Of a stretch of 64,000 nucleotides of DNA, positions 1 to 64,000 are shown piece by piece (position 1 is the first letter of the stretch; each line of letters begins with the position of its first letter). The translations under genes and the position numbers were made by a program. A model generated the notes under the pieces. That model made no database searches, was not told the origin of the DNA, and saw only the letters and a program-made list of their open reading frames with translations. Source of the DNA: Marinilactibacillus piezotolerans (GTDB lineage Bacteria > Bacillota > Bacilli > Lactobacillales > Carnobacteriaceae_A); the NCBI RefSeq assembly GCF_900169305.1, contig NZ_FWDP01000002.1, positions 248,001 through 312,000 of the forward strand, written 5' to 3'.

Positions 1-684
1 AGCCGTTCCTTCATTTACTCTAACTCCTGTATTAAAATACACCCAGAGCATGACAAAACAAAGGTGTTCATACAAATCATCAATGCAAATCTGATTAATA
101 ACCTTCTCAAAATCTTGCTTAGTCCAGTAGGCAACCTGTGCTTTACCCTTTGGTATTGCCTTCACTTTCGTAGCTACATTAGTTTCCAAATATTGCAAAC
201 TAACCGCCATGCCTAATATTTTCTTCAAAGTTGAAAACATCAGGCTAGCATAACCATTTGAGTAGTTTGCGCCACCCCTCCGTTTTGACAAAAGCCATGT
301 ACGGAAATGTTGCACATCCTGAACCGTAATCGTTCGAAGTTGTTTCTTACCAAAACGTTGCATGATGATTTTCAACATTGGTTTTCGGCTTTGAAAAGTT
401 TGTTCAAGGACGTCTGTTTCATAAAAAGGCAAGTACACCTCATTCATGAATTGTTCAAAGGTCATATCATAGTTTGAGTAGCCGTTTGTTTGAAAAAACT
501 CACTGCGAATGCGAGTTAATTCTTTATAGGCTTCTCTTGCTGATAAAAACCGTTTCCCATTCTGATTTTTGCGTGCTTTTTTCTTAATGCGCTTTCCAGT
601 GATAAGATCGAAGCCTAAGCTAGCTTCATAGTAAAACTGCCCCTTATCATCTGTAAACACACCTGTATATTGTGTGGTTGGCAA
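1..684 (-). CDS. Tyrosine recombinase/integrase, C-terminus cut by window edge
   Basis: This is the site-specific recombinase expected to integrate and excise the element. It starts at TTG (684) with a strong GGAGG SD six bases upstream, and 228 residues are visible. An N-terminal AP2-like arm-binding region comes first, with many basic residues around 30-45. A SAM-like core-binding domain follows at about 70-160, then the start of the catalytic domain. The window ends inside the first catalytic box, TGVRVNEG, whose Arg (about residue 222) is the first active-site Arg. The remaining boxes and the Tyr nucleophile are off the edge. It is the last gene of a tight rep-DUF3173-int block, three bases after the preceding stop. 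The family is clear; the element subtype is not. Confidence 0.9.
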   Translation of the reverse strand, partial: MPTTQYTGVFTDDKGQFYYEASLGFDLITGKRIKKKARKNQNGKRFLSAREAYKELTRIRSEFFQTNGYSNYDMTFEQFMNEVYLPFYETDVLEQTFQSRKPMLKIIMQRFGKKQLRTITVQDVQHFRTWLLSKRRGGANYSNGYASLMFSTLKKILGMAVSLQYLETNVATKVKAIPKGKAQVAYWTKQDFEKVINQICIDDLYEHLCFVMLWVYFNTGVRVNEGTA

Positions 685-687
685 TTA

Positions 688-894
688 TTATTCCTCCGTT
701 TCGGACGACAATTCAATATCACCGATAACGGATTTTACCGCCTTCAAGGGTATCACGGACACCCGCGACCCTTGATAAAACTCATACCCTGAGCTTACCA
801 TAAATGCTTTCCCTTGACGAATAATTCTTTTTGCCGTGTAAGGTGGAAAGCCTAGTTTTTCTAAATCCTGCCAACTTACCATTTCTTTATTCAT
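688..894 (-). CDS. DUF3173 family small protein, element-associated
   Basis: This protein of 68 aa resembles DUF3173 (WQDLEKLGFPPYTAKRIIRQ, then a basic stretch ending in VPLKAV). The family is found almost only beside tyrosine integrases of mobile elements, and a helix-turn-helix, excisionase-like role is suspected but not proven. I place the start at the ATG at 894, which overlaps the stop of the upstream rep gene by eight bases (ATGAATAA) and fits the family N-terminus. A longer reading from 951 would add 19 residues inside rep and has no good SD. It lies between rep and int, so it is probably co-translated with both. It may help choose between integration and excision; that is inference. 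Confidence 0.8.
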   Translation of the reverse strand: MNKEMVSWQDLEKLGFPPYTAKRIIRQGKAFMVSSGYEFYQGSRVSVIPLKAVKSVIGDIELSSETEE

Positions 895-1492
895 TGTTGC
901 CACCGCCTTTAATTTGTCTATTTCTTTCCGACTTATAGCGACGTGAATCAAGATATTTTGCGAAGAAGTAAGTTTTGTTCATGACTAATGCCAACAAAAT
1001 TGTATTGTTCGTTCTGGCATATGTTACCAAATCTTTAAATTCCACAAATTCATTTTCTTCAATCATATCAATGATTTCACCAATAAATGAACCGCCATCT
1101 TGCTCTAAAAGAAAACCAGCTAAGTCAAAGCCACAACCGCTCTCAATATCTTCAATGTTGTATTGTGTTTTGTCTGGATTTTCGGCATGAACAAAATAAT
1201 CGTACATGCCTTTTGGTGACATAATCACTTCAACATGCTTCGGCGATTTGAGTTTTTCACTGATTAATTCTGATACCTGCGAATAGCTTTTCAAACTGTC
1301 AAAGTAAAGCGCCCCATGCTTATGAGCTTTCTTGATTTCACCCGTTTCTTTATTGACATCTTTATCATGCCAAGGACTTAAAATAAACGGTACATGCAAA
1401 CCCTCCAACACATCAAAATAATTTTCAGGTGCGCTTTCTTGATAAAGGATGAATGCCCATTTATTACTACGTTTATCTTTTTGCTTTTTCAT
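887..1492 (-). CDS. Rep_2 family rolling-circle initiator/relaxase-like protein
   Basis: This 201-aa protein matches the replication initiators of pMV158/pE194-type plasmids (Rep_2). Visible motifs are an HKH metal-binding pair at residues 57-59, inside AHKHGALYF, and the catalytic-Tyr region GMYDYFVHAENPDK at about 95-108. It should nick one DNA strand at a double-strand origin and stay bound through the Tyr. In integrative mobilizable elements such proteins also serve as relaxases for transfer. The matching nick hairpin lies directly upstream at 1523-1552. The length is close to pMV158 RepB (about 210 aa). The 3' end overlaps the DUF3173 start by eight bases. Family assignment is firm; the balance between replication and mobilization is inferred. 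Confidence 0.9.
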   Translation of the reverse strand: MKKQKDKRSNKWAFILYQESAPENYFDVLEGLHVPFILSPWHDKDVNKETGEIKKAHKHGALYFDSLKSYSQVSELISEKLKSPKHVEVIMSPKGMYDYFVHAENPDKTQYNIEDIESGCGFDLAGFLLEQDGGSFIGEIIDMIEENEFVEFKDLVTYARTNNTILLALVMNKTYFFAKYLDSRRYKSERNRQIKGGGNNE

Positions 1493-1522
1493 TTTCCACC
1501 AACCTTGATTATTGATTAATGA

Positions 1523-1552
1523 TATAACGGGGGTCGTAGTAGCCCCGTTATA
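1523..1552 (-). other. Double-strand origin nick hairpin (pMV158-like dso, possible oriT)
   Basis: A 10-bp perfect inverted repeat (TATAACGGGG and CCCCGTTATA) exposes a 10-base loop. On the minus strand the loop reads TACTACGAC, which is the nick sequence of the pMV158 family (cleaved TACTACG|AC). It lies 31 bp upstream of the Rep_2 gene and in the same orientation, as in those plasmids. Cleavage would fall between positions 1535 and 1534. Cleavage itself is inferred. Confidence 0.85.
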
Positions 1553-1576
1553 CTGTTTGCGTTATTTTTTATAAAT

Positions 1577-1625
1577 ACAGCGGAGCTCCTTTGCTCTTGC
1601 CTATGGCAAGCAAAAGCTCCGCTGT
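1577..1625. repeat. Large inverted repeat between coupling operon and dso
   Basis: An 11-bp perfect outer stem (ACAGCGGAGCT / AGCTCCGCTGT) encloses a further stem of about 10 bp, TTTGCTcTTGCC against GGCAAGCAAA, with a 3-base loop. On the minus strand, the direction of the upstream gene, it is followed by ATTTATAAAA rather than a T run, so it is a poor intrinsic terminator. Its place beside the nick hairpin suggests an origin accessory site, a single-strand origin or a transcript stabiliser. Confidence 0.6.
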
Positions 1626-1631
1626 TCTACT

Positions 1632-2216
1632 TTACCTAATTCTCGTTCCTTCAAGTCTTAGGTAACTTTTCACTCTTTCAATATTTGAAAATGAATATTC
1701 TGGCAATCGGTTGGCGATTTCTTCACGCATAGAATTTTTATTATCCAAAATCATGCCATGTACGCCTAATTCATTGGGAAGCTTCACCATGAACACAACG
1801 CTGTCATTGCGCACATCAACAATCGCTTTATTAACCGCCTTGTTGTATCTAAAAATCATACTTTTCTCTTCCTCACGTGTTGCCCTCATCTGTAAAAACT
1901 TTCTTATCCGAGAAGTAAGCCAAATTGACTTACTAATGTTTATTACTGAATCCTTAAACGCCCTCATAATGACTTCGGGCAAGATAATCGAGAGCGTGAT
2001 TAAAATTGAAACGATTAGAACCTGTTGCAAACCGTGTTGAACAATCATCACGTATTTATAGAGAAATTGAGTGTATTTCACCATACTGCCGTTTTCTTGA
2101 CCATGCAGGAATAGCCCTATCAGCATGAAGCCAAACTCGGCAACAAATAACAATACAGAAATTAATAGCAAATAGCCATCCAAGCGGAACGTCCGCATAA
2201 AATATGATTTTTTCAT
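1632..2216 (-). CDS. Element-encoded membrane protein of unknown function
   Basis: I do not recognise a named family in this 194-aa protein. Two hydrophobic segments at about 13-38 and 60-82 are probable membrane helices. A soluble C-terminal half follows, with a basic stretch after residue 95 (SIWLTSRIRKFLQMRATREEEK) that should face the cytoplasm. It begins one base after the stop of the FtsK-like ATPase gene, so the two are almost certainly co-translated. Two-helix partners of coupling ATPases are common next to such genes in mobile elements, so a role in anchoring or assisting the ATPase at the membrane is a fair guess, not a demonstrated function. The gene ends just before a large inverted repeat. 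Confidence 0.75.
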   Translation of the reverse strand: MKKSYFMRTFRLDGYLLLISVLLFVAEFGFMLIGLFLHGQENGSMVKYTQFLYKYVMIVQHGLQQVLIVSILITLSIILPEVIMRAFKDSVINISKSIWLTSRIRKFLQMRATREEEKSMIFRYNKAVNKAIVDVRNDSVVFMVKLPNELGVHGMILDNKNSMREEIANRLPEYSFSNIERVKSYLRLEGTRIR

Positions 2217-2217
2217 G

Positions 2218-3294
2218 TCACATTATCCCTTCTAATTTATTGAATGTCGGCGTTAGCAATGGAACAATCTGAAAAGGGTGCTCCGAGTCGATTACCTGTA
2301 TCAATCCCGTTCCGATACCTTGCGGAATAACGATACCTTCAAGCGATAAATCAGGGAATAAAAATTGTGTTGTCTTAGAATTAATATTGCCAACCTGAAC
2401 GAGTACGTTCAACTGTTCCCTGACAGAAATCGGGATAGCATTATTATCAAATCGCTGTGATACCAATAGCAAGTGAACTTTACTTGCCCTGCCTAGTAGC
2501 GCTATTTGTGAAAGTAGACTAAAGAATCCGTCTTTTATCGGTTTTGCCACCCCATCGCTTAAAGCCAAAACCTCATCTATAACAACTGTATAATGTTCAA
2601 AATCAGCAGTAGGATTGTTATATAAAACTTGCTGACGTTGTTGAATTAACTCAAGCGCCTTGCTCAACTCACTATTCACTTCTGAAACAAAATCAGATTT
2701 GCTCCGACTTGCATTAGGAGCGACAACTGGAACATTGTTTTCTCTACCCCACCTGCTCGGCATATCGAACTTAGGGTCAACGATAACCAACTGTGACGAC
2801 CATTTTAGCACGCAAAGCATATAAGTAAGAGCGTATGACTTCCCCGATCCGCTATTGCCTGCAATAGCGAAACTTGTCACCTTGTTCAAATCTATTGTCA
2901 GGTTTTCCATGATGGGAATTTTGTTGAGTGGCAAACGTTCAACAAAGCTATCAATATCTGAAATGACTAACCGTTTTGAAATACCCTTAACCCACGGGAA
3001 GAATAAAGCACGTTTGACATGAATATCATCCGTATCTAGTGGAACAAAATATGCTCCCGATTGTTTTAACAAAGTATATTCGGGGTAAAGCACGGCGTTC
3101 ATGATAAGAAATAACTTTTGATAGAGGTCATCATCAACCACATAACTTGCAGGCATGCGGGGAATGAAATAGACGCCTTCATTCGTTACCTTTACATCAA
3201 ATGAATTTGAGTAACTGGTTTCCCCGCTAATCTGCAAAGCCATGTTTATCGCCTGTAAGATATACTTTGCAAGCAGTAAACTGTTGTTAATCAT
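2218..3294 (-). CDS. FtsK/SpoIIIE-type coupling ATPase (TcpA-like)
   Basis: This 358-aa ATPase resembles the TcpA/FtsK-like coupling proteins that hand the nicked DNA to a conjugation channel. It shows a Walker A (GNSGSGKS, about residues 147-154) and a Walker B (YTVVIDEVL, about 234-242). Between them and after are VDPKFDMPSRW and LLLVSQRFD, typical of this group. No convincing membrane helix is seen in its N-terminus, so attachment may be supplied by the small membrane protein encoded right after it. Its ATG overlaps the upstream stop by four bases (ATGA). A Rep_2 relaxase paired with a TcpA-type protein and no channel genes fits a mobilizable element that borrows another element's machinery. 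Confidence 0.88.
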   Translation of the reverse strand: MINNSLLLAKYILQAINMALQISGETSYSNSFDVKVTNEGVYFIPRMPASYVVDDDLYQKLFLIMNAVLYPEYTLLKQSGAYFVPLDTDDIHVKRALFFPWVKGISKRLVISDIDSFVERLPLNKIPIMENLTIDLNKVTSFAIAGNSGSGKSYALTYMLCVLKWSSQLVIVDPKFDMPSRWGRENNVPVVAPNASRSKSDFVSEVNSELSKALELIQQRQQVLYNNPTADFEHYTVVIDEVLALSDGVAKPIKDGFFSLLSQIALLGRASKVHLLLVSQRFDNNAIPISVREQLNVLVQVGNINSKTTQFLFPDLSLEGIVIPQGIGTGLIQVIDSEHPFQIVPLLTPTFNKLEGIM

Positions 3295-3608
3295 TTAACC
3301 ACTCGTACCCCTTCTGCACGGAAGTACACGTTAGAACGAATCTCTATCGCTTCTAAATTGTCCAATTTCACTTCTGAAAGGAACGGTGGCAGTGACGGCA
3401 TTTTGGCAAACTTCACTGCAAAAGGATTTACGCCTTCCTGAGAAAAGTAAATTTTATACCCCGCCACTTCATCCGTGCGTTTGCCGTCATCAGTCCATAC
3501 AAGTTGAGTTTCAATTTCAGATGATACGTTATAGATTGGCTTATCACCCTGAACATACTTTACTGCCGTTTCTAAGCTATATGAGCTTTTTATATTTTTC
3601 GTCTTCAT
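3291..3608 (-). CDS. Small element protein upstream of coupling ATPase, unknown function
   Basis: This is a 105-aa protein starting at the ATG at 3608, which has a GAGGT SD eight bases upstream. A longer reading frame to 3791 runs back through the promoter region and lacks an SD. The protein has no membrane segment or known motif; the C-terminal half is beta-rich (EIRSNVYFRAEGVRVV). It overlaps the coupling ATPase start by four bases. Its position matches the small DUF961-like proteins that precede FtsK-type genes in Tn916-class elements, but the sequence likeness is weak, so I make no family claim. Confidence 0.65.
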   Translation of the reverse strand: MKTKNIKSSYSLETAVKYVQGDKPIYNVSSEIETQLVWTDDGKRTDEVAGYKIYFSQEGVNPFAVKFAKMPSLPPFLSEVKLDNLEAIEIRSNVYFRAEGVRVVK

Positions 3609-3698
3609 GACTTTGTACCTCGTTAAATTAGTAGTATCGGCTATCAGCAGTTCGCCGACCCAACCGCCATATTGTTTGCAACCAACATGGCAATTCAT

Positions 3699-3722
3699 CA
3701 TCAAGCACTGCTTTACTTGATG
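3699..3722. repeat. Interrupted inverted repeat upstream of the transfer operon
   Basis: CATCAAG and CTTGATG are separated by 10 bases, about 90 bp upstream of the first gene of the coupling operon. It could be an operator for that operon or part of an oriT. The arms are only 7 bp, so chance is possible. Confidence 0.3.
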
Positions 3723-3766
3723 AGTTAAGTATGACAATTTTTTTCTTTGTAGGTGCGGGAATTTAA

Positions 3767-3806
3767 AATTAAAAAAATAAAACCCCCGCACTTCTGCGAA
3801 GGTTTT
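3767..3806 (-). terminator. Intrinsic terminator of the restriction-modification operon
   Basis: On the minus strand a hairpin (AAAACC-CGC against GCG-GGTTTT, with an internal mismatch) is followed by ATTTTTTTAATTTT. It lies ten bases after the stop of the last cargo gene and separates the cargo from the transfer operon. Confidence 0.8.
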
Positions 3807-3815
3807 ATGATTCAG

Positions 3816-4577
3816 TTATTTATCAGTTATTTTCTTTATTTTTATTTTTCGAATATCATGACCCTTTTCAGCTTCTTGCTCAAGGCGTTCGTTAAAATCA
3901 TCAAAACCAATGTTCCAAATAGAAGTCAATAAAATTTCTTTGATAAATACATCCAATGAGCTTGGTAAATTTTCAAATGTCAATATTTCTGATCTTACGT
4001 TCTTTAAGTTGCTTTCATCAACTTTCATATTCTGTAACTTGAAAATATCACCAACAGGCTCCATACTTTCATGAATATTATAAGTAAAATCAATGAAACA
4101 TGATAATAAAGACTGACCTCTTTCACCATCATTTAGGATTTCATCTTCGAAATTCTGATAAAATGTTTCAATATCTTCTTCCGTCGATAATGGAATATCC
4201 CAAAAGTAATCAATATAATTTTCTGACTGTTGCATTTCCAAAAGCAAGGTAACGAAAAAATCCTTAAAATAAATTTTCGGGTTTCCCCAATACACTTCGT
4301 TTAAGTCATTAAAATCTAGATTTGTCACTAACGCTTTTGCCAATTTCAAGCTAACCAGTTTTGAATAATTTCCATTCGCTATTTCCTTAGTTTTGTGGTA
4401 GTCCAATACATTAGTCAGGAGCTTTGTATCGGAATAAACGTCCACTTTTGCAGGGCGTTGTTGGTGCTTCGCCCACTCATTGTATTTTTCATCAATGCGT
4501 TTTGAAGCTTGAGAATAAATCAATTGAGTGGTTTTCGGATATGGATTTTCTTTGACTACTTTAACCAAGTTACTCAT
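3816..4577 (-). CDS. Unknown protein overlapping the Type ISP restriction-modification gene
   Basis: I do not recognise this 253-aa protein. It is soluble, rich in acidic and aromatic residues, mostly helical by composition, and ends in a basic tail (DIRKIKIKKITDK). No nuclease, methylase or helicase motif is visible. The start is set at the ATG at 4577, which overlaps the stop of the large restriction enzyme by eight bases (ATGAGTAA), implying coupled translation. A longer frame to 4628 has no SD. It shares the operon and terminator of the enzyme and has no other neighbour in the unit. Type ISP enzymes of the LlaGI kind are described as self-sufficient, so this could be an accessory, control or protective subunit, or an unrelated hitchhiker. 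Confidence 0.8.
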   Translation of the reverse strand: MSNLVKVVKENPYPKTTQLIYSQASKRIDEKYNEWAKHQQRPAKVDVYSDTKLLTNVLDYHKTKEIANGNYSKLVSLKLAKALVTNLDFNDLNEVYWGNPKIYFKDFFVTLLLEMQQSENYIDYFWDIPLSTEEDIETFYQNFEDEILNDGERGQSLLSCFIDFTYNIHESMEPVGDIFKLQNMKVDESNLKNVRSEILTFENLPSSLDVFIKEILLTSIWNIGFDDFNERLEQEAEKGHDIRKIKIKKITDK

Positions 4578-7500
4578 TCTCCCCAACGTCATTCTTAGGA
4601 GTGTCTTTAGCAACCATTGGCAAATCATTTTTAGTCAGCGTTTGATAATCAACTGACGATTTATCACCATCTATAATTTCAAGCGGTGGCAAGCTATTCA
4701 CCAACTCAATCGTCTGCATTGATATGTTGATAATGCTCAATAGCAAATTCAAAATATATTTCGGGTCATCTGAAAACTCGTTCGGGTCATCCGTGATACC
4801 TGACTTCTTATCAGTTTTCACTTGATACTGGTCAATTATCCATTCAATCGCAGGGCGACCATTTACCACGTATTCATAGGCTTGTTCTGGAATGTTGGTA
4901 ATCGTAATATTTTCATTGTAAATGATAGTATCTAGCACGCCTTTTTTCGGATGCTTCATTTTCTTTACACGATACGAACCATTTACATCTGAAATATTTA
5001 CTTTCACACCTTTATAACTAGGTTGATTTTCGTAGTTCAAATGCAAATCAGCAAGTTTGCGACCAACTTCAACGTATTTTTCTTTGTTCTTCAACAATGG
5101 AATGCGTGGAATTGTTTTATACAATTCATCTTCATATTTAGATTTATACTCATTTGAATTCAATACAGCATAAACATAATATATTAGTTCTTCATCACTC
5201 AATTTGAAATGATTTTTAGAATTAGAAGTCAAATTATAATTACTCTCTGAAATAAAACCAGTAGCTTTAATTTTAAACGGATAAGTTTGTGTTTTAGATG
5301 CGAACCCAAAGCCTTGTAGATTAACTGGTCCACGAGCAATTAAAGCTGAAAATGTTTTAGCACCACCAGGACCTGGAGTGTATAATAACAAACCATTTGG
5401 CTCCAATAATTTATCAAATTTCCCAGGCATCTCAACAAGACTTCTATCGTAATACACATACTTTTTAGTGAATGGTTTTGCTTGCGTTAGCACAATACCT
5501 TCTTTATTCATTGTTATCTTTTCTGACTTAATGAACTTATTTTTCAATCCTCGAGACCAAGAAATATAGTCTTCTGAACTGTTTAATTTTGAAAGTCGTT
5601 TCTCACCGTCTAATATATTGGCAAGTCGTATAATTTCAGAATTATAATTTGAAATCATGCGTTCAATATTATCAGTGACACTTTTCCGAGAAAAGTTGAA
5701 CGCCCAAAAATCACGATTCGTATTAAAGCCGACTAACTTATTTATAAATATTCCTTCGGATGAGTCATTTAATGAGATATACTCATCATATCTCTTATCA
5801 CGTTGATTAATCCAATCACCATTTTCATCCATCACAATATCTTTAAATTCAATATCATTTAGAGTATGCCGAGCTAGAATATCTAGCTTTTCATTTTTCG
5901 ATTGATTGTCACCGATATCATGATATCTAATTGCATGCCTATTAGAACCATCTTTTATTAGCAATACAATCGCAACACCAGTCATAATATCAAAAATATT
6001 TTTCCCTTGTCTTTTGACTGCCTCAGGGCTCAGACCTCTAACTGCACCTTTCAGGTCAATTACATAAATATAATTAAATTCTTGATGTAGTACACGTCGC
6101 ACTCCGTTTAATGATGGTGAATCAATATATCCATTGTTTGTGATAAATCCAATTACTCCATTCTCTGCTAAACGGTCTGTACTCCATCTTAACGCTCTAA
6201 TGTATGAGTCTTGCAATGAGTTTTTCAATGTAGCATCCGTTTCTTTCGCATAAGTATTTTTTATACTATCGTCCAATTTAGGATAGTTTTGAATACTCGT
6301 AAAATCGTTTGCTGTCGATTTAATTTTCGAATACGGCGGATTTCCGATAATAGCTGTAATCGGCAACTCTTGCTGACGTTTCAAACGTTCATCATTTGTA
6401 CCAAAATATTCATCATCTAATGTATCTTCATTTTCGGTACTTTCAAACGTATCGGTAAGCACAATTCCTTCAAATGGAACATAACTTTCGCCACCGTTGA
6501 TTTCATCAAAGGTCGCTTCAATATTTATTGCTGCAATGTAATAACTCAACAACACAATTTCATTGGCATGGAGTTCCTGCGTATATTTTCTTGTAATATC
6601 TGCAAGCGTGATTTCGCCATTATCCATTTGTTGCTTCAAGTACGTTAGAGTTCTAACAATAAATGTTCCCGTTCCAGTGAACGGGTCTAAGATATTCACT
6701 CCTTCATCTGCCAACGATTTACCAAAATGTTTTTTCAAGACATCATCAACAGAATGAACAATGAAATCCACGACCTCAACGGGAGTAAACACGATACCTA
6801 AGCGTTCTGTCGTTGATTTAAAGCCAGTAGAGAAGAATTTATCATACAACGTAACAATAATTTTCTGTTTTCCTTCCGCATTATCAATTCCACTTGCTCG
6901 AAGTTTTACTGACTCATAGAATGGTTCTAGTTTTTCTTGCTCCTTCTCGAAGCCCGCTTTCTGCAATTCTGCAACGATTGATTCCATAGCGGATGAAACA
7001 GGGTTATTATTGACAAAGCTATATTCATCAAACAGCGCTTCAAATATTGGTTTAGTAATTAGGTGTTGCGCCAACATTTCAACAGCTGACTCTTGCGTTA
7101 TACTTTCATTGATATTGTGACGTAAACTGCTGATGAACTTATCAAATTCTTCCTTGATAGGATTGTCTCTATCTTCCAAACGTTCATTGATCCAACGAAT
7201 ATATCGTTGGGCAATTTCGTTTACATCTTTCGACCAATCTTCAAGATAGCGTCTGTCACCAACCTTTTGAACAATCTTCCCAAAAATAGCGTCCTCAATC
7301 TTATCCCACAATTCAAGTTCAGTCTGTTGTGATTGTTCAACATCAACACCATTAGAAGTATCTGTTTCTGAATACGCCTTGCGAGGACGACCTTTACCAG
7401 GGTTGATGATATTGATATTCTCAGGCTTTTTCTTGTTCAACTGTAATTGATTAACAATCGCATTGAAACGTTCATCTGTTGAACGTAAGGCATTTAAAAC

Positions 7501-9414
7501 TTGCCACACTGCCGCATAAGTTTTGTTATCATCTAACACATTTTCAGGCGTTACACCCGCAGGAATGACAATAGGAAGAATTATATAACCGTATTCTTTG
7601 CCGTCAAATTTGCGCATGATACGTCCAACCGCCTGTACAATATCTACCTGTGATTTTTTAGGTGAGAAGAAGATAACGGCGTCAAGGTTCGGAACATCAA
7701 TTCCCTCTGTTAGGAATTTTACATTAGATAAAACACGAGCTTCGTTTTCATCAACATCGCCTGCTAACCAATCAATCGCATCTTTTTTCTGTAAAGCGTT
7801 CAATGTTCCATCAACGTGTTTCACATCAATATGGAAGCTATCTTCCGCATTCTCGCCTAAATATTCATTCACAACGTTATTGAATTTTTCGGCAATCTTT
7901 TCAGAATTTTTAATGGTATCAATAAATGAAATTGCTCTCTTCATAGGTGCGCCAGTTACTCTTCCTGTGGCACCCTCACGTTTAATCATGGCGTTCCAAA
8001 CACCAACGATACGTCCGACATCATCAATATTTAACCCGTTTTCTGGGTCAGCAAGTGTCTGTTGAAGATTTTTGGTCATGGCTTCTTCTTCAACAGTTAG
8101 CACCATAACTTTATAGTCCGTTAAATAACCACGAGCAACGGCTTCACCAAAGCCTAAACGAAATATTTCAGTACCGAAAATTGACTCATCATCCATTGAA
8201 GCAATGATAACACTCTTTTCAATTCCTTTAGATTTTGCGTCATCAGAATAGATTTTCGGTGTAGCGGTTTGATACAAGCGTAATTTCCCTTTTACGTTCT
8301 TATTACTATGAACTTTTGCAAAAGGACTTTCTTCTTGGTTTTGCTCATGAAAACCCGTTGTGCGGTGTGCTTCATCCGAGATAATAAAGTCAAATTCGGG
8401 AAAGCCGTTTTCTTGCGCTTCGTGCATAACATTAATAGATTGATATGTGCTAAAAACAACATTCAAACGAATTTCATCTGACGGTTCAGATAGGCTTTCA
8501 TAATTTTTTACAACGTCACTAGCCTTTGTTGTTGCAGGAAAGCCAATATCAGTTGCTTGAATATCTGTGTCATCATCATTTGCTTTTTTCTTGGTAGCTT
8601 TTCTATCAGAAGTTACCGCAAATGAATTCATTTCAAATCCATCCGACACATCCGAGTTCCAACTAAATAGCGATTGTGTTAAAAGTTGAATACTTGGTAC
8701 AAGGTACAAAACGTTATAATTTTTTTGCTCGCTGTCCTTAGCAAATTGCTCAACCATTTTTAAGGAAGTGAACGTTTTCCCCGTACCTGGTGCCATTACC
8801 AACATACCACGGTCATGAGTCTTAAAATATTCGCTTGCTTTGTTAATTGCCAGCTCCTGATAATCACGTAGCCCTTTGTTTGATTTAACGATAACTTCTT
8901 TCGGCTTTTCAAAGTTCACACTCGACCAATCAATTTTTGAATGACGCAAATCAGATAAACCAATCAGTTGAACTTGCTTCGTTTGTTCTTGTACTGTTGT
9001 AAGGGCATTTTGGTTCCATTCATCCGTAGTGGATACAATCATCCCTAATGAATAATAATCTTTTCCGAGTTCTGAAATGAATGAGTTGATTTCAGCTTTC
9101 CCGACTTTACCTGAATAAAATTTTGCCTGAATCGCAGTTAATTCACCCGTATTTTTATTGCGTGCGACTAAATCAACACCAGTATCTTTTTTAGAAATGC
9201 CATACTCAGCAGGTACTTCATGTAAAAGCCAAACATCTGAATATAAATTTTTGTAGATTGGCTCATTTTGAAGATAAATCGCAACAAGCTTTTCAAAATA
9301 TGTACCACGGTCACGTTGAACGCTTCCTGCCGACTCGTTTATTTGTTTGAGTAATTTATCAAATGTTTTCTCTGAATCATTTGATACTTGATAATTCGTC
9401 ATTTCTTCAGACAT
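4570..9414 (-). CDS. Type ISP restriction-modification enzyme (LlaGI/LlaBIII-like)
   Basis: A single 1614-aa chain combines restriction and protective methylation. In order: an Mrr-like nuclease (Asp81 in DTGVDLVAR, then QAK at 96-98); a superfamily 2 helicase with Walker A APGTGKT (about 208-214), DEAH (347-350) and the motif VI-like QAVGRIMRK; a helical coupler; an N6-adenine methyltransferase with SAM motif I DPFTGTGTF (about 908) and catalytic NPPY (about 1023); and a C-terminal target recognition region to about 1500. Length and order match lactococcal LlaGI and LlaBIII. These translocate from an asymmetric site and cut when two enzymes collide head to head. The start has a strong GGAGGTGG SD. 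The ATG follows directly after a 32-codon ORF. All key residues are present, so it looks active. Target sequence cannot be read from the protein. Confidence 0.93.
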   Translation of the reverse strand: MSEEMTNYQVSNDSEKTFDKLLKQINESAGSVQRDRGTYFEKLVAIYLQNEPIYKNLYSDVWLLHEVPAEYGISKKDTGVDLVARNKNTGELTAIQAKFYSGKVGKAEINSFISELGKDYYSLGMIVSTTDEWNQNALTTVQEQTKQVQLIGLSDLRHSKIDWSSVNFEKPKEVIVKSNKGLRDYQELAINKASEYFKTHDRGMLVMAPGTGKTFTSLKMVEQFAKDSEQKNYNVLYLVPSIQLLTQSLFSWNSDVSDGFEMNSFAVTSDRKATKKKANDDDTDIQATDIGFPATTKASDVVKNYESLSEPSDEIRLNVVFSTYQSINVMHEAQENGFPEFDFIISDEAHRTTGFHEQNQEESPFAKVHSNKNVKGKLRLYQTATPKIYSDDAKSKGIEKSVIIASMDDESIFGTEIFRLGFGEAVARGYLTDYKVMVLTVEEEAMTKNLQQTLADPENGLNIDDVGRIVGVWNAMIKREGATGRVTGAPMKRAISFIDTIKNSEKIAEKFNNVVNEYLGENAEDSFHIDVKHVDGTLNALQKKDAIDWLAGDVDENEARVLSNVKFLTEGIDVPNLDAVIFFSPKKSQVDIVQAVGRIMRKFDGKEYGYIILPIVIPAGVTPENVLDDNKTYAAVWQVLNALRSTDERFNAIVNQLQLNKKKPENINIINPGKGRPRKAYSETDTSNGVDVEQSQQTELELWDKIEDAIFGKIVQKVGDRRYLEDWSKDVNEIAQRYIRWINERLEDRDNPIKEEFDKFISSLRHNINESITQESAVEMLAQHLITKPIFEALFDEYSFVNNNPVSSAMESIVAELQKAGFEKEQEKLEPFYESVKLRASGIDNAEGKQKIIVTLYDKFFSTGFKSTTERLGIVFTPVEVVDFIVHSVDDVLKKHFGKSLADEGVNILDPFTGTGTFIVRTLTYLKQQMDNGEITLADITRKYTQELHANEIVLLSYYIAAINIEATFDEINGGESYVPFEGIVLTDTFESTENEDTLDDEYFGTNDERLKRQQELPITAIIGNPPYSKIKSTANDFTSIQNYPKLDDSIKNTYAKETDATLKNSLQDSYIRALRWSTDRLAENGVIGFITNNGYIDSPSLNGVRRVLHQEFNYIYVIDLKGAVRGLSPEAVKRQGKNIFDIMTGVAIVLLIKDGSNRHAIRYHDIGDNQSKNEKLDILARHTLNDIEFKDIVMDENGDWINQRDKRYDEYISLNDSSEGIFINKLVGFNTNRDFWAFNFSRKSVTDNIERMISNYNSEIIRLANILDGEKRLSKLNSSEDYISWSRGLKNKFIKSEKITMNKEGIVLTQAKPFTKKYVYYDRSLVEMPGKFDKLLEPNGLLLYTPGPGGAKTFSALIARGPVNLQGFGFASKTQTYPFKIKATGFISESNYNLTSNSKNHFKLSDEELIYYVYAVLNSNEYKSKYEDELYKTIPRIPLLKNKEKYVEVGRKLADLHLNYENQPSYKGVKVNISDVNGSYRVKKMKHPKKGVLDTIIYNENITITNIPEQAYEYVVNGRPAIEWIIDQYQVKTDKKSGITDDPNEFSDDPKYILNLLLSIINISMQTIELVNSLPPLEIIDGDKSSVDYQTLTKNDLPMVAKDTPKNDVGENE

Positions 9415-9513
9415 TTACGCCACCTCCGAACCTGATAATTTCAGCTCCGTTAATTCATGATTTAAAAAATGCGCATTAACTACGCTGTGCTGTGCTATGC
9501 TATACTGTGTCAT
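9415..9513 (-). CDS. 32-aa leader ORF abutting the Type ISP gene
   Basis: This short frame begins at the ATG at 9513 with a strong AAAGGAG SD and encodes 32 residues beginning MTQYSIAQHSVV. Its stop TAA directly touches the ATG of the restriction enzyme (TAAATG), and the enzyme's SD lies inside its last codons, an arrangement typical of translational coupling. It shows no helix-turn-helix and is too short for a classical C-protein. It may be a leader peptide that sets the level of the large enzyme, or a fragment of a longer N-terminal region. Function unknown. Confidence 0.6.
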   Translation of the reverse strand: MTQYSIAQHSVVNAHFLNHELTELKLSGSEVA

Positions 9514-9564
9514 TTTACGGCTCCTTTATAATCTGTCAATTATTTTTCTAACAGATTGAACTTT

Positions 9565-9593
9565 ACTATATAGTTTATTGTATCATCTAACAA
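9565..9593 (-). promoter_or_regulatory. Candidate promoter of the restriction-modification operon
   Basis: On the minus strand TTGTTA is followed after 17 bases by TATAGT. It lies about 50 bp upstream of the 32-codon leader ORF. An overlapping TGATACAAT (extended -10 form) offers an alternative start. Confidence 0.5.
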
Positions 9594-9605
9594 CTTCATC
9601 CGCCA

Positions 9606-9687
9606 TCCACGAGGAACGGCTATAATTTCACAAGTAAAAAGCCGTCCACGAGGAACGGCTAAAATTTTGGAGACAGTTTTGGAGACA
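9606..9687. repeat. Two pairs of direct repeats near the element end (candidate integrase arm sites)
   Basis: TCCACGAGGAACGGCTA occurs at 9606-9622 and 9645-9661. The second copy also sits in a small inverted repeat (AGCCGT / ACGGCT, 9640-9660). TTTTGGAGACA occurs at 9665-9675 and 9677-9687. All lie within about 170 bp of the guaA junction, where integrase arm-binding repeats are expected. Confidence 0.6.
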
Positions 9688-9777
9688 ATTCAAACGTATT
9701 TTCATCCTTTTTCGTCTCTTGAGTTTTATCTAAATGGCGTCAAATCAACGTTTTCAGTAATAGATTTTGTCGCTACG

Positions 9778-9789
9778 TTATTCCCACTC
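9778..9789 (-). other. Putative attachment core in the last codons of guaA
   Basis: The guaA end reads GAGTGGGAATAA on the minus strand, the segment used as attachment core by guaA-directed elements in streptococci and relatives. Element DNA begins directly beyond the stop codon. The partner copy should lie left of the window and is not visible. Confidence 0.6.
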
Positions 9790-11331
9790 AATTGTAGCAG
9801 GCGGCTTGCTCGTAATGTCATACACTACTCTATTAATGTGATCCACCTCATTCACGATACGAGTTGAGATTTTTTGCAATACATCGAACGGGATTCTTGC
9901 CCAGTCTGATGTCATGCCGTCGATTGAAGTTACGGCGCGGATTCCGATTGTGTAGTCGTAAGTTCTTCCGTCTCCCATTACACCAACGGATTTGAACCCT
10001 GGTAATACAGTGAAGTATTGCCATACATCGCGGTCAAGTCCTGCATTAGCGATTTCTTCTCTTAGGATCGCATCACTTTCACGAACAACTTCCAGTTTTT
10101 CTTCTGTAACTTCACCGAGTACACGAATCGCGAGTCCTGGTCCTGGGAATGGTTGACGCCAGACTAAGCTTGATGGCATGCCTAATTCTTCTCCTAGTGC
10201 ACGGACTTCATCTTTAAATAGTGTATTCATCGGTTCGATCAGTTCGAACTGCATGTCTTCTGGCAATCCACCTACGTTATGGTGTGATTTGATGGTTTGC
10301 GCAGTGGTTGTTCCACTCTCAATGACATCTGTATATAGGGTTCCTTGTGCCAGGAAGTCGATGCCTTCTAATTTCGCTGCTTCATCGTTAAAGACTTCGA
10401 TAAACTCGTTTCCGATGATTTTACGTTTCTGTTCCGGATCGCTGATACCGGCCAGTTTGCTTATGAATCGGTCTTTAGCATCTACACGAATGACGTTCAA
10501 TCCAAATTTACCTTCTAAGCTTCCCATAACTTGGTCGCCTTCATTTTTACGCAGTAAACCGTGGTCTACAAAGATACAAACCAGTTGGTCACCAATTGCT
10601 TTGTTTAATAAAACTCCAGTAACACTTGAATCTACTCCACCAGATAATGCCAGCAGGACTTTTCTGTCGCCGACTTGTTCACGAATTTTATCTACTTCCA
10701 AGTCAATGAATTGTCCCATGTCCCAGTTTCCTTCAAAGCTGCAGACGTTAAGTGCAAAGTTGCGCAGGATTTCATTTCCGTGTTCTGTGTGACGAACTTC
10801 CGGATGAAATTGTACTGCATGGAAATTCTTCGCTTTGTTTTCGATTGCTGCAATCGGGCAGTGCGGATTGACGGCTGTGATTTCGAAGCCTTCAGGCAGT
10901 TCTGTAACGTAGTCTCCGTGACTCATCCAGACTGTTTCTTCTTGTTCTAGAGTCGTAAACAATTCTGCAGAACGGTTCTTGATTTCAAGTGTCGCTTTAC
11001 CGTATTCGCGGGTACCAGCAGGTTCTACTTTTCCGCCTAAGTTATGCGCCATCAACTGCATTCCATAACAGATTCCTAAGATCGGAATCCCTAATTCAAA
11101 AATTTCAGGATCAATTGAAAAAGCTTTTTCATCATAGACACTCATTGGTCCACCAGAAAAAATGATACCTTTTACGTTTGATTCTTTTAATTCTTGTGCT
11201 GTAACAGTATGTGGTAACAGCTCTGAAAATACACCGAATTCTCTGATACGGCGTGTAATTAACTGATTGAACTGACTACCGAAATCTAAGACAGCCATTT
11301 TTTCTACTTGTTGCGTAATGGATTCGCTCAC
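9778..11331 (-). CDS. guaA: GMP synthase (glutamine-hydrolysing)
   Basis: This enzyme makes GMP from XMP, ATP and glutamine in purine synthesis. The N-terminal class I amidotransferase domain has GICYGMQ with the catalytic Cys, and HAVQFHPE. The ATP pyrophosphatase domain has SGGVDSS. The C-terminal dimerisation domain ends PPATIEWE. I place the start at GTG 11331, eight bases after GAGGTG, giving 517 aa, the usual length. An upstream ATG would add 36 atypical residues. The 3' end is intact although the mobile element is inserted there, as is usual for elements that rebuild their target. No purine riboswitch was recognised in the leader. Confidence 0.97.
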
Positions 11332-11688
11332 TAAATCTACACCTCTATTTTGAATTTTAAAGACTCTTTTTCCGAGCCGTTTCGTAATGATTTTTACTAG
11401 TGTATCATGATTGTTCGCTTTTATGTACCATAATTTCACTTTTTCACCGTTTTCTTTCTAAAATTAAAGAAAAGACAATCATCCACAAAATGACTGTCTT
11501 CGAGAAACCCTATTAAAATACGTACATCATACTTATAAAAAGAACTAGTTCATTCCAAAACACGAACAATAATCAGATTGTTAAAACCACTAAACCGTAT
11601 TCAACTAGCGAACAAGGAAACTTAGAGATTTGATCATCTGCCAAACCGAATGAACGCCAACTTAATATAAAAAACCAGTATTCATAAT
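11332..11688. other. guaA leader and upstream intergenic region
   Basis: It holds the hairpin terminator at 11463-11500 and, nearer guaA, a TGATACACT extended -10-like sequence on the minus strand. Nothing else was recognised; in particular the conserved core of a guanine riboswitch is not seen. Confidence 0.5.
11463..11500 (-). terminator. Intrinsic terminator after the NERD-HRDC gene
   Basis: AAGACAGTCA and TGATTGTCTT form a 10-bp stem with one mismatch, followed on the minus strand by TTCTTTAATTT. It lies between the NERD gene and the guaA start, so it could also act as an attenuator in a guaA leader. Confidence 0.55.
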
Positions 11689-12747
11689 TTATAGGTACTT
11701 GCGCATGATTCTTACAATATCAAGACCATATTTATTAGCTTTAGTTTCTCCAAATCCTTCTACAGCTAAAAGGTCATCTTTGGTTGTAGGCATCTTATCA
11801 ACTAAAGCTTCTAACTGCTTATTAGTAAAAATAGTATACGCCTTAAAGTTTTCTTCACGACTCTTATTTAAACGATAAGTTTTTAACTCTTCATATAAAT
11901 TTGTTTTATTCACTGGCGCTGCTTTTTGCATTACAGGCATAGACTTATCTTCAGACTTATGGCTAACGACTTTTTTGATAGTTTGCTGATTCGTAGTCAC
12001 TTTATAGGGTTCGTACTTTTTAGTATAATCTTTTACGCTATCTTTATGTACATTCATATATGATTGAACCCATATCAACAACTCTTTATCAGACATAGCT
12101 ATCTTACTTGACTGTTTATAGGCATCTTTTATGTATTTTACTAATTGGTCAGCTCGTATGACTTTTTCTTTCACTTCTTTTTTTGCAAACTTTGCATTCA
12201 GTACAGTCTTAGGATTAGACAATACGACTACAGATTTATAAGTATCATCAAAACTTCTTTTTGAGAATAACTTAGTTAAAAGGTTACTTTTACCATTCAC
12301 ACTGATTTTTTCCATCAAGTCTATGTGACGTTGATTCTGTGTGACCGGAGAATAGATGCCTTCTTTCTTTTTACTCCTTTTAAATTCTGTTGTACGTATA
12401 AAATCTCCTGCATTATTGATTTCGATATTCCCATAAAGGTTTTTGCTTTCTATTACAAAACATAGCTTTTTTGTAAAAACCAAATAGTCTATTTGAGCAC
12501 TTAAATCTCCATCTTCTAAGTAGATATCATGTAAAACATACATTGGCATATGGCTATTTTTCAACTCAAATTCTATATTTTTCTCACCAATTATTCCGTA
12601 CTCAAGATTTTTTATATCTTGTTTTAAAAGCTTAATTCCTTCAGTATTCAGAGAGGGTTCTAAGTCTTTTAACTTCTTCAGTTGTTCTTGGGCATTACTA
12701 TTTTCTTTAAGAAAGATAGGCTCTTTCAATTTACCGAAAAAATTCAT
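11689..12747 (-). CDS. NERD nuclease-related and HRDC domain protein
   Basis: This 352-aa protein has an N-terminal NERD domain (about 50-165; IDYLVFTKKLCFVIESKN carries the acidic and ESK residues of nuclease-like folds). A basic linker follows at about 220-275, then a C-terminal HRDC domain (about 280-352, LAVEGFGETKANKYG), a nucleic-acid-binding module of RecQ helicases and RNase D. A role in DNA processing is likely, but no biochemical function is established for this pairing. The SD AAGGAG precedes the ATG. It is transcribed toward guaA, and terminators isolate it on both sides. It lies outside the mobile element as I draw it. Confidence 0.8.
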   Translation of the reverse strand: MNFFGKLKEPIFLKENSNAQEQLKKLKDLEPSLNTEGIKLLKQDIKNLEYGIIGEKNIEFELKNSHMPMYVLHDIYLEDGDLSAQIDYLVFTKKLCFVIESKNLYGNIEINNAGDFIRTTEFKRSKKKEGIYSPVTQNQRHIDLMEKISVNGKSNLLTKLFSKRSFDDTYKSVVVLSNPKTVLNAKFAKKEVKEKVIRADQLVKYIKDAYKQSSKIAMSDKELLIWVQSYMNVHKDSVKDYTKKYEPYKVTTNQQTIKKVVSHKSEDKSMPVMQKAAPVNKTNLYEELKTYRLNKSREENFKAYTIFTNKQLEALVDKMPTTKDDLLAVEGFGETKANKYGLDIVRIMRKYL

Positions 12748-13051
12748 TTAATAGCTACTCCTTTTATTGTAGTAAAATATTCCAATTTAGTACGATTTCA
12801 TATTAAATTGGATCGTATTTTTACTGAACCAGTAAAAGTAATATTTTTACTTGAATCATTGATATTTCTTTCAAATATTTATCGGCTAGAATTTGGAATT
12901 TTCGTTTTATTTAATAAAAAGATACAACTGAATCAGAAGCCTATCCTTCTTCTGTTCAGTTGTATCTTAGTTTTGATTTTTAGTTGACTTTTCATTCAGG
13001 GGAGAAAAACAAGTCAATGATTGTTTATTGCTTTTTATTCTGTTTGCTCAA
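12748..13051. other. Intergenic region between lipoprotein and NERD genes
   Basis: It contains the strong terminator hairpin at 12914-12968 and an AT-rich stretch (12750-12915) that should hold the NERD gene promoter. No further gene or RNA was recognised. Confidence 0.5.
12914..12968 (-). terminator. Strong intrinsic terminator of the VTC-DUF4956-lipoprotein operon
   Basis: An 18-bp stem with one bulged base (GATACAACTGAA and CAGAAG against their complements) is followed on the minus strand by TTTTTATT. It lies about 85 bp after the lipoprotein stop. Confidence 0.85.
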
Positions 13052-14980
13052 TTATTCATCAGATGTTGTATCTGATTCATCACTTTGCGGAGGTGTCATG
13101 CCAGCTGGAGGCGTCATACCGCCTGTGGGCCTTCCTCCTCCGCCAGCGCCTCCAGGCATCTGACCACTGCCGCCCATGCCCATTCCAGAAGCCGCTTGTT
13201 CAGTTGTGGCTTCAAGTTCAGCTAAAATTGAGCCGCTGTAGTATTCTGCCGTATCGTATATTCCATTCGTTGCCTCACCTGTTAACCCGTCGATCATTGA
13301 GATTGTATACGTTTCGCCTTCTACTAAGTCAGCCGATGAATATACAAGTGACTGACTGTCTTCTTGAAGTTCAAAAGTGAAGATCACTTCGTTATTTGCA
13401 TTTGCTATTTGAATCACGTCTCCTTGTGTTAGGGATAGATCTGCTGTGAATAAGCTTGGTTGTTCTGAAGTGGATGAAGTTGCCATTGCCATCTGTGAAC
13501 TGCCGTTTACGATCAGTGTACCGCCGGAAATATCAAAGCTGCTGTCATAATCCAGCGCTCCGTTTCCTCCGCCTGTTGGTCCATTGACAACAACTAATCC
13601 ATTTGTCATTTCTATATTTCCATTACTGTCAATGCCATCACCATCCGCGTTGACGATCACTTCTCCGCCATTGAGGTTTATCGTTGCCGTTCCTGTATCA
13701 CTAGCTGCATTTAATCCATCATCAGAAGTATTGACTTCAATCGTTCCGCCATTAATGGTTAAAGCATCACTTTCAAGTCCTTCATAGGCTGTCTGGACTA
13801 GAATGTTTCCTTCTTCAATCGTCAATGCGGTATTTGCATGAACGGCATCGTCTCCGGTAGAAAGATCATAATTTCCTCCGTTAACTGAAATTGTCCCATC
13901 AGAATGAATGGCATCATCTTGACTGTCCACGACAAACTCTCCGCCATTTAAAACCATTGTCCCTGTTGCTTTGATACCTTTTGCACTTGTCGATTCTTCT
14001 GTGTCCTCTTCTACATCGTTGGTATTCTCCGTTTCGGACCAGCTGCCCCAGTCACTCATCGCCGTTTGTGTTTCAGCATTTGCACTGCCGCCATTTGTTA
14101 CTATATTGAACTGTCCACCGTTAATCTCCAGATCGGTTTCAGCTTGAATCCCATCTCCGGCAGCTGTTAAATTAAAGGTTCCATCTTCAATTAGAATATA
14201 GCCTTTGCCTTCTTCTGTATCGTTTGTAGATTGAATCGCATCTTTTGCAGCAGTGATATCGTAGGTTCCACCTGTAATCACAATTGAATCTCGTCCTTTG
14301 ATCCCGTCTTGAACAGAAGCAATCGTGTAGTTACCGTTTGTGATGGTTACATCATCTTTACCTTTGATGGCATTTTTATAGTTAGCATCAATTATCAGGC
14401 TGCCTGATCCATTCAGTACCAGATCTCCTTTACTGAACAAAGTTGCATCCGGTTCATCACCTTCTTCATTCTCAAACGTGTAGGTTTCAGTATCGGCAAG
14501 TGTATTTTCTGTACCTTCTGCTAGTGTCACGATCGTATTTCCAGCGTTCACTGAGTAGATAGCGGCTCCAGACTCATTAATAATAGATGCGCCGTTTAAA
14601 ACGACTTGTACGTCTGCTTCATCCGCTGCTTCAATGCGGACTTGTCCATTGGTCAATGTACCTTCTAAGACGTATGTCCCAGGTTCCGTAATGGTGATCA
14701 CATCGTCACTGACCGATGCACCTGATCCCTCTACAGTTGTTGCGCCATCTTCCAGTGTAATGACTGTACTTGTTGCGATGTCCCATTCTTCATCTTCAGA
14801 AGATACTTCTGAAGAACTCAGCTCTAATGTGTCCACTGTAACGGCTTGGGATGTTTCATCTGATGATGCAGTCGTCGTTGAACTAGCTGCCGTGTCGGCA
14901 CAAGCCCCCAGAAACAGCAGACTGCTTGCTAGAAAAGTATAAACCCTTTTTTTAGGCATTAATTTAAATGACTTTTTCAT
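13052..14980 (-). CDS. Carbohydrate-binding domain lipoprotein (Cthe_2159/DUF4353-like)
   Basis: This 642-aa secreted lipoprotein has a lipobox at about residues 24-27 (LGAC). Low-complexity Ser/Thr/Glu sequence follows. Then comes a long run of short repeats of the type DDGINS / GGTYDI / NGGEFVVDSQDDAIHSDG at about 110-480, predicting a right-handed beta-helix. This fits the carbohydrate-binding family typified by Cthe_2159, whose founder binds polygalacturonate and calcium. The tail is rich in Gly, Met and Pro. It is the last gene of an operon with a VTC-domain protein and DUF4956, a partnership recurrent in Firmicutes. It probably acts at the cell surface; the ligand is unknown. GGAG SD twelve bases upstream of the ATG. 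Confidence 0.85.
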   Translation of the reverse strand: MKKSFKLMPKKRVYTFLASSLLFLGACADTAASSTTTASSDETSQAVTVDTLELSSSEVSSEDEEWDIATSTVITLEDGATTVEGSGASVSDDVITITEPGTYVLEGTLTNGQVRIEAADEADVQVVLNGASIINESGAAIYSVNAGNTIVTLAEGTENTLADTETYTFENEEGDEPDATLFSKGDLVLNGSGSLIIDANYKNAIKGKDDVTITNGNYTIASVQDGIKGRDSIVITGGTYDITAAKDAIQSTNDTEEGKGYILIEDGTFNLTAAGDGIQAETDLEINGGQFNIVTNGGSANAETQTAMSDWGSWSETENTNDVEEDTEESTSAKGIKATGTMVLNGGEFVVDSQDDAIHSDGTISVNGGNYDLSTGDDAVHANTALTIEEGNILVQTAYEGLESDALTINGGTIEVNTSDDGLNAASDTGTATINLNGGEVIVNADGDGIDSNGNIEMTNGLVVVNGPTGGGNGALDYDSSFDISGGTLIVNGSSQMAMATSSTSEQPSLFTADLSLTQGDVIQIANANNEVIFTFELQEDSQSLVYSSADLVEGETYTISMIDGLTGEATNGIYDTAEYYSGSILAELEATTEQAASGMGMGGSGQMPGGAGGGGRPTGGMTPPAGMTPPQSDESDTTSDE

Positions 14981-15010
14981 GTTTTCCGCTCCTTATGGTT
15001 GTCCATCGTT

Positions 15011-15685
15011 TTATGATGCTAATTCTCCGTTATAGCTAACTAAGGATGCATTCAGTACCCCTTCAGTCGCAAAAAGTTCGCTCATAAAAGCTGTGTCGTT
15101 TTCTCTTATTCTGACTTCATAAATCAATTCAGGTTGTCCATTGACTAAGGTTTTTGATTTTAATTTCAAACGGTCGATCTGTTGTCTTAAAATGTCTGTT
15201 GCAGCTACTTCTGCTGTTTCGTTTTTCAGATCCAGCATTAAGATGTAAGCTAGTTCTTTTTCTTTGTGCATCGTAAAGACGAGCAACACGGCTGCGATAA
15301 AGAATGAACCAACATATGCTAACAAGTAGAAACCAGCTCCTAGAATAATTCCGACACCGATTGACCAAAACAAGAAGACTAAATCAAGCGGATCTTTGAT
15401 GGCGGTTCTGAACCGGACGATCGATAGTGCTCCAACCATCCCAAGCGACAAGACAACATTGGATGTAACGGCCAGAATAACGAAAGTCGTCAGCAAGCTC
15501 AGCATAACAAGGGATGTGTTGAACTGCGTTGAATACATGACTCCTTTAAAAGTCTTTTTATAAATGTAGTAGATGCATAATCCGATCAAAAGGGATGATG
15601 ATAATGCAAAAAGTGCGTTTAATGGTGAAAATTCACTTAATTCCTCTACAAAACTACTTTTAATGATTTCTGAAAAATTGACCAT
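15011..15685 (-). CDS. DUF4956 family membrane protein
   Basis: This 224-aa protein has about four membrane helices between residues 20 and 140 and a soluble C-terminal ferredoxin-like region. The hallmark GALSIVRFRTAIKDP of DUF4956 lies at about 86-100. Its molecular role is unknown. It lies between the VTC-domain gene (28 bp upstream) and the carbohydrate-binding lipoprotein, and this trio recurs in many Gram-positive genomes, suggesting one membrane-surface system. SD AAAGGAG precedes the ATG. Confidence 0.85.
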   Translation of the reverse strand: MVNFSEIIKSSFVEELSEFSPLNALFALSSSLLIGLCIYYIYKKTFKGVMYSTQFNTSLVMLSLLTTFVILAVTSNVVLSLGMVGALSIVRFRTAIKDPLDLVFLFWSIGVGIILGAGFYLLAYVGSFFIAAVLLVFTMHKEKELAYILMLDLKNETAEVAATDILRQQIDRLKLKSKTLVNGQPELIYEVRIRENDTAFMSELFATEGVLNASLVSYNGELAS

Positions 15686-15713
15686 GGTGCATTCTCCTTT
15701 TTATGCTGCTGTC

Positions 15714-16397
15714 TTATACAGTCAGTAATCTTGATATTTTGTATTTTGAGTGTCCGCAGGAAGTGGTCTCTGCTATCTGAACGAGTTCACGGATCCACCC
15801 CGGCAAGTAGGTGTCATATTTCACTTCTAGAACACATGCTACATCTGTTTCTCTGTGCATAACGGCTTCTGACTTCAAAAAGTCTTGAACTCGATTGGAA
15901 GCCCGCATATTATAGTCTAATGTGACTCGAGTATTGCCATGCTTATAAGCAAAAGCTTCCCGGTCGTAAGCAACAATAACTTTAGGTTTCAACAAATCTG
16001 TTCTAGCATTCATATAAAAATTCTGCTTGAGAGGATCATCGGAATATTTGAGAAATTTGAAGTCTCCTTGAGTCAACCGTTCAGCTTCTTCTCTCGTCAG
16101 CTTGGTACTGAGTTTATAACCGGCATTGTATTCTCTGACTTTCTTTTCTAATCGAATAAAAGATAGATCCTGATTATAATACCGGACTCTGAATTTCTCT
16201 CTTTCGGCATTTCCATCTTGGTTATCGTAATAAGATTCATCTTCTGGATTATCAAAGTACAAGCTTGAAATATGATAATGGTTCCCGACTACATGCTCGT
16301 CATGCGGCAGCAGTTTCCTGAGCCTCTTCATCAATACCTGTTTGGATAATTCGGATATTTCATGTTTATATTCATGTCTGTAAAATTTCTCTTCCAT
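15714..16397 (-). CDS. VTC-domain (polyphosphate polymerase-like) protein
   Basis: This 227-aa protein has the tunnel fold of yeast Vtc4 and CYTH-type enzymes. Basic and acidic tunnel residues are visible: YRHEYKHEI near the start, KFRVRYY, IRLEKK, and CVLEVKYD near the end. In yeast the domain makes polyphosphate from ATP; bacterial members are annotated by likeness only. I start at the ATG at 16397, preceded by GAGGGG seven bases upstream; a frame from 16424 lacks an SD. It is the first gene of the operon with DUF4956 and the beta-helix lipoprotein. Its promoter shares a direct-repeat module with that of the two-component system upstream. Confidence 0.85.
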   Translation of the reverse strand: MEEKFYRHEYKHEISELSKQVLMKRLRKLLPHDEHVVGNHYHISSLYFDNPEDESYYDNQDGNAEREKFRVRYYNQDLSFIRLEKKVREYNAGYKLSTKLTREEAERLTQGDFKFLKYSDDPLKQNFYMNARTDLLKPKVIVAYDREAFAYKHGNTRVTLDYNMRASNRVQDFLKSEAVMHRETDVACVLEVKYDTYLPGWIRELVQIAETTSCGHSKYKISRLLTV

Positions 16398-16430
16398 TTT
16401 GTTTTCCCCTCTTTCCTTGTCCATGTGTTT

Positions 16431-16487
16431 ATAATACGCCGATCCTTTTCTGACTTCTCCGTAAACCTGATTGAAAGTTGCGGCAAA
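16431..16487 (-). promoter_or_regulatory. VTC operon promoter with 11-bp-phased direct repeats
   Basis: On the minus strand TTTGCCGCAAC, TTTCAATCAGG and TTTACGGAGAA stand in tandem at 11-bp spacing (16455-16487). A -10 element TATTAT (16431-16436) begins 29 bases after the first T of TTTACG. The same elements at the same distances occur upstream of the response regulator gene (18664-18720), so this is a likely binding site of that regulator. The -35 is poor, fitting activation. Confidence 0.65.
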
Positions 16488-16504
16488 GTTAACGCAGTTT
16501 TTTT

Positions 16505-16546
16505 AAAATAAAAAACCGAGACAACTCATTTGCTGAGTGTCTCGGT
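16505..16546 (-). terminator. Intrinsic terminator of the two-component operon
   Basis: A 13-bp stem (ACCGAGACA and CTCA against complements) is followed on the minus strand by TTTTTTATTTT, about 20 bp after the kinase stop. Confidence 0.85.
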
Positions 16547-16564
16547 AAATGTTACTGATCATGA

Positions 16565-17947
16565 TTAGGATATTTTATTTAGAAAAATCATGAAGCTTGT
16601 TCCGCTGTCGTTTGAAGATACTTCGATTCGACCGCCATATGAAGTAACAATCGCTTTGACAATGGAAAGCCCGATTCCATGGACCCCTTTTTCACCAAAA
16701 TAGAAGCGATCAAAAATATGCGGTAAATCTTTATCGGAAATCGCAGCTCCATCATTGTAAACACCAAGAATGATCCGGTCTCCTTGTTCTTTACAAGTCA
16801 ATCGTATTCGACTGTCTGCATATCTTAAAGCATTGGAAACTAGATTCTGTATGACTCTTTCAATGTCTTTTTCATCATACGCATACAAAACAGGTTTATC
16901 TGAAAAATCAAATTCCGGCTGGATATTTTTTTCATTGAAAAGCCGACTGTAACGCTCTGCAGTATATGAGAGTGTCTCCCTCAAGTCATTTTGACTTGTC
17001 ATCCGGTCCGGAGATTTAGATTCCAGCCTTGAAAGGTACAGAATGTCTTCAACTAGATGTGCCAGTTGATCCGTTTCTTTTTTGATGACTTCTGCGCCTT
17101 TCTCACTTTCAATAATATCGTACTGTATACCTTCTGCCGTATTTTTAATAATCTGCAACGGTGTTCTCAACTCGTGAGAAGCATTCTGGAAAAATGTCCG
17201 CTGATCTGCATCATACTGACGAAGCTTATCTGTCGTTTCATTCATGGCTTGTTTCAGTTCGTGAGATTCTTTGTCAGCAAATTCCTCATCGATCGTTTCG
17301 TACCTGCCTTCACCAATCCGCTGAGCAAATTGCGCCAGACTTTTCATGGGTTTTGCGATTCTAAGTGAAATAAAGTACGTAATGCCTAAAGCGGCAACTA
17401 AAACGGTCACTAGTACGATAATCAGTAAAAGATTCAACCGATTCTCTAAGTGATACAAATCCGTCATATTGATAAAATAGACAGCTGTTACATCAGGATT
17501 TTCAGTGTCTGTCACCATTGTGTAGTAATACAGACTATCTTCCCATTCCAATCGTGCCTGTTCAACATCTTCCAGTGCTATACTTTGTTCTTCCAACCCT
17601 TCTACAAAATTCACTGAATCTGTATCCTGCTGGATATCGACTGGGAATTCAGCGGGAAAAAGAATGGCATAATTCTCATCAATCAACGCTCTGTTGACCG
17701 AAACAGCAAATGCCGGATCGTTGTCTCTCGGTCCTGCATCTAGCAGCGGATTGCCCTCAGCATCTCTTGGTTCCCTTCCGATATTCTGACTGGAAAGTGA
17801 TAGCAATTCATTGGCAGAACTTTCGATATATTGAGTAAACAGAAAATTAAACGTCAGCATAATGATCACAAAAGCGGCGATCATCAACCCAGAGACCATT
17901 CCTAATAGTTTGAACTGAATACTGTGTTTATTCTTCCTTCTGCTCAT
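16565..17947 (-). CDS. Membrane sensor histidine kinase
   Basis: This 460-aa kinase has membrane helices at about 14-36 and 171-194, with an extracellular sensing region of about 130 residues between them. A HAMP linker follows (about 195-245), then a HisKA domain with His258 in NASHELRTPL, and a HATPase domain (NALRYAD; YNDGAAISDKDLPHIFDRFYFGE; GIGLSIVKAIV). It phosphorylates the response regulator encoded just upstream, whose stop it overlaps by four bases. The signal is unknown. The shared repeats at its own and the VTC operon promoters suggest control of that surface system. Confidence 0.92.
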   Translation of the reverse strand: MSRRKNKHSIQFKLLGMVSGLMIAAFVIIMLTFNFLFTQYIESSANELLSLSSQNIGREPRDAEGNPLLDAGPRDNDPAFAVSVNRALIDENYAILFPAEFPVDIQQDTDSVNFVEGLEEQSIALEDVEQARLEWEDSLYYYTMVTDTENPDVTAVYFINMTDLYHLENRLNLLLIIVLVTVLVAALGITYFISLRIAKPMKSLAQFAQRIGEGRYETIDEEFADKESHELKQAMNETTDKLRQYDADQRTFFQNASHELRTPLQIIKNTAEGIQYDIIESEKGAEVIKKETDQLAHLVEDILYLSRLESKSPDRMTSQNDLRETLSYTAERYSRLFNEKNIQPEFDFSDKPVLYAYDEKDIERVIQNLVSNALRYADSRIRLTCKEQGDRIILGVYNDGAAISDKDLPHIFDRFYFGEKGVHGIGLSIVKAIVTSYGGRIEVSSNDSGTSFMIFLNKIS

Positions 17948-18639
17948 TCAGTTGTCTCCTTCAGAGTAAACCCAAATCCCCAGACGGTTTCGATCTGAAT
18001 GGTTGCTTCGGTCAGCTTTTTCCGAAGACGGCGAATCGTGTCGTCACAGGCCCGGGTCTCAATATCTTTTCCATATCCCCATACTGATTCCAGCAATTCT
18101 TCTCTAGAAACCGCCCGATCTTTATTTTTCATTAAATATAAGAAAACATTATACTCATTGGGCGTCAGATCAATCGTTTGTTCATTCACCGATGTTCTCA
18201 TGGAATCCGGCGTCAAGGTCACATTGCCGAGTGTGTATGCCTCTTGTTCAGCAGCACCTTGATTCTGCTTGTCCATTTTCACTCTGCGCAGCATGGCTTT
18301 AACCCGCATATTCAGCGCGATAGCACTGAACGGCTTAGTGAAATAATCATCACTGCCTAAATTAATGCCTGTTGCATAATCCAAATCACTGTCTTTTGCC
18401 GTCAGTAAAATAATAGGTACCGAACTGATTTCTCTGATACTGCGTGTGATATCGAATCCGCTTGATCCCGGCATCATAACGTCCAGAATAATCAGATCGG
18501 ATTCTTCTTTTTTAAATTGTTCAAATAACAAATCGCCATTTTCAAAATCGATCACTTCATACCCTTCGCTTTCCAAAAAGCTCTTAACGGTCAATCGAAT
18601 GGTTGTTTCATCTTCGGCAATGTATATTTTTTCTGCCAT
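17944..18639 (-). CDS. OmpR-family response regulator
   Basis: This 231-aa regulator has an N-terminal receiver domain with phospho-acceptor Asp53 (ILDVMMPG) and the conserved LLTAKD and TKPF. The C-terminal winged-helix DNA-binding domain spans about 130-228 (LTPNEYNVFLYLMKN, DDTIRRLRKKL). The ATG at 18639 is chosen because GAGGTG lies six bases upstream; a GTG three codons earlier overlaps that SD. OmpR-type regulators bind tandem repeats with about 11-bp phasing, and such repeats lie in its own promoter and in that of the VTC operon. Confidence 0.93.
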   Translation of the reverse strand: MAEKIYIAEDETTIRLTVKSFLESEGYEVIDFENGDLLFEQFKKEESDLIILDVMMPGSSGFDITRSIREISSVPIILLTAKDSDLDYATGINLGSDDYFTKPFSAIALNMRVKAMLRRVKMDKQNQGAAEQEAYTLGNVTLTPDSMRTSVNEQTIDLTPNEYNVFLYLMKNKDRAVSREELLESVWGYGKDIETRACDDTIRRLRKKLTEATIQIETVWGFGFTLKETTE

Positions 18640-18663
18640 ACCGTTCACCTCTATCCTACTCTT

Positions 18664-18720
18664 AGTATACTAAAGATTGTGCAGAACTTTCACGTAAATT
18701 TGAAGCAATATTGAGGCAAA
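18664..18720 (-). promoter_or_regulatory. Autoregulatory promoter of the two-component operon
   Basis: On the minus strand TTTGCCTCAAT, ATTGCTTCAAA and TTTACGTGAAA are in tandem at 11-bp spacing. The -10 TATACT (18664-18669) begins 29 bases after the first T of TTTACG. Layout and spacing are identical to those of the VTC operon promoter. Confidence 0.65.
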
Positions 18721-18973
18721 TTGTCATGGCAGTCTATTGAGCGGAAACTTGATTCCCTGAAAAATAATGACACAAAGTAAGAAGATATTTTTAAAAATTT
18801 ATATAACAGTACTTAAGCAGTTTTCAAGTCTATCACCGTGTACAGTTTCCAGTCCTGCCCTCACTGATGGATACTATGGAACTTCTTTTAGCTTCCTCTT
18901 TCATATTGATACAGGGAACGATTGATTTAAATTAACGGCAGTATCCTTCCAAGAAAGAGCTGTTTCCATAACA

Positions 18974-19020
18974 AAAAAGCCATTAGCCTTTATCATACTT
19001 TTAAAGGCTAATGGCTTTTT
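18974..19020. terminator. Intrinsic terminator after coaA and the small membrane gene
   Basis: AAAAAGCCATTAGCCTTT and its complement form a stem of about 18 bp with T runs on both sides. It lies just after the stop of the small minus-strand membrane gene. Confidence 0.85.
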
Positions 19021-19026
19021 ATACAG

Positions 19027-19224
19027 TTAATGATTCTGTTGATTTCTTTCGATTTCTTCCATAACTCGAATCAGGCGGTCCAGTTTATCATTACGTTCTT
19101 GCATGATTTTCACCATCTTTAGTGCCGCTCTCAAAAACAGAATCACTATAACTGGAATACCAATGTAAACGACTAAAAGAAACAATGGAATAAGCAGACT
19201 GTAAAAACCTTCAAAAATACTCAT
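19027..19224 (-). CDS. Small single-pass membrane protein
   Basis: This 65-aa protein has a long hydrophobic segment (about 8-34) followed by a charged, heptad-like cytoplasmic helix (about 40-62, NDKLDRLIRVMEEIER). No family or function is recognised. It follows coaA by 14 bp on the same strand and is probably co-transcribed with it. The composition and SD (GAGGGGG) support a real gene. Confidence 0.65.
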   Translation of the reverse strand: MSIFEGFYSLLIPLFLLVVYIGIPVIVILFLRAALKMVKIMQERNDKLDRLIRVMEEIERNQQNH

Positions 19225-19238
19225 TTATGGCCCCCTCT

Positions 19239-20162
19239 TTAATGTTTTTTCAACAGTAGCTGGTCAATAAAGTGGTCGGTCGATTTATGGATGATCATAT
19301 CAGCACGGAATCTGGTCGGCAGAATGTATTCTTCCAAGTTGGTCAGGTTCACAGCTTTCCAGACTTTCCGGGCTGTATCAAAAGCTTCTTCTCGGTTTCC
19401 CATTGCTAGATCATAATAATAGTTGGTCGGATTCTGGAACGCAGTATCCAGCAGCAACCCAAAGCGTTCAAGGTACCATTTTTCGATTCGCTCCGGTTCA
19501 GCATCCACATAGAAACTGAAATCAAAAAAGTCGCTGACAAAGATTTTTTCATTCGCCGGCAACTGCAGCACGTTGATTCCTTCTACGATCAGAATATCCG
19601 GCTGGTCGATAATGGCGTGCTCATCAGGAATGATATCATAAAATTTATGCGAATAGACAGGGACTTTTATATTGCGATGTCCGCTTTTTACATCCCCCAT
19701 AAAGGTAATCAGGCGCTTCATATCATAACTCTCGGGAAACCCTTTGCGATTCAAGATATTCCGTTCTTTCAATACCTCATTAGGATATAGGAAACCGTCT
19801 GTCGTAATTAAATCGACTTTACGGTCAGGATACGCTCGAGTCATCATGGTCTGCAGCAGACGAGCCAGTGTACTCTTTCCAACTGCCACACTGCCGGCAA
19901 TTCCGATAATATAGGGATCTTTCTTCTTCGGCTGATTCAGCAGCTGTTTCATTTCCAGCTGACGCTGGTCATAGTGCTTGATATGTGTATGCAGAACCTG
20001 CAGGATCGGCATATAGATCTCCTTAACATCCGTCATTGAAATCCGGTCATTCAATGAGCGCAGAGACTCCAGTTCTTCATCTGTCAGTGCCAGCTGTGTA
20101 TGGTTATTCAATTCTTTCCATTCATTTCGTTCAATAATATAAAATGTATCTGATTCTTGCAT
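19239..20162 (-). CDS. coaA: Type I pantothenate kinase
   Basis: This enzyme phosphorylates pantothenate, the first and controlling step of coenzyme A synthesis. The 307-aa protein has the P-loop GSVAVGKS (about 90-97), the DLITTDGFLYPN region and the VEGINVLQ stretch typical of the bacterial type I enzyme. Length is normal for the family. It is divergent from the mevalonate operon. CoA supply and the acetyl-CoA-fed mevalonate route are linked in metabolism, but no shared control is visible. Confidence 0.95.
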   Translation of the reverse strand: MQESDTFYIIERNEWKELNNHTQLALTDEELESLRSLNDRISMTDVKEIYMPILQVLHTHIKHYDQRQLEMKQLLNQPKKKDPYIIGIAGSVAVGKSTLARLLQTMMTRAYPDRKVDLITTDGFLYPNEVLKERNILNRKGFPESYDMKRLITFMGDVKSGHRNIKVPVYSHKFYDIIPDEHAIIDQPDILIVEGINVLQLPANEKIFVSDFFDFSFYVDAEPERIEKWYLERFGLLLDTAFQNPTNYYYDLAMGNREEAFDTARKVWKAVNLTNLEEYILPTRFRADMIIHKSTDHFIDQLLLKKH

Positions 20163-20472
20163 GCGGGCAAATCCTCCGCTTCTATAGGTTGGATATCGTG
20201 TACAAGTTTACCAAATTTTTTGGATTTTGACTATCTAAATTGTCCTATCTTGTAAACGTTTGATTCTTTTTCACACTATCTGATCTTACTTCAAGTCTCT
20301 CTTTTTCTTTACTGGCTGCTGTTGCCAGTATTCCTTAATCTTTATGTATTTTTAAACTTAAATTGATACGATATATTGGAGTATAGAGACTAAGTATAGT
20401 ACGATTATACTGAAAAGTTTTCATTTAAGAACGATTAAATGCTATTAGATAAGAATATGAGGAGTTGAACGC
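20163..20472. other. Divergent control region between coaA and the mevalonate operon
   Basis: This AT-rich region has pyrimidine tracts and an interrupted palindrome AGTATA-7-TATACT at 20393-20411, about 60 bp upstream of mvk. TTGATA at 20363 could be a -35, but no well-spaced -10 was found, so the promoter is not called. Confidence 0.4.
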
Positions 20473-21426
20473 ATGAAAACTCTCTCCGACCAAGCGATTG
20501 GGACTGCCCACGGGAAGATTATTTTAATTGGAGAGCATTCTGTTGTTTATAATGAACCAGCGATTGCCCTTCCCTTTCCTGCAGCGAACGTAGAAGTTAG
20601 AATCAAAGCCATTGACGGAGAAAGTCAGATTCATTCCAGCTATTATGATGGTTCATTAGCCAATGCGCCTGATTCCCTCAATAATTTAAAGAAAATTATC
20701 GAAACGATCTGTCAGGATTTTTCTGTATCCACTTCTGGGATGCAGATTGAAATTCTTAGTCTGATCCCTCCTGAGCGCGGCATGGGATCTAGTGCAGCTG
20801 TTGCGACTGCATTGATTCGTGCCCTCCATCATTATTTTGAACAGTCTTTGTCTACTGATCTGCTGCTTCACTATATTGAGATTTCTGAAAAAATTGCTCA
20901 CGGTAACCCCAGCGGGTTGGATGCACGGATCACCAGCGGCACGAAGCCAGTCTTTTTTGTCAAAACCAAAGAACCCGAAACCTTTGATCTTCAGGTTTCC
21001 GGATATTTGATTGCAGCAGATACTGGGCTTAAAGGGCAAACGCGAGAAGCTGTTCAAGATGTGGCTCTGCTGCTGAAAAAATCCAAGCGCAAGACAAAAC
21101 AGCTGCTGTCATCACTGGGATCACTGACGAACCAAGCGAAACAGGCAATCGAACGAGATGACATCAGTGCTCTTGGTACTATTCTCTCAAAAGCGCATCA
21201 GCACCTTTCAGACTTGAATGTGAGCAATGCCCAGTTGGATAGGCTGGTGTGTACAGCCATTAAACAGGGTGCCCTAGGCGCAAAACTCACCGGAAGCGGC
21301 CGCGGCGGCTGTGTGATCGCACTGGCTAAAACCGTTGAGCAAGCAAGACATATCGCAAAAGAATTAATGAAGAATGGCGCCGTAGAAACGTGGGTCCATT
21401 CATTAGGAGCAGACAAACATGAGTAA
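20473..21426 (+). CDS. mvk: Mevalonate kinase
   Basis: This GHMP kinase phosphorylates mevalonate in the bottom half of the mevalonate pathway. The 317-aa chain shows GKIILIGEHSVVY (about 14-26), the ATP loop PERGMGSSAAVA (about 99-110), and the C-terminal GAKLTGSGRGGCVIAL. Length is usual. A GAGGAG SD precedes the ATG. It opens a four-gene operon, and its last codons overlap mvaD by eight bases (ATGAGTAA). Confidence 0.96.
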   Translation: MKTLSDQAIGTAHGKIILIGEHSVVYNEPAIALPFPAANVEVRIKAIDGESQIHSSYYDGSLANAPDSLNNLKKIIETICQDFSVSTSGMQIEILSLIPPERGMGSSAAVATALIRALHHYFEQSLSTDLLLHYIEISEKIAHGNPSGLDARITSGTKPVFFVKTKEPETFDLQVSGYLIAADTGLKGQTREAVQDVALLLKKSKRKTKQLLSSLGSLTNQAKQAIERDDISALGTILSKAHQHLSDLNVSNAQLDRLVCTAIKQGALGAKLTGSGRGGCVIALAKTVEQARHIAKELMKNGAVETWVHSLGADKHE

Positions 21427-22390
21427 ATGGGTTCGTGCACATACGAATATCGCCCTGATCAAGTACTGGGGAAAAGAAAATGAAGCCTTGATTATTCCAA
21501 AAAATAATTCTCTCTCGCTGACACTGGATGCCTTTTATACAGACACTAAAGTAACGTTTAAGGCTGACTTAGCAGCAGATGAATTGATATTAGATGGAGA
21601 AAAACAGGATCAGACAGCACTGAAAAAAGTTTCTGCTGTACTGGATCTCATTCGCGAAAAAGCTGGTATGACTGAGTTTGCAACTGTTGAGAGTGTCAAT
21701 TATGTACCGACAGCTGCCGGTCTGGCATCTTCTGCATCAGGACTAGCTGCTTTAGCGGGTGCAGCCAATGAAGCAGCGGGACTGAATCTTTCTTCTGAAG
21801 CTTTGTCCAGACTAGCGCGCAGAGGCTCCGGATCTGCTTCCCGCAGTATCTATGGCGGTTTCGTAGAATGGGAAAAAGGGACAGATGATCAGACCTCTGT
21901 TGCTCGTCCGGTAGATGACGCAAACTGGGATATCGGCATGCTGTTCATTATCGTTAAAGATGCAAAAAAAGATGTCTCAAGCCGTGATGGTATGCGACGT
22001 ACGGTTGAAACTTCTCCTTTTTATGACGGCTGGTTAGCAACGCTGGATCGGGATCTGGCTGAAATGAAAGCTGCTATCTCGGAACAGGATATCGATAAAG
22101 TCGGTACGATCGCTGAGCGTAATGCTCTGAAAATGCATGCCACAACCTTAGGTGCAAATCCGCCCTTTACTTACTGGAGTGCAGACAGCATGGTGGCTAT
22201 GGACGCCGTTCGCACTCTGCGAAAAGAAGGACATTCTGTATACTTTACAATGGATGCCGGCCCGAATGTTAAAGTCATCTGCAAACAGTCTGAAATGAAG
22301 ACCATCAAGCAGGCCTTATGTGCGTATTTTGGCGAAGAACAAATCATTTCGGCAGCACCTGGCCCCGGCATTCAAGTGATGGAAAACTAA
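21419..22390 (+). CDS. mvaD: Diphosphomevalonate decarboxylase
   Basis: This enzyme converts mevalonate 5-diphosphate to isopentenyl diphosphate using ATP. The 323-aa GHMP-fold protein has the hallmark N-terminus THTNIALIKYWGK-like stretch (here AHTNIALIKYWGK, about 7-19), the loop AAGLASSASGLAAL, and RRGSGSASRSIYGGFVEW. The C-terminal motif is TMDAGPNVKVI. It is translationally coupled to mvk by an eight-base overlap and followed by pmk after 67 bp. Confidence 0.96.
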   Translation: MSKWVRAHTNIALIKYWGKENEALIIPKNNSLSLTLDAFYTDTKVTFKADLAADELILDGEKQDQTALKKVSAVLDLIREKAGMTEFATVESVNYVPTAAGLASSASGLAALAGAANEAAGLNLSSEALSRLARRGSGSASRSIYGGFVEWEKGTDDQTSVARPVDDANWDIGMLFIIVKDAKKDVSSRDGMRRTVETSPFYDGWLATLDRDLAEMKAAISEQDIDKVGTIAERNALKMHATTLGANPPFTYWSADSMVAMDAVRTLRKEGHSVYFTMDAGPNVKVICKQSEMKTIKQALCAYFGEEQIISAAPGPGIQVMEN

Positions 22391-22457
22391 TACGGTTTTC
22401 TATTGTACATAGCTGAAGATTATAACTATTAAACTGACGAGAAAAGGATCGGATGGA

Positions 22458-23534
22458 ATGAATCAAGTAGAAGCCTCGGCTCCTGGAAAATTATATATTG
22501 CGGGTGAATATGCAGTCGTTGAGCCTGGTCATCCAGCACTGCTAGTTGCTGTAGATCAGTTTTTAACGGTCAAAGTCACGCCTTCAGAAACAGTGGGAAC
22601 GATTCATTCTTCTCATTACTCCAGCACTCCGTTGCAATGGAGACGAAAAAACGGCAAGCTTGTTGTCGATGAAAGAGAAAATCCCTTTCATTACTTGCTT
22701 GCTGCTATTGATTTTACGGAAAAATATGCAAAAGAATGCGGAACCGCTCTATCTATGTATCATTTGATTGTAGAGAGTGAGCTGGATAGTGCTTCCGGAT
22801 TAAAATACGGATTAGGTTCCAGTGCTGCTGTGACAGTAGCAACTGTTAGAGCTTTATTGAAGTATTATGGATTGCCAGAAACAGACGTGCTGGTATTCAA
22901 ACTCTCTGTGCTGGCTCATCTATCGGTAAAAAGCAACGGCTCTTTTGGTGATATTGCAGCGGCTACTTATACCGGCTGGCTGGCTTACAGCAGTTTTGAC
23001 CGGGAATGGGTCAAACAAAAGATCAACACACACAGTATAAAAGCAATCACAGATTTAGACTGGCCGGCTTTCATGGTAGAAAGACTGACACCTCCAGAAG
23101 AGTTGAAGCTGCTGATTGGATGGACCGGCTCTCCTGCTTCTACCACTGATCTCGTTGATCAGGTGAAAGCCAAACGGGAAGCGAAAGAAGAAAACTATCA
23201 ACAGTTTTTGAAAAACAGCAAAGCTTGTGTGGAGAGGATGATTCAAGCATTTAGAGCAAAAGATCTTAAAGCAATCCAGGCAGAGATCCGTCATAATCGT
23301 CATTTATTGAAAGAAATGAGTGAAAGTACGGGTGTATCCATTGAAACGCCCGCTTTAAAAGCTTTATGCGAAACGGCTGAAGCGCATAACGGTGCAGCAA
23401 AATCCTCTGGTGCTGGCGGTGGAGACTGCGGTATCGCCTTATTTGATCGTAAAATTGATCTGCTGGAACTCGTCAACACATGGAAAGCGCAAGATATTAC
23501 CCTGCTCCCACTGCAAGTTTATGCTCGTTCATGA
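22458..23534 (+). CDS. Phosphomevalonate kinase
   Basis: This GHMP kinase makes diphosphomevalonate from phosphomevalonate. The 358-aa chain has an N-terminal APGKLYIAGEYAVVEPGHPA, the loop KYGLGSSAAVTVATVRAL, and the C-terminal KSSGAGGGDCGIAL. Length is usual for the Gram-positive enzyme (MvaK2 type). It is third in the operon; a hairpin terminator lies between it and fni. Confidence 0.95.
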   Translation: MNQVEASAPGKLYIAGEYAVVEPGHPALLVAVDQFLTVKVTPSETVGTIHSSHYSSTPLQWRRKNGKLVVDERENPFHYLLAAIDFTEKYAKECGTALSMYHLIVESELDSASGLKYGLGSSAAVTVATVRALLKYYGLPETDVLVFKLSVLAHLSVKSNGSFGDIAAATYTGWLAYSSFDREWVKQKINTHSIKAITDLDWPAFMVERLTPPEELKLLIGWTGSPASTTDLVDQVKAKREAKEENYQQFLKNSKACVERMIQAFRAKDLKAIQAEIRHNRHLLKEMSESTGVSIETPALKALCETAEAHNGAAKSSGAGGGDCGIALFDRKIDLLELVNTWKAQDITLLPLQVYARS

Positions 23535-23571
23535 TAAAATAACAATACAAGTATGATCATACATTGATTCA

Positions 23572-23600
23572 AAGATTCGAGACCTTCTCGGATCTTTTTT
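23572..23600 (+). terminator. Terminator-like hairpin between pmk and fni
   Basis: A 10-bp stem (AAGATTCGAG / CTCGGATCTT, one wobble) with a 5-base loop is followed by T6. It lies in the 94-bp gap inside the mevalonate operon, so it would lower or regulate fni expression rather than end the operon outright. Confidence 0.7.
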
Positions 23601-23628
23601 ACAAAATAGACTTATTGGAGAAAAGAAT

Positions 23629-24681
23629 ATGCCTAAACAAAACAATCGTAAAAATGAACATGTCTCATTGTCTGAAAAATTTTATGAGCAAGGTCAGTCT
23701 TCCTTTGAAGAGATCCGCTTTGTACATCATTCTTTTCCTGGTATAGATGTTAAAGACGTTGATCTTTCTATCCAGCTGGCTGGTTTGCATTTTGATGTTC
23801 CTTTTTTTATCAATGCCATGTCTGGCGGTAGCCGCTGGACCGGAAAAGTGAATGAAAAACTGGCGATCATTGCCCGAGAAACCGGATTGGCGATTGCTAC
23901 CGGTTCTGTCAGTGCAGCGTTAAAAGATCCTGAACAAGAAGGTACCTTTAAAATTGTCCGCGAGACCAATCCAAACGGATTAGTGTTCGCCAATCTCGGT
24001 GCGGGTCACGGTCTGGAAAATGCGAAAAAAGTAGTTGACCTGCTGCAAGCCGATGCGATGCAAGTTCATATCAATGCTCCACAGGAAATTGTTATGCCGG
24101 AAGGAGACCGTGAATTTGCAAACTGGATTGAAAACCTTCGCAGTATTGTAGAAGGACTGGACGTTCCTGTCATTGCCAAAGAAGTCGGGTTTGGCATGAG
24201 TCGGGAAACGGTTCAGTTACTGGAATCAATCGGTGTTCAATTGATCGACATCAGCGGCAAAGGCGGAACCAACTTTGCTCAAATCGAAAACTACAGACGA
24301 AAAGAAGCCAAAATGGATGACTTTGAATCTTGGGGACAGACAACCGTCGAATCATTGCTGGAAGCACAAGAAGCCGTACAGCAGGCACAGATTATTGCAT
24401 CAGGCGGAATCCGTCGACCGATGGAAATAGTTAAAGCTCTGGCATTAGGCGCTTCCCTCAGTGGTCTCTCCAGCCAATTTATGCATATGGCGCTAGAAGA
24501 TGTTGATCAGACGATTGAAACGGTGCAGGCCTGGAAAGCAGAGCTGAAGAGTGTAATGACTTTACTAGGCGCAAAAACGGTACAAGACTTGAATAAAACT
24601 GATCTCATCATTTCAGGTGATGCTGCACAATGGTGTACCGCCAGAAACATTGAAATCCAAAAATACGCTTCTCGTTCTTAA
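23629..24681 (+). CDS. fni: Type 2 isopentenyl-diphosphate delta-isomerase
   Basis: This FMN- and NADPH-dependent TIM-barrel enzyme interconverts IPP and DMAPP. The 350-aa chain starts with RKNEHVSLSEKF, binds FMN through MSGGSRWTG and SGGIRRPMEIVKALALGA, and has DISGKGGTNFAQIE. The type 2 enzyme is the usual partner of the mevalonate route in Gram-positive cocci. It has its own SD (GGAG eight bases upstream), and a hairpin separates it from pmk. Confidence 0.95.
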   Translation: MPKQNNRKNEHVSLSEKFYEQGQSSFEEIRFVHHSFPGIDVKDVDLSIQLAGLHFDVPFFINAMSGGSRWTGKVNEKLAIIARETGLAIATGSVSAALKDPEQEGTFKIVRETNPNGLVFANLGAGHGLENAKKVVDLLQADAMQVHINAPQEIVMPEGDREFANWIENLRSIVEGLDVPVIAKEVGFGMSRETVQLLESIGVQLIDISGKGGTNFAQIENYRRKEAKMDDFESWGQTTVESLLEAQEAVQQAQIIASGGIRRPMEIVKALALGASLSGLSSQFMHMALEDVDQTIETVQAWKAELKSVMTLLGAKTVQDLNKTDLIISGDAAQWCTARNIEIQKYASRS

Positions 24682-24698
24682 CGGGAAACGTATTTTTT
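24661..24698 (+). terminator. Terminator overlapping the fni stop
   Basis: AAATACG and CGTATTT bracket an inner CTCGTT / AACGGG pairing, followed by TTTTTATT. The hairpin includes the fni stop codon. Confidence 0.6.
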
Positions 24699-24726
24699 AT
24701 TCTCACTCATAAAAGGATGAAAAACT

Positions 24727-25221
24727 ATGCAGACCCGTCAGAATACACAGTCATTTTGGATTTATCTATGGATAGGCGTTTATATTTTCATTCAATGCAC
24801 ATGGGGTATATTACAGACCTTTGCCGGTTTCATGCTGTTTATCCGGTATTTCAACCTCCCTCACAGCTTTTACCACGGCAGTATCCGGACTAAATGGAAC
24901 CGATACGATGGCGTTTCTTTAGGCTGGTTTATTTTCACGCCGAACGAATCAGACCCGGTGCTGCTGAATCGTAGAAACAAAGAGCAGTTCAAGCAAAACT
25001 GCGACAAATTAGCTGTTCATGAATATGGCCATACTTACCAATCGCTGATTTTGGGTCCATTCTATTTACTGACTGTCGGACTGGTCTCTTTCACTTGGGC
25101 AAGACTTCCCAGATATAGGAATATCCGTAAAAAATATGGTGTACCTTATTCTTTTTGTTGGACGGAACAATGGGCGAACTACTTAGGAGAGAAAGTTTTA
25201 AAACAACCTTCTCTTAAATAA
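24727..25221 (+). CDS. Small membrane protein with an HEYGH motif
   Basis: This 164-aa protein has hydrophobic segments at about 12-40 and 112-128. Between them lies HEYGHTYQS (about 98-106), an HExxH zinc-binding form, and a later Glu in CWTEQWANYLGE could be the third ligand. Similar short proteins with HExGHxxQSxxLGPxYL occur widely as uncharacterised membrane proteins. A membrane metalloprotease-like or metal-binding role is possible but unproven. It follows fni by 45 bp and ends at its own terminator. Confidence 0.75.
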   Translation: MQTRQNTQSFWIYLWIGVYIFIQCTWGILQTFAGFMLFIRYFNLPHSFYHGSIRTKWNRYDGVSLGWFIFTPNESDPVLLNRRNKEQFKQNCDKLAVHEYGHTYQSLILGPFYLLTVGLVSFTWARLPRYRNIRKKYGVPYSFCWTEQWANYLGEKVLKQPSLK

Positions 25222-25241
25222 CCATTTTTACTGCAGCAACC

Positions 25242-25278
25242 AAAAAGGATCCGCTATAGTCAGCAGCGGATCCTTTTT
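25242..25278 (+). terminator. Intrinsic terminator after the HEYGH membrane protein
   Basis: AAAAAGGATCCGCT and its exact complement form a 14-bp stem with a 9-base loop and a T5 tail. Confidence 0.85.
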
Positions 25279-25389
25279 CATATTTACAGCCCTATTCAAG
25301 TATGTATTTTTTACATTCAACATTTTTTGGCCCATTATTCAGTCTTTATTTTCTGAAAAGTATCATTAACAGCATCACTAAACATGTAA

Positions 25390-25599
25390 CTACCCATTTT
25401 CGTACTGCTCTTCATTAATAAATAATTCATCGATTCTGACATTCAGATACTTTGCCATATCAAATGCCAACTGCAAACCAGGCTCATGATCGTTATTCTC
25501 GATTGCATTCATTGTTTCATTGTTTATGCTGCATAATAAGGCTAAGTCGCTTTGCGACAGCCCCTGCCAGTCTCTAAATTCTTTTATTGTATTTTTCAC
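25390..25599 (-). CDS. Small XRE-type DNA-binding regulator
   Basis: This 69-aa helix-turn-helix protein of the short XRE class (YozG-like) spans nearly the whole length with its HTH (LSQSDLALLCSINNETMNAIEN) and ends DELFINEEQ. The start is set at GTG 25599 behind GGAAG, which fits the family length; an ATG further upstream (to 25638) would add 13 atypical residues. It lies alone between a terminator and azlD. Targets unknown. Confidence 0.75.
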   Translation of the reverse strand: MKNTIKEFRDWQGLSQSDLALLCSINNETMNAIENNDHEPGLQLAFDMAKYLNVRIDELFINEEQYENG

Positions 25600-25725
25600 T
25601 ATACTCAACTTCCTTCCAACCATGCTGTGTCTTTTCACATTAAAAAATCAACTGCCGATTCCTTTTTGATTAGCGGAGTCGATTGTTTTACTGCATTTAA
25701 ATTCGTTCGTTTTATAAGCCCCGTA

Positions 25726-26046
25726 TCATAGAAAAATCCACAATAAAGTGATTCCGACTAACCCGATTATCATTGACCATAATAGGCTTTTAGTTTTATA
25801 TGCGATGAAAAAAACCAGTACAGAAGGAATCAATTTGATATTGATGGCTGGATTTATATTAAAAGAACCATTCCAGAAAAAGATATCTGATGCTACCAGT
25901 GCGGAAAAAATCGATACCGGAATATACGTCATCCAGCGGCTGAAGGAAGGCGAAATCTCCTTTTTACTTAGTAAGAGCATCGGCAGCAGTCTCGGTAGAT
26001 AAGTGACTACGGCCATCCCCAAAGTAAGTGTCCAGTAGCTATTCAT
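25726..26046 (-). CDS. azlD: AzlD family branched-chain amino acid exporter subunit
   Basis: This 106-aa protein has about four membrane helices and the family start YLPRLLPMLLL. AzlD and AzlC together export branched-chain amino acids or related analogues. It overlaps the azlC stop by eight bases, the usual gene pair. Confidence 0.88.
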   Translation of the reverse strand: MNSYWTLTLGMAVVTYLPRLLPMLLLSKKEISPSFSRWMTYIPVSIFSALVASDIFFWNGSFNINPAINIKLIPSVLVFFIAYKTKSLLWSMIIGLVGITLLWIFL

Positions 26047-26782
26047 GAGATTCTCCCCCTTTTAAATCTGATTGGATTTCTTTATCTTTTTTTCTATCTT
26101 TTCTTCTCTCTTTTCTAACTTCCAGACCATAACCTGCAAAAGAAGCAATGATCGTGGCAATCACGAGTGCAATATTATGCTTAAACAAGACCATCAGCAG
26201 AACAGTCACTCCGGCAGAAACCAGTCCTGCAATCATATGTTCACGAGAAATGAACTGCTGGACCATCATACATAAAAACATTGCAATCAATGCAAAGTTC
26301 ATGATTGTCGTGTTGACTTGAAACTGACTGCCGATCGCACCTCCGATAATCGTGCTGAGTACCCATGTCCCATATGTTGAGAGACTAGTCATCATCGCTT
26401 CATCCGTCGTCCAAAGTCCTTCTCTGGATTTAGTATAATTGATCCCATATGACTCATCCGTCAATACGTGGCTGAATAATGAAATAAAACCAAAAGACCG
26501 GTCTTTTACAAAACTGGAAAGACTGGCAGACATCAAAACATGTCTTAGGTTCAAAAAAAAGACCATTAAAATGACAGAAGGGATAGAAGCGCCTAACACG
26601 AGCATACTCGCTGCTAAAAATTGAGCCGCTCCTGCATAAACCAGTACACTCATTAAGCCTATCCCAAAAATTGAAATGCCCGCATCATATAAAACGACAC
26701 CGCAAGCCATCCCCAGAGCAATATAGCTGACCATTACTGGAGAAGCAGCTTTTACACCATTTTGAATCGTTGCTGTTTTCAT
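26039..26782 (-). CDS. azlC: AzlC family permease
   Basis: This 247-aa membrane protein has about six helices. Family features include GMACGVVLYDAG near the N-terminus, VYAGAAQFLA, and FFLNLRHVLMSAS, with a charged C-terminal tail (about 220-247). It works with the adjacent small AzlD subunit. No T-box or CodY-like site was recognised in the short upstream gap. Confidence 0.9.
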   Translation of the reverse strand: MKTATIQNGVKAASPVMVSYIALGMACGVVLYDAGISIFGIGLMSVLVYAGAAQFLAASMLVLGASIPSVILMVFFLNLRHVLMSASLSSFVKDRSFGFISLFSHVLTDESYGINYTKSREGLWTTDEAMMTSLSTYGTWVLSTIIGGAIGSQFQVNTTIMNFALIAMFLCMMVQQFISREHMIAGLVSAGVTVLLMVLFKHNIALVIATIIASFAGYGLEVRKERRKDRKKDKEIQSDLKGGESHE

Positions 26783-26823
26783 ACTATCTTCCTTTACTGC
26801 ATGTCCTGCTGGATTATATGTAG

Positions 26824-26854
26824 CAAAAAAGAACGGCTCAGAGGAACCGCCCTT
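26824..26854 (-). terminator. Intrinsic terminator after pdp
   Basis: AAGGGCGGTT and AGCCGTTCTT pair over 10 bp (three wobbles), followed on the minus strand by TTTTTT. Confidence 0.65.
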
Positions 26855-26898
26855 TTCAGCAGTTGATCATTTTATCTATTGTATTTCGCTTATATTCC

Positions 26899-28200
26899 TT
26901 AACGCACGATATCGTGAACTAATGGTAATGGAGCGGCTGTTTGTGAGATGTGCATGTTGTCCAGAATCGTTGTTTTTACTTCTTCTGAAATCGGCTTGTT
27001 GGAATACAGAGTTGCTAGAGACTCTCCTGCTTCGACCTTATCGCCGACTTTTTTATGCAGATACAGCCCTGCCGCTAAGTCGATGCTGCTTTCTTTTGTC
27101 TCTCTTCCTGCACCTAACTTCATTGCTGCAATTCCAATTTGATCTGCAACGATCATAGAGACTACTCCAGATTGTTCCGCTAGGACCTCTTTGCTGTGTT
27201 CAGCAGTCGGTAAAATCTCTTCCGGACGGTCGACAACTGCTTTGTCTCCGCCTTGTGATTCTACAAATAGTTCAAAAGCTTTGAGTGCTTTACCATTTTG
27301 CAGATTCTCTTCCAATTTTGCTCGTGCTTCTTCCAGTGAATTGCCTACTCCGCCAAGATAAGCCATCTGACTGCCCAGAACCAGACACAGTTCAGTCAAA
27401 TCTTCTGGTCCATGGCCTTTCAGCGTTTCAATCGCTTCTTTTACTTCCAGCCCATTTCCAATTGCATTCCCCAACGGCTGGCTCATATCTGAAATGACCG
27501 CCATTGTGTTTCTTCCTACAGTATTTCCAATTTCAACCATTGATTCTGCTAATGCTCTTGCTTGTTCGACACTCTTCATGAATGCGCCAGCACCTGTTTT
27601 TACATCTAATACAATCGCATCAGCACCAGATGCAATTTTCTTGCTCATGATCGAGCTGGCAATCAACGGAATCGATTCTACGGTTCCAGTAACATCTCTT
27701 AACGCATACAGTTTTTTATCTGCCGGCGTTAAATTTCCAGACTGTCCAACAACCGCTACTTTGTTTTTATTCACTAACTCTACGAATGCTTCTTTAGACA
27801 ACTCGATATTGAATCCGGGAATGGCTTCGAGTTTATCAATCGTTCCACCTGTGTGCCCAAGACCGCGACCGCTCATTTTAGCCACTGGAACTCCTACACT
27901 TGCAACCAAGGGAGCCAGCACCAAGGTTGTTGTATCTCCGACACCGCCCGTCGAGTGTTTGTCGACTTTAACGCCCTCAATGTCTGACAGATCGATCTGC
28001 TCGCCAGATTCCACAATCGCCATCGTCAAAATACTTCGCTCAGCTTTTGTCATATCATTAAAGTAAATCGCCATTGCCATTGCACTCATTTGATAATCTG
28101 GAATGGTTCCTTCTGTGTATCCTTGGATCATCCAGTTGATTTCCTGTTCTGTCAGTTCAATGTTATGCTGCTTTTTATCAATTAGATCGACCATTCTCAT
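26899..28200 (-). CDS. pdp: Pyrimidine-nucleoside phosphorylase
   Basis: This enzyme splits uridine, thymidine and deoxyuridine with phosphate for salvage. The 433-aa length is exact for the Gram-positive enzyme. Visible are the glycine-rich [17 protein letters not shown], the thymidine/pyrimidine phosphorylase signature [16 protein letters not shown], and the [10 protein letters not shown] stretch. A GGAGG SD lies seven bases before the ATG. It is alone in its unit. Confidence 0.95.
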
Positions 28201-28348
28201 GTTTATTCCTCCAAAATACCTGTCTTTATCTTACCGCAAACTCTTACTTATTTATTTTATCATACTTGAACACTATCATTTAATAATGTTTAGCACGGAT
28301 TGTTTTCGCTATCATATAAGAAAAGTAACGACCTAGGAAAATAGTAAA

Positions 28349-28374
28349 TACTCATCCCCCGAAAGAGATGAGTA
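28349..28374 (-). terminator. Terminator-like hairpin after the TPM gene
   Basis: TACTCATC and GATGAGTA form an 8-bp stem followed on the minus strand by TTTACTATTTT, about 60 bp after the stop of the TPM gene. Confidence 0.5.
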
Positions 28375-28432
28375 TAATTAGAATATTTATGAAGCTGTTT
28401 AATGATAGGACAATCAAGTTACTTTAGCTATC

Positions 28433-29212
28433 TTAGAATCCGCTGGATGCTCCACCGCCGCCGGACATACCGCCGCCACCTGATGAGCCGCTGCTTCCAC
28501 CGCCAGAGAATCCACCTCCGCCGTATCCTCCATAATAACCGCCGCCAAAGCCGCCGCCTCTACCGCCGCGACCGCCTCTGCCTCCTGAATTAGCAGAGAA
28601 AATACCTCCGAACAAGATGATCAGCGTAAATATGATTCCAAAAATTAAATCTGATGATGAGTCCGAAGATTCTTGTGGTTCAGGGACGAATCCAAGTATT
28701 TCTTCTTGATCATAACTATATTCCTCATTGACAGATTGTGATAAGCTTGTGAAAATCCCTTCAACAGCTGTAGAGTAGTCATCTGTTCCAAGAGCATCTA
28801 GCTGACTATCTATCATACGGCCGGCGCTGGCATCAGTGATTGCCCCTTCTAAACCATATCCAACTTCAATCCGGATTTCCCGGTCATTTTCAGAAATCAG
28901 CAAGAGTACACCATTATCGGTATCCTCTTGTCCAATTCCCCATTTAGTGAATAGTTCAGTTGCATATTCTTCTACGGATAATCCATCTAGGGTCTCAACT
29001 GTTGCGACGACAACTTGTGGTTTTTCTTCTGTATTTTCGTAATTTCGGTTAACGTTCAGGATCAGTTCTTCTACGTCCGGATCAATTACATCTGCTTCGT
29101 CATAAATATAAAAATCAGATGGCGCATCTGGCAGAGAAGCTGCTGCTGCGGTCGTAACTGGAATAAGCCACAAGAGCAAAGCACTTACGCTGAATACAAG
29201 TAATTTTTTCAA
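28433..29212 (-). CDS. TPM-domain membrane protein with Gly-rich tail
   Basis: This 259-aa protein has a signal peptide (about 1-26), a TPM domain (about 30-160; DNGVLLLISENDREIRIEVGYGLEG), a membrane helix at about 190-206 and a C-terminal Gly/Ser-rich tail. TPM proteins are thought to act at membranes in protein quality control or photosystem repair. Bacterial YgcG-type members usually stand beside LemA, as here. The domain should lie outside the cell. The exact role is unknown. Confidence 0.85.
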   Translation of the reverse strand: MKKLLVFSVSALLLWLIPVTTAAAASLPDAPSDFYIYDEADVIDPDVEELILNVNRNYENTEEKPQVVVATVETLDGLSVEEYATELFTKWGIGQEDTDNGVLLLISENDREIRIEVGYGLEGAITDASAGRMIDSQLDALGTDDYSTAVEGIFTSLSQSVNEEYSYDQEEILGFVPEPQESSDSSSDLIFGIIFTLIILFGGIFSANSGGRGGRGGRGGGFGGGYYGGYGGGGFSGGGSSGSSGGGGMSGGGGASSGF

Positions 29213-29254
29213 TAGATTAGATCCTTTCTCGTGGAATATGAGCTGATTTAATCC

Positions 29255-29821
29255 TTAGTCAAAATCTACAGTAGGGGCTTGTTCAGTGCCTTCTTCTGCT
29301 TCAAAATAAGGACGTTCATCGAAACCTGACAGGTTAGCAAAAATCGATGTCGGGAAAGATTCTACTTTATTATTGTATGAACGGACGACTTCATTAAAGC
29401 GACCACGTTCTGTCGCAATTCGATTTTCTGTTCCTGCCAGTTCATCCATTAAAGCTGTCACATTTGCGTTTGAAGTTAACTCAGGATAATCTTCTACAGA
29501 GACCATCAAAGAGTTTACTGCAGTATCTAATTGCTGATTCGCCTCAATACTTTCTTCAACCGTTTCAGCTGATGTGACTCCAGCTCTTGCATCTGCAATG
29601 GCTGTAAAGATTTCTTGCTCGTTATCCATTGCTCCTTGGACTGAGTTGACAAGATTAGGGATCAAGTCATATCGGCGCTGCAATTGTGATTCGACTTGCG
29701 CCCATGAAGCATCTACTTCATTTTCTGCTTGGACAAGGCTGTTATAAGATCCACCTAAATAAATAACGGCTACGACAATGACTGCGATTAACCCTGCGAG
29801 TATTTTCTTATTTGTTGACAT
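29255..29821 (-). CDS. LemA family protein
   Basis: This 188-aa protein has one N-terminal membrane helix (about 6-24) and a long helical-bundle domain with the family core QVESQLQRRYDLIPNLVNSV. The start is set at the ATG at 29821, preceded by GGAG; a longer frame to 29890 has no SD. It is upstream of the TPM gene in an apparent two-gene operon, the usual pairing. Function is not established. Confidence 0.9.
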   Translation of the reverse strand: MSTNKKILAGLIAVIVVAVIYLGGSYNSLVQAENEVDASWAQVESQLQRRYDLIPNLVNSVQGAMDNEQEIFTAIADARAGVTSAETVEESIEANQQLDTAVNSLMVSVEDYPELTSNANVTALMDELAGTENRIATERGRFNEVVRSYNNKVESFPTSIFANLSGFDERPYFEAEEGTEQAPTVDFD

Positions 29822-30062
29822 GTTTGAACTCCATTCTGTTATGTGGTTTGTATCATTACATAAAAAAAATCTTGATACCGTTGCATGCATTCAACAGTTT
29901 TAGTGAGAAGCATTCATTGATAAACATTTAACGCTCTATGTCTATTTTACCTTATTGATTATATTAACGGAACAATTTAACTAAATTTAAAATAAAAAAC
30001 GATTGTTTTATAACTCTAGATTTTAACTCAATGATGGTATTCTATTTAATGGAAATATCCTA

Positions 30063-30246
30063 TCATTTAAGCTTATTTAAACGACTATCTTCCTCAAAGA
30101 AAGAAACAGGTATTTTGTCTACCACTAATACATGTGTTTTCCTTGAGGCAGAATGCTGGACAGAACCATTAAGTGAACGTACCAGATTCATAGCGTCTCG
30201 TCATACTATCCAATTTCCCTGTAAAAACAATTACTTCGTTTCTCAT
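30063..30246 (-). pseudogene. Frameshifted BRCT-domain remnant
   Basis: Read on the minus strand from the ATG at 30246, the first 18 codons give VIVFTGKLDSMTRR, a canonical BRCT start as in NAD-dependent DNA ligase and exonuclease/BRCT proteins. That frame then hits a stop. Shifting frame at about 30193 continues the domain as MNLVRSLNGSVQHSASRK and then THVLVV, ending at the TGA at 30063. Other members have two more residues (usually RREA) at the junction. This fits a 5-base deletion, which would restore a multiple of three (184 + 5 = 189). The C-terminal half of the domain also appears lost. No good SD. Probably a decayed gene. Confidence 0.7.
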
Positions 30247-30296
30247 ACAGAACCCCCAAATTACTATAAGAGTGAGCTACTGCCAACATTAACTAT

Positions 30297-30324
30297 TTGA
30301 TTATAAATATGGTTATGCTATAAT
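30297..30324 (+). promoter_or_regulatory. Promoter of the antisense antitoxin RNA
   Basis: TTGATT, 16 bases, then a consensus TATAAT. It points toward the toxin gene end, with a predicted start near 30331. Confidence 0.8.
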
Positions 30325-30330
30325 GATTAC

Positions 30331-30446
30331 GTAAAAAGAGGACATGCAGGCAACATGCCCTCTAATGTAGAACCGTTTAAGACGGTAGCAAATTTAAGTT
30401 AAAAAATAACCGTTAACCTGCCAAAGTTAGGACGGTTATTTTTTTT
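30331..30446 (+). ncRNA. Candidate type I antitoxin RNA
   Basis: The RNA, about 115 nt, is bounded by a consensus promoter and an intrinsic terminator. It contains a 5' hairpin (AGAGGACATG / CATGCCCTCT, 30337-30363), a small CCGT/ACGG stem-loop near 30373, and the terminator hairpin at 30404-30441 with a T run. The last 48 bases are antisense to the 3' end of the toxin gene on the minus strand. This matches the convergent layout of Fst/par-type loci, where the two RNAs share a bidirectional terminator. Inferred from structure; no expression evidence. Confidence 0.7.
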
Positions 30447-30545
30447 GTCGTTTTTTAACTTGATCAGCGCAACTATAAGACTAATTAAGGAAATCAACAG
30501 ACTTCCGAAACCAATCATAAGCTGCAATGCGTCAGCTACTGACAA
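30399..30545 (-). CDS. Type I toxin, putative holin-like (Hol_Tox/Fst-like) peptide
   Basis: This 48-aa peptide starts at TTG 30545, eight bases after a strong AAAGGAG SD. It begins SVADALQLMIGFGSLL, continues as a single membrane helix to about residue 29, and ends in a basic, Asn-rich tail (KLKNDKKNNRPNFGR). This is the pattern of the putative holin-like toxin family of Firmicutes, whose overproduction damages the membrane. A convergent short RNA with its own promoter overlaps the 3' end. The terminator hairpin inside the last codons works for both strands. The toxin mRNA probably starts near 30630, after a TGTTACACT extended -10, giving a leader of about 85 nt. Confidence 0.78.
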   Translation of the reverse strand: MSVADALQLMIGFGSLLISLISLIVALIKLKNDKKNNRPNFGRLTVIF

Positions 30546-30928
30546 AAAGGCTTCTCCTTTCTAAGATTTCAGTACTTATCTCCATAAGCACCACCACCTT
30601 CCGGATAGCCACCGCCTTAACTTTCTACCTTTTAAGTGTAACACATCCTAGTAATAGATTCTCTCCCTTAAATGTACTTTATTACAATCTCTAAATTAAT
30701 AATATTTCTTTTCTTTTTTATATTTTAACTAATTGGGACATTTATATTATGGCAACCGACTCAAATGCTTTATACTATAGGTTTGCTCCTTAGTTTATTC
30801 ATGTTTGAATTCATTTGACGGAGAACCCAAAAATAGTGCTGGCAAATACTCACCAGCACTACTTCCATCATGATATAAAGTTGTTTTTTCTATTATTAGG
30901 TTTTAAATACTTACCGTATTTTCCTAAA
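30546..30928. other. Toxin leader and opp downstream region
   Basis: On the minus strand this region holds the toxin promoter and leader (about 30546-30640) and the oppF terminator at 30827-30861. Between them is AT-rich DNA with no recognisable feature. Confidence 0.45.
30827..30861 (-). terminator. Intrinsic terminator of the opp operon
   Basis: AGTGCTGG and CCAGCACT form an exact 8-bp stem followed on the minus strand by ATTTTTGG, about 70 bp after the oppF stop. Confidence 0.8.
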
Positions 30929-31879
30929 TCACGCGTTTGCGTAATAAGCTGCTTTTTTCTTTTTCAAGTCAGCAACGTCTGATTCACGGCAGTATACAAA
31001 GTGACCTGGGACGATCTCACGAAGTTTTTCTTCTTCTCCGTTTGATTCTCTTGGAACATAGACCGTTCGCTTGCGGCTCCGTTCGTGTTCTGGATCCGGA
31101 AGCGGCACTGCAGACAGCAAGCTTTCTGTATAAGGATGCAGCGGACGATTGTACACTTCGTCAGCTGGAGCTAATTCAAGCAGTTTTCCCGTATTCATTA
31201 CCCCGATACGATCACTGATGTATTTAACCATAGATAAGTCATGCGCTATAAACAAGAAAGTTAAGTCTTGAGAAGCCTGCAATTCCATCATTAAGTTGAC
31301 AACTTGTGCCTGGATTGAAACATCGAGTGCAGAGATTGGCTCATCTGCCACAATAAATTTCGGTTTAACCGCTAATGCACGGGCAATCCCAATACGTTGA
31401 CGCTGTCCACCTGAGAACTCATGCGGATAACGACTTGCATGATCAGGATTCAATCCGACTAATTCAAGCAATTCAATTACGCGGTCATTTCGCTCTTTTT
31501 TTGAAGAAGCTAGTCCATGAATATCGATACCTTCTGCAATAATATCTCGTACCTTCATTTTCGGATTCAATGAAGCATAAGGATCTTGGAAGATCATTTG
31601 CATATCTCTTCTGAATGTTAACAGATCTTTTTTATTGGAAATATTATGCACTTGTGTCCCTTGGAAATCAATCTCTCCTTCAGTCGGATCGTACAATCGA
31701 ATAATTGAACGACCAGTCGTAGACTTACCAGATCCTGATTCTCCTACAAGTCCAAAAGTTTCTCCTTTATAGACATCAAACGTAATATTATCAACTGCAC
31801 GAACTTCATTTTTTGTGCCGGCATTGAAATATTGTTTTAGGTTTCTGACTTCTAAGATTTTTTCTTTTGTATCAGCCAT
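30929..31879 (-). CDS. oppF: Oligopeptide ABC transporter ATP-binding protein OppF
   Basis: One of two ATPases driving oligopeptide import. The 316-aa chain has Walker A GESGSGKST, the ABC signature FSGGQRQRIGIARAL, Walker B FIVADEPISALD and the Opp-type C-terminal region (HPYTESLLSAVPLPDP) with a Cys in VYCRESD. Its ATG shares one base with the oppD stop (TAATG). It is last in the oppB-C-D-F unit. Confidence 0.94.
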   Translation of the reverse strand: MADTKEKILEVRNLKQYFNAGTKNEVRAVDNITFDVYKGETFGLVGESGSGKSTTGRSIIRLYDPTEGEIDFQGTQVHNISNKKDLLTFRRDMQMIFQDPYASLNPKMKVRDIIAEGIDIHGLASSKKERNDRVIELLELVGLNPDHASRYPHEFSGGQRQRIGIARALAVKPKFIVADEPISALDVSIQAQVVNLMMELQASQDLTFLFIAHDLSMVKYISDRIGVMNTGKLLELAPADEVYNRPLHPYTESLLSAVPLPDPEHERSRKRTVYVPRESNGEEEKLREIVPGHFVYCRESDVADLKKKKAAYYANA

Positions 31880-32937
31880 TATTTTGCGCCTCCTTCAGTA
31901 TGAAGTGCAGCATATTTTTCTTTATAGACTTTTTGACGAGCCATAATTTCAGCAGGCGGATTTATAGCAGGCGCATCCTTATGGAGCAGCCATGTTGCTG
32001 CGTAATGTGTATCCGAAACCTTGAACATCGGCGGCTGGTGTTCTGTATCAATCTTCATTCTATATTCATTTCTTGGTGCAAAGGCATCACCTTTTGGTGG
32101 ATCCAGCAGATCCGGAGGTGTACCAGGGATCGCATATAGAGAGCCATTCGTTTCCAGAGTCGGCATTGATGCCAGCAAGCCCCAAGTATAAGGGTGTTGC
32201 GGATTATAGAACACTTCATCGACTGTTCCGACTTCCACAAATTTACCTGCATACATTACGGCTACTCGGTCCGCTACATTTGCTACGACACCTAAGTCAT
32301 GGGTGATAAAGATGATGGATGTATTCACTTTGTGTTGAAGTTCTTTCATCAATTCAAGAATCTGAGCCTGAATCGTAACATCCAGCGCTGTTGTCGGTTC
32401 ATCCGCAATCAGAATATCCGGGTCGCAAGCTAATGCGATCGCAATCACGACACGCTGGCGTTGACCACCTGAGAATTGGTGAGGGTATTGTTTCATTCGT
32501 TTTTCAGCGTCTGGCAACCCTACTAATTTTAATAATTCTAAAGCTCTTTCTGCTGCTTGTTGTTTATTCATATTTTGATGCAGGCGCAAGGGCTCTGCTA
32601 TTTGTTTTTCAATGGTCATTGTCGGATTTAAAGAGGTCATTGGATCCTGAAAGATCATGGCAATCTTTTTACCGCGAATGTTCTGCATCTCTTTTTCTGA
32701 CGTTTTCACTAAATCTTGTCCATCGAATAAGATTTGTCCTTCTTCAATGTTGGCATTTTGAGAAAGGAGCTGCATAATGCTTCGAGTCGTTACAGATTTC
32801 CCTGAACCCGACTCTCCAACAATCGCTAGTGTTTCTCCTTTTTTCAGATCAAAACTGACACCGCGAATGGCTTGCACTTTACCTGCGTAAGTGTCGAATG
32901 TGATCTTTAAGTCTTTAACTTCTAAAATATTACTCAT
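31879..32937 (-). CDS. oppD: Oligopeptide ABC transporter ATP-binding protein OppD
   Basis: This 352-aa ATPase has Walker A GESGSGKS, signature [15 protein letters not shown], Walker B ILIADEPTTALD, and the Opp/Dpp C-terminal extension (HPYTWGLLASMPTLE; AIPGTPPDLLDPPKGDAFAPR). It pairs with OppF on the cytoplasmic face of OppB and OppC. It lies 14 bp after oppC. Confidence 0.94.
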   Translation of the reverse strand: MSNILEVKDLKITFDTYAGKVQAIRGVSFDLKKGETLAIVGESGSGKSVTTRSIMQLLSQNANIEEGQILFDGQDLVKTSEKEMQNIRGKKIAMIFQDPMTSLNPTMTIEKQIAEPLRLHQNMNKQQAAERALELLKLVGLPDAEKRMKQYPHQFSGGQRQRVVIAIALACDPDILIADEPTTALDVTIQAQILELMKELQHKVNTSIIFITHDLGVVANVADRVAVMYAGKFVEVGTVDEVFYNPQHPYTWGLLASMPTLETNGSLYAIPGTPPDLLDPPKGDAFAPRNEYRMKIDTEHQPPMFKVSDTHYAATWLLHKDAPAINPPAEIMARQKVYKEKYAALHTEGGAK

Positions 32938-32951
32938 TCATAGTCACCCCG

Positions 32952-34001
32952 CTAGTCTTTCATTTTCGGATCAAATGCATCGCGTAATCCATCAGCTAAA
33001 AAGTTGAAGGAAATCATCAAGACACATAACACGCCTGCTGGGTACCACATAAGGTGCGGCAGAAATGTAAAGGTCTTGTATCCATCATTGATCAATGTTC
33101 CTAATGAAGCTAAAGGTGCCGGAATACCAATACCAATAAAGCTTAAGAAGGCTTCAAAAAAGATCGCTGCCGGGATTGAGAACATGGTCTGGATAATAAT
33201 GACACCTGATAGATTCGAAATCATATGCTTAACCGCAATTTTCCAAGAGGATTCTCCCAGTGTTCTTGCCGCTAATATAAATTCTTGATTCTTCAGTTTC
33301 AGTGTTTGCGCCCTAACAATTCGAGCCATTGGAATCCATCCGGTAATCGCTAAAGCAATGATAATAGAGATAATGCCTGGTTCGAACACTAAAAGCATCA
33401 AAATGACGACAACTAAATTGGGTACACCAGACAGAATCTCTAGAATACGCTGCATCACATTATCGATTCTTCCGCCGTTCCAGCCTGAGACCAGCCCATA
33501 AATAACGCCAATGGTTAAATCAAAAAAGGCTGCTGCAAAAGCAATCAATAAGGAAATACGCGTTCCGAAAAGAATACGAGAAAGCAAGTCGCGACCCAGA
33601 CTATCTGTACCAAGCAGATAATAAGTGTCTCCAGCTTCTACTTGAGCATATTTGTCAATTCTCATGTCTCCTGAAGTGGCTGCTGTTCCATCTAGTCCTG
33701 GTATTTCAATTCCAGGCACTTTAGGTGGCAAGTTGGCATGTTCAGTGACTTGAGTCTCGATATCATGTGGTGCGATAACGGGAGCCAACAGTGCCAGCAG
33801 CATAATCAGTAAAATAATAAACAAACTGGTTACAGCTGCTTTATTTTTTTTCAGTCTTCTCCATGAATCTTGCATAAAACTCAAAGAAGGTGCTGAAATT
33901 TTTTCATTGTTTTCTGTAGCTGATCCACTAACTTGTTCAAACATATCAGAGGAAATCGTTGTGTTTTGATTAAAAATTTGATTATTATTGTGGGTTTCCA
34001 T
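32952..34001 (-). CDS. oppC: Oligopeptide ABC transporter permease OppC
   Basis: This 349-aa permease has a long Asn/Ser-rich cytoplasmic N-terminus, a first membrane helix at about 56-76, a periplasm-side loop with HLLGTDSLGRD-like sequence (here YLLGTDSLGRDLLSR), five further helices, and the ATPase-contact loop EFILAARTLGES. It starts two bases after the oppB stop. Confidence 0.93.
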   Translation of the reverse strand: METHNNNQIFNQNTTISSDMFEQVSGSATENNEKISAPSLSFMQDSWRRLKKNKAAVTSLFIILLIMLLALLAPVIAPHDIETQVTEHANLPPKVPGIEIPGLDGTAATSGDMRIDKYAQVEAGDTYYLLGTDSLGRDLLSRILFGTRISLLIAFAAAFFDLTIGVIYGLVSGWNGGRIDNVMQRILEILSGVPNLVVVILMLLVFEPGIISIIIALAITGWIPMARIVRAQTLKLKNQEFILAARTLGESSWKIAVKHMISNLSGVIIIQTMFSIPAAIFFEAFLSFIGIGIPAPLASLGTLINDGYKTFTFLPHLMWYPAGVLCVLMISFNFLADGLRDAFDPKMKD

Positions 34002-34003
34002 TC

Positions 34004-34951
34004 TTATTTTCCTCCTTTAGAAGAAATTCGAATACGTGGATCAATCAGTCCGTACAGCATATCTACAATCAGAATGATGACAACGAGCATCGTTGAATAA
34101 AGTAATGTTACACCCATGATTGTTGGATAGTCATTTGACTGAATGGACTTGATAAACTGCTCTCCGATTCCCGGAATAGCATAAATACTTTCGACAACCA
34201 TTGAACCGGTCATCAACGCAACAGCCATTGGTCCAATCAAAGTAATCAATGGAATTAAGGCATTTCTAACCCCGTGCTTAAAAGCAACTGCCCAGCGGCT
34301 CAATCCTTTCGCGCGTGCTAGTTCAATATAGTCGCTGCCTAAGACGTCCACCATTTCTGTACGAATGAATCGGGCAGAATCTGCTAGTGGTGCGATTGCC
34401 AAAGCAATAGTCGGCAGTACAGAATAGCTGAACCCATCGTCCCATAATGCAATGGGGAACCACTGTAGTTGAACAGCAAAAACCAACTGTAAAAGTACTG
34501 CGAAGACAAAGTTAGGAATAGAACGGCCTAAAATTGCCATAAAAGTCGCCAGTGTATCAGCCCATGAGTTTTGTTTCATTGCAGCGATAACCCCTAGGAT
34601 AATACCTAAGAATGTACCGAGAATAACGGCTTGGAATCCTATCTGAAGAGAAGGACCTACTCTTGAAGCTAATAGTTCTGTTACTGGCGTATTATCAAAC
34701 TGGAAAGACACGCCTAAGTTTCCTGTCAATAATCCACCCATATATCTGAAGTACTGTACAATGACTGGGTCATTTAATCCGTATTGTTCTTGCATGATGA
34801 GTAATTGTGCTTCCGATAATTTATCCTCATTCGTAAAAGGTGTACCCGGTAATAGATTCATCAAGAAGAACGTAATTGATGCAATTAGAAATAAGGTCAA
34901 CAGCATGTATAAAACACGTTTACCATAATATCTCATAAAATTTTTCATCAA
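34004..34951 (-). CDS. oppB: Oligopeptide ABC transporter permease OppB
   Basis: This 315-aa permease has six membrane helices. The family features are FFLMNLLPGTPF after helix 1 and the EAA loop DYIELARAKGLS, which contacts the ATPases. It is the first gene of oppBCDF. The substrate-binding gene oppA lies upstream on the same strand, but a convergent DUF3899 gene and a terminator separate the two, so oppBCDF must have its own promoter in 34952-35234. Confidence 0.94.
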   Translation of the reverse strand: MMKNFMRYYGKRVLYMLLTLFLIASITFFLMNLLPGTPFTNEDKLSEAQLLIMQEQYGLNDPVIVQYFRYMGGLLTGNLGVSFQFDNTPVTELLASRVGPSLQIGFQAVILGTFLGIILGVIAAMKQNSWADTLATFMAILGRSIPNFVFAVLLQLVFAVQLQWFPIALWDDGFSYSVLPTIALAIAPLADSARFIRTEMVDVLGSDYIELARAKGLSRWAVAFKHGVRNALIPLITLIGPMAVALMTGSMVVESIYAIPGIGEQFIKSIQSNDYPTIMGVTLLYSTMLVVIILIVDMLYGLIDPRIRISSKGGK

Positions 34952-35234
34952 TTAACACCTCCGTTATTTATTTTCAACGCTATTTGTTTTCATAAAATTT
35001 ACACAATATCTAGAATAGGCTCAGCACGTATCAATTGCAACTTTTTCTGAAATTGTGTGTCAATGAAAAGAGTTATATGAGAGTAAAATGAAAATAATCC
35101 GATTTCATTATCACTTTATTCTGATTGGTCATTATTTATACTCATTTTCATTTGTGCCTCTATTGTAGTCTGTGATAGTTTAGTGTACATTGTTCTTTAG
35201 CATTTACATTATTAAGATTAAGGAGCCGTTTCAG

Positions 35235-35615
35235 ATGCAAAATAAATTTAATACTCCTTCTATTACGCTTGTTTTAGTTCTGTTCATCTTCGTATTAGAA
35301 CTCATTTTGTATAAAGAAATTTCTTTTCTCCACACATCCAATTTGTTTTTTTATCCAGCAGGTATTCTGCTGATTATTGGTTTGTTCAGTCTGACGCTTC
35401 GTTCTGGATTTTTTGATTTCTTTTACTTCAGCTTCAGAAAGGCTTCTAAAAGAATTCGAAGAAAACAGGATGAAGACCCTGATGAAGATGATGAAGTTTC
35501 TGTGACAGATCTCTCTGATAAGATTGGAAACTTTCACTTATTTTTTATAAAAAGCGGCAGTACCTTGCTGGTTATTTCGATCATTTCTTTGATTGGATTT
35601 TATCTATTTGAATAG
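35235..35615 (+). CDS. DUF3899-like membrane protein inside the opp locus
   Basis: This 126-aa protein starts at the ATG at 35235, nine bases after AAGGAG. It has helices at about 8-28, 35-52 and 103-124. An RSGFFDFFYFSFRKA stretch followed by a very acidic loop (about 76-86) resembles DUF3899 proteins. Function unknown. It stands on the opposite strand between oppA and oppB and shares a bidirectional terminator with oppA. Confidence 0.75.
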   Translation: MQNKFNTPSITLVLVLFIFVLELILYKEISFLHTSNLFFYPAGILLIIGLFSLTLRSGFFDFFYFSFRKASKRIRRKQDEDPDEDDEVSVTDLSDKIGNFHLFFIKSGSTLLVISIISLIGFYLFE

Positions 35616-35674
35616 TCTCATTCTCCTTTATAGATTTGAACCGAGAAATTAACCCGAACTTAATCCCCATACTC

Positions 35675-35704
35675 AAAAAAAGAGTGGAGCTCCACTCTTT
35701 TTTT
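35675..35704. terminator. Bidirectional terminator between the DUF3899 gene and oppA
   Basis: A perfect palindrome, seven A, GAGTGGAGCTCCACTC, seven T, serves both converging genes. Confidence 0.9.
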
Positions 35705-35720
35705 GACGCTTAGGAAACCT

Positions 35721-37385
35721 TTACTCGTCATTATCTATAAATGCCCATTTGTAAGAATAGTCTGCACCCGTTAAATGAGCTGCGATTCCTTCTACATAAG
35801 GTTTTTCAAGAACTGCATAAGAACGTTGGTAAATTGGTGCAATACCTGCAGTTTCCATTAAGAGTTGTTCTGCTTCGAGCAGATCTTGCCAGCGTGCATC
35901 TAGATCGTCCACATTGCTTTGAGCACTTTCAATTAAAGCATCATATTCTTCATTGCTGAATCCAGATTGATTATTTGGATTACCTGACTGGAACATTTCC
36001 AAGAAGTTGATCGGGTCTGCATAGTCAGCTCCCCAACCAGATAATTGAATATCATAATCTTGAGCACTGCTTGAAGCCAAGCGGACTTTGAATGGTACAT
36101 TTCTGAGATTGATCGTCAATCCTGGAAGATTCGACTCTAATTGCGCCTGCATGTATTCTAGAGATCTCTTAGAGTTCTCAGTATCGTCACCAAGCATTTC
36201 AAGCGTAATGGAGTCTGTTCCCAATTCTTCTAGTCCAGCTTCCCAATACTCTAATGCTTCTTCAGGGGCGTAAGATAACAAATCGCCATTTTCAGCACGA
36301 TAATCTTCGTTTGATTCCGGTCCAAAAGCCAATCCTTCTGGAACCAATCCATTTGCCGGAACAGAACCATTTTGTAAAATAGTATCCGTGAACCCTTGCT
36401 TATCAAAAGACATGGCAACTGCTTTACGGATATTTTCGTTTGCTAAAGCCGTTTTTTCCCCATTGCGTTCCTGATTGAACTTGAAGAAAAATACAGAAGA
36501 TGTTGGTTCTGTCAGCAATTCCGGATCGCCTAGTTTAGTCGTGACGTACTCACCTGTCATTCTCATGCGATCCACGTCACCAGCGTTATATAAATTCAAT
36601 GCCGTAGACGTTTCTTTTACTACGTTAACGTCGATTTGGTCTAACTGGACAGTTTCAGCATCCCAGTATGAATCGCTTTTAACCATCGTCCACTTCAAGC
36701 CAGTTCCGTCCCACTCTGTTAATTCAAATGGTCCGTTATATAGCAGTGAATCACTGTTAGAAGCATAATCACTGCCTAATTCAGTTACATAAGCTTCATT
36801 TTGAGGTAAGAACATCGGTAGAGTCAATAGATCTTTGAAATAAGGGACGGGTTTTTCTAGTTGAACTTCTAATGTTTTATCATCGATTGCTTTAGCACCA
36901 AGCTCTGATGGTTCTTTATCTCCAACAAGAATCGCTGAGGCATTTTTAACCACGCCATCAATCATATACGAGTATTCAGATGCCGTTTCAGGATCTGATA
37001 ATCTTTGCCATGCAAAGACAAAATCATTTGCAGTAACCGGATCTCCGTTTGACCAAACAGCCTCTTCTTTTATATTGAACGTGTAAGTCATGCCGTCTTC
37101 GCTGACAGCAGGTTCTTCTGCCGCCATCCCTAACACCAGATTGTTTTCTGGTCCTTGGCGGTAAAGTCCTTCATTCACGTTATTCAAAACATTGAAACTG
37201 GAAGCATCTGTTGTAATTGCTGAATCCATTGTCGGAATTTCTGCCGTTTCAATCAATTTCAAGACTTGCTTATCTTGAGCTCCATCGGAACTTGCGTTTC
37301 CTGATGATTCGTTTCCACATGCTGACAGCAATAGAACACTTGTTAGAGCAATGCCTATTTTTTGCATTAGTTTATTACTCTTCAT
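35721..37385 (-). CDS. oppA: Oligopeptide-binding lipoprotein OppA
   Basis: This 554-aa extracytoplasmic binding protein (SBP_bac_5 family) feeds the Opp permease. The signal peptide ends in the lipobox LLSAC at about residue 23. Mature-part family features are SDPETASEYSYMIDG, VWSNGDPVTANDFVFAWQR and the C-terminal YQRSYAVLEKPYV. Promoter-proximal DNA (37386-37560) has a small palindrome, CACTA-4-TAGTG. It has its own terminator, allowing more OppA than permease to be made. Confidence 0.94.
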   Translation of the reverse strand: MKSNKLMQKIGIALTSVLLLSACGNESSGNASSDGAQDKQVLKLIETAEIPTMDSAITTDASSFNVLNNVNEGLYRQGPENNLVLGMAAEEPAVSEDGMTYTFNIKEEAVWSNGDPVTANDFVFAWQRLSDPETASEYSYMIDGVVKNASAILVGDKEPSELGAKAIDDKTLEVQLEKPVPYFKDLLTLPMFLPQNEAYVTELGSDYASNSDSLLYNGPFELTEWDGTGLKWTMVKSDSYWDAETVQLDQIDVNVVKETSTALNLYNAGDVDRMRMTGEYVTTKLGDPELLTEPTSSVFFFKFNQERNGEKTALANENIRKAVAMSFDKQGFTDTILQNGSVPANGLVPEGLAFGPESNEDYRAENGDLLSYAPEEALEYWEAGLEELGTDSITLEMLGDDTENSKRSLEYMQAQLESNLPGLTINLRNVPFKVRLASSSAQDYDIQLSGWGADYADPINFLEMFQSGNPNNQSGFSNEEYDALIESAQSNVDDLDARWQDLLEAEQLLMETAGIAPIYQRSYAVLEKPYVEGIAAHLTGADYSYKWAFIDNDE

Positions 37386-37727
37386 TCATAAATCCTCCTA
37401 TATTATTGCAACACTGTTTATAACTAAAATTATATAACCACTACTATTAGTGTACTCGAAACATATTATCACCTCATTATCATAATTACAACACTTTTAT
37501 GTAAAAATTCAAGTCGTTTATCACACGTTTCTTTTAGAATTTGCTTAGATTTACCGTCTTTTCAAATTATTTTCATTTACTGATTCTGCTTTGAATAGGT
37601 AAGAGGAGACTTCATTAGTATTATCATGCATGTTATACTGTATCAGTAAATGTTCATGTGTTTTTTAAGCGCAAAAGTAATTTTTTTGCGCGACTACCCT
37701 ATTTTTCAAACGACAAGGAGCGATTAG
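37386..37727. other. Divergent control region between oppA and kbl
   Basis: It holds the kbl promoter (37611-37639). A hairpin lies in the kbl leader (GCGCAAAA-7-TTTTGCGC, about 37670-37692). Near oppA is a CACTA-4-TAGTG palindrome with a TATAAT just beyond it on the minus strand. No gene is seen. Confidence 0.5.
37611..37639 (+). promoter_or_regulatory. kbl-tdh promoter
   Basis: TTCATT, 17 bases, then TATACT with a TG one base upstream (extended -10). It lies about 90 bp before the kbl start. Confidence 0.65.
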
Positions 37728-38918
37728 ATGACCAGTACTACTTTGAATCAATTTTTAGAAGAGAATCTAAACGAACTGAAAGAAAACGGTCTGTACAATG
37801 AGATCGATACGGTTCAGGGACCTAATGGATCTGAAATTATAATCAATGGGAAAAAATTGATCAACTTATCTTCCAACAACTATCTGGGATTTGCCAATGA
37901 TGAGCGATTAAAAGAAAAAGCCAACCTGGCAACAAATCAATACGGAGTCGGCGCTGGGGCTGTCCGTACAATTAATGGTACACAAAGTATCCATGATGAG
38001 CTTGAATCAAAAATTGCCGATTTTAAACAAACTGAAGCAGCTGTTGCCTTCCAGTCAGGGTTCAACTGCAATATGGGTGCCATTTCAGCTGTAATGACAA
38101 AGAAAGATGCGATTCTTTCCGACGAATTGAATCATGCTTCTATCATTGACGGATGCCGCTTATCCGGTGCAAAAGTGATTCGTGTAAAACATCAGGATAT
38201 GGATGACTTGCGAGCAAAAGCAAAAGAAGCCACAGAAAGCGGACAGTATGAAAAAGTCATGTACATTACAGACGGCGTTTTTTCAATGGATGGCGATGTG
38301 GCTAAACTGCCTGAAATCGTTAAAATCGCTGAAGAATTTGACTTGATTACTTATGTAGATGATGCTCACGGCTCTGGTGTAATGGGAAAAGGTGCTGGAA
38401 CGGTTAAACATTTCGGATTACAAGATAAAATTGATTTCCAAATGGGTACGCTCTCTAAAGCAGTCGGTGTTGTCGGTGGATATGTTGCCGGAACTCAAAA
38501 CTTGATCGACTGGTTAAAAGTTCGTGCACGTCCTTTCCTATTCTCAACGTCTTTAACTCCCGGTGCAGCTGCTGCCTGTATTGAAGCAATCGATATTATG
38601 TCTGCTTCAACCATTGAACATGACCGTCTATGGGAAAACGGCCGCTACTTGAAAGCAGGCTTGAAAGACTTAGGGTTCAACATCGGAGAATCTGAAACAC
38701 CGATTACGCCTTGTATCATCGGAGATGAAAAATTAACACAGAAATTTTCTAAACGTCTGACAGAAGAAGGCGTCTACGCCAAATCAATCGTTTTCCCGAC
38801 TGTCCCTAAAGGAACAGGTCGAGTCAGAAATATGCCGAGTGCTGCTCATACTACTGCACAGTTAGATCGTGTGCTGGAAGTATACCAGAAAGTCGGTAAG
38901 GAATTGAACGTTATTTAA
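37728..38918 (+). CDS. kbl: Glycine C-acetyltransferase (2-amino-3-ketobutyrate CoA ligase)
   Basis: This PLP enzyme cleaves 2-amino-3-oxobutyrate with CoA to glycine and acetyl-CoA, the second step of threonine breakdown. The 396-aa length is normal. Motifs are [12 protein letters not shown] near the start, YVDDAHGSG, and the PLP-Lys in [13 protein letters not shown]. The next gene supplies the first step. SD AAGGAG precedes the ATG. Confidence 0.94.
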
Positions 38919-38940
38919 TAAGAAGAAACAAGATAGCATA

Positions 38941-39007
38941 AAGCAGTTGAATATACTGGGTTAAGATCAGGCAATCATGAAGACTTGATCCAGTCGACTG
39001 CTTTTTT
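38941..39007 (+). terminator. Long hairpin with T tail between kbl and tdh
   Basis: An outer stem AAGCAGT / ACTGCTT encloses an 11-bp stem ACTGGGTTAAG / CTTGATCCAGT (two wobbles) and an 18-base loop. T6 follows at 39002-39007. It sits 31 bases before the tdh TTG start, so it likely tunes or conditionally blocks tdh. Confidence 0.65.
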
Positions 39008-39038
39008 GCTGCTGTTTTTCAAAACGGAGGAAGAAGCC

Positions 39039-39992
39039 TTGAAAAAGATTTTGATTACCGGAGCTTTAGGGCAAATCGGAACAGCTCTGACGGCTCGCTT
39101 AAGAGAAACATATGGAACGGATAACGTCATTGCATCAGATATTCAAAAGCCGGAACACTCATCCGTTGTAACTGACGGTATTTTTGAAAATCTTGATGTG
39201 ACCAATCAGTCTTTAATAGAGGAACTGGTTCAGAAGTATGAAGTGGATACGATCATTCACTTAGCTGCCTTGCTTTCAGCTGTAGCAGAAGCAAAACCGC
39301 AATTGGCTTGGGAATTGAACATGGGCGGTCTGAACAATGCTCTGGAAGTCGCACGTACTTATGGATTGAAATTTTTTACCCCCAGCTCGATCGGTGCTTT
39401 CGGACCAGAAACCCCTAAAGACAAAACACCTCAAGTCACTTTACAGCGTCCAACAACGATGTACGGCGTAACGAAAGTCAGCGGTGAATTATTGTGCGAT
39501 TACTATTATCAAAAATTTGGTGTCGACACGAGAGGTGTACGCTTTCCAGGACTGATTTCCTATGAAGCACTTCCTGGTGGCGGGACAACTGATTATGCGG
39601 TAGACATTTATTATGAAGCTTTGAAATCTGGAGCTTACACTTCTTTTATTGATAAAGGAACCTATATGGACATGATGTATATGCCGGATGCGGTTGAAGC
39701 CATTGTTCAGTTGATGGAAGCTCCTGCTGAGCAGCTGGTTCATCGCAATGCTTTTAACGTCAGTGCAATGAGTGTCTGTCCTGAAGACTTTGAAAAAGCC
39801 ATTCAAGCGCACCTGCCTGAATTCAACTTATCTTTTGAAGTAGATTCGGTTCGTCAGACGATTGCAGAATCATGGCCGAACGCCATCGACACAACAGCTG
39901 CTCAAACTGAGTGGGGATTTTCACCAAACTATACATTGGAAAAAATGACAGCTGATATGCTGGAAAAATTAAACGTTAAAATAACTGAATAA
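39039..39992 (+). CDS. L-threonine dehydrogenase, short-chain (epimerase-like) type
   Basis: This 317-aa NAD-dependent enzyme oxidises threonine to 2-amino-3-oxobutyrate, the substrate of Kbl. It has a Rossmann loop (ITGALGQIG, about 5-13) and the extended-SDR YxxxK (YGVTK, about 139-143), with PSSIGAFGP before it. It belongs to the UDP-sugar-epimerase-like TDH class, not the zinc class. The start is TTG 39039 behind GGAGG; a frame from 38985 runs back through the terminator hairpin and is rejected. Confidence 0.9.
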
Positions 39993-39996
39993 TCAA

Positions 39997-40037
39997 AAAT
40001 CGGCTGCTTAAAAGAACCCCTTTTAAGCAGCCGATTT
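39997..40037. terminator. Bidirectional terminator between tdh and rpiA
   Basis: AAATCGGCTGCTTAAAAG and its exact complement form an 18-bp stem with a 5-base loop. A/T runs lie on both sides. Confidence 0.9.
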
Positions 40038-40039
40038 AT

Positions 40040-40720
40040 TTATCCTCTATCCACATCTTCAACCACAGGGCCTTGTTCCGACCCTACGATCACTCTGTCC
40101 ACACAATCCAAGAATAATCCATGTTCTACAACGCCGGTAATTGAATCAAGCCAAGTTGCTAACCTCTTCGGTTCTTCAATGACGCCCATGTGCAGATCAA
40201 TAATCAGATTACCTGAATCAGTCACCAGACGTTCTCCATCTTCTTCCTTTCTCCAAGAAGGGTTGTATCCGGATTTTTCAAATAATCGGAAAACTTGACC
40301 AGCGCCGAAATGAACCACTTCTACTGGCAGGGGAAAAGCACCTAGCTGTTCGACCAGCTTGCTTTCATCTACGATCCAGATAATCTGATCCGATAGATTA
40401 GCGACCACCTTTTCAAACAAGTGAGCAGCACCGCCGCCTTTGATTCCCTGATATTCACTGGAAATTTCATCTGCTCCGTCGATTGTTACATCAATATGAT
40501 CAACGTCATCTATATCTTTTAGAGGAATGCCCCACTCTCTAGCATGATCCGCAGTCCTAAAGGAAGTCGTAACTCCAACGATCTGGAGACCTTCTTCTTT
40601 AACCCGTTTTCCGACTGCTTCCACCATGTAATAAGCCGTTGACCCAGTACCTAAACCGACTATCATGCCGTCTTTTACAAATTCTGCCGCTTTGTACCCA
40701 ACCATTTGCTTAAGATTCAT
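40040..40720 (-). CDS. rpiA: Ribose-5-phosphate isomerase A
   Basis: This enzyme interconverts ribose 5-phosphate and ribulose 5-phosphate in the pentose phosphate pathway. The 226-aa chain shows [13 protein letters not shown] (about 22-34), [20 protein letters not shown] and DESK. Length is usual. It is alone on its strand between terminators. Confidence 0.95.
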
Positions 40721-40913
40721 TCTAAAAAATCCCTTCTATATTCATTATCTCGTTATGTATCGCTTACATTCCACCGCTATTGTACCATAAGTCGATGCTT
40801 TCTACTGAGTTTTTCTGTCGGGTTGTTGTGTATTGCCGGCAGACTATCCTATAAAGACCTCAGACTATCGATTACTATTCTTTTTAGTATAAAACACGTA
40901 ATTTCTTAAAGAA

Positions 40914-40939
40914 AAAGAGCACTTTTGCAAGTACTCTTT
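40914..40939 (-). terminator. Intrinsic terminator after the PPK2 gene
   Basis: AAAGAGTACTT / AAGTGCTCTTT, an 11-bp stem with a 4-base loop, is followed on the minus strand by TTCTTT. Confidence 0.75.
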
Positions 40940-40948
40940 CTATCTCAT

Positions 40949-42427
40949 CTAGCCGTTTGTCTTATCTAGAATTTTGCGAGCTTCTTCAACAAACGTCTTC
41001 AGCACTTTGATTCTGGCATATTTTTTCTGTTGACCTTCTACAATAATCCAAGGAGCGTAATCTGTATTTGTGCGGACAAGCATTTCATTCATTGCTTCAA
41101 TGTATTCATCCCATTTTTTCCGATTGCGCCAATCTTCATCCGTCAATTTATATACTTTGTCCGGCTCTGTTTCACGCGCTTTAAACCTTTCCAGCTGTTC
41201 ATCTTTATCGATATAAATAAAAAACTTCAATACTAGCGTACCGAAATTATGCAGATGTTTTTCCATCTGATTGATCTCATCATAAGCCCGGTCCCATTCA
41301 GCGGTTTCTGCCAGCCCTTCGACACGTTCGACCATGACCCTTCCATACCAGCTGCGATCAAATATTTTCATATCGCCTTTTTTCGGAAAGTTTTTATAGA
41401 ATCGCCATAAATAATGATGGGCGTTTTCTAAGGATGATGGAGCAGAAGTCGTAACCACTTCATATCCTCTAGGATCCATTTCTCTTGTCAGACGCTCTAT
41501 AGCTCCGCCTTTTCCGGCTGCATCGACTCCCTCAAATACCAATACTGTAGGTATCCCTTTCGTATAAAGCTGAAAAGCCAGTCGTTGTGCTTCCAGCTGT
41601 AATTCATCTTTTAATTGATCGTACTCCTCATCTTCCAATTTCAGATTCAGATTTATGTGATCCAGCGGTTTCTCTTGAGGTGCATACGTCCGCAGTTCTT
41701 TCCTTAATCCGCCGTTTTTCATCCCCATGATTCGATCGATGCCTTGATAAATCAAATCAATGGACATTCCTAAAGCTTTTTCAGAGGCTGCTTTTTTATC
41801 TTCTGAAGAGATCACATGCCATTTGCTGAACGTAAAATCTGATTTATCCAGTATCGTATCGAAGTGCTCTAGATATTTCTCATATTGTTTATATTGATCT
41901 TCATCTCGTTCACTGATCATAAAAGACCGGTACGGATCTTCCTTTAGTTCATCAATTCGTTTTTGCTGTGTTTTTTCTTTCTGATGCAGAAACAATTTGA
42001 TGATAATTGCTTGATCATCAAGCAGTTGCTGTTCGATTGAACTGATATCTTTGATATTCTGATCAAGCTCCTGATCTTTTATAGCTGGATCATTGAACAG
42101 CTTGAAGTAAAAACTGCGATCATAAATCGCTATATCGCCCTTCTTCGGTAATTTATCCCAAAAACGCCATAAGAATGGACGATTTCTTTCTTCTTCCGTT
42201 GGATTTTCAAATACACTGACTTTAAATTGTTTTGGATTCAATTCCCGAACCAGATCTTTAATAACATATCCTTTTCCAGATGATTCCCATCCTTCTACAA
42301 GAATCAGTACTGGAATATTTAAGTGATTTACCAGCCGCTGAGCACGGGCTAATCGCTCACCCAGTTCTTTTCTTTTAAACTTGCTATATGGGTTTTCAAA
42401 GTGATCAAAGTCAAACACTTTAATCAT
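40949..42427 (-). CDS. Polyphosphate:AMP phosphotransferase (two-domain PPK2)
   Basis: This 492-aa protein has two PPK2 domains in tandem. The first has EGWESSGKG and DRSFY (about residues 45-125). The second has EGVDAAGKGG and FDRSWYGRVMVERV (about 290-370). The second matches the catalytic consensus better. Two-domain PPK2 proteins transfer phosphate from polyphosphate to AMP, giving ADP. The ATG at 42427 follows GAGGAGG; a TTG five codons earlier overlaps that SD. With the VTC-domain gene at 15.7 kb this is the second polyphosphate-related gene in the window. Confidence 0.88.
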   Translation of the reverse strand: MIKVFDFDHFENPYSKFKRKELGERLARAQRLVNHLNIPVLILVEGWESSGKGYVIKDLVRELNPKQFKVSVFENPTEEERNRPFLWRFWDKLPKKGDIAIYDRSFYFKLFNDPAIKDQELDQNIKDISSIEQQLLDDQAIIIKLFLHQKEKTQQKRIDELKEDPYRSFMISERDEDQYKQYEKYLEHFDTILDKSDFTFSKWHVISSEDKKAASEKALGMSIDLIYQGIDRIMGMKNGGLRKELRTYAPQEKPLDHINLNLKLEDEEYDQLKDELQLEAQRLAFQLYTKGIPTVLVFEGVDAAGKGGAIERLTREMDPRGYEVVTTSAPSSLENAHHYLWRFYKNFPKKGDMKIFDRSWYGRVMVERVEGLAETAEWDRAYDEINQMEKHLHNFGTLVLKFFIYIDKDEQLERFKARETEPDKVYKLTDEDWRNRKKWDEYIEAMNEMLVRTNTDYAPWIIVEGQQKKYARIKVLKTFVEEARKILDKTNG

Positions 42428-42642
42428 CGTGTGCCTCCTCAAGTCGTAATCTGATTATTATCTGCTATATTGTTGTTCTCTTTTGACTAGAATAGCAAAA
42501 ATGAGAACGACTCCCCTAACGAAACACTTTAAATGAAGGAGATTTAGTGCGAACGGAACAGCAAGGAAGAAAGAAAAACAGTTTTCATCTTAAATTAAAA
42601 AATGCTATACTGTTTATTAAATATTTTTAATGGAGTGATTAG

Positions 42643-43845
42643 ATGGAAACTGAACGAACAGCTACTTTAGAAGAGCTCATTCAAGAGCATATTTCTGTGG
42701 TCAAAGGTTATCGCCGACAACTGCATGAATTTCCGGAATTATCTTTTCAAGAATATAAAACGAGTCAATTTATTTTCGATGAGATGAGTGCTTTAGATCA
42801 CGTTGAAGTAACCCGTCCAACCAAAACCTCTGTCCTCGTTAAAATCACCGGAGGAAAGCCAGGACTGAAAATCGGACTCCGCGCTGATATTGATGCACTT
42901 CCCATACAAGAAGAACGACCAGAGCTGACCTTTTCCTCAAAAGTCGATGGGATTATGCACGCTTGCGGACATGATGGACATACAGCTATGCTGATGACCG
43001 CAACCAAAATTTTGTCTGAACAGGCGGACCAACTGGAAGGAGAAATCTACAGTATTTTCCAGCATGCGGAAGAAAGTCATCCGGGCGGTGCTAGAGAAAT
43101 GGTGGCAACCGGATTATTTGATGATTTTGATTTTATTTACGGCCATCATTTGTTTTCTAATATCGAAACTGGATTGATCGATATCAAATCAGGAGCCTGT
43201 ACTGGAAATTCTGATCGCTATGATGTCACAATATACGGAAAAGGGGGGCACGCAGCAACCCCCCATGAAACGATCGACCCGATTATCATCGGTGCTCAGA
43301 TCATTGAAAAATTTCAGACAATTATTTCTCGCAAAGTTGATCCACTGGCATCAGGAATCATTTCAAATACTGTTTTTCAAGCGGGAAATTCTAATGCAAA
43401 AAATATTATTCCAGAGACCGTATTGCTGGGAGGAAGTGTCCGTTCATTTGAACCGAACGTCAGAGATTTGATTGAAACGGAAATGGAACGAGTCATCAAA
43501 GGAACATGCGACAGCTATGGTGCTGATTATACTTTTAATTTCCGCCGCGGATATGCCAGCGTGATCAATAACGAAGAAACGACAGCGACCGTTCAAGAGA
43601 TTGCTGAAACAGCTTTTCCCGATCAAATCATTTCCTTACCGCCTACGATGGGGGGAGAAGACTTTTCAGCATTCTCGAATCTGGTTCCGTCTACGTATGT
43701 ATTTATCGGAGCCAAAAATGAGGAATTCGGATTCGATTTTCCGCACCATCATCCTAAATTTGGAATAGATGAAAACAGCCTTTTGACGGGTATCAAGTTG
43801 TTTGTCAATATTGCTGTTCAATACTCTAGGTTGACCCTCACTTAA
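42643..43845 (+). CDS. M20 family amidohydrolase
   Basis: This 400-aa metal-dependent peptidase/amidase (M20D type) acts on N-acyl amino acids or similar amides. It has the catalytic Asp in LRADIDALPIQE, HACGHDGHTAML and QHAEESHPGGAREM (metal ligands and the general-base Glu pair), plus the dimerisation lid about 185-295. Near-identical layouts are annotated as hippurate hydrolase or N-acetyl amino acid deacetylase, so the substrate is open. Confidence 0.88.
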   Translation: METERTATLEELIQEHISVVKGYRRQLHEFPELSFQEYKTSQFIFDEMSALDHVEVTRPTKTSVLVKITGGKPGLKIGLRADIDALPIQEERPELTFSSKVDGIMHACGHDGHTAMLMTATKILSEQADQLEGEIYSIFQHAEESHPGGAREMVATGLFDDFDFIYGHHLFSNIETGLIDIKSGACTGNSDRYDVTIYGKGGHAATPHETIDPIIIGAQIIEKFQTIISRKVDPLASGIISNTVFQAGNSNAKNIIPETVLLGGSVRSFEPNVRDLIETEMERVIKGTCDSYGADYTFNFRRGYASVINNEETTATVQEIAETAFPDQIISLPPTMGGEDFSAFSNLVPSTYVFIGAKNEEFGFDFPHHHPKFGIDENSLLTGIKLFVNIAVQYSRLTLT

Positions 43846-43850
43846 CAAAA

Positions 43851-43919
43851 AAAACCTTGCTTGACAGTCCCTGCTTCTCTATAAAAAGAGAAACAGTTCT
43901 GTCGAAGCAAGGTCTTTTT
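43851..43919. terminator. Bidirectional terminator between the M20 gene and potD
   Basis: ACCTTGCTT plus ACAG pair with their complements (one mismatch), with A and T runs on either side and a smaller hairpin (TTCTCT / AGAGAA) in the loop. Confidence 0.8.
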
Positions 43920-43926
43920 GTTTAGA

Positions 43927-45003
43927 TTACTCTCTTCTCAACATCTTAAATTCCAAAAAGAGATCATTGTACTTTCCAAGGTACTCATACCCTAGATTTT
44001 CGTACACTTCTAGATTCTCCATCATCTCTTCTGTTGGATAGAACTGCGGATCTTCAATCGTTTCTTCAGGCAATAATGCCATAGCTGCCTCATTCGGCGT
44101 ACTATAACCGATATAGTCAGCGTTTTGAGCTGCTACTTCTGGGCGAAGCATGAAATTGATAAATGCATAAGCAGCTTCTTCATTTTGAGCCGTTTCCGGA
44201 ATGATCATATTGTCAAACCACAGATTCGATCCTTCTTCAGGTAAAATATAATGGAGAGACTCATTTTCCCACATCATATCTGCAGCTTCTCCAGAGAAGG
44301 TTACGGCAAGCGGTGCTTCTCCTTGGATCATATACATCTTGATCTCATCTGCCACCAGTGCTTTGACATTCGGTGCAAGACTTTCTAATAAATCAAAAGC
44401 TTCCTGCAGCCTTTCGTCATCTTGAGTATTCAACGAGTAACCCAATGTCTGAAGTCCGATTCCCATAATTTCTCTAGCTCCATCGATCAGCATAATGTCG
44501 TCCTTATACTGTGGATTCCAAAGGTCGCTCCAAGATTGGATGGCTCCTTCTTCAATCATTTCATCGTTATAAATAATGCCTAAAGTCCCCCAGAAATAAG
44601 GAATAGAATATTGATTGCCTGGATCAAACGAGAGATCTAGGAAATCTGCATCAATATTATCTAGTCCTTCGATTTTGGACTGATCCAGTTTATGTACCAG
44701 TCCTTCATCGATCATTCTGTCAATCATATATTCGCTGGGAATGGCAATATCATAAGCAGTTCCGCCTTGCTGCACTTTCGTGTACATCGCTTCATTGGAA
44801 TCAAACGTTTCATAAACAACACGGTATCCGGTTTCTTCTTCAAACTGCTCCAGCAGCGCCGGATCAATATAATCTCCCCAGTTGAAGATATTTAAAGTAT
44901 CAGAGCCCGCTGAACCTTCTGAACGGTCTACATACAAGCTGCCGATATATAGAAGTCCAGATACACCCAAAATCACTGCTGCGAGCTGAATTAGTTGTTT
45001 CAT
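43927..45003 (-). CDS. potD: Spermidine/putrescine-binding protein PotD
   Basis: This 358-aa polyamine-binding protein has an N-terminal membrane anchor/signal (about 6-24, no clear lipobox Cys). The mature start LNIFNWGDYIDPALLEQFEEE is followed by IPYFWGTLGIIYND and other family features. It delivers polyamines to PotBC. It is the last gene of potABCD, one base after the potC stop region. Confidence 0.93.
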   Translation of the reverse strand: MKQLIQLAAVILGVSGLLYIGSLYVDRSEGSAGSDTLNIFNWGDYIDPALLEQFEEETGYRVVYETFDSNEAMYTKVQQGGTAYDIAIPSEYMIDRMIDEGLVHKLDQSKIEGLDNIDADFLDLSFDPGNQYSIPYFWGTLGIIYNDEMIEEGAIQSWSDLWNPQYKDDIMLIDGAREIMGIGLQTLGYSLNTQDDERLQEAFDLLESLAPNVKALVADEIKMYMIQGEAPLAVTFSGEAADMMWENESLHYILPEEGSNLWFDNMIIPETAQNEEAAYAFINFMLRPEVAAQNADYIGYSTPNEAAMALLPEETIEDPQFYPTEEMMENLEVYENLGYEYLGKYNDLFLEFKMLRRE

Positions 45004-45843
45004 CTATGGAGACACCGCCTTCTGATGATTCGTAGGATCAATATCTGTCAATTTGCGTCTGCGAGTCCGCTGTTGCTGCTGTACATAATAATAGCCGCTC
45101 ACTAAGCCAAGAGCTAAAATAAATAGAATCGTACTCAAAGCATTGATTTCCAGACTGATTCCTTGTCTTGCTCTGGAATAAATCTCCACAGATAAGGTCG
45201 CAAAGCCGTTCCCCGTTACAAAGAATGTAACCGCAAAGTCATCGATCGAATACGTAAATGCCATAAAATATCCTGCCAGAATACCCGGCTTAATACTTGG
45301 AATAATGATACTTTTCAGTACCTGCCAGTTATTTGCACCTAAGTCTTTTGCTGCTGTAACCATATTGAGATTCATCTCTTCAAGCTTCGGCAGTACCATC
45401 AAAACGACGATTGGAATACTAAAAGCGATATGGGAGAACAACACAGAAAAGAATCCTAAGCGGAATCCGGCAATAGTAAAAAGGAGCAAGAAACTTGCAC
45501 CAATAATAACATCCGGCGAAACCAATAGAACATTATTGAGCCCAAGTAAAGTAGTCTGTGTTTTTCTCTGCTTCACAAAAAAGATACCGATGGCTCCTAA
45601 TGTTCCGATCACAGTAGCAAACAAAGAGGATAACAGCGCTACTCTAAAGGTATCCAGCGCGATGCGAATCAACCGAGTGTCATCCGCCAGTGCCTGATAA
45701 TGTTCCCCAGTAAAACCAGTAAATGCGTTCATCGTACCGGCCGCGTTGAACGAATAAAAGATTAAATAAAGAATAGGCGTATACAATAAAACAAAAATGA
45801 GAATCAAATATAGATTTGCCCAAGAAAAGGATTTCTTTTTCAC
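45004..45843 (-). CDS. potC: Spermidine/putrescine permease PotC
   Basis: This 279-aa permease has six membrane helices. It has the EAA loop AAKDLGANNWQVLKSIIIPSI, and a GYFMAFTYSIDDFAVTFFV segment typical of PotC. A basic C-terminal tail is present. It overlaps potB by four bases. Confidence 0.93.
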   Translation of the reverse strand: MKKKSFSWANLYLILIFVLLYTPILYLIFYSFNAAGTMNAFTGFTGEHYQALADDTRLIRIALDTFRVALLSSLFATVIGTLGAIGIFFVKQRKTQTTLLGLNNVLLVSPDVIIGASFLLLFTIAGFRLGFFSVLFSHIAFSIPIVVLMVLPKLEEMNLNMVTAAKDLGANNWQVLKSIIIPSIKPGILAGYFMAFTYSIDDFAVTFFVTGNGFATLSVEIYSRARQGISLEINALSTILFILALGLVSGYYYVQQQQRTRRRKLTDIDPTNHQKAVSP

Positions 45844-46661
45844 GATCTGCCCACTCCTTTCTTACCTTTTTTTCTGCCTGATGTCAGAATCATAGTCAGT
45901 ACCATCAAGACAATCAGAACGATTCCAATCGTTGAGCCCATTCCCCAGTTTTGCGTCACTAAGAAATGCTGCTCAATGGCTGTTCCCAAGGTAATGACTC
46001 GATTTCCGCCAATCAATCTGGTCAGCATGAATAAAGACAGTGACGGAATGAACACGACTTGGATTCCGCTGCGTACGCCAGAAAGCGAAAGCGGGAAAAT
46101 AACATTTTTAAAGCTTTCCCAACTGCTGGCACCCAGATCACGGCTGGCATTCAGCAAGTTTGGATCAATTTCTTCTATGGCATTATAAATCGGCAGCAGC
46201 ATAAAAGGTATTTCAATATAGGTTGCGACCAGCAGGAAGCTTGCATTGGTAAACAGCAGCTGCTGACGACCAAGACCTATCCAGTCAAAAAACCCATTCA
46301 CACTGCCATCCTGGCTCAGCAATCCGATAAACGCATAAGCTTTCAGCAGCACATTGATCCATGTCGGCAAAATCAGCAGCAGCATCCATAAATCCTTGCG
46401 TTTTGCCTGCGTCAAAAAATAAGCCGTTGGATAACTGATCAGCAATGTAATGACTGTAATTAAGAAGGCATAAATAAAGGATTGCAGTGTCATTGTCAGA
46501 TAAGTCGCCGATGTAAAATAGGTTACGATATTTTCGAGCGTAAATGTCCCCTCGATTCCAATAAAGGACTGATAGATCAGCAAACCGATTGGAATCAGCA
46601 CAAATAAACCGATCCAGATAAAATATGGGAAAAAGAGCAGCCGGTTCTGCTTAGATGTCAT
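45840..46661 (-). CDS. potB: Spermidine/putrescine permease PotB
   Basis: This 273-aa permease has six helices and an EAA loop [20 protein letters not shown]. It overlaps potA by 11 bases and potC by four, so the three should be made in step. Confidence 0.93.
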
Positions 46662-47805
46662 TGTTCAGATCCACTCCTTTTTCCATATCGATCGTCTCCT
46701 GTACCATCGTTCCGTTCACGACAGCATATTCAGACAAACGGGTATTAAAGGCTTCTTCGGTTTCACCGATCCGCATGATATGAATGTCTCGAGGTTCAAA
46801 TGCCAACCCGACTTCTTCACCGACTTCTGCTTTGCGGGTCGTATGCACCATCCATTCGTTTCCTTCAGGATCTTCGCCGATAATCTCATAGTGAACGCCT
46901 CTGAATAATTGCGATTGAACGATGATTTTCATATTGCCTAAAGAAGGTCTAGTCATCACCAAATCTTCTGGACGAATCACCACTTCAACGGTTTCGTTTT
47001 CATTCATTCCGCCGTCTACACAGTCAAATACTTTTCCGGCAAACTCTACTTTGTAATCTCTGATCATCGTTCCTTTAACAATATTGCTTTCTCCAATAAA
47101 GTCAGCCACATAATTATTCAGCGGTTCATCATAAATGTCGATCGGTGTCCCGCTTTGAACGATTTCGCCTTCTTTCATGACAAAAATCTCGTCACTCATC
47201 GCCAGCGCTTCTTCTTGATCATGAGTAACGAAAATAAACGTAATACCCAGCCGCTGCTGCAAGTCTCTTAATTCGTACTGCATTTCTGTTCTCAGTTTCA
47301 AATCGAGTGCAGAAAGCGGCTCATCCAGTAGAAGGATTTCCGGTTCGTTGACCAATGCTCTTGCAATCGCCACACGCTGACGCTGTCCACCTGACATTTC
47401 AGAAATTTCTCTCTTTTCAAATCCAGATAATCGTACAGCACGCAATGCATCCATTACTTTTTCTTTAATTTGATCTTTTGCTGCCTTTTTGATTTTTAAT
47501 CCATACGCTACGTTATCATACACATTCATGTGCGGAAACAGCGCATAGTCCTGAAACACAGTATTAACTTTCCGTTTATTCGGAGGCAGAGTATTGACGG
47601 TTTTGCCATCCAAAACAATGGAACCGGAGGTCGCTTGGGTAAATCCTGCGATTAAATTCAAAATGGTTGATTTTCCGCAACCTGAAGGACCCAAAAGGGT
47701 ATAAAATTTTCCTTTTTCTAAATCAAAAGAAATATCTTTTAAGATCATAGATTCATCATATTGTTTGTAAATATTCTGAAACGAAATAATTGTGTTCTCT
47801 GCCAA
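46651..47805 (-). CDS. potA: Spermidine/putrescine ATP-binding protein PotA
   Basis: This 384-aa ATPase energises polyamine import. Walker A is GPSGCGKST, the signature [15 protein letters not shown] and Walker [19 protein letters not shown]-terminal TOBE domain follows (about 260-350), with VVIRPEDL. It is the first gene of potABCD. GC-rich SD-like GGGGAG lies upstream of the ATG. Confidence 0.94.
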
Positions 47806-48235
47806 ATTCCAGCACTCCCCTTACCTGCATTATAAATCAATTAAACCTATATAATTATATCTTTAAGATATATAAAATCAATCACTTTCCATTAATAATT
47901 CTAACAATTTAGACCCGTGCCGGTCACAAGTCAACCATCTGTTTTTTATTATAGTGAGTGCCTCTATCAATCCCAAATCATGTGCATTAAAAAACGACCG
48001 CCAGCTTGTGACGATCGTTCTGTTTGGATGATAAGATCTCCCAGTTCTTTCTATACTTTTTACTACAAATTGTTCATAAAAACGACCAGAGAATCTTGCA
48101 TCCCATGCAATCGCTGGGATTCATATTGCCTTACAAATCGTCTGTTTCTATCGTTTATACTGCTTTTCACCATTTTGTATCCTATTTTCTGCTGATGTTA
48201 CTCATCGTATATTTCTTATCCTATGAAAACTGCAA
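47806..48235. other. Intergenic region upstream of potA
   Basis: It holds the cupin-gene terminator (47984-48019) and, nearer potA, AT-rich DNA that should carry the pot promoter. The stretch 48020-48235 lies directly after the cupin stop; nothing identifiable is seen there. Confidence 0.45.
47984..48019 (-). terminator. Intrinsic terminator downstream of the cupin gene
   Basis: AACGATCG / CGGTCGTT (one mismatch, 11-base loop) is followed on the minus strand by TTTTTTAATG. It lies about 215 bp after the cupin stop, leaving an unusually long 3' untranslated region. Confidence 0.6.
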
Positions 48236-48583
48236 TCAGTCAGTGTCTGCCGGGAAGTTCGAATCTTCACTTTCGATCACAATCGCCTTCATTCCTTTTT
48301 CTGACTGTGTTTCATGCCATTCATCTTTCTTCCAGAAAATTAAATCGCCTGCATCAACAGAAACTGCTTTGTTCTTTTCACCGCGGACGATTCCTGTACC
48401 TTCTAAAATCAAGAGCCATTGTGATGCTGTTGCTTGATGATACCCTACTTTTCCTTCTTTACCTATTTTTAAAAATCCCATATTAGTTTTTCCATTTAAC
48501 TGTAATACATTCGCCAAGAAAAAATCGGATTGATATTCCTTAATTTCTTTTCCTTCTATTAAATCAAGTTTTAGGATTTCCAT
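48236..48583 (-). CDS. Small cupin-domain protein
   Basis: This 115-aa single-domain cupin has the two barrel motifs as VGYHQATASQWLLILEGTG (one metal His visible) and DAGDLIFWKKDEWHETQ. Cupins bind metals or small ligands; no specific role can be given. It lies 79 bp downstream of the GrpB-family gene on the same strand. SD GGGGAG upstream. Confidence 0.8.
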   Translation of the reverse strand: MEILKLDLIEGKEIKEYQSDFFLANVLQLNGKTNMGFLKIGKEGKVGYHQATASQWLLILEGTGIVRGEKNKAVSVDAGDLIFWKKDEWHETQSEKGMKAIVIESEDSNFPADTD

Positions 48584-48662
48584 AGCGTTTCTCCCCTTAT
48601 TTCATTATTTTATTCTGCTGACTTTATATCATTGTATGACTCACTTCATTTCATTTTACTGA

Positions 48663-49193
48663 TTATGTTGTTTTTTGCTCTAAAATTTCGTGTACAAAAG
48701 ATTCCTTATAGTCTGTATACTCGTTAATGCCCCTAGATGACATACTTAAGTATTTTTCTTTTATTTCAAGGTAATCCTTTCTTGCAGATGCATGAGTATT
48801 CAAGTAGTCTCTAAAAAAAATTAAATGATTCCATATTTCGTCTTTATAGTTTACCAAATGCACAAAATGTGTTTTTTCCATATATGTTTCATCCGTAAAC
48901 TTAGCCAACACGATTTCTCCGTCTCTTTCAACTTTTAGACGTAAGAATCCTGATCTTTGAAGCGCTTTGAAAAATGACTTATTCAGCTTGCTATAATTGT
49001 CTACCCCTATCAATATATCAATGACAGGCTTTGCGGACATTCCTCTGATTGCTGTACTTCCGACATGCTCGATACGATCAGCATCAAGTTCTGTATAGTT
49101 AACTAGTTCCTTTTTTATTCTAATAAATTCTTCGTTCCATTCATCCGTATATTCAACCAGTCTGACTTCGTTCCGTTTTAAACCTAAATCCAT
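48663..49193 (-). CDS. GrpB/UPF0157 family protein
   Basis: This 176-aa protein has the nucleotidyltransferase-like fold of the GrpB family. Visible hallmarks are RIEHVGSTAIRGMSAKPVIDILIG (about 41-64), VHLV, and LIFFRDYLNTHASARKDYLEIK. Some members are fused to dephospho-CoA kinase. A stand-alone function is not established. Confidence 0.85.
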   Translation of the reverse strand: MDLGLKRNEVRLVEYTDEWNEEFIRIKKELVNYTELDADRIEHVGSTAIRGMSAKPVIDILIGVDNYSKLNKSFFKALQRSGFLRLKVERDGEIVLAKFTDETYMEKTHFVHLVNYKDEIWNHLIFFRDYLNTHASARKDYLEIKEKYLSMSSRGINEYTDYKESFVHEILEQKTT

Positions 49194-49317
49194 TTTCTCA
49201 CTTCTCCCCTGTAGTATGAAATATAAAATCCAATTCGCTTCTTTAACGTTATGCTATAGGAAAAACCCTTAAAATAATAGCCTTATACTGAATGACGCAA
49301 TATGGTATAATTGTTAT

Positions 49318-49415
49318 AGAAATAAGAACACAGATTGTTTTCACTCTCAAAATTTATGCACAGTAATCAAAATACCCGTCGATTAATCTGATAAGGTTAA
49401 TCGACGGGTATTTTT
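49318..49415 (+). ncRNA. Candidate small RNA
   Basis: An extended -10, TGGTATAAT at 49303-49311, is followed about 55 bp later by a 16-bp exact stem (AATACCCGTCGATTAA and complement) with a T5 tail. No open frame lies between, giving a predicted RNA of about 95 nt. The hairpin also serves as terminator for the minus-strand gene ending at 49501, so the RNA is only a possibility. Confidence 0.35.
49367..49415. terminator. Bidirectional terminator after the Gfo/Idh gene
   Basis: A 16-bp perfect stem with a 10-base loop has A/T runs on both sides. It lies about 85 bp after the stop of the minus-strand oxidoreductase gene. Confidence 0.85.
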
Positions 49416-49500
49416 CCTATAATGAGTTTGTATACTTTTGTCATCTGCTGTACTTCCATGAGCTAAAATAAACATTCTATCTCTATTCGTATAACAAATT

Positions 49501-50415
49501 TTACAGGCCTGCTTTTTCAAGGATCGCTTCGCAGACTTCATGGCTTCTTAGGGAAGAATCCAATGATACAGGATTTTCTGAGTTTGCTTGTACGGCCTCT
49601 AAAAAGGTTTTGATCATAGGAGCAAATCCTCGTTTATGCAGAGTCGGCTCCCAATCCCCAAATGGTTTGCTAAAAGATCCTTCCTCACTGTATTCTGTCC
49701 AGTCTGCCAGATTTTCTACTCGGACAGTTTTTGATGGACTCTGGACTTCCATCGTTTCTAATCTAGATCCTGATTCTGCATTCACTGAGACCATGATATG
49801 CGCTCCTGCAGATTCCAGTATGACCCAGGCACGTTTCAGTTGATCAGCATTGCCTACAATTCCAGAGTCAACCACTTCGACCGGTCCTTCTATCATGTGC
49901 AGCGCCGTATCGACTGGATGAATCATCATATCGTAGATTCGATATCTGGCAGGCAGTGTCGCCTGATTGACTTGGTTTTTCTGGAAATAAATCATATTTT
50001 TATCCGACACTGCTTTCAGTTCTTGGACTCTTGGTGCAAATCTTCTGTTAAATCCTGTCATCAAGAGTGTATTTTGCTCTTTAGACAACTGCAGCATAGC
50101 CTTTGTTTCTTCTAAATGATCGCTGATTGGTTTATCCACTAGGACAGGGATATTGTTACTCAGCATAGCTTCAATAATTTCAGCATGCGTAGGTGTCGGT
50201 GTATGAATAAATACAGCGTCCATTTTCTGATTAATCAGTTCATGCCAATCTGTATGTAAATGAGTCTGGTCAATTCTATATTGTTGACCGATCGCATTCA
50301 ATTTCTCTTCATTTCTTGTACTTAAATGCCACTCAATCTCTGGATGCTCAGTCATCATGACTGGTAAATATGCTTTTTGTGCAATAGATCCTAATCCAAT
50401 AACGCCTATTTTCAT
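49501..50415 (-). CDS. Gfo/Idh/MocA family oxidoreductase
   Basis: This 304-aa NAD(P)-dependent enzyme has an N-terminal Rossmann fold (GVIGLGSIAQKAYLP, about 3-17) and the family marker DKPIS (about 95-99), with the catalytic Lys. A C-terminal alpha/beta domain follows. Substrates in this family are sugars, inositols and other cyclic polyols; none can be chosen here. It is a single-gene unit downstream of murB. Confidence 0.88.
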   Translation of the reverse strand: MKIGVIGLGSIAQKAYLPVMMTEHPEIEWHLSTRNEEKLNAIGQQYRIDQTHLHTDWHELINQKMDAVFIHTPTPTHAEIIEAMLSNNIPVLVDKPISDHLEETKAMLQLSKEQNTLLMTGFNRRFAPRVQELKAVSDKNMIYFQKNQVNQATLPARYRIYDMMIHPVDTALHMIEGPVEVVDSGIVGNADQLKRAWVILESAGAHIMVSVNAESGSRLETMEVQSPSKTVRVENLADWTEYSEEGSFSKPFGDWEPTLHKRGFAPMIKTFLEAVQANSENPVSLDSSLRSHEVCEAILEKAGL

Positions 50416-50537
50416 TATTTATCCTCCTGTTTTGTACCGCTTTCTTCTATTATATAGTATACAGCAAGTGAACCGCTTTTATCGAGAAAAATTAAAGCAT
50501 ATACCTCAGACAAATAGTCTGCAGTATATGCTCCTCA

Positions 50538-51545
50538 TTACATTTCGTCAGCCAGTTGAATCGACTGCTCGACGTGTACTGTTTTCTTGAATTCTTTGGT
50601 TGCTTTTTGAATGATATTTTTTGCCGTTTTCTTTTCTAGTTCCGTTGGATCTTCACCGATGATACGGACTTCTGTCTCTAATTGAACACTGTTTTTTTCG
50701 AGAATGACCGACTTGATATGCTCAATCAGTTCAATATAGTCTGTAGCTGTCGCTTTGTTGATATTGACAATAAAGCCGGCGTGCTTCGTTGAGATCTGAG
50801 CGCCGCCCCAAGTCAAGCCTTGCAGCCCTGCATCTTGAATCAGTTTCCCAGTGAAATAGCCTGTCGGCCGTTTGAACACTGAACCGCACGATGGATACTC
50901 CAGCGGCTGTTTTGTTGTTCGCAAGATCGTCAGCTCATCCATTCGTTCTTTGATGGCATCTTGGTCGCCTTCTTTCAACTCGAAGGTCACATCGATCGCA
51001 ATATCTCCAGTTTTTTGGATTTTACTATTGCGATAAACAAATTCCATTTCTTCATTGGTTACTTCTTTAAGCTCGCCTGTGCGGCTCAATAAGGTGACCG
51101 TTTGGATCACATCTTTTACTTCCCCGTCATAAGCGCCAGCATTCATAAAGACTGCTCCGCCCACACTGCCGGGAATGCCGCAAGCAAACTCAAGTCCAGT
51201 CAATCCGAACTGATATGCTTTTTTACTGACATCGATCAATGCAGCGCCAGCTTGTGCCGTGATTTTTTCGTCTTTTACACTAATCTGATCCATTTCCGTC
51301 AGAATCAAGGTAACTCCTGGAATCCCTCCGTCTTTTACAATCAGATTGCTGGCATTGCCTAAGATGGTCAACGGCCAGTTGCGCTCATTGATATATGAAA
51401 CAATCGCTGCAATCTCTTCTTTGCGTTTTGGAAAAACCAGTACATCTGCCGGTCCGCCGGTTTCTGTATAAGTATAGTGTGCTAATGGTTCATTGATTTT
51501 TATAATTGAATCTGAAAAGGTCTCTTTAAATAACTGAATATCCAT
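50538..51545 (-). CDS. murB: UDP-N-acetylmuramate dehydrogenase
   Basis: This flavoenzyme reduces the enolpyruvyl group to lactyl in UDP-MurNAc synthesis for peptidoglycan. Features are YTETGGPADVLVFPK, the FAD-binding GNASNLIVKDGGIPG, GLEFACGIPGSVGGAVFMNAGAYDGEV, and SCGSVFKRP with the catalytic Ser. At 335 aa it is about 30-35 residues longer than typical relatives because of a charged tail (about 300-335, TAKNIIQKATKEFKK) after the usual end LETEVRIIGE. Confidence 0.94.
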   Translation of the reverse strand: MDIQLFKETFSDSIIKINEPLAHYTYTETGGPADVLVFPKRKEEIAAIVSYINERNWPLTILGNASNLIVKDGGIPGVTLILTEMDQISVKDEKITAQAGAALIDVSKKAYQFGLTGLEFACGIPGSVGGAVFMNAGAYDGEVKDVIQTVTLLSRTGELKEVTNEEMEFVYRNSKIQKTGDIAIDVTFELKEGDQDAIKERMDELTILRTTKQPLEYPSCGSVFKRPTGYFTGKLIQDAGLQGLTWGGAQISTKHAGFIVNINKATATDYIELIEHIKSVILEKNSVQLETEVRIIGEDPTELEKKTAKNIIQKATKEFKKTVHVEQSIQLADEM

Positions 51546-51789
51546 GGTTCAATACGTTCCTCTCGCTTTAACTTCATTCAATTCTGGTAAGCTTTTTTTA
51601 TTAAAACTATGGTGAATCCTATTAAATCAATTATATTCTAACACGAATAGTTTCACAGTAGTAGCTTCGACGCAAATTGTCACTAAATTGTTGCGGTTTT
51701 TCTAAAATCTTCGTTGTTTCAGACTGTTCGCTTTATCCGTCATCGAAATTCCGATAAGATAAAATTAACTTGAACAAAAGGAGCTGCTT

Positions 51790-52545
51790 ATGAAACTTAT
51801 TTCATGGAACGTCAATGGCTTGCGGGCGATCGTCCAAAAAGATTTTTTAGCACAATTCAAAGAACTGGATGCTGATATTTTCTGTCTTCAAGAAATCAAG
51901 CTGCAGGAAGGCCAGATCGATATTGACTTTGAAGGCTATTATTCCTACTGGAATTATGCTGAAAAGAAAGGCTATTCCGGAACGGCTATTTTCACTAAGC
52001 AAAAGCCTTTAAATGTCTCATACGGTATCGGTATTGAGGAACATGACCGCGAAGGCCGAGTCATTACTTTGGAATATAAAGACTATATAGTTGTGACTTG
52101 TTATACTCCAAATTCTCAGTCTGAGCTGAAACGACTGGATTACCGCATGAGCTGGGAAAAAGCTTTTCAAGCTCATATTCAGACACTGGACCTCGTTAAA
52201 CCGGTTATTTTATGCGGCGACTTAAATGTGGCTCACAAAGAAATCGACTTGAAAAATCCGGAAAACAATCGGACTAATGCAGGGTTCTCCGATGAAGAAC
52301 GTGCACAGTTGACTAAGTTTCTAGATTCAGGCTATATTGATACTTTCCGCTACTTTTATCCTGATCAAGAAGACAGTTACACATGGTGGAATTATCGATT
52401 TGGTGCCAGAAAGAGAAATGCCGGCTGGCGTATCGACTACTTCCTTGTTTCAGAACGCTTGGAAGACCGTCTGCAGGATGCCAAGATTCACGCAGATTAC
52501 ATGGGATCTGATCACTGCCCAGTGGAACTAGATATTTTTCTATAA
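51790..52545 (+). CDS. xth: Exodeoxyribonuclease III / AP endonuclease
   Basis: This Mg-dependent DNA repair nuclease acts on abasic sites and 3' ends. The 251-aa chain has SWNVNGLRA, LQEIK (metal Glu), GDLNVAHKEIDL, and the C-terminal GSDHCPVELDI. Length is normal for the ExoA type. SD AAAGGAG precedes the ATG. Confidence 0.95.
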   Translation: MKLISWNVNGLRAIVQKDFLAQFKELDADIFCLQEIKLQEGQIDIDFEGYYSYWNYAEKKGYSGTAIFTKQKPLNVSYGIGIEEHDREGRVITLEYKDYIVVTCYTPNSQSELKRLDYRMSWEKAFQAHIQTLDLVKPVILCGDLNVAHKEIDLKNPENNRTNAGFSDEERAQLTKFLDSGYIDTFRYFYPDQEDSYTWWNYRFGARKRNAGWRIDYFLVSERLEDRLQDAKIHADYMGSDHCPVELDIFL

Positions 52546-52547
52546 AG

Positions 52548-52588
52548 AAATACCTGTTTTTCTCTCTCATTGAGAAAAACAGGTATTT
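52548..52588. terminator. Bidirectional terminator between xth and the SulP gene
   Basis: AAATACCTGTTTTTCTC and its complement form a 17-bp stem with a 7-base loop; T/A runs flank it. Confidence 0.88.
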
Positions 52589-52591
52589 TGA

Positions 52592-54193
52592 TTATACATA
52601 AGGGTATTCAATAACCTCGTCTTCGCCTTCATCTATAACGACTGACGTAAAAGCATTTGCATTATGGAATAGTCTCTTGCAGTCTTCACTTAATCGAACG
52701 ATCCTGAAGGTTTTTCCTGCGTCTTCATATCGTTTTGTAATTGAACTGATCGCTTCTACAGCAGAATAATCTGTGACCTTAGCATATTTCAAATCTAATA
52801 CAACTGTATCTGGATCCTCTTCTACGTTGAATAGCTCTTTGAAATTCAATACTGAACCAAAGAATACTGTTCCGTTGATTTTGTAGGTTTTTTCCCCTGT
52901 CGCAGATTCTTCTTCGTTTGCATAAATTACTTTCCCTTTTTCCCATGCAAAAATCAAAGCTGAAACAACGACTCCGGCAATCACTGCACTTGCAAGGTCT
53001 GCAAAAATAGTAATAAGGGATACAACAATAATAACCAAGATGTCTTGAGCAGGTACTTTTCCTTTATAACGCAAGCTTTCCCATTTAAAGGTACTCACCA
53101 CAACCATGAACATAACGCCGACTAATCCAGCCAACGGAATCGCATTGATAAAAGCTGAACCAAACATAATGAAGATCATTAATGCACTCGCTGCGACCAG
53201 ACCAGACATACGATGTCTTCCGCCGGATTTGATATTGATGATCGATTGACCGATCATGGCATCTCCACCCATTCCGCCTAAGAAACCATTGACAGTATTG
53301 GCAAGACCTTGTGCAATGATCTCCTTGTTTGTTCTGCCCCTAGTATTCGTCATTTCATCTAATACTTGTAAAGTCAGCACTGCTTCTGTCAACCCTACCA
53401 ATCCGCCTATCAGCGCATAGGGGAATATGATACTCAACGTTTCAAAGTTCAAAGGAACTTGAGGAATGTGAAAGCCTGGAAGTCCTCCGGCAATTTCCAT
53501 TCCAGCAAAATCTTGAACATTTCTCAAATGAATACCGCTGTTTCCAAGAACGACAGCAATAATCGTCATTACAATAATAGCAATCAAACTTGATGGTACA
53601 GCTTTTGTAAATTTTGGAACGATATGGATTATTGCCATAGTAAAGAGAACAAATCCGATCATCAATAACAGGTCGCCACTAGACATCCATACTGACTCGG
53701 TCACCGAAACGCCGTTCACTTCTGTAACTCGATTGATCTTGAACTGATCCAGCTGTGCCAAGAAAATGACAATAGACAGTCCATTTAGAAACCCTAACAT
53801 AACGGGATAAGGAATAATCCTCGCATATTTTCCCAGTTTGAGAAATCCAATAATCAGTTGAAGGATCCCCATCAATATGACGGTTGCAAACAAGTACTCT
53901 AAGCCATGAGTAGCTACTAATGATGCAACAACAACCGCAATCGCTGCAGTCGAAGAACTGATCATTCCTGGTCTTCCAGTGAATGTTGCCGCAACTAGTC
54001 CGATTACTACCGCTGTCTGCAAGCTTAATATCGGGCTGACACCTGCAACGAATGCAAAAGCAATAGATTCTGGAATTAGTGCCAATGCTACCGTTAACCC
54101 TGAAAGTACTTCACTTTTGATCACTGACTTATGTTCGCCAAAAAATTTTATCGATCGAAACTTTCCGCTATTCTCTTTTTGTTTACTTTCCAT
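52592..54193 (-). CDS. SulP/SLC26 family anion transporter with STAS domain
   Basis: This 533-aa transporter has about 10-14 membrane segments and the family stretch ALALIPESIAFAFVAGVSP near the N-terminus. It also has NTVNGFLGGMGGDAMIGQSI. A C-terminal STAS domain follows (about 425-520; VVLDLKYAKVTDYSAVEAI). Members move sulfate, bicarbonate or dicarboxylates; the substrate is unclear. The start at 54193 has AAAGGAGA upstream; a longer frame to 54244 lacks an SD. Confidence 0.9.
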   Translation of the reverse strand: MESKQKENSGKFRSIKFFGEHKSVIKSEVLSGLTVALALIPESIAFAFVAGVSPILSLQTAVVIGLVAATFTGRPGMISSSTAAIAVVVASLVATHGLEYLFATVILMGILQLIIGFLKLGKYARIIPYPVMLGFLNGLSIVIFLAQLDQFKINRVTEVNGVSVTESVWMSSGDLLLMIGFVLFTMAIIHIVPKFTKAVPSSLIAIIVMTIIAVVLGNSGIHLRNVQDFAGMEIAGGLPGFHIPQVPLNFETLSIIFPYALIGGLVGLTEAVLTLQVLDEMTNTRGRTNKEIIAQGLANTVNGFLGGMGGDAMIGQSIINIKSGGRHRMSGLVAASALMIFIMFGSAFINAIPLAGLVGVMFMVVVSTFKWESLRYKGKVPAQDILVIIVVSLITIFADLASAVIAGVVVSALIFAWEKGKVIYANEEESATGEKTYKINGTVFFGSVLNFKELFNVEEDPDTVVLDLKYAKVTDYSAVEAISSITKRYEDAGKTFRIVRLSEDCKRLFHNANAFTSVVIDEGEDEVIEYPYV

Positions 54194-54395
54194 TTCATTC
54201 TCTCCTTTTTCAGCTATTAATAATTTGTAGCCGCAATTAAACATATTAACAGATTAATGATTTATTACAACGAAAAATTTACTTATAAGTGAATTTTTTT
54301 AACTTAAAAGGGTTTACTTTGTGACGTTTGTCTTTTATACTGATAAATTACATGCTATTATACCTAAGCAGGTAAAAAAATTCTCGAGGTGCTCT

Positions 54396-54686
54396 ATGGA
54401 AATCGGACCAAAAATTAAAGAATTAAGAATGGCTTCAAATATGACTGCAAAAGAACTCGCTCAAAAAATAGATATATCACCTTCATTCATCTCAGCTATC
54501 GAACATAATTCTACAAAGCTCTCGTTGAAAACATTAGCGCACATCTGCGATGTTTTTGGTGTTAGTTTATCTGAATTTTTTAATAATCAATCCAGCCCAA
54601 TTGAAAAGAAGCTTATATCGACCATTCAATCTCTGCCAGAAGAAAAACAGTATGATCTTCTGAAGTTCTTAGACGGCTTAGTTTAA
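54396..54686 (+). CDS. XRE-family transcriptional regulator
   Basis: This 96-aa regulator has an N-terminal helix-turn-helix (about 7-60, MTAKELAQKIDISPSFISAIEHN) and a short helical tail with PIEKKLISTIQSLPEEKQYDLLKFLDGL, a SinR-like multimerisation form. The start is set at the ATG at 54396 behind GAGGTG. It is divergent from the SulP gene, with about 200 bp between them, so control of that gene is possible but not shown. Confidence 0.85.
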   Translation: MEIGPKIKELRMASNMTAKELAQKIDISPSFISAIEHNSTKLSLKTLAHICDVFGVSLSEFFNNQSSPIEKKLISTIQSLPEEKQYDLLKFLDGLV

Positions 54687-54732
54687 ATTCTGTAAAGATT
54701 TCATGTTATTATAGGGCATGTAATTAAATTCC

Positions 54733-54761
54733 TTGCAAAACTCAGAAGCCTTTTATATAAT
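54733..54761 (+). promoter_or_regulatory. Promoter of the riboswitch-controlled P-type ATPase
   Basis: TTGCAA, exactly 17 bases, TATAAT. The predicted start is about 54768, just before the riboswitch. Confidence 0.8.
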
Positions 54762-54775
54762 TAACTGGACAATTC

Positions 54776-54906
54776 AATAAGCTTACGGGAGTAACTAGCA
54801 GTGATAAACTGTTGCAGCGCCACCACTCGCAGATTTGTATCTGCTGGTTCTGTATTAAATAGTGAGACGTATGCGGAGCTAACATACTCCGTATACGTCT
54901 TTTTTT
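54776..54906 (+). promoter_or_regulatory. yybP-ykoY (manganese) riboswitch with overlapping terminator
   Basis: The conserved GGGAGTA (54787-54793) and GTGAGAC (54862-54868) of this class are present. P1 pairs GCTTACG (54781-54787) with CGTATGC (54868-54874), with one mismatch. A distal arm has ACCA, GCAGA / TCTGC and TGGT. A 14-bp terminator stem (54865-54878 with 54887-54900, T6 tail) shares its 5' arm with P1. Metal-bound P1 would therefore block the terminator and switch the gene on. The class senses Mn2+ in L. lactis and others. Confidence 0.88.
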
Positions 54907-54955
54907 ATCGAAACGCTGGCTTACTCGCAATCATTTTACGAAAAGGAGCAAGTTA

Positions 54956-57604
54956 ATGGAATTCTATCAGCAATCCAAGGAAGAGATTCTTTCTTCCCTA
55001 AAGACTGATTCCGAAAAGGGATTATCGTCAGAAGAAGTCAAACGCCGTCAGGAGGAAAATGGCTATAATGAATTAGAACAGCAAGATCGTCAGTCTATTT
55101 TTTCTCTTTTTATCGAAACATTTAAAGATCCAATGGTAATCGTTCTACTCATCGTTGCTATTATTCAAATCGTTTTAGGAGAAACAGTAGAATCACTGAT
55201 CATCTTTGCCGTTTTGATTATCAATGCGATCTTGAGCGTTGTCCAAACTAGAAAAGCTGAGGATTCACTGGCTTCATTAAGAGACATGGCCGCTCCTTCT
55301 GCTACTGTCGTCCGTAACGGCGATACACAAAGTGTTCCTTCAAAAGAAATCGTCGCAGGAGATATCGTTATTTTAGAAGCAGGAAACAATATCCCTGCCG
55401 ACGGACGCTTGCTTGAAGCTGAATCGCTGCAAGTTGAAGAAGGCGCATTAACCGGTGAATCAGTACCTTCAGATAAGGAAGCTGCAACAATCGAAGAAGA
55501 AACCGCGCTTGCTGACCGTAAAAACATGGTCTTCAGCGGAACATTAGTCACTTATGGACGTGCCCGTTATGTTGTCACCGGTATCGGAACAGAAACAGAA
55601 ATGGGTAAAATTTCTGAACTGATTCAGAATGCTTCAGCTAAGCAAACACCGCTGCAACGTAAACTGGAATCATTCAGTAAAAAATTAGGTCTTGTTATTC
55701 TGGCACTATCCGTTCTGATCTTCGCGATCCAAGCATTTAGAATCTTCTTCGGAGGCGGCGATGGAAATGTTCAAATTCAATTACTGGATGCTTTCATGTT
55801 CGCAATCGCAGTAGCAGTTGCCGCAATTCCTGAGGCTTTACAATCAATCGTTACAATCGTACTTTCAGTCGGTACTAACAAAATGGCGAAGAGACATGCC
55901 ATCATCCGTAAATTACCTGCTGTTGAGACTTTGGGATCCACAGGTGTGATTTGTACAGATAAGACTGGTACATTAACACAAAATAAAATGACTGTTGTTG
56001 AAGCATTTTTAGCTGACAGTGAAGGTGACTTATTTACGAAAGACCCGAGCGGCTGGTCAAATGATGAAAATCGTCTGATGCAGATCGCTGTACTTGCCAA
56101 TGACTCTTCTCTTAATGAAGAAGGTGAAGCAAGCGGGGATCCTACCGAGGTTGGATTGATCGAATACAGTAACAAACAAGGAAAACCATTCCGTGAATTA
56201 CGTTCAGAATATCCACGAATCGAAGAATTGCCTTTTGACTCTAGTCGTAAACTGATGTCTACACTTCACGAAATCGATGGCGAAAAACTGATGCTGACTA
56301 AAGGCGGACCGGATGTTGTCTTCAACCGCAGTTCAAAAATCCTTGTAAATGGTGAAGTGGTTGATCTTACAGACGATTACATGAAGAAATTACACGACCA
56401 GAACGAAAAATTCTCTAAACAGGCTTACCGTGTATTGGCATTTGCATACAAATCCATGTCAAAAGACACACTTGACTTAGATGATGAGAATGACTTGATC
56501 TTTGTTGGGTTACTAGCAATGATCGACCCACCTCGTGAAGAAGTAGCTCAGGCCATTAAAGAAGCTCGTGAAGCAGGTATCCGTACGGTAATGATTACCG
56601 GTGACCACAAAACAACTGCTCGTGCAATTGGTCAGAATCTAGATTTATTCAGAGAAGGCGATATTGCGTTAACTGGTCAAGAATTGGATGCCCTATCTGA
56701 AGATGAATTGATGGAGAAACTTGAACAAATCCGCGTTTATGCACGTGTTACTCCTGAAAATAAAATCAGAATCGTTCAAGCTTGGCAAAATAAAGACCAG
56801 ATCACTGCTATGACAGGTGACGGGGTCAACGATGCTCCTGCCTTGAAACAAGCAGACATCGGAATTGCAATGGGAAGCGGAACAGACGTATCTAAGGATG
56901 CTTCAGCAATGATCCTGACAGATGACAACTTTGTATCAATTGTTAGTGCTGTAGCCGTTGGACGTAACGTTTACAGTAACATCAAGAAAGCCATTGCGTA
57001 CTTGTTCTCAGGTAACTTAGGTGCCGTAGTAGCAATCATTGCTGCTTTATTGATGAATTGGATCAACCCGTTCACAGCTCTCCAATTGCTGTTTATCAAC
57101 CTTGTTAACGACTCTATTCCTGCCATTGCTTTAGGAATGGAAAAAGAAGAACCGCATATCATGAAACAAGATCCACGTGATCCGAATGAAGGAATCTTTA
57201 CTGGGCAAACACTGCAGTCTGTTATCCTGCGTGGATTTACGATCGGTATTGCAGTCATCATCTCTCAAGCAATAGGGATCTACTACTTTAACTCTCCGGA
57301 AATCAGTGTGGCTATGGCCTTTACAACATTGATCTTATCCAGAACGTTACAGGTATTCCCAGCACGCTCAAACTCTCAAACGTCAATCCAGGCTGGTTTC
57401 TTCTCTAACAAATATGTTATTGGAGCTTTCGCTATCTGTATGGCGCTCTATACTATTACAGTATTGCCAGGCATCCGTTCAGTCTTTGATATTCCAAGTA
57501 CCTTTGGATGGACAGAATGGGCTGTTGCAGCTGGACTTGCTTTAACAACAACGATCATTTTAGAAGTTAAGAAACTGGTTTTCCCTTCTAAATTAGATGA
57601 CTAA
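54956..57604 (+). CDS. P2-type cation-transporting ATPase (probable Mn2+/Ca2+ exporter)
   Basis: This 882-aa P-type ATPase has an N-terminal cation-ATPase domain and actuator TGES (166-169). The membrane ion motif is IPEALQ (about 291-296), the phosphorylated Asp335 lies in CTDKTGT, the nucleotide domain has KGGPDVV, and the hinge is TGDGVNDAPAL. There are about ten helices, the last six C-terminal. Sequence alone suggests a Ca2+ pump. The Mn2+ riboswitch directly upstream, as for L. lactis YoaB and streptococcal MgtA, points to Mn2+ export as at least one role. Confidence 0.92.
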   Translation: MEFYQQSKEEILSSLKTDSEKGLSSEEVKRRQEENGYNELEQQDRQSIFSLFIETFKDPMVIVLLIVAIIQIVLGETVESLIIFAVLIINAILSVVQTRKAEDSLASLRDMAAPSATVVRNGDTQSVPSKEIVAGDIVILEAGNNIPADGRLLEAESLQVEEGALTGESVPSDKEAATIEEETALADRKNMVFSGTLVTYGRARYVVTGIGTETEMGKISELIQNASAKQTPLQRKLESFSKKLGLVILALSVLIFAIQAFRIFFGGGDGNVQIQLLDAFMFAIAVAVAAIPEALQSIVTIVLSVGTNKMAKRHAIIRKLPAVETLGSTGVICTDKTGTLTQNKMTVVEAFLADSEGDLFTKDPSGWSNDENRLMQIAVLANDSSLNEEGEASGDPTEVGLIEYSNKQGKPFRELRSEYPRIEELPFDSSRKLMSTLHEIDGEKLMLTKGGPDVVFNRSSKILVNGEVVDLTDDYMKKLHDQNEKFSKQAYRVLAFAYKSMSKDTLDLDDENDLIFVGLLAMIDPPREEVAQAIKEAREAGIRTVMITGDHKTTARAIGQNLDLFREGDIALTGQELDALSEDELMEKLEQIRVYARVTPENKIRIVQAWQNKDQITAMTGDGVNDAPALKQADIGIAMGSGTDVSKDASAMILTDDNFVSIVSAVAVGRNVYSNIKKAIAYLFSGNLGAVVAIIAALLMNWINPFTALQLLFINLVNDSIPAIALGMEKEEPHIMKQDPRDPNEGIFTGQTLQSVILRGFTIGIAVIISQAIGIYYFNSPEISVAMAFTTLILSRTLQVFPARSNSQTSIQAGFFSNKYVIGAFAICMALYTITVLPGIRSVFDIPSTFGWTEWAVAAGLALTTTIILEVKKLVFPSKLDD

Positions 57605-57618
57605 TCAGTTTCTTTCAG

Positions 57619-57658
57619 CCCCCCGTTTCAACACTTGTTGTTGAAACGGGGGGTTTTT
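57619..57658 (+). terminator. Strong intrinsic terminator after the P-type ATPase
   Basis: CCCCCCGTTTCAAC and its exact complement (14 bp, 7-base loop) are followed by T5. Confidence 0.92.
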
Positions 57659-57746
57659 GTTTTCAGGCAACTTAATTGGAATATCCTTTCGAACACGATA
57701 CTATTAATTTGTAACAATAAAGGATGTTTTTTTAAGGAGGAAAAAA

Positions 57747-58553
57747 ATGCATAAGATGATCTCAGGTTTCAATAATGTCTCAATTGCTGTTAAAGATATG
57801 GGGAATGGTTCTCCAATCATTTTTCTACATGGGTGGCCGCTGAATAATGAAATGTTTGAGTATCAGTATAACTATTTGCTGGAAAAAGGACATCGTGTAA
57901 TCGGAATTGATTTAAGAGGATATGGTAATTCAGAGTTAGGAGTAGAAAGTTACGGATATGACGCATTCGCTGATGATGTGAAAGCTGTTATAGAAGAACT
58001 TCAGCTCTCAGATGCTGTACTGGTTGGATTTTCAATGGGCGGAGCTGCTGCTGTTCGCTATATGGCTCGACACGAAGGCTATGGTATCAGCAAACTAGTA
58101 TTACTTGGCGCCGCTGCCCCTCGATTTACACAAGGTCCTGATTATCCATATGGTATGGAAAAATCGGGTGTAGACGAGTTGATCGAGCAAGCTAAAATGG
58201 ATCGTCCGCAAATGGTTACGGAGTTTGGGGCTAAATTGTTTAACAAACAACCTTCTGATGCCTATGCAGACTGGGTAGCTGGATTAGCATTCAAAGCCTC
58301 TTCTTACGGAACCATTCTTTCTGCGATTGCCTTAAGAGATGAGGATCTTACAAAAGATTTAACCAAGATCTCTGTATCAACTTTAATTGGCCATGGTAAA
58401 GAAGACCAAGTCTGTCCTTTTGAATTTGCTGAAGAAATGGACAAACTAATTCCTGAAAGTACATTAAAATCCTTTGAAGAAAGTGGTCACGGTATCTTTC
58501 ATGATCAGCCAAAAGAATTGAATACTGCTCTACATGATTTTATCCATATGTAA
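57747..58553 (+). CDS. Alpha/beta hydrolase
   Basis: This 268-aa hydrolase has HGWPL (oxyanion region), the nucleophile elbow GFSMGG with Ser about 94, an Asp in HGKEDQVCP and the catalytic His in SGHGIFHD. It is closest in style to chloroperoxidase/esterase-type serine hydrolases. The substrate is unknown. SD AAGGAGG precedes the ATG; it is a single-gene unit. Confidence 0.87.
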   Translation: MHKMISGFNNVSIAVKDMGNGSPIIFLHGWPLNNEMFEYQYNYLLEKGHRVIGIDLRGYGNSELGVESYGYDAFADDVKAVIEELQLSDAVLVGFSMGGAAAVRYMARHEGYGISKLVLLGAAAPRFTQGPDYPYGMEKSGVDELIEQAKMDRPQMVTEFGAKLFNKQPSDAYADWVAGLAFKASSYGTILSAIALRDEDLTKDLTKISVSTLIGHGKEDQVCPFEFAEEMDKLIPESTLKSFEESGHGIFHDQPKELNTALHDFIHM

Positions 58554-58591
58554 ATAGCCGTATTTTAATCAAATGAATCCTATTCAAAATG

Positions 58592-58621
58592 ATCGCGGTA
58601 GTGTCCACTCACTATCGCGAT
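58592..58621 (+). terminator. Hairpin after the alpha/beta hydrolase
   Basis: ATCGCG-TAGTG and CACTA-CGCGAT form a 12-bp stem with one mismatch. The tail is TTTCCTT, so it is a weak terminator. Confidence 0.55.
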
Positions 58622-58759
58622 TTCCTTAGGAAAACTATGACATATAAAACATAAAGGATAGATGACTTCTCTTTCAAGATTTGTTAAAATATAATCATCG
58701 TTATCGATCCGAGCATCAACTATTGTTAAAAACGTCATTCTATATGAAAAGGTGTTAAG

Positions 58760-59332
58760 ATGAGATTTGCTAAGTTAATATTGTTAGGACTCACTGCTGC
58801 TTCAATATTTTTAATAACGGGTTGTCAAAGCTCAACTGCAGAGGATGCCAAAAAAAACACGCCTTCTCAAACTATACATACCGATGAAACACAGTCAGAA
58901 CCTGTCACTGCAGATACTGATATTTCTGAAGCAGACAGTGAACAGTCAGAATCAGATGCAGCAGATTCTGTACATCTGAAGTCTGTCTATTTCGGTAAGC
59001 TGGAAGATGCCAAAGCTAAAACTGAAGAAATGGATGCCAATCTTGATGATAATTCAACAGCTGCTATGAAAGAGTTCGAAGGCGAGCTTTTCAGTATCTG
59101 GGACGGACTCTTAAATGAAATTTATGGTGTCTTGGAGGAACAGTTAGCTCCAGAAAATATGGAAGCTTTACGAGTTAAACAACGCGAGTGGATCACATTT
59201 CGGGATACCAAAGCAAAAGAGGGCTCCTTAAAATACCAAGGAGGAAGCCTGGCATCTTTAGAGTACGTCTCTTTGCAGACAAAATTAACGATGGTCCGCT
59301 GCTTTGATCTTGTCGCTCAGTATATGCCTTAA
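58760..59332 (+). CDS. LprI-like (DUF1311) lipoprotein
   Basis: This 190-aa secreted lipoprotein has a lipobox LITGC (Cys about 22) and a low-complexity Ser/Asp/Glu linker to about 75. The C-terminal domain has LNEIYGVLEEQL and KQREWITFRD, the marks of the DUF1311/LprI fold. M. tuberculosis LprI inhibits lysozyme; whether this one does is untested. Cys residues common in other members are mostly absent here. It has its own terminator. Confidence 0.78.
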   Translation: MRFAKLILLGLTAASIFLITGCQSSTAEDAKKNTPSQTIHTDETQSEPVTADTDISEADSEQSESDAADSVHLKSVYFGKLEDAKAKTEEMDANLDDNSTAAMKEFEGELFSIWDGLLNEIYGVLEEQLAPENMEALRVKQREWITFRDTKAKEGSLKYQGGSLASLEYVSLQTKLTMVRCFDLVAQYMP

Positions 59333-59357
59333 TTAGTTGATCAATTAAATCGTTATA

Positions 59358-59389
59358 AAGCCGTCGGGGATTGGATTCACCGGCGGCTT
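59358..59389 (+). terminator. Terminator after the LprI-like gene
   Basis: AAGCCGTCGG / CCGGCGGCTT pair over 10 bp (one wobble), followed by GTTCGTTTT. It lies 25 bp after the stop and isolates the repeat array from this gene. Confidence 0.7.
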
Positions 59390-59425
59390 GTTCGTTTTAG
59401 TGGTTTTAATAGTGAGGTTAGTGTT

Positions 59426-60035
59426 CTCGGTTCTCGAGCAACTTTTTCAGGTGAATTCTTAGAATAGGTCTCTTATTCTCAGTACTCAAATAATTTTTCG
59501 ACCTGAGTTCCTAATATTTCCCTCTTATTCTCGGTACTCGTGCAATTTTTCAATCTGAGCTCCTAATATTTCCCTCCAATTCTCAGTACTCAAATAACTT
59601 TTCGTTCTGAGTTCCTATTATCTCCCTCCTATTCTCGGTACTCAAATAATTTTTCGTTCTGAGTTCCTATTATCTCCCTTCTATTCTCGGTACTCGTACA
59701 ACTTTTCTATCTGAGTTCCTAATATTTCCCTCTTATTCTCGGTACTCATACAACTTTTCAATCTGAGTTCCTAATATTTCCCTCTTATTCTCGGTACTCG
59801 TACAACTTTTCTATCTGAGTTCCTAATATTTCCCTCTTATTCTCGGTACTCGTACAACTTTTCTATCTAAGTTCCTATAATCACCTTCTTATTTTCAGTA
59901 CTCAAATAACTTTTCGTTCTGAGTTCCTATTATTTCCCTCTTTTTCTCGGTACTCGTACAACTTTTCTATCTGAGTTCCATAAATCAGCCCCTTATTCTC
60001 GGTACTCAAAAGTAAATCTATCCAGAGTCCCTAAA
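59426..60035. repeat. Noncoding tandem array, 12 copies of a 52-bp unit
   Basis: Units begin at 59426, 59478, 59530, 59582, 59634, 59686, 59738, 59790, 59842, 59894, 59946 and 59998, each exactly 52 bp after the last. Each starts CTCGGTACTC or CTCAGTACTC and has GAGTTCC about 28-34 bases in, then a TTTCCCTC-like stretch and ATT. Two subtypes alternate irregularly: CAAATAA...CGTT (copies 2, 4, 5, 10) and CGTACAA...CTAT or a close form (3, 6, 7, 8, 9, 11). Copies 6 and 8 are identical; 1 and 12 are degenerate. The period is not a multiple of three and all frames are broken, so it is not coding. Each unit can fold (GGTACTC with GAGTTCC). Terminators bound it on both sides. Confidence 0.92.
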
Positions 60036-60052
60036 ATAAGTGACCGAAAAGA

Positions 60053-60084
60053 AAAAGCTCGAAGTCCGAAGACTTCAAGCTTTT
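60053..60084 (-). terminator. Intrinsic terminator after the GH4 gene
   Basis: AAAAGCTTGAAGTC / GACTTCGAGCTTTT pair over 14 bp (one wobble), followed on the minus strand by TCTTTTC. Confidence 0.8.
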
Positions 60085-60096
60085 GGTTTAATGTTC

Positions 60097-61512
60097 TTAT
60101 ACGGTTTCTGGTACGTTTGTTTTCATTAATTCGTCAACGTACTCAACGGTTTCTGGTTGTTTTTCTTCAATTTCTTTAATTTTGTCAGCAAATTGAGGAA
60201 GGTAATCTCTGTGTGCATATAGCATTTCATCCAGCAATGTTTTAGCAATTGTTCCACCTGGAATCAGTGGGTTAACAGTGAAGGCTTGTAATGCAGCGCC
60301 GTAGTTTCCTTCGATTGCTGCACGGATCACTGTTTCTTCCATGCCTTTCATGTTTTGGATGATACCGCGTGCGCCATCATTTTGGAATGTGCCCCAATTG
60401 TATGGCTCGAATCCATGAGCAGTCACAACACCAGAAACTTCCACTGCACAGTCATATGGCAAGTCAGTGATTGTTCCGTTATTTTTCGTTGAAACAACCA
60501 TTTCTGTATGCTTGTCATTTTGGATTGAAGCAATGATTTCACAAGCTGCATCACTATAGTGAGTTCCACCACGCTGAGATAATTCTTCTGGTTTGTAGTC
60601 CAACTCTGGGTCTTTGTAAAGTTCGAATAAGCGTTTTTCAGTTCCTTTAACAACTTGCGCTCTTGTCTCACCATTTTTGAACTCTTCTATTGAATGCTCA
60701 AGCATTTCATCTTCGATGTAGTAGTAACGGTGGTATCCGCAAGGCAGCATATGCAAATCTTTGATTTGCTCATAGTGGAATAGAGCACTATGGATATTTT
60801 TCAGGTGGTTGTCATCTTCATTTTGGTTTGGACCATAGATCAAGTCGATCAATTCATCTGTACGCTCTTTACCAGATTTGTCCCATACTCTATGCCAGTG
60901 GAAGTGATTGATTCCAGCGAATTTAAAGAATAGATCATCCTTTGGTACGTTTAGTTTTTCTGATGCTGTTTTAACATGTCCGATCGGTACGTTACATAGT
61001 CCAACGGTTTTTTCCCATCCGCCGTGTTTGATTGCTGCTTCTGTTACCATACCTGCCGGGTTAGTGAAGTTGACCAGCCAAGCATCTGGACATTGTACTT
61101 TCATGTCTTCAATAATATCTAAAATAACAGGAATTGTACGGAATGCTTTGAAAATCCCGCCTGCTCCGTTGGTTTCTTGTCCTAAAATGCCGTGAGACAA
61201 TGGAATACGCTCATCTTTGACACGCGCATTCAATAGTCCGACACGGAATTGAGTTGTTACAAAGTCAGCATCTTTAAGTGCTGTTTTACGGTCTAGTGTC
61301 AGAGTGACTTTCCAGTCCAGCCCTGCTGCTTTAACCATTCGTTTCGCCATAGCGCCAACGATGTCTAATTTTTCTTTACCATCTTCAATATCTACAAGAA
61401 CGATTTCTTTGATTGGAAGTTCATCTTTACGTAAAATGTATCCTTCAATTAGTTCCGGCGTATAGCTTGATCCGCCGCCGATCGTTACTATTTTCAATCC
61501 ATCTTTTGCCAT
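60097..61512 (-). CDS. GH4 family 6-phospho-beta-glucosidase (LicH-like)
   Basis: This NAD+ and Mn2+-dependent glycosidase hydrolyses phosphorylated disaccharides after PTS uptake. The 471-aa chain starts with a Rossmann loop (IVTIGGGSSYTPELIEG) and has GQETNGAGGIFKAFRTIP, NFTNPAGMVTEA, the metal Cys in GLCNVPIGH and INHFHW. It is nearest to LicH/CelF-type 6-phospho-beta-glucosidases. No PTS gene is adjacent. Catabolite control is likely from the cre-like site in its leader. A GGAGG SD lies eight bases upstream. Confidence 0.9.
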   Translation of the reverse strand: MAKDGLKIVTIGGGSSYTPELIEGYILRKDELPIKEIVLVDIEDGKEKLDIVGAMAKRMVKAAGLDWKVTLTLDRKTALKDADFVTTQFRVGLLNARVKDERIPLSHGILGQETNGAGGIFKAFRTIPVILDIIEDMKVQCPDAWLVNFTNPAGMVTEAAIKHGGWEKTVGLCNVPIGHVKTASEKLNVPKDDLFFKFAGINHFHWHRVWDKSGKERTDELIDLIYGPNQNEDDNHLKNIHSALFHYEQIKDLHMLPCGYHRYYYIEDEMLEHSIEEFKNGETRAQVVKGTEKRLFELYKDPELDYKPEELSQRGGTHYSDAACEIIASIQNDKHTEMVVSTKNNGTITDLPYDCAVEVSGVVTAHGFEPYNWGTFQNDGARGIIQNMKGMEETVIRAAIEGNYGAALQAFTVNPLIPGGTIAKTLLDEMLYAHRDYLPQFADKIKEIEEKQPETVEYVDELMKTNVPETV

Positions 61513-61543
61513 GTTGAATTTCCTCCTAAAATAAACCTCTTTT

Positions 61544-61557
61544 TAGAACCGCTTTCA
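61544..61557 (-). promoter_or_regulatory. Candidate CcpA (cre) site in the GH4 gene leader
   Basis: On the minus strand TGAAAGCGGTTCTA matches the core TGAAAnCG of the cre consensus and differs at two later positions. It lies 32 bp upstream of the ATG, a roadblock position. Confidence 0.5.
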
Positions 61558-61580
61558 TAACTTACAAGTATACTGTATTC

Positions 61581-61598
61581 TATGTAATGGTTTACATA
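61581..61598. promoter_or_regulatory. Palindromic operator upstream of the GH4 gene
   Basis: TATGTAA-4-TTACATA has 7-bp perfect arms in the promoter region. It may be a second cre-like site or the operator of a sugar-specific regulator. Confidence 0.5.
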
Positions 61599-61730
61599 CA
61601 AGCTTTTCTGTCAAATTTTTTATTTTTTACATAAAATTAATATACCGTATGAAATCTGCCTTTCCTCTCCATTTTTCGACGAGGAACTTCTACTAGAGTA
61701 TTTTTAAATCGTTCAATGAAAAATATCGTA

Positions 61731-61768
61731 AAAAATAACGATACCCAGAGTTTTGCCTCAAGGTATCG
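61731..61768 (-). terminator. Intrinsic terminator after glyA
   Basis: CGATACC / GGTATCG with an internal GAG / CTC pairing is followed on the minus strand by TTATTTTTT. Confidence 0.75.
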
Positions 61769-61781
61769 CTAAATATTTTGC

Positions 61782-63005
61782 TTATTTATATAATGGATAT
61801 TGTTCGGTTAATTGACGAACTTCTGCTTGGATTATGCTTAGAACATCTTCGTTTTCTCTGTTATCCAACGTTTTAACGATCAGTTCTGCTACTTTGCGGC
61901 TCGCTGTTTCATCGAATCCTCTTGTTGTAATCGCTGGTGTTCCAATACGGATCCCGCTTGTTTTAAACGGACTTAGTGTTTCAAAAGGAATAGTGTTCTT
62001 GTTAACGGTTATCCCGACAGAATCCAATACTGTTTCTGCTTGTTTTCCGTTGATGCCAAAATCAGTGACTTCTACTAATAATAAATGATTGTCTGTACCG
62101 CCACTGATTACACGACCTTTAGAATCATTAAAGACCTCAACCATTGCTCTGGCGTTTTTCTTGATTTGCTGAGCATATGTTTTGAACTCAGGTTGGAGTG
62201 CTTCTTTGAATGCGACTGCTTTCGCCGCAATAACATGCTCTAATGGTCCCCCCTGTGTTCCTGGGAATATAGCGCTGTTCAGTCGTTTAGCATATTCTTC
62301 TTTAGCTAGAATCAATCCGCCGCGTGGTCCGCGTAAAGTTTTATGAGTGGTACTTGTAACGACGTCTGCATAAGGAACAGGATTAGGATGCTCGCCTGTT
62401 GCGACCAACCCAGCAATATGCGCCATGTCGACCATTAATTTTGCTCCGACTTCATCCGCAATCTCACGGAATTTCTGGAAGTCGATTTCTCTAGGATAGG
62501 CACTGTATCCAGTGATAATCAATTTCGGCTTATGCTCTAGAGCTAGTGCTCGTACTTGATCAAAATCGATTGTCTCTGTTTCTGGATCTACCCCATATGC
62601 TACAACATTATATAGTTTTCCGCTGAAGTTGACAGGAGAACCATGTGTCAAATGTCCCCCATGATTCAAGTCCATTCCCATATAAGTATCCCCGGGTTCT
62701 AAAAAGGTCTGGAAGATCGCCATATTGGCTTGTGACCCAGAGTGCGGCTGAACGTTCGCATATTCTGCGCCAAACAGCTCTTTGACTCTTTCTATGGCCA
62801 GATTTTCTACAATATCAACGAATTCGCAACCGCCATAATATCTTTTTCCAGGATACCCTTCTGCATATTTATTGGTTAGCACGCTTCCCTGTGCTTTCAT
62901 GACTTCTTCAGATACAAAATTTTCAGATGCAATTAATTCAATATTCTGCTCTTGTCTATTCTTTTCTTGTTCAATGGCATCAAAAATCTCTTTATCAAAA
63001 CTCAA
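61782..63005 (-). CDS. glyA: Serine hydroxymethyltransferase
   Basis: This PLP enzyme interconverts serine and glycine, loading one-carbon units on tetrahydrofolate. The 407-aa chain has [41 protein letters not shown] and the PLP-Lys in [15 protein letters not shown] use the TTG at 63005 as start, nine bases after GGAG; a frame from 63023 runs through that SD. A TATACT with an upstream TGC (extended -10) lies about 45 bp before. An ATAGG-5-CCTAT palindrome overlaps the promoter spacer. Confidence 0.94.
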
Positions 63006-63277
63006 TGCACACAACTCCTTCAACTATTGTGATATAAAAAGAGTATAGCATAGGTGAAGCCTATCAGAAAAAGCATCTTGAAAATTTCTTTCCTTAATTC
63101 CAGTGATCATTCGGTTCTGTCTGGAATTGTCAATTTTCAGAAACAATCATGCATTTTATTTATAATAAATCAGAGTCACTATTGAATGCTGCTTTATCCG
63201 TGGTATAATGAAGAGAATGCATGTTCGTTTAGATAGGCAACAGTTAATACTAAAAACTTTAAAAAGGTAGGGATTGA

Positions 63278-63808
63278 ATGGACTTTACTGCCCTGGATTT
63301 TGAAACTGCCAACCGTCAGACACACAGTGCTTGTTCAGTCGCTTTGACCGTCGTAAGGAATAGTCAAATCGTCGATGAGTATTATACACTGATCAACCCG
63401 GATACATGGTTCAATGCCATGAACATCCGAGTTCATGGCATTCGTGAGCAAGACGTGATTGATGCCCCTTATTTCCCTGAAGTTTGGGAAGATATGGCTC
63501 AATTTTTTACTGGTGATCAACTGGTGATTGCACATAATATGGCTTTTGACAAACGGATTCTTCAAGGAACTCTGCAGCACTATGGGATCACTCAACCGAA
63601 TTTCCAGACGTTGTGTACGGTACAGTCTTCCAGAAGACTGCTAAAACAGTTGCCGAATCACAAGTTGAACACAGTGGCGGCGCACTATGGACTTTTATTG
63701 AACCATCACCATGCCCTTGATGATGCCAGAGCATGTGCCAATATTCTGATCAATCAGGAAAAAGAATATGGAACGGCTCCTTTGAAAAAACTCGTTAAAT
63801 TTGCATAA
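63278..63808 (+). CDS. DEDDh 3'-5' exonuclease (DnaQ/epsilon-like)
   Basis: This 176-aa single-domain exonuclease has the acidic active-site set: ALDFETA (Asp7, Glu9), HNMAFDKR (Asp), and HHALDDARA (His and Asp). It resembles the proofreading subunit of DNA polymerase III but stands alone, as in many Gram-positive bacteria, and could act in repair or RNA trimming. The promoter TGGTATAAT lies about 65 bp upstream. Confidence 0.88.
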   Translation: MDFTALDFETANRQTHSACSVALTVVRNSQIVDEYYTLINPDTWFNAMNIRVHGIREQDVIDAPYFPEVWEDMAQFFTGDQLVIAHNMAFDKRILQGTLQHYGITQPNFQTLCTVQSSRRLLKQLPNHKLNTVAAHYGLLLNHHHALDDARACANILINQEKEYGTAPLKKLVKFA

Positions 63809-63862
63809 AAAAAGTCTGAAGTTCAAGAAACCTTTTCGTTTCTGAAACTTCAGACTTTTTTT
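63807..63862. terminator. Bidirectional terminator between exonuclease and GNAT genes
   Basis: AAAAAAGTCTGAAGTT pairs with AACTTCAGACTTTTTT, with a second inner pairing (AGAAAC against GTTTCT). T runs lie on both strands. It touches the stop codon of the converging gene. Confidence 0.85.
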
Positions 63863-64000
63863 ATATCAACTTTGCCATCATACAGACAGGCAAGTATTCT
63901 CCATTATCCTTTACACCGCGTTCCATAATCCCTTCTAATTCAAAGCCATACTTTTCATACAAATGGATCGCGCGTTCATTTCTTTTCTGAACTTTTAATT
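63861..64000 (-). CDS. GNAT family acetyltransferase, C-terminal fragment at window edge
   Basis: Only the last 46 codons are in the window, ending at TAA 63861-63863. They read QKRNERAIHLYEKYGFELEG and continue to a beta strand (EYLPVCMMAKLI). This is the C-terminal end of a GNAT N-acetyltransferase, with the characteristic N-x-A-x-x-x-Y-x-x-x-G-F. The start and the acetyl-CoA loop lie beyond position 64000, so the substrate class cannot be judged. Confidence 0.8.
   Translation of the reverse strand, partial: LKVQKRNERAIHLYEKYGFELEGIMERGVKDNGEYLPVCMMAKLI

Follow-up and report, generated by a model that had tools for sequence, protein, structure and literature searches.

In Marinilactibacillus piezotolerans, a two-component system and the neighbouring operon for a VTC-domain protein, a DUF4956 membrane protein and a Cthe_2159-family lipoprotein are preceded by promoters that share one sequence pattern. 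This pattern is very likely an operator bound by the product of the adjacent gene, an OmpR/PhoB-type response regulator (RR) that would regulate itself and activate an envelope regulon. It is specific within the genome, is conserved among relatives, recurring before corresponding genes in many Bacillota, stands at a fixed position relative to the -10 element and is found together with the RR gene. A single signal very probably turns on the whole VTC-linked gene set. The window analysed is a stretch of 64,000 nucleotides, and its relevant features, all on the minus strand, are as follows.

18664-18720 (-), promoter of the RR-histidine kinase (HK) unit, from pattern scans and models R1 and R2
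18710-18720 and 18699-18709 (-), RR promoter steps TTTGCCTCAAT and ATTGCTTCAAA
18688-18698 (-), RR promoter box TTTACGTGAAA
18664-18669 (-), RR promoter -10, TATACT
17944-18648 (-), OmpR/PhoB-type RR, Response_reg and Trans_reg_C
16565-17947 (-), sensor HK, HisKA and HATPase_c
16515-16546 (-), intrinsic terminator of the RR-HK unit, -19.6 kcal/mol, z -5.5
16431-16498 (-), VTC operon promoter, from pattern scans and models R1 and R2
16488-16498, 16477-16487 and 16466-16476 (-), VTC promoter steps ACTGCGTTAAC, TTTGCCGCAAC and TTTCAATCAGG
16455-16465 (-), VTC promoter box TTTACGGAGAA
16431-16436 (-), VTC promoter -10, TATTAT
15714-16424 (-), VTC-domain protein, polyphosphate-polymerase-like, PF09359, E 3.3e-34
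15011-15685 (-), DUF4956 membrane protein, domain search
13052-14980 (-), Cthe_2159-family carbohydrate-binding lipoprotein, domain search

Two Promoters with One Pattern

The original prediction held that the two promoters share TTTGCC and TTTACG elements at equal spacing, an observation that proved real. Scanning the window for TTTGCC-N16-TTTACG with zero mismatches returned just 16460-16487 and 18693-18720, both on the minus strand, and all remaining window matches have at least two mismatches. Across the genome (2,293,274 bp in four contigs) the only two exact matches are these same RR and VTC-DUF4956-Cthe_2159 promoters, and nine further matches carry one mismatch. At both promoters the start of TTTACG lies 29 bp before the -10. 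Some details of the proposed pattern needed amendment. Its extension to TTTGCC-n16-TTTACG-n23-TATwwT would miss the RR -10, TATACT; in the consensus TTTACGkrGA, TTTACG is present at both promoters and the third position of krGA fails at the RR box (TTTACGTGAA). The description as three tandem steps is likewise approximate at the VTC promoter, where the middle step, TTTCAATCAGG, is weak and an additional step, ACTGCGTTAAC, stands upstream.

The intrinsic terminator between HK and the VTC promoter makes the RR-HK genes and the VTC operon separate units. Translation of the RR likely begins at the ATG at 18639 rather than at the first start codon of the open reading frame, given the position of the -10, and translation of the VTC-domain protein probably begins at the ATG at 16397, since the first ATG of that frame sits at the transcription start expected from the -10. 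The RR combines a receiver domain with the winged-helix Trans_reg_C domain of the OmpR/PhoB family, and the sensor part of HK gave no match in the Pfam domain search. The VTC protein has the VTC tunnel domain (PF09359) and matches Vtc4 weakly in sequence (E 0.11); polyphosphate synthesis by it is putative. The DUF4956 protein of the window is weakly similar to the MgtC family NF007431 (E 1.3e-4).

Held-Out Models and a Third Operator

Two models of the operator were built from relatives. Model R1 comprises 33 relatives' promoters and zero window sequence, its training resting partly on species that also enter the order-wide co-occurrence described below; model R2 comprises clostridial and other non-Lactobacillales loci only and was not trained on the two genera of that co-occurrence. 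R1 found three significant sites in the genome, at the RR promoter (7.3e-7), the VTC promoter (6.4e-6) and the promoter of a gene for a lipoprotein of the metallo-beta-lactamase fold (MBL-fold; 2.1e-5), the next match being at 0.04. The same three head the R2 ranking in this Lactobacillales genome, as VTC (6.4e-5), MBL (5.5e-4) and RR (5.5e-3), followed by a match at 0.045; these E-values are rough owing to a short calibration, of which the ranking is independent. The fourth-best genome site (contig C1, 1173355; E 0.04) coincides with the beginning of an ABC-transporter gene and was taken as noise.

C3:233504-233570 (-), third operator, from R1 and R2, outside the window

The third operator reads TTTACCACATA-ATTACCACAGA-ATTCAATCAGT-TTTACGGAGAA, followed at 29 bp by TATAAT, and stands before the MBL-fold lipoprotein gene, which is unlinked to the window loci. 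Both gene and operator are also found in both Marinilactibacillus relatives. An rve IS-type transposase gene lies just upstream, and an RDD-family gene lies further downstream.

Co-occurrence of the Operator with the Response Regulator

The order was represented by 295 genomes. Seven of them have an RR ortholog, all from two genera only, and these are exactly the seven with at least two sites; on the evidence of these two genera, the operator is present with the regulator and absent without it. Four RR-less genomes hold a single marginal match each (E 1.7e-4 to 4.6e-4), two of them inside coding frames, one just before a start codon and one upstream of a small protein. In a set of 31 genomes comprising this organism and its relatives, multiple sites occur solely in the three with an RR ortholog, and ten genomes have VTC with neither RR nor site. 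The genome itself contains a second VTC operon.

C1, about 736638-739698 (L104:3639-6699), second VTC system, CotH-VTC-DUF4956, among polysaccharide-biosynthesis-type genes

In the genome-wide R1 scan this operon has no operator site, and the operator therefore tracks the regulator rather than VTC operons generally. (Its DUF4956 protein shows a weak similarity to PF02308, MgtC, E 9.5e-4.) Two further genomes with an RR homologue, Faecalimicrobium (G297, RR 59% identical) and Clostridium sp. (G305, 57%), gave no match at E 0.001.

These distributions bear on whether the motif is instead bound by another, more widespread OmpR-type regulator that uses 11-bp direct repeats (WalR, PhoP or CiaR-like) and that co-regulates the two-component system and the VTC operon. 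Repeats of this phase are shared by OmpR/PhoB-family regulators, and the RR does resemble YycF and PhoB, although its NCBIfam scores (CseB, 184.6 against a cut-off of 350 bits; PhoB, 178.8 against 296.2; YycF, 180.5 against 340) all fall under the curated cut-offs and an assignment as the WalR/YycF, PhoB or CseB equivalog was rejected. Nearly all members of the group have WalR-type regulators, however, and in the 295 genomes multiple sites are confined to those with the RR ortholog, which makes such a regulator an improbable source of the pattern. Among VTC-linked RRs the recognition-helix region (TRACDDTIRRLRKKL) is nearly invariant.

Operator Form and Promoter Geometry in Relatives

Comparison with relatives drew on eighty loci that encode RR relatives. 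Linkage of the two units in related species had been put forward for checking; the arrangement RR-HK-VTC-DUF4956, in many cases with Cthe_2159 or CotH behind it, is conserved from Carnobacteriaceae to Clostridia (Marinilactibacillus, Trichococcus, Alkalibacter, Youngiibacter, Romboutsia, Metaclostridioides, Desulfoscipio and others). The locus in a record labelled Sedimentibacter sp. SX930 hardly differs from the Trichococcus one, and the record is perhaps mislabelled. Within 260 bp after HK, a match with at most two mismatches was present in 29 of the 34 VTC-linked loci against 0.34 expected from the opposite-strand rate, a count in which related species are entered separately and the independent number is smaller. 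In Marinilactibacillus and Trichococcus the motif stands at both promoters. The outcome named beforehand as refuting the prediction, a lack of the motif at these loci in close relatives, was thus looked for and not seen.

When aligned, the operator consists of three to four tandem 11-bp steps, TTTGCnnCAnn, with a final step TTT(A/T)CGgaGA, a direct repeat with a period of about one helical turn. The boxes of relatives divide into CGT(A/G)A at RR promoters and CGG(A/G/T)GA at target promoters; as the latter were gathered with TTT[AT]CGG[AGT]GA, their form and conservation are partly selected and their distance to the -10 is unselected. In relatives' RR promoters it is chiefly the middle step and box that are retained (ATTGCCGCAGT-TTTTCGTAA; as an operator variant, ATTGCCnCAnn-TTTTCGTAA), again at 29 bp, and the first TTTGCC of the window RR promoter is not conserved in them. 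The strict 22-bp-spaced pattern, found at 1 of 34 with up to two mismatches, underestimates these promoters, as alignment by box and -10 revealed the site.

The position of the box is fixed beside the -10, 29-30 bp before it and in place of a -35. In all 53 collected promoters the best -10 offset is either 29 bp (39 promoters) or 30 bp (14), with a mean match of 5.1/6 versus 3.2 in shuffles, and among offsets 10-39 the peak at 29-30 stands out in 28 representatives. The -35 match in the 53 promoters is at chance level (2.3 versus 2.5). Since the box overlaps the -35 region and the direction of regulation is unreadable from sequence alone, the RR might bind these sites as a repressor from which a signal releases the promoters. 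All promoters nevertheless have a well-matched -10 at a constant distance of 29-30 bp and no -35, an arrangement that fits activation and leaves a repressor nothing to preserve, and we consider repression quite unlikely. That the pattern arose by chance similarity or by recent promoter duplication within a single genome, as the initial evidence of just two short matches would allow, is extremely improbable, being contradicted by the conservation in relatives, by models from other genera and another class that find both sites, and by the unrelated spacers between box and -10 at the RR and VTC promoters (4/18 identical).

Proposed Mechanism and Extent of the Regulon

Activation by the adjacent RR is thus the preferred reading. 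The phosphorylated RR is predicted to bind head-to-tail on three to four direct repeats spaced 11 bp, one helical turn, apart. The last repeat, TTT(A/T)CGgaGA, would lie at about -41 to -31, the usual place of the -35, and from this position the RR would recruit RNA polymerase where a -10 is present and a -35 is missing. Activation by the RR would extend to the RR gene itself, to the VTC-DUF4956-Cthe_2159 operon and to the unlinked gene for the extracytoplasmic MBL-fold lipoprotein, in response to what may be an envelope or redox condition. Self-activation together with activation of the adjacent VTC system, as originally predicted, is the natural reading of a motif that stands at both promoters in relatives and co-occurs with the RR gene.

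Both originally proposed targets are retained, and the regulon appears larger than was claimed, given the third genome site and further sites elsewhere. The site follows the genes even when these are not adjacent to the two-component system: in a C. difficile genome it precedes a VTC-DUF4956 operon about 16 kb away from that system, and in Youngiibacter it precedes a Cthe_2159 gene on another contig. CotH-containing VTC operons in relatives also carry the operator, as do the genes for TraX in Trichococcus and an HtrA-like protease in Alkalibacter. In Romboutsia a site stands before NapH-like/FMN-bind/ApbE genes upstream of RR (L033:3265-5837), and in a Trichococcus genome before an ApbE and NapH-like/FMN-bind operon far from the two-component system (L153:4660-7357). 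In relatives the same operator would thus control VTC operons with CotH, the HtrA-like protease, TraX, and ApbE with FMN-binding and NapH-like proteins. The operator shared by the ApbE and NapH-like/FMN-bind genes of Trichococcus and Romboutsia may point to a link between VTC systems and flavin-based extracytosolic electron transfer; the M. piezotolerans genome has just one FMN_bind gene, and this gene has no operator site. Most site-linked products elsewhere are membrane proteins, secreted proteins, lipoproteins or modifiers of such proteins.

Relation to Known Systems and Significance

An OmpR-type RR with a tandem direct-repeat operator is a well-known kind of system. Like the regulators that act on PhoP, WalR, CiaR and PhoB boxes, the RR described here has Response_reg and Trans_reg_C domains, and its operator has head-to-tail 11-bp half-sites, the last at the -35 position, and an autoregulation site. 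Unlike those boxes, the half-site here is TTTGCnnCA / TTT(A/T)CGgaGA, and the targets are VTC-DUF4956-Cthe_2159, ApbE/FMN-bind/NapH-like, HtrA-like, TraX and MBL-fold lipoprotein genes. In the searched literature, from which most subscription papers were absent, no description was found of the operator, of the regulon, or of DUF4956 or VTC with a two-component system.

Two sets of genes have been described in other settings. CotH-PPP-DUF4956 sets accompany Gram-positive pel loci as accessory genes (PMC7112168) and share with the present locus a VTC/PPP gene beside DUF4956, often with CotH. In contrast to the pel-locus sets, the window genes are joined with a two-component system and a Cthe_2159 lipoprotein and are marked by the operator, and no pel genes occur among the listed open reading frames around the window VTC operon. 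The CotH-VTC-DUF4956 operon of the same genome resembles the pel accessory set (PMC7112168) but has no operator. The ApbE, FMN-bind and NapH-like operons behind the operator in Trichococcus and Romboutsia are like the flavinylated extracytosolic electron-transfer systems described as operons of ApbE, FMN-bind and a NapH-like 4Fe-4S membrane protein (PMC8238504); the terms "response regulator" and "polyphosphate" are absent from the main text of that study, and no VTC link is therefore described there.

It is an evenly balanced proposition that this two-component system defines a widespread and so far undescribed Bacillota envelope/redox regulon, in which one operator code would couple VTC-DUF4956-(CotH or Cthe_2159) sets, ApbE/FMN-bind/NapH-like genes, HtrA-like proteases and envelope lipoproteins and would make VTC-DUF4956 systems part of one shared physiological response. 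Little is understood of the VTC-DUF4956-Cthe_2159/CotH gene sets, widespread as they are, and the conserved operator connects them with a single signalling pair. It supplies a list of co-regulated genes for many species, the motif model is usable for regulon mapping in other Bacillota, and which stimulus acts on the VTC set becomes a question that a reporter fused to a defined promoter can address.
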